Position numbers and translations under genes: made by a program
NCBI GenBank assembly: GCA_903903705.1
Contig: CAIUZU010000255.1
Span: 1 to 9,845, forward strand
Origin: an uncultured Helicobacteraceae bacterium
Lineage (GTDB): Bacteria > Campylobacterota > Campylobacteria > Campylobacterales > Sulfurimonadaceae
Direction of reading: 5' to 3'
Length of the DNA stretch: 9,845 nt
Notes under the pieces: generated by a model
Database searches by the model: none
The model's input: the letters and a program-made list of their open reading frames with translations, nothing else
Told to the model about the DNA's origin: nothing
Part shown: positions 1-9,845 of the stretch, one piece after another
How positions within the stretch are numbered: the first letter of the stretch is position 1
Layout: the number at the start of each line of letters is the position of its first letter

Positions 1-2
1 AT

Positions 3-350
3 AGAAAAGGGTATTTATTGTATTCTGAAAACTTCCCATTTGCATCAAAATCACCAGATACAACCTATTCCATTAATATTCCGTTACAACCGATCGATAC
101 CGGTGCCAATATTATTTTACGCAACATTTTTTTCGAAACCGGCAAATATGACCTAAAACCCGCCTCGGCTGCAGAATTGGATAACTTAATCGACCTATTG
201 AAAGAAAATCCTACGGTCAACATTGAAATCAACGGATTTACTGATAACCAAGGTAAACCGTCAGACAACCTTATATTATCTGAAAACAGGGCAAAGGCAG
301 TAGTAAAATATTTAGTCCAAAAAATGGAAAAAGCGAAAAAGAAATTTTAA
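3..350 (+). CDS. OmpA-family C-terminal peptidoglycan-binding domain, truncated at both ends (possible pseudogene)
   Basis: The reading frame is open from the window edge, so the N-terminus is missing; the TTG at 18 is only an internal codon. What is visible is the OmpA/Pal/MotB C-terminal fold: a strand containing FFETGKYDL, the segment NIEINGFTDN, and the signature LSENRAKAVVKYL. In this family the Asp of FTDN (codon 243-245) and the Arg of ENRA (codon 288-290) bind the diaminopimelate of peptidoglycan. The style, including KGYLLYSENF before the domain, resembles Bacteroidota OmpA proteins rather than the downstream genes. The domain normally continues about 30 or more residues past this helix, but here it ends 11 residues later in a Lys-rich tail. 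An A6 run (319-324) sits where the ending departs from the family; one extra A would restore NGKSEKEILKYK, similar to the usual NGI-S-E-K-RLKYKG, for a short stretch only. It may be a broken gene, a sequencing frameshift or a junction. Confidence 0.7.
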   Translation, partial: RKGYLLYSENFPFASKSPDTTYSINIPLQPIDTGANIILRNIFFETGKYDLKPASAAELDNLIDLLKENPTVNIEINGFTDNQGKPSDNLILSENRAKAVVKYLVQKMEKAKKKF

Positions 351-604
351 AATATAAGATACTTCCCGCGTGGCGGACGGTCGGAGAGACTCGACTATGG
401 AGCTTGGAGTCGATAGTAAAATGGAGCGAAGAGTTCGAAGCAAAAACAGCATAAATCCAAAAGCTCATCAAAACGCTGGCCGGCAATTTAAGAGAGCTTT
501 TTACAAAACCCTAGAACGAGTATTTGAGCCGCAATTATACCACATAATCAAGCCCTCATACTCTTTTTTTTGGATTTATATCTTCATTTAAGCCCTCAAT
601 ATAG

Positions 605-627
605 GGTTTAAACGAGGATTTTAAACC
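605..627. repeat. Inverted repeat, 8-bp arms
   Basis: GGTTTAAA (605-612) and TTTAAACC (620-627) pair perfectly around a 7-base spacer, CGAGGAT. No T-run follows directly, so it is not a classical terminator. It could be a protein-binding site or part of an oriT; nothing in the sequence decides. Confidence 0.4.
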
Positions 628-684
628 TCATGTTATTTAATTTATCAACCCACCGCGTCTGATCTTGGGTTAACTTTATACCAC

Positions 685-715
685 TAACCTGGAAAGCGGG
701 GTTATGTTTTTTTTT
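685..715 (+). terminator. Probable Rho-independent terminator before the ParA-like gene
   Basis: TAACCT (685-690) pairs with GGGTTA (699-704), with one G-T wobble, around an 8-base loop. It is followed after two bases by a run of nine T (707-715). The stem is short, so strength is uncertain. It would insulate the operon from transcription coming from the left. A second GGGTTA copy at 667-672 could pair with the same TAACCT, which would exclude the terminator stem. Confidence 0.45.
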
Positions 716-758
716 AAATTTGATTTTGCATTTTTGCGAAAAGTGCAAAACAAAATTT
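716..758. promoter_or_regulatory. 43-base near-palindrome directly upstream of the ParA-like gene
   Basis: The sequence is symmetric about base 737: outer arms AAATTTGATTTTGCA (716-730) and TGCAAAACAAAATTT (744-758), with inner TTTT/AAAA at 732-735 and 739-742. Of 21 symmetric positions, 17 are Watson-Crick pairs, one is G-T and three mismatch. It ends 19 bases before the ATG at 778, so it lies where a promoter or operator of the first operon gene should be. Partition-type ATPase genes are often autoregulated at such sites, or flanked by their centromere. Which role applies here is inference. Confidence 0.5.
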
Positions 759-777
759 ATTTAAAAAGGAAAAAAAC

Positions 778-1575
778 ATGATCCATGTTACAGTTCAAAC
801 CAAGGGCGGCGTCGGCAAATCGACGATATCATCACAGCTACTCACATCGTATATCTATGTCAACACCAGCAAGCCAGTCCAATACTTTGAGATTGATGAC
901 CAAAACCAATCAATTAAGACATTATCATCTTCGACAATCATCGATGCAAAGCTCATAAACACCGAGAATCTGGCTAAATTCGCGGAGGAAAGCATCTTAT
1001 TTGAAGATGATGCGATCATCGATGTCGGCGGCAATTTGACCGCCACAATGTTTTTGCAAAAATTAAAAGTTTTAGGAGGCTTTCTTGCGCCCACTACTTA
1101 CTATATACCTTTAACCGACTCAGACCAAGATGCAATTAACGCAGCAAAAACTTTCAATCTTATACGGGAGTTCGACAAGAGCAGCAAGATTATCTATGTG
1201 CTCAACCGCTGCACTAATAAGAGCAACGCCGAACTGCTAGAGCGTGAGTTTATTAACTACTACGGCAGTGATGTTCTCGATGTGATACCTATCGTCAGAG
1301 ACGACAAGACGGAGATGATAGCGCTAAACCGCCACCACATATATGGTGTCATTGGCAAACTGCAAAAGACCATCATAGAGCTAGGACAAGACGATTACGA
1401 GGAGCCGTACAGAGCGGTAGCTCAAGAATTCTTTAAAGACAAGACAAATCAACCTTTGTATAAAGAGCTTCGTCGTTTAATGTTCCTAAAGGAGCAAACA
1501 ACGATTGCAAAGCAGATATTCAAAGATGAGTATCTTGAACTCTTTGCGCAAATCACGCAAATCACGAAGGCTTAG
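778..1575 (+). CDS. ParA/MinD-superfamily ATPase (StbB/TraL-like), conjugation or partition
   Basis: A 265-residue P-loop ATPase of the ParA/MinD type. The deviant Walker A motif KGGVGKST spans residues 9-16 with the signature lysine at K9 and the phosphate-binding K14. A FEIDDQNQS segment (acidic D40-D41) follows, and the second motif IIDVGG carries D82. The family uses ATP-driven dimerisation on DNA or membrane to position plasmids or machinery. No ParB-like gene with a helix-turn-helix follows; instead come two small helical proteins. That arrangement recalls StbB of R388 and TraL of RP4, ParA-like proteins encoded beside oriT, more than a standard parAB pair. Ribosome site AAAAAGGA lies at 763-770. 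The codons look slightly richer in G+C than in later genes. The ATPase fold is secure; the assignment to a conjugation-linked subgroup is inferred from context. Confidence 0.85.
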   Translation: MIHVTVQTKGGVGKSTISSQLLTSYIYVNTSKPVQYFEIDDQNQSIKTLSSSTIIDAKLINTENLAKFAEESILFEDDAIIDVGGNLTATMFLQKLKVLGGFLAPTTYYIPLTDSDQDAINAAKTFNLIREFDKSSKIIYVLNRCTNKSNAELLEREFINYYGSDVLDVIPIVRDDKTEMIALNRHHIYGVIGKLQKTIIELGQDDYEEPYRAVAQEFFKDKTNQPLYKELRRLMFLKEQTTIAKQIFKDEYLELFAQITQITKA

Positions 1576-1577
1576 AG

Positions 1578-1904
1578 ATGCTCACAACAGCAGAGCTGGA
1601 GCGGCTCATCGCCTCGTTTAATGCTGCTACCGTGACGGTAGAACAACTCGTAAAGAGTTCAAACGAAATAATTGAAACCAATCGTGAACTGAAAGCTATG
1701 ATTGACACAAAAGCCTACCTTGAGCACACTCAAGGCGATATCCTTAAAAATCTCACGCAACAAAACATTCTCTACAAATCATTGATATATCTGATGGACA
1801 GCGACAAAGAGACAGTAAAAGAGATCATGTCGAGGGCTGCAAAGTCGAACGATAAAGAAGTCGTAGCGTTTTGGCAAAAGAGGCTTAACGATGGCGAGCA
1901 GTGA
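1578..1904 (+). CDS. Small helical protein of unknown function, partner of the ParA-like ATPase
   Basis: A 108-residue protein with no signal peptide or membrane segment. Residues about 1-60 are heptad-like and rich in Leu, Glu and Asn (ERLIASFNAA, VEQLVKSSNEI, NRELKAMI), so a coiled coil is likely. The remainder is also predicted helical and ends in WQKRLNDGEQ. It begins two bases after the stop of the ATPase gene, with GAAGG just upstream, and overlaps the next gene by 14 bases, so the three genes are almost certainly co-translated. I do not recognise the family. Given its position it may be a regulator or adaptor of the ATPase, in the place where StbC or TraM-type genes lie in other systems. 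Confidence 0.7.
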   Translation: MLTTAELERLIASFNAATVTVEQLVKSSNEIIETNRELKAMIDTKAYLEHTQGDILKNLTQQNILYKSLIYLMDSDKETVKEIMSRAAKSNDKEVVAFWQKRLNDGEQ

Positions 1905-2268
1905 CTTTACTTTCAAGCAGGCGGAGTCACTGCTTGAAGAGTTAAAAATCATAACTCCTACACTGGAAGACCTTCTTAAGAGGGCTAAGGAGATGAAAGA
2001 TACAAACAAAGAGGCTTTAACCCTTAACAAGGAGCTAGAAAGTAACTTGAAAGCGTTTGATTCAATTATCAAGCAATCAATCAACGGCGAGCTAGATAAA
2101 CGGCTCAAATCCCTTGAAAGATTTGACGAACTTGAAAACAGCGTTAATAGAAACATTGCGTACTTAAAAAAAGCGGCAGAAAAAACAACCACGCTTAAAA
2201 GCATGAACTGTTTTTTGCTTATGGCAGCAGTTGCTGCTGCTATTTTTTACGCTGCAAAATTTTTCTAA
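1891..2268 (+). CDS. Coiled-coil protein with C-terminal membrane anchor (TraM-like architecture)
   Basis: A 125-residue protein. Residues about 8-100 form a long charged helix with heptad spacing (SLLEELKIITPTLEDLLKRA and LESNLKAFDSII). The C-terminus CFLLMAAVAAAIFYAAKFF (about 107-125) is a single hydrophobic helix, so the protein should sit tail-anchored in the inner membrane with the coiled coil in the cytoplasm. The start at 1891 is supported by AGAGG about 10 bases upstream, inside the preceding gene. The layout, cytoplasmic coiled coil plus terminal membrane helix encoded just after a ParA-like ATPase, resembles the TraL-TraM pair of IncP plasmids. This is likeness of architecture only; I see no sequence match. 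It might tether the ATPase to the membrane. Confidence 0.7.
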   Translation: MASSDFTFKQAESLLEELKIITPTLEDLLKRAKEMKDTNKEALTLNKELESNLKAFDSIIKQSINGELDKRLKSLERFDELENSVNRNIAYLKKAAEKTTTLKSMNCFLLMAAVAAAIFYAAKFF

Positions 2269-2345
2269 AAATTATGAATATAGGTAGAGAGATAAAAAAT
2301 CAAAAATTTATCTCTCAAAAAAAACAAAACAAAGGATTTAACATG
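2267..2345 (+). repeat. Intergenic repeat module, copy 1 (hairpin plus ribosome site)
   Basis: The module starts with A5 then TTATGAATA (2272-2280). The perfect 10-bp hairpin GAGAGATAAA (2287-2296)/TTTATCTCTC (2307-2316) has loop AAATCAAAAA, and CAAAGGA follows at 2330-2336 before the ATG at 2343. Almost identical to copy 3 apart from a 5-base insertion and a few substitutions. The mini reading frame starting at ATG 2274 runs in frame into the coupling protein. No T-run follows, so it is not a terminator. Confidence 0.8.
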
Positions 2346-4013
2346 GGTTATAGAAATTTTCAAAACAGAGTAGTTAGGCTCAAACTGATGAGCGCATACA
2401 TAGCGAAGATCATATCGATCGCTTTTATTTTTCAAGCATTTGTTTTTGCATATTTGCTCACAAATAACTTAAAACAAGTCGAAGAATTCAACCTCAAAAC
2501 ATATGTAAAAAGCATATTCAAAGCTAAATCAGAGCCGTACATGACCATAAAACAAGAGCAAGAGGCAATATTAATAGAGAACGGAACGATACCGCTAGTG
2601 GTGAGTTTTGGTACATACTTCTTGATTTTTGGAGTTTTTTATCTCTTTACTAAAAGAGATGCGGAAGATCAAGCAAAGGAAGCAAGAGGCTCAAAGCTCG
2701 TCAAGCTTGATGAGCTTGTAAAGTCTCTAAAATCATATCAAAACAAATATATAACCATCGGCGGCTTTGATAAAAAGACTCACATCCTCACTGAGGGGGA
2801 TAATATATCGCTAAAACTGGACAAAACTAAAGAGATGAACTACAGAGAGCATAGTATTGAGATACCCGAGAAGTTTGAATATATGCACTTTTGCGTAATA
2901 GGCAAAAGCGGTAGCGGTAAGACCTCACTCATCAATCCGGTTGTAGAACAAATACGAGAGCGTGGCGACAGAATGATCATCCATGATTATAAAGGCGATT
3001 TTACTAAAAACTTTTGCAAAATCGGTAAAGATTTGATTTTTAATCCTACCACCCCCGAAAGCTGCTTAAAATGGAGCGTTTTTAACGATATTGACAACAA
3101 AGAAGACATGAGAGCGATAGCTAACTCTCTGATACCTGCCCCAGCATCACATGAGGATCCGTTTTTCAGAAACAGTGCTAGAGATATCTTTACCGGGTGT
3201 CTAATGTCACTATTTGAGAGTGGTAAAAAACTCAACAAAGACATCTACGAGCTTGTTACAAGCAATAATAAAGCGATTGAAGAAGCTCTAAGATCTTCGC
3301 CTGCCACCGTCAAATATGCGCATATATTCGACCCGTCAAATCAAAAGACTCTGAATTCTGTTCTTTCGGTTTTTAGGACTTATACCTCATGTTTTGAGTA
3401 CCTGGCGGATATTGACGGAGATTTTAGCGTTCGCGAGTGGGTTAAAAACTCCTCAAAAAACATTTTTGTGCAAAACCGAGAAAACATCAAAGAGGCGATA
3501 TCTCCGGCTCTTACGCTCTTTATCGACACTATTAGTAGGGAGCTGCTGAGTCATGACGACAGGGAAGACAAGACAATATTTGTTTTAGACGAATTCGGGC
3601 GACTCAACAGGATGAGCAGCGTTCTAGACTTGCTTACTAATGGCAGAAGCAAAGGGGCGAGCGTGTATATCTTAGCTCAAGAATTCGCGCAAATAGAAGC
3701 AAAGTACGGTAAAGAAGGCAGAAAAACTATCGTAAACGCCTGCTCAAACCAAATCTATTTTGGCATAAATGATGCAGAAAGCGCAAAAGAGATCTCTGCA
3801 CAAATCGGAGAAGAAGAGAAGACCCAAGAGGATGAGTCTATACATCATAAAACTCAAGTAGAAGATATGGAGGGCTTGAATGTGAGAAAACACAAAAACA
3901 TCAAAAGCGTAGTCTTGCCGAGCGAGATACTTAATCTCAAAGAGCGAGAGTTCTACATTAAGCTCAACGGGCTTGACTGGACTAAATCAAAAGTATTCAT
4001 TAAAAAATTATGA
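2343..4013 (+). CDS. VirD4/TraD-family type IV coupling protein (first of two)
   Basis: A 556-residue inner-membrane ATPase that in this family links the relaxosome or protein substrates to the secretion channel. Two N-terminal membrane helices (about 20-40 and 83-103) flank a short periplasmic loop. The Walker A is GKSGSGKT (187-194, K193), the Walker B is IFVLDEFGR (D416-E417), and the downstream GRSKG (434-438) and Q446 match the conserved RecA-fold core of TrwB/TraD proteins. I chose ATG 2343 over the in-frame ATG 2274. The later start has CAAAGGA just upstream, the extra 23 codons would be translated repeat-module hairpin, and with this start K193 falls at the same residue number as in the second coupling protein. 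The gene ends in ATGA, overlapping the start of module copy 2. TrwB has 507 residues and VirD4 about 650, so the size is normal. Confidence 0.9.
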   Translation: MGYRNFQNRVVRLKLMSAYIAKIISIAFIFQAFVFAYLLTNNLKQVEEFNLKTYVKSIFKAKSEPYMTIKQEQEAILIENGTIPLVVSFGTYFLIFGVFYLFTKRDAEDQAKEARGSKLVKLDELVKSLKSYQNKYITIGGFDKKTHILTEGDNISLKLDKTKEMNYREHSIEIPEKFEYMHFCVIGKSGSGKTSLINPVVEQIRERGDRMIIHDYKGDFTKNFCKIGKDLIFNPTTPESCLKWSVFNDIDNKEDMRAIANSLIPAPASHEDPFFRNSARDIFTGCLMSLFESGKKLNKDIYELVTSNNKAIEEALRSSPATVKYAHIFDPSNQKTLNSVLSVFRTYTSCFEYLADIDGDFSVREWVKNSSKNIFVQNRENIKEAISPALTLFIDTISRELLSHDDREDKTIFVLDEFGRLNRMSSVLDLLTNGRSKGASVYILAQEFAQIEAKYGKEGRKTIVNACSNQIYFGINDAESAKEISAQIGEEEKTQEDESIHHKTQVEDMEGLNVRKHKNIKSVVLPSEILNLKEREFYIKLNGLDWTKSKVFIKKL

Positions 4014-4073
4014 ATATAAGTAGGAGAGATAAAAACTATCTCTCCTAAAAAAATCAAAGGAGATAAAAAAATG
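4002..4073 (+). repeat. Intergenic repeat module, copy 2 (variant hairpin with compensated arms)
   Basis: A6-TTATGAATA (motif 4008-4016) overlaps the stop of the first coupling protein. The hairpin is TAGGAGAGATA (4021-4031)/TATCTCTCCTA (4037-4047), 11 perfect pairs around a 5-base loop AAAAC. Relative to copies 1 and 3, a G inserted in the left arm is matched by a C inserted in the right arm. CAAAGGA lies at 4055-4061 before ATG 4071. A 12-codon mini frame (4010-4048) starts at the ATGA overlap. Confidence 0.8.
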
Positions 4074-4319
4074 GAAAACAATCACGACCCGCACAAAGTC
4101 CAAGACCCATATAAGGTCAAAGATCCTTATGCAAATAATCACGACCCCTACAAGGTGCATGACCCATATAAGCAATCTAATGACCCCTACAAGACGACCC
4201 ACGACCCGTATGCGAGACGAGACGAGTATAAAAATAAACCAAAAAGCAAAGGCAGCAACCTTTTTACGCTTGTGATTTTGGCGGCTTTATTGGGCGTTTT
4301 TTTGGCGCTTAGATTTTAA
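4071..4319 (+). CDS. Tail-anchored DPY[K/A]-repeat protein
   Basis: An 82-residue protein of unknown function. Residues 6-54 are eight short repeats: DPHK (6), DPYK (12), DPYA (18), DPYK (25), DPYK (31), DPYK (38), DPYA (45) and DEYK (51), spaced six or seven residues apart and separated by His, Val, Asn and Lys. After a basic linker (KNKPKSKGS), residues about 63-80 (NLFTLVILAALLGVFLAL) form one membrane helix, so the repeat part should face the cytoplasm. Aromatic residues in regular array on a disordered arm suggest a multivalent binding surface. The same motif occurs in the N-terminus of the 660-residue protein encoded at 5269, so both may bind the same partner. The ribosome site is CAAAGGAGA at 4055. 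I know of no named family. Confidence 0.8.
   Translation: MENNHDPHKVQDPYKVKDPYANNHDPYKVHDPYKQSNDPYKTTHDPYARRDEYKNKPKSKGSNLFTLVILAALLGVFLALRF
4086..4232 (+). repeat. Tandem repeat encoding DPY[K/A] units
   Basis: Eight units, mostly of the form GACCC(A/C/G)TA(T/C)AAG or GATCCTTATGCA, at 18- or 21-base spacing. Third positions vary (CCA, CCC, CCG, CCT for Pro), which says the peptide rather than the DNA is what is kept. Confidence 0.75.
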
Positions 4320-4350
4320 TCGAAAAATTTTTATAAAAGAGAGAAATAAA

Positions 4351-4665
4351 ATGAGTATAACAAAAACAGCAGAGGCGGTTAAATACTTTGAGTTTGCGAT
4401 AGAAGAGATGAAAGAGGCTCTTAAAGTCAAAATAGAGCAAGATGAAGAGTATCTTAAGTTTAGGCAAGAGCTTTATGAGAAGTATCACTGTAGTTTTATT
4501 TATTTTAGTGACACGATGGAGTTTGAATTTTATAGCGCGGACAAAGGAGTTAATACTTTTTTCACGATTACAAAAAGCGGAGAGATAAAGTTCAATACTG
4601 ATAACACTTTTAACGGTATCAAAGATGTTGCAAAAGAGGCTCAAAGAATAGTCTCTAAATTATGA
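4351..4665 (+). CDS. Small protein of unknown function
   Basis: A 104-residue soluble protein without membrane helices. Residues about 5-45 are an amphipathic, Glu/Lys-rich helix (YFEFAIEEMKEALKVKIEQD). The middle (about 48-90) alternates hydrophobic and polar residues as strands do (SFIYFSDTMEFEFYS, FFTITKSGEIKFN), and a C-terminal helix ends in RIVSKL. This suggests a compact alpha-beta domain. The start has only a GAGAG-type ribosome site, about 31 bases after the previous stop, and that gap has just a degenerate trace of the repeat module. The stop overlaps the TTATGAATA of module copy 3. Context makes it a conjugation accessory; no function can be read from it. Confidence 0.7.
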   Translation: MSITKTAEAVKYFEFAIEEMKEALKVKIEQDEEYLKFRQELYEKYHCSFIYFSDTMEFEFYSADKGVNTFFTITKSGEIKFNTDNTFNGIKDVAKEAQRIVSKL

Positions 4666-4728
4666 ATACATGTAGAGAGATAAAAAATCAAAAATTTATC
4701 TCTCAAAAAAAACAAAGGATTTAACATG
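4657..4728 (+). repeat. Intergenic repeat module, copy 3 (hairpin plus ribosome site)
   Basis: TTATGAATA (4660-4668) overlaps the preceding stop. The hairpin is GAGAGATAAA (4675-4684)/TTTATCTCTC (4695-4704), perfect over 10 pairs with loop AAATCAAAAA as in copy 1. CAAAGGA is at 4713-4719 and the next ATG at 4726. The mini frame from ATG 4662 encodes MNTCREIKNQKFISQKKQRI and stops at 4724, one base before the next start codon. Confidence 0.8.
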
Positions 4729-5055
4729 GTACTACAGTTCACAATCGAAGATTTAGATTTACAAGTTGCGCTTACGACAGGCGCTGAAGCGGCAAACATG
4801 GAAGTTAACGAGTTTGCAAAAACAATGCTTTCTTACTCTTTTAACACTTCTCAAGCAATGCTAGGCGTGCAACAGGTAGCGACATTTCTAGAGGGTACTT
4901 TATTGCAAAAATTGACAGAAATACAAATTAATAGTTATGCACTCAGACATCAAGTGACTAATCTGCATGCGGATCTATTGGGTGAACACGAGCAAAGAGC
5001 TTTAGACATAGCGGTTGAAGCTAATGAACTAGCTTCAGAAGCTGCATTAAATTAG
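4726..5055 (+). CDS. Putative ribbon-helix-helix-like small protein
   Basis: A 109-residue soluble protein. The first 40 residues have the pattern of Arc/MetJ ribbon-helix-helix domains: a short strand (VLQFTIED), a helix (LDLQVALTTGAEAANM) and, after a turn, a second helix (EVNEFAKTMLSYSF), where the EVNEF segment parallels the S-x-NEF/EYI motif of that fold. The rest is helical and Gln/Leu-rich (GVQQVATFLEGTLLQKL, ALDIAVEANELASEAALN) and may make oligomers. Such proteins often act as relaxosome accessory factors or operon repressors in conjugative elements, which would fit here. The assignment rests on pattern only; the strand lacks the usual basic residues, which weakens a DNA-binding reading. 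The ribosome site comes from module copy 3. Confidence 0.55.
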   Translation: MVLQFTIEDLDLQVALTTGAEAANMEVNEFAKTMLSYSFNTSQAMLGVQQVATFLEGTLLQKLTEIQINSYALRHQVTNLHADLLGEHEQRALDIAVEANELASEAALN

Positions 5056-5066
5056 GGAGGTGTGAG

Positions 5067-5291
5067 ATGTATAACAATCATCAAAAACGAGAAGTAGAGC
5101 TAAATAAAAAAGACTGGGTAATCATACACCTATTAAATATTTGTCTTTTGGCTCTCTTATTTGCACTTTTACCGGGCGAAGAGGATTTAAAAAAGAATGA
5201 CCCTGAAGGCTATGAGTTTGTAAAAAAATTTGAAGAAAAAAGGGATGCGGTTTTAAAAGGGGCAGTAAATGCAGTCATTGGCAAAGAGTGA
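5067..5291 (+). CDS. Small single-helix membrane protein of unknown function
   Basis: A 74-residue protein. A basic N-terminus (NNHQKREVELNKKD) precedes one hydrophobic helix at about 17-36 (WVIIHLLNICLLALLFALLP), followed by an acidic, charged helical tail (EEDLKKNDPEGYEFVKKFEEKRDAVLK). Charges suggest an N-in, C-out inner-membrane orientation. A strong ribosome site GGGAGG (5055-5060) overlaps the stop of the gene before, and its own 3' end overlaps the next gene by 23 bases, so translation is probably coupled on both sides. There is no recognised family. Confidence 0.7.
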   Translation: MYNNHQKREVELNKKDWVIIHLLNICLLALLFALLPGEEDLKKNDPEGYEFVKKFEEKRDAVLKGAVNAVIGKE

Positions 5292-7251
5292 TAACCACAA
5301 CGAAAACATGACAGAGGAGATGGAGAGGCTCAAACAAGAAAATGAGCAGCTCAGAAATCAACTACAATCTAAAGAGGACCCATATAAACAAAAAAGAGAT
5401 CCGTATGCGGTAAAACCTGATCCGTATGCGGTAAATAAAAACTCTTACAATAGTGCAATGGAGAGGCGCAACGATGCAGAACATGTACAAATGGGTTCAG
5501 CTATCGGTATTGTAGGCGCTCTTGCTATGCCCGTACAAGCAAAAGCGTTAGGTGTTGTTGCCGCAAAAGGGTTAGCGGGAATGGGTGCCACTTCTTTAGC
5601 TGGTATGGCAGCAGTACCGGGCGGAGCAGTATTGTTAGGTATAGGTGCAGCTGCTATTGCAGGCGGACTAGGTGTCATTGCGCTAAAATCAGTTTATAAA
5701 GGCATAAAAAGCAATATGTCTGCTCTTAAAAATATGCCTAAATTAAACTACAGCAATAATCCCGACTATAAATCTTCCACAAGATATGAGCCTGAGAGAA
5801 CTAATCCTAATTCAAAAGGCGCATATCAAGAGCAGGTAAAACAAAAGGATAAAATCGGCGGACATATCCAAACCCTCAAAGATAAATTCAAAGAAGGCAA
5901 GGATATAACCAATGATATCAGAGATATTCAAGGACTAAAAAGTTTAAGTGGCTCTCAAAAAAAAGAGTTAAATAGACTACAAAGTGACAATATCATCAGA
6001 AATGCTGCAAACGATAAAGACAATCCTAGCCGTTTAGCTGATGCTCCGGCAATTTCGAAAGAGTTGAACAAGCACCACGAGCAGCATAATATCCCACACA
6101 AGGAGATGATGGAGATTAGAAAAAATGTTCTCTCAAGATTAGGCGAACATTACGACAATCAAAACATTAACCGCAACGGTAAAATTATGGATAGTGATGC
6201 AATTCCCGGTATAAAAGCGCAAGAAGCTCAAGTGTCTCAAGCAGACAAACAACAAAAAGAGTTCAAGCCAATGAACATGGATCAATCAAATTTAGATTAC
6301 TCAAAAAGTTCATCTACCGTAAAAGAAGCAGCACAAACTACATTTAACAACAGCTACGGCAAAGACACTAAAGCGCAAGAGGCTCAAGTTAATCAAGAGC
6401 AAAAAGAGGTTACGCCGAAAGCGCAAGAAGCTCAAGACATGAAACAATCTTCTAATTCGGTTTCAAACAGTGAGGCTACTCCAAACAGGACTCAAGCAGA
6501 GTGGAATCCCCAAGCTTACAAAGAGATAGAAGAGTTAAAAAAAGTTAAAGGCGAAAGAGACGGTAGGGATATTAATCCGGATGAAGCCAAAAAAGCAGCT
6601 TTAGAGGCGGCAAACAAAAGAAACGAAGCAGTAGAAAAAAAGGAGGATAGAAGCAAGATAGTAGCTACCCAGCAAGCCTTTATGAACGCTCAAGCCGTCC
6701 AAAGAAACGGTGTGAGTATGAGTTCTTTGCAGAGTTACGCAGAAAAAACTCTCGTAAATGAAGATATGGATGCAAAAGCCGTTCAAAAGTTTGTCAATAA
6801 CACTAAAGAGCATGCTAATAAATTAGCAGATATAGGTATCTTGCAAAAAAGTGAAAATGGAGATTTTAGTTTTGTTGATAAAAAGGCAAAAGAAATTCTG
6901 CATGAAAACGGGGATAAGGGATTTGATAAGATTTATGAGGCTAATTTACAATCATACAAAGGCGCAGTAAAAGACAAAGCATCTACTCATGATATAAAGC
7001 TAGATAATGAAAAGGCAAAAGAGACTCAAACGGAAAAACAGCCAAAAACTAAACAATCCGCCGCAACGGTTCAAAAGGCTCAAGCAAATGTATCGGCTCA
7101 TACTAAAAACATGGGAAAGCCTATTGCCGGTTCGTCAAATCAAAAGCCTGCACCGGCTCAAGCACCTCAAAAGCAAAGCCAAAATCAAAATCAAAATTCA
7201 TCAAGCTCTTCAAAGCAGGCTAAAGCTGCAGGAATAGAGAGAGGCAGATAA
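5269..7251 (+). CDS. 660-residue DPY-repeat protein with hydrophobic Gly/Ala segment and disordered tail
   Basis: Order of parts: a short coiled coil (about 14-35, EEMERLKQENEQLRNQLQ); three DPY units exactly seven residues apart (37, 44, 51) plus a degenerate fourth; a Gly/Ala-rich hydrophobic stretch (75-141), probably membrane-inserting, with glycine-zipper spacing; a charged, helical and partly low-complexity centre with three KAQEAQ repeats (316, 368, 384); a more ordered block (about 475-570) including LADIGILQKSENGDFSFVDKK, which could be a winged-helix-like element; then a Gln/Ser-rich tail ending in IERGR. No catalytic motif is visible. The start at ATG 5269 has AAAGGGG upstream; the ATGs at 5308 and 5320 lack good sites. 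It overlaps the previous gene by 23 bases and the next by one. It may be a membrane-associated accessory or a secreted substrate of the coupling protein encoded downstream. Confidence 0.75.
   Translation: MQSLAKSDNHNENMTEEMERLKQENEQLRNQLQSKEDPYKQKRDPYAVKPDPYAVNKNSYNSAMERRNDAEHVQMGSAIGIVGALAMPVQAKALGVVAAKGLAGMGATSLAGMAAVPGGAVLLGIGAAAIAGGLGVIALKSVYKGIKSNMSALKNMPKLNYSNNPDYKSSTRYEPERTNPNSKGAYQEQVKQKDKIGGHIQTLKDKFKEGKDITNDIRDIQGLKSLSGSQKKELNRLQSDNIIRNAANDKDNPSRLADAPAISKELNKHHEQHNIPHKEMMEIRKNVLSRLGEHYDNQNINRNGKIMDSDAIPGIKAQEAQVSQADKQQKEFKPMNMDQSNLDYSKSSSTVKEAAQTTFNNSYGKDTKAQEAQVNQEQKEVTPKAQEAQDMKQSSNSVSNSEATPNRTQAEWNPQAYKEIEELKKVKGERDGRDINPDEAKKAALEAANKRNEAVEKKEDRSKIVATQQAFMNAQAVQRNGVSMSSLQSYAEKTLVNEDMDAKAVQKFVNNTKEHANKLADIGILQKSENGDFSFVDKKAKEILHENGDKGFDKIYEANLQSYKGAVKDKASTHDIKLDNEKAKETQTEKQPKTKQSAATVQKAQANVSAHTKNMGKPIAGSSNQKPAPAQAPQKQSQNQNQNSSSSSKQAKAAGIERGR
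5377..5430 (+). repeat. Heptad-spaced DPY[K/A] repeats in the 660-residue protein
   Basis: DPYK and two DPYA units begin at residues 37, 44 and 51, giving a regular seven-residue period; KNSY at 57-60 is a decayed fourth. The motif is the same as in the tail-anchored protein encoded at 4071-4319, about 1.1 kb upstream. Confidence 0.7.
6214..6435 (+). repeat. Three KAQEAQ repeats
   Basis: The codons for KAQEAQ recur at 6214-6231, 6370-6387 and 6418-6435 with almost the same DNA (AAAGCGCAAGAAGCTCAA, with one GAG in copy two), followed in the first two by V-x-Q and KE-rich sequence. This looks like internal duplication within a disordered region. Confidence 0.6.
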
Positions 7252-7460
7252 TGAAATCGGCAGAAAACACAGCGGTTGACAATGTAAAAAGTCATACCCA
7301 AAAGCTAGGTAAGCAGCTTGAAAAAAACAATGAAAACGGTAACAAAGCTCTTTTAAGTGGGAAGGACGGAGGGCTTTACAGCGGTGGTAATAATGGTGTT
7401 TATATGAGTGAAAAAGATATTGCTCAAGAGTCTAAAAGCTCTACCGAGAGAGGCAGATAA
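7251..7460 (+). CDS. Small hydrophilic protein with ERGR C-terminus
   Basis: A 69-residue, Lys/Asn/Gly/Ser-rich protein with no membrane helix. The N-terminal third is helical (VKSHTQKLGKQLEK), the middle is Gly-rich (GKDGGLYSGGNNGVYMS) and the end is ESKSSTERGR. The last four residues equal those of the 660-residue protein just upstream. In both, the codons GAGAGAGGCAGATAATG also supply the ribosome site and the overlapping start of the next gene (TAATG). So the tail may be a shared recognition signal, a by-product of the ribosome site, or a duplication remnant. It sits between that protein and the second coupling ATPase, overlapping each by one base. There is no known family. Confidence 0.65.
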   Translation: MKSAENTAVDNVKSHTQKLGKQLEKNNENGNKALLSGKDGGLYSGGNNGVYMSEKDIAQESKSSTERGR

Positions 7461-9325
7461 TGGAAAAGCTAAGAACGGATATTGAAAAAAATATCAACTC
7501 CAAAACCTACAGAGCCTGGGAAAAATTAGAGCATGAATCACAAATGCGGTTTAAAGCGTGGGGTATTGAGCAGAGTATATACTTTGCTCCTACGATTGCC
7601 GTCATGTTCGTATATTTTTTATTTGGACTTATACAGGATATGGATCTTCCTTACAATCAAAGTTTTGATTTTTTTAGTGCTACATTTTTTTATATTCTTA
7701 TTATCACAGCGGCTATAAATCTATTTCTTTTGAAATATTTCAAGCCTCTCTTTGATGATATCATGAAAAAACACTCTCAAGATCTGAGTGAAGATGTTTA
7801 TCAAAAGGGTGCAAAGTTCGCTAATACTAAAGAGTATAATCAGACCATAGAGCACTTCTTAAAAACAGAATTTGAGATAAGCAAAAGCAGTTCAACTTTA
7901 GAGACTTTTAAAGTACCTCTGCAAAAGCTCTCACACGACGATGATAAGAGATTTGAAGTAGAGCCGCAGGATATGAAGATACCTCGCATCTCACTTGCAA
8001 CCGGTTTATGCATTATGGGTTCACCGGGTAAAGGTAAATCAGTTCTCATTAATCGCATAATTAATCAAATCCCAAATAATGCAAATACCAAAACCGTAAT
8101 CATCGATGTCAAGGGTGAATTTGTAGAGAAGTTTTACAACCCTTTGACGGATTTTATCTTATGCCCAGCAGACCTAAGAAGTGTTAAATTCGAGCTATAC
8201 AAATTCATTAAAACTCATGTGGATGCAGGAGTTATAGCAGATATATTAATCCCGGACGATAAAAACACACCAGACCTGCATTGGTCCAGTGCAGCAAGAG
8301 CAGTCATGGAGGGTATCTTAGTCAAAGCAGCTAAAAGAAAATTATCCAATAAAGAGATATTTGCTATGGTTAGCGATGCAAAACTGCTCAACGAGCTTAA
8401 AAACGACGAAGATATCAGAAATATTGTATACAACTTTCTAAGAGGCGATGTTACTGAGGATGCACTCTCGAGAGAAACTGCTTCAATCCTCTCTACACTT
8501 GCAAGAAAAGCTAAACCATTGCAATATCTCAAATATGCGGATGATTTAGAGGGTAATGATTTCATTGAGTTTAAAAGCTGGCTGGGCGACGGCAAAGGCG
8601 GCAAACTCTTTTTACTTGCTACAGATAATTTAAGCCGTGTATTTAGTCCTCTTTACGGTGTTATTACAAGTTATCTCATCTCTTCCATTCTTGATGGGGC
8701 GGATAACCGTGATTTAAATTTTTATTTCATTCTCGACGAGCTGCCTCGTCTAGGTAAAGCTTTAGGCGAAAATCTTGAAAAAGCTTTGGCGGTAGGACGC
8801 TCAAAAGGCATAAAGATCATCATGGCGATGCAGTCATACAGCCAGATAAAAAAAGAGTTCGGAGAGAAAGAAGCGGAGAGCATATTAGACACTACCAATA
8901 GCTATGTGATATTTCAGAACAATATCGGAGCGGAGTTTTTGGAAAAATACTTTGGTAAAACAACAGTGCTTAGAAATGATGAGAGTTTCAGTTTTGGTAT
9001 GGACTCCATGGCGGATAGGGTAACGGTATCTCGTAAAGAGGTAAAAGAGGCTTTAATCGATAGTGCGGAGATAAGCAGGCTCAATATATTTGAGTTTTAC
9101 GCAAAGATAGAGGGATGCGCTGATGTGCTTAAGGGCCGATTGGCTGCAGAGTTTATACCTAGTAAAAATATACCTAAGTATCTTGAAAATCCAAAAATGA
9201 CAATTGAGGCGCTTGAAAAAGAAGTCAGATATATAATCAAGTATATTGAAAACAATTTTATCAACACCACGAATGTACATGAGAGAGGTTTGCTTAACAA
9301 GCCTACCGTAAAAATCATGATGTAA
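7460..9325 (+). CDS. VirD4/TraD-family type IV coupling protein (second of two)
   Basis: A 621-residue inner-membrane ATPase. Two membrane helices (about 40-58 and 73-91) are followed by a cytoplasmic RecA-like domain: Walker A GSPGKGKS (187-194, K193), an IIDVKGEFVEKFYNP strand-turn of the kind seen in TraD/TraG proteins, Walker B FILDELPRLG (D426-E427), then GRSKG (446-450) and Q458. The spacing from GRSKG to this Gln is 12 residues, as in the first coupling protein. The two share core motifs but differ widely elsewhere, and this one lies closer in style to TraD/TraG (DELPRLG). Start ATG 7460 overlaps the previous stop (TAATG) with AGAGAGG upstream. It probably recruits substrates to the type IV channel; why one operon has two is discussed under findings. 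Confidence 0.9.
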   Translation: MEKLRTDIEKNINSKTYRAWEKLEHESQMRFKAWGIEQSIYFAPTIAVMFVYFLFGLIQDMDLPYNQSFDFFSATFFYILIITAAINLFLLKYFKPLFDDIMKKHSQDLSEDVYQKGAKFANTKEYNQTIEHFLKTEFEISKSSSTLETFKVPLQKLSHDDDKRFEVEPQDMKIPRISLATGLCIMGSPGKGKSVLINRIINQIPNNANTKTVIIDVKGEFVEKFYNPLTDFILCPADLRSVKFELYKFIKTHVDAGVIADILIPDDKNTPDLHWSSAARAVMEGILVKAAKRKLSNKEIFAMVSDAKLLNELKNDEDIRNIVYNFLRGDVTEDALSRETASILSTLARKAKPLQYLKYADDLEGNDFIEFKSWLGDGKGGKLFLLATDNLSRVFSPLYGVITSYLISSILDGADNRDLNFYFILDELPRLGKALGENLEKALAVGRSKGIKIIMAMQSYSQIKKEFGEKEAESILDTTNSYVIFQNNIGAEFLEKYFGKTTVLRNDESFSFGMDSMADRVTVSRKEVKEALIDSAEISRLNIFEFYAKIEGCADVLKGRLAAEFIPSKNIPKYLENPKMTIEALEKEVRYIIKYIENNFINTTNVHERGLLNKPTVKIMM

Positions 9326-9328
9326 TTC

Positions 9329-9380
9329 AAAAAATTATGAATATATACGAAACCACAAACAAAGGAGGTAAAACAAAATG
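9329..9380 (+). repeat. Intergenic repeat module, copy 4 (no hairpin)
   Basis: A6-TTATGAATA (motif 9335-9343) follows the stop of the second coupling protein by a few bases, but the hairpin arms are absent. The ribosome site CAAAGGAGGT (9360-9369) is the strongest in the window. The mini frame beginning at 9337 encodes MNIYETTNKGGKTK and ends in ATGA, overlapping the ATG at 9378. Confidence 0.65.
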
Positions 9381-9692
9381 AAATTTGGATTTTTTGGAGG
9401 TGCGATACTTCTGATGCTAACGCTTGTGTTTAGTTACATAGCTATTCAAAATAACAAAATAGCAAAAGAGATAACGCTTAAATCCTTTGGGCTTGATAAG
9501 CCAAAAGCTCAAGCACTACAACAGCAGCCGGCAGTAAATGACAACAATGCTTCAATGGTTCAAGACACAAATGAAACTAAAAGAGAGAACACGCCTAAAG
9601 TTGAAACGAAAGAAGTAGAAGCAAAAGATGATAAATGGCAAAAGTTTGATGAAAAGTTTAAAGACTTTGATAAGAAGTTTGAAAATTTCTGA
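9378..9692 (+). CDS. Membrane-anchored periplasmic coiled-coil protein, unknown function
   Basis: A 104-residue protein. An N-terminal hydrophobic helix (about 4-24, GFFGGAILLMLTLVFSYIAI) without an evident cleavage or lipobox site suggests a signal anchor with the rest in the periplasm. A Gln/Asn/Lys-rich linker follows, and the C-terminus (about 84-104) repeats a KF-x-x-F pattern (KFDEKFKDFDKKFENF), an amphipathic helix with Phe at heptad-like positions. The strong ribosome site CAAAGGAGGT precedes it. It lies between the second coupling protein and another gene, so it could be a secretion-channel accessory, but I recognise no family. Confidence 0.7.
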   Translation: MKFGFFGGAILLMLTLVFSYIAIQNNKIAKEITLKSFGLDKPKAQALQQQPAVNDNNASMVQDTNETKRENTPKVETKEVEAKDDKWQKFDEKFKDFDKKFENF

Positions 9693-9816
9693 AAAATTAT
9701 GAATACATGTAGAGAGACAAAAAACAGATTTTATCTCTCCGGAATTAAGCAGAGGTTGTGCTTTTTTAAGCACTTGAAATTTTAACACAAAAACAAAAAA
9801 CAAAGGATTCAAAATG
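9692..9816 (+). repeat. Intergenic repeat module, copy 5 (longer leader)
   Basis: A5-TTATGAATA (motif 9697-9705) starts just after the previous stop. The hairpin GAGAGACAAAA (9712-9722)/TTTTATCTCTC (9729-9739) pairs except for one C-A mismatch. An extra stretch of about 45 bases with its own small hairpin separates it from CAAAGGA (9801-9807) and ATG 9814. The mini frame from 9699 has 28 codons, stops at 9785 and contains the codons for CFFKH over the second hairpin. Confidence 0.7.
9758..9773 (+). promoter_or_regulatory. Small hairpin in the leader of the last gene
   Basis: GTGCTT (9758-9763) and AAGCAC (9768-9773) form a 6-bp stem with loop TTTT. AAGCA at 9747-9751 can pair instead with TGCTT at 9759-9763, giving a mutually exclusive fold. 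No strong T-run follows (only TTGAAATTTT), so termination here is doubtful; a translational or processing role is possible. Confidence 0.35.
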
Positions 9817-9845
9817 TTAAGAAAAACATTATCAATGGCTATGGC
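9814..9845 (+). CDS. Start of a further gene, cut by the window end
   Basis: ATG at 9814 follows CAAAGGA (9801-9807) with normal spacing. The visible residues are MLRKTLSMAMA, where a Lys/Arg pair followed by hydrophobic residues looks like the start of a signal peptide, as found in VirB2/TrbC-type pilins or other exported proteins. Too little is visible to name it. Confidence 0.5.
   Translation, partial: MLRKTLSMAM

What the first reader, a model, noticed from the sequence alone, without database searches (positions are those of the whole stretch)
2267..9816. Five-copy intergenic hairpin module at gene boundaries, with a compensated arm change
Seen directly: TTATGAATA recurs at 2272, 4008, 4660, 9335 and 9697, each at the 3' end of one gene and just before the next. 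Copies 1, 2, 3 and 5 carry a hairpin built on GAGAGATA/TATCTCTC, and all five have CAAAGGA before the next ATG. Copies 1 and 3 are almost the same over about 70 bases. Copy 2 has an inserted G in the left arm and a matching C in the right arm, so pairing is kept. No T-run follows, so these are not terminators. Inference: a regulon of post-transcriptional elements (RNase processing, stability or ribosome-site control), sites for a plasmid-encoded binding protein, or duplicated cassettes that help rearrange the operon. I know of no named element of this form.
Basis: partly seen in the sequence, partly recalled or inferred. Interest (0 to 1): 0.75.

Follow-up and report, generated by a model that had tools for sequence, protein, structure and literature searches.

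The report
Private promoter boxes with leader hairpins
A family of conjugative DNA elements in Campylobacterota carries, in front of many of its genes, a repeated short box (TG-A/T-ATATA), often followed by a small hairpin, that is almost absent from the sampled host chromosomes; the box likely works as the element's own kind of promoter, and the hairpin is predicted to sit at the 5' end of each messenger RNA.

Summary
The five-copy module is real and reaches beyond the window. The constant part is not the hairpin but a motif before it, AAAWWT[A/C]TG[A/T]ATATA-RR-YARRRGA, found between genes in 12 of 15 element sources scanned. Eight element stretches (116 kb) hold 41 strong hits; two host chromosome samples (329 kb) hold 1, not upstream of a gene. 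Of 50 sites, 45 are followed on the same strand by an SD and start codon, against 6 of 50 antisense. Some sites face away from a divergent neighbour. Host-like extended -10 promoters are rarer in element leaders: clearly for TGNTANAAT, not significantly for exact TGNTATAAT. In L056, the closest relative found, a TTGACT/TATAAT promoter stands where others have the box. 20 of 48 leaders fold better than z -1.5, against 32 of 300 chromosomal leaders; in 17 of these 20 the hairpin starts just after the box, and arm sequences differ between copies. I read this as an element-private promoter class with optional 5'-terminal hairpins, forming a regulon. Its reader is unknown; a ribbon-helix-helix-like protein is the best candidate. 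Without transcription data the promoter reading remains an inference.

The parts
2267..2345 (+). module copy 1, in front of VirD4-like gene 1: box TGAATATA 2275-2282, hairpin arms 2287-2296 / 2307-2316, SD word CAAAGGA 2330-2336, ATG 2343
   Evidence: fold z -7.4
4003..4073 (+). module copy 2, stop codon of VirD4-1 overlaps the box; box 4011-4018, arms 4022-4031 / 4037-4046, CAAAGGA 4055-4061, ATG 4071
   Evidence: fold z -5.2
4655..4728 (+). module copy 3, in front of the RHH-like gene; box TGAATACA 4663-4670, arms 4675-4684 / 4695-4704, CAAAGGA 4713-4719, ATG 4726
   Evidence: fold z -5.5
9330..9380 (+). module copy 4, no hairpin; box TGAATATA 9338-9345, CAAAGGA 9360-9366, ATG 9378
   Evidence: z +1.0
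9692..9816 (+). module copy 5; box TGAATACA 9700-9707, arms 9712-9722 / 9729-9739 with one C.A mismatch, a second small hairpin 9758-9763 / 9768-9773 (read by eye), CAAAGGA 9801-9807, ATG 9814
   Evidence: fold z only -1.1
4726..5055 (+). 109-aa ribbon-helix-helix-like protein, candidate binder of the box (inferred)
   Evidence: gene preceded by the box in 8 of 10 elements
2343..4013 (+). VirD4/TrwB-like coupling ATPase 1
   Evidence: Pfam TrwB_AAD_bind E 7.7e-87
7460..9325 (+). VirD4/TrwB-like coupling ATPase 2, used to find related elements
   Evidence: Pfam TrwB_AAD_bind E 2.7e-60
778..1575 (+). ParA-like ATPase; no box in front of it in the window
   Evidence: Pfam CbiA E 4.4e-8

Best explanation
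The module is a repeated, element-private box (TG-A/T-ATATA, followed by a purine-rich stretch) standing in front of gene blocks of a family of conjugative elements, and it likely acts as a -10-like promoter element, with the hairpin predicted to form the very 5' end of the transcript. Shown: the box is concentrated in the elements, oriented with the downstream gene, sits in the larger gaps, and occurs at gene starts whose upstream neighbour is divergent; host-like TGNTANAAT boxes are rarer in element leaders. Shown: where a hairpin is present it mostly starts 4-6 nt after the box, and arm sequences differ between copies while staying largely paired. Inferred: transcription starts a few bases after the box, so each gene block gets its own promoter; hairpins at the 5' end slow mRNA decay or shield the leader; copies without a hairpin put the ribosome-binding site near the 5' end. 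Inferred: the box departs from the sigma70 -10 consensus, so a factor brought by the element (best candidate the RHH-like protein) would be needed to read or to repress it, which would make the copies one regulon. The letters at two variable positions are nearly constant within an element and differ between elements, as expected if the sites change together with a factor.
For: PWM score 15 or more: 41 hits in 116 kb of eight element stretches, 0 in 129 kb of the window's own genome and 1 in 200 kb of G124, none upstream of a gene; at the looser score 12 the chromosomes have 4 hits, one upstream of a gene. The PWM was trained on 30 element sites; L076 was not among them and gives five hits, four between genes. 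Box pattern in 27 of 117 element leaders (3 on the reverse strand) and 1 of 298 chromosomal leaders (0 reverse). 45 of 50 sites are followed by SD plus start codon within 150 nt in sense, 6 of 50 in antisense. Box-bearing co-directional gaps have a median of 65 nt (n 23), others 5 nt (n 63). Divergent contexts: L049 5825 and L050 15346. Sigma70-like promoter close to 4 of 48 boxes against 19 of 30 chromosomal divergent starts. TGNTANAAT in 3 of 117 element leaders and 42 of 298 chromosomal ones (reverse strand 4 and 13), p 3e-4. L056 has no box and has TTGACT-18-TATAAT in front of its RHH gene. Leader fold z below -1.5 in 20 of 48 against 32 of 300, Fisher p 8e-7, Mann-Whitney p 0.002. Box letters uniform within elements apart from 3 of 51 sites. 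C. jejuni promoters lack a clear -35 box and use TGxTATAAT (PMC3656092, passages).
Against: No TSS, RNA-seq or binding data. Aligned as a sigma70 hexamer the box lacks the conserved final T, so host RpoD alone should read it poorly, and no sigma factor or polymerase of the element was found. In both divergent regions there are sigma70-like hexamers further upstream of the box (three candidates in L049 about 115-200 nt upstream; in L050 the best is TTGAAA-19-TATTAT about 70 nt upstream), so a promoter elsewhere with the box inside the leader is not excluded there. Exact TGNTATAAT differs little: 3 of 117 against 21 of 298, p 0.10, and plain TATAAT has no strand preference in either set. L050 12892 has its SD directly at the box, which fits a -10 element badly. 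14 of 63 box-less gaps are 41 nt or longer. Sites are not independent: the three L049 hairpins have the same arms, window copies 1 and 3 are near copies, and L050 and L079 are nearly one element. Five of 50 sites have no gene called after them, one of them because the contig ends; L078 6770 faces a convergent gene. L056 keeps the RHH-like gene without a box, and no box precedes it in L077. G004 and G069 elements (L051, L052) have no intergenic box. Fold matches to Arc and CopG have E-values of 3 or more.
Confidence: 0.56

Rival explanations
1. The box is an operator of an element-encoded DNA-binding protein (RHH-like or other), overlapping weak promoters; the repeated module is a repressor regulon like that of ArtA on pSK41.
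For: The RHH-like gene is preceded by a box in 8 of 10 elements, as in autoregulation. Palindromic forms exist in G183, e.g. TGAATATATATATAATATATATTCA at L077 6850, and the PWM has a partial TG-N8-YA dyad. Variable letters are nearly uniform within an element. Arc, CopG, AtaR, MatP and CdbA are among the fold matches.
Against: An operator alone does not explain the lower number of host-like promoters or the conserved purine stretch after the box. L056 keeps the RHH-like gene but has no box. The RHH assignment rests on weak matches only.
Confidence: 0.2
2. A purely RNA-level element: the box and hairpin act in the mRNA as a processing, stability or ribosome-site control module, and promoters lie elsewhere.
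For: Box, hairpin, SD and start codon follow at short, regular distances; arms differ between copies yet pair; most copies lie between co-directional genes; sigma70-like hexamers lie further upstream in the two divergent regions.
Against: 28 of 48 copies do not reach fold z -1.5. Sigma70-like promoters are close to only 4 of 48 boxes, and L056 has a promoter in place of the box.
Confidence: 0.18
3. Recombination cassettes: copies are repeats by which genes were duplicated or shuffled within the element.
For: Gene order differs between elements, e.g. the small FGFFGG membrane-protein gene lies after coupling ATPase 2 in the window and before coupling ATPase 1 in L049.
Against: Hairpin arms differ within an element (L076) while the box is constant, which duplication alone does not give. 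The box follows gene starts where no gene precedes in the same direction. Not tested further: no exchange footprints were searched for.
Confidence: 0.05

Closest known systems
SetCD regulon of SXT/R391 ICEs (PMC4344509, passages read)
   Same: One element-wide motif in front of many conjugation operons; promoters without a recognisable -35 and with a poorly conserved -10; motif logos differ subtly between related elements
   Different: SetCD sites overlap or lie just upstream of the -35 region; here the conserved box sits where a -10 would be, and no FlhDC-like activator was seen (none was searched for by profile); no hairpin is mentioned in the passages read
ArtA of Staphylococcus plasmid pSK41 (PMC6540685, passages read)
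   Same: RHH protein with six binding sites on one conjugative plasmid, its own promoter among them; here an RHH-like gene is preceded by the motif
   Different: Binding not tested here; a leader hairpin is often part of the module
Extended -10 promoters of Epsilonproteobacteria, TGxTATAAT (PMC3656092, passages read)
   Same: TG followed by an AT-rich hexamer, no clear -35; the same paper describes a promoter-like box inside each C. jejuni CRISPR repeat
   Different: The hexamer does not match TATAAT, the purine stretch after it is conserved, and the box is almost absent from the sampled host chromosomes
5' stem-loops that stabilise mRNA, e.g. H. pylori vacA (review PMC7509114, passages read)
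   Same: A stem-loop in the 5' leader
   Different: Here one design recurs in front of many genes of one element with different arm sequences; stability not tested
T4 late promoters, TATAAATA (recalled; only a search listing seen)
   Same: A -10-only octamer read with a special factor
   Different: No gp55-like factor was looked for; the sequence differs

Membership tests
Host sigma70 extended -10 promoter | TGNTATAAT-like hexamer with the final T | tested here: not met
   the box is TG[A/T]ATATA in the 30 training sites, with T or C at one position; read as a hexamer it does not match TATAAT
Host sigma70 extended -10 promoter | lies a short distance upstream of genes on the same strand | tested here: met
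   45 of 50 sense, 6 of 50 antisense
Host sigma70 extended -10 promoter | used across the host chromosome | tested here: not met
   box in 1 of 298 chromosomal leaders, 27 of 117 element leaders
T7-like single-subunit RNA polymerase promoter | a cognate polymerase encoded by the element or genome | tested here: not met
   PF00940 in 1 of 10 genomes, on another contig, G131:C47; several of these genomes are incomplete
Alternative sigma factor regulon | an extra sigma70-family gene | tested here: not met
   PF04542: two genes in 9 of 10 genomes and one in G183; taken as RpoD and FliA from their lengths and general knowledge; sigma54 was not searched
ArtA-like RHH regulon | RHH protein of the element | tested here: inconclusive
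   weak matches to NikA-like, ParD, Arc and CopG
ArtA-like RHH regulon | protein binds the repeated sites | not testable with these tools
   needs binding assays
SetCD/AcaCD-type activator regulon | FlhDC-like activator | not tested
   no profile search was made; none was recognised among the shared gene groups
Intrinsic terminator | hairpin followed by a run of T | tested here: not met
   read by eye: A-rich sequence or other non-T sequence and an SD follow the four window hairpins; no terminator scan was run
Known Rfam RNA family | match at or above the gathering score | tested here: not met
   one match at E 0.61, below its gathering score, at 2090-2273 on the minus strand

The most novel reading that the evidence does not exclude
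The elements carry their own transcription-specificity factor that directs RNA polymerase to a -10-only box unknown to the host, so that the whole conjugation programme runs on a private promoter code whose letters drift together with the factor from element to element, and every transcript begins with a built-in 5' hairpin cap or a 5'-terminal ribosome-binding site.
Probability: 0.28. Interest if true: 0.82.

Novelty: new variant of a known kind. Interest (0 to 1): 0.6.

Why it matters
If true, a conjugative element family keeps its genes on a promoter type that the host chromosome hardly uses, which would let it be silent or active as a block and keep its programme when it moves between distant Campylobacterota. 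It offers a concrete, testable motif for finding such elements in metagenomes and for hunting the factor that reads it. The per-element variants (ATGAA, ATGTA, CTGAA, GTGAA) are a natural experiment on how a site set and its reader change together.

Tried and rejected
Leader peptide: the window and L049 boxes contain ATG, but nearly all boxes of L050, L055 and L059 have CTG at that place, so an ATG start is not the conserved feature. T7-like polymerase and extra sigma factors: searched, not found in the elements. Rfam: none above threshold. Phage origin: two pattern scans of viral contigs gave 0 and 3 stretches; the three have one hit each, antisense inside long genes, and look like chance. 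Two protein searches of viral contigs gave no relative. Order-wide pattern search: the five hits with 0 or 1 mismatch to TTCTGAATATANRYAAGAGAG were in G306 and G124; 47 of 398 genomes have some hit at up to 2 mismatches, many probably background, as the reversed-pattern control also hits. The looser pattern with 3 mismatches hit 180 of 398 genomes, much like its control, and its list was cut. An SD/anti-SD switch was considered for copy 2 (right arm TATCTCTCCT could pair with AGGAGATA of the SD) and dropped, by eye, because the L049 arms do not fit it. The resemblance of TGTATATA to the eukaryotic Pumilio site is recalled only and taken as coincidence.
Full report
Observation. The nine-base word occurs five times at the stated places, with 0.21 expected. 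The window is a whole 9,845-base contig of an assembly of 429 contigs, 79% complete. Relatives found in titled genomes are named Sulfurimonas, Campylobacterales, Campylobacteraceae and, once, Candidatus Gracilibacteria. The window encodes a ParA-like ATPase and two VirD4/TrwB-like coupling ATPases, so I take it as part of a conjugative element. The five copies fill all five large gaps (52-121 nt) and none of the seven small ones. Copies 1, 2, 3 and 5 have a hairpin, copy 5 with one C.A mismatch and a fold z of only -1.1; copy 4 has none.

Relatives. With the five-row ATPase alignment, 9 of 398 genomes of the order matched at E 1e-60, the window's own included. A TrwC-type relaxase is present in L049. 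Matches in other genomes were not followed up.

The conserved part. In L049 the gene boundaries hold AAAAATATGTATATAGGTAAGAAGAT..., in L050 and L059 TTTCTGAATATARGYAAGAGA.... In 30 aligned sites the shared part is AAAWWT[A/C]TG[A/T]ATATA followed by RR-YARRRGA; the six outermost bases of the 12 scored upstream of the box carry little information, and further upstream was not scored. Scanned by source, 12 of 15 have at least one intergenic hit of score 13 or more; L056, G004 (L051) and G069 (L052) have none. G004 and G069 share only coupling-ATPase matches with the window. At score 15 or more there are 41 hits in 116 kb of eight element stretches against 0 in 129 kb and 1 in 200 kb of two host chromosomes, none of the latter upstream of a gene. 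The PWM was trained on these elements; L076 was held out and gives five hits, four between genes. A plain 8-mer count shows the same: TTCTGAAT, picked from the top 25 list, is in 17 of 117 element leaders and 0 of 298 chromosomal ones; most of that list is A/T-rich words common to both.

Where it sits. 45 of 50 sites are followed within 150 nt by an SD and start codon on the same strand against 6 of 50 in antisense. The five without are window 9700 (gene cut by the contig end), L049 5708, L050 12166, L054 10053 and L078 6770. Of 51 sites one hit inside a gene (L076 4428) was left out. Co-directional gaps with a box have a median of 65 nt (n 23), those without 5 nt (n 63), though 14 of the 63 are 41 nt or longer. 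Some boxes stand where the upstream gene runs the other way: L049 5825 (244 nt from it) and L050 15346 (188 nt), both in front of the first coupling ATPase. There the box follows the gene start, not a stop codon.

Why a promoter. Passages of PMC3656092 report an extended -10 box, TGxTATAAT, and no clear -35 for about 89% of 8,019 C. jejuni starts. TGNTANAAT is in 42 of 298 chromosomal leaders (13 on the reverse strand) and 3 of 117 element leaders (4 on the reverse strand), p 3e-4; the box is in 1 of 298 and 27 of 117 (reverse 0 and 3). For the exact TGNTATAAT the contrast is weak, 21 of 298 against 3 of 117, p 0.10, and plain TATAAT shows no strand preference. A -10/-35-like pair was seen close to 4 of 48 boxes and 19 of 30 chromosomal divergent starts; the windows (90 and 100 nt) were anchored differently. 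Against this, both divergent regions hold sigma70-like hexamers further upstream of the box, the best being TTGAAA-19-TATTAT about 70 nt before the L050 box. L056, whose second coupling ATPase is the closest found (64%), lacks the box, and in front of its RHH-like gene stands TTGACT-18-TATAAT, read by eye. In 8 of 10 elements that gene has the box; in L077 it has none and only a short gap. The L056 exchange is the best single argument that the box does a promoter's work. It is one locus on one 4.8-kb contig.

The hairpin. Of 48 intergenic sites, 20 have a leader fold with z below -1.5, against 32 of 300 chromosomal leaders (Fisher p 8e-7, Mann-Whitney p 0.002). The box leaders start at the box and the chromosomal ones end at the start codon, with 200 and 60 shuffles. 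Sites within an element are not independent. In 17 of these 20 the hairpin starts just after the box; in L049 5708, L064 7585 and L055 15375 it lies elsewhere. For one search I chose 20 hairpins near the box: those 17 plus window 9700, L050 15346 and L054 5360. They have 14 distinct arm pairs, 3 of 163 pairs non-standard, and in 17 of 20 the first pair lies 12-14 nt from the T of the box. The arms come from predicted folds, so the pairing count is partly by construction; window 9700, L079 191 and L054 10053 each show one broken pair. If transcription starts about 7 nt after the hexamer, the hairpin begins at the 5' end of the RNA (inference). A stem-loop in the H. pylori vacA leader confers stability (review PMC7509114, passages). 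Several copies without a hairpin have the SD within 3-25 nt of the box.

The factor. No T7-like polymerase was found except in 1 of 10 genomes, on another contig, and genomes have two sigma70-type genes, one in G183. The only DNA-binding-like protein shared by most elements is the 109-aa protein at 4726-5055 (10 of 13 element pieces). Its model (pLDDT 78, pTM 0.42) has an extended start, a helix, a turn and long helices. Fold matches include Arc, CopG, AtaR, MatP and CdbA, none significant; sequence-profile matches are weak. Box letters are uniform within an element (ATGAA, ATGTA, CTGAA or GTGAA) apart from 3 of 51 sites. Palindromic forms in G183 would suit a dimeric reader. All of this is circumstantial.

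Comparison. Element-wide motifs in front of conjugation operons are known: SetCD sites in SXT/R391 (nine major peaks; PMC4344509, passages) and six ArtA sites on pSK41 (PMC6540685, passages). What differs here is the place of the box at the -10 position, its near absence from the host, and the optional hairpin at a near-fixed distance. The listings showed no paper that I recognised as describing this module; only the passages named above were read, and most subscription papers are not held.

Change after checking. Confidence in the promoter reading was lowered from 0.60 to 0.56 and the novel case from 0.30 to 0.28, because the upstream sigma70-like hexamers in the two divergent regions and the weak contrast for exact TGNTATAAT had been left out; the RNA-level rival was raised from 0.15 to 0.18.

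Noticed in passing
window 700-775: Upstream of the ParA-like gene there is no box but a different hairpin (TTTTGCA...TGCAAAA), read by eye.
   Followed up: no
window 9758-9773: Copy 5 carries a second small hairpin GTGCTT/AAGCAC between the first hairpin and the SD.
   Followed up: no
window 3-350: The contig begins with the C-terminal end of an OmpA-family protein, followed by about 430 bases without a recognised gene before ParA.
   Followed up: no
L077 6840-6875 and L078 6765-6830: In G183 the box occurs as a long palindrome TGAATATATATATAATATATATTCA and in a second copy before a convergent gene, which would suit a dimeric DNA-binding protein.
   Followed up: partly
G131:C47:3204-4721: A T7-type RNA polymerase domain in an open frame of 1102 aa lies on another contig of the G131 genome.
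   Followed up: no
window 5269-7251 and 4071-4319: Two proteins share repeated DPYK/DPYA units (for example DPYKVKDPYANNHDPYK).
   Followed up: no
L056 326-1019: A duplicated gene start (LMRHTFKIDGILVNPKLPQNFDF twice) with a run of N in the first copy.
   Followed up: no
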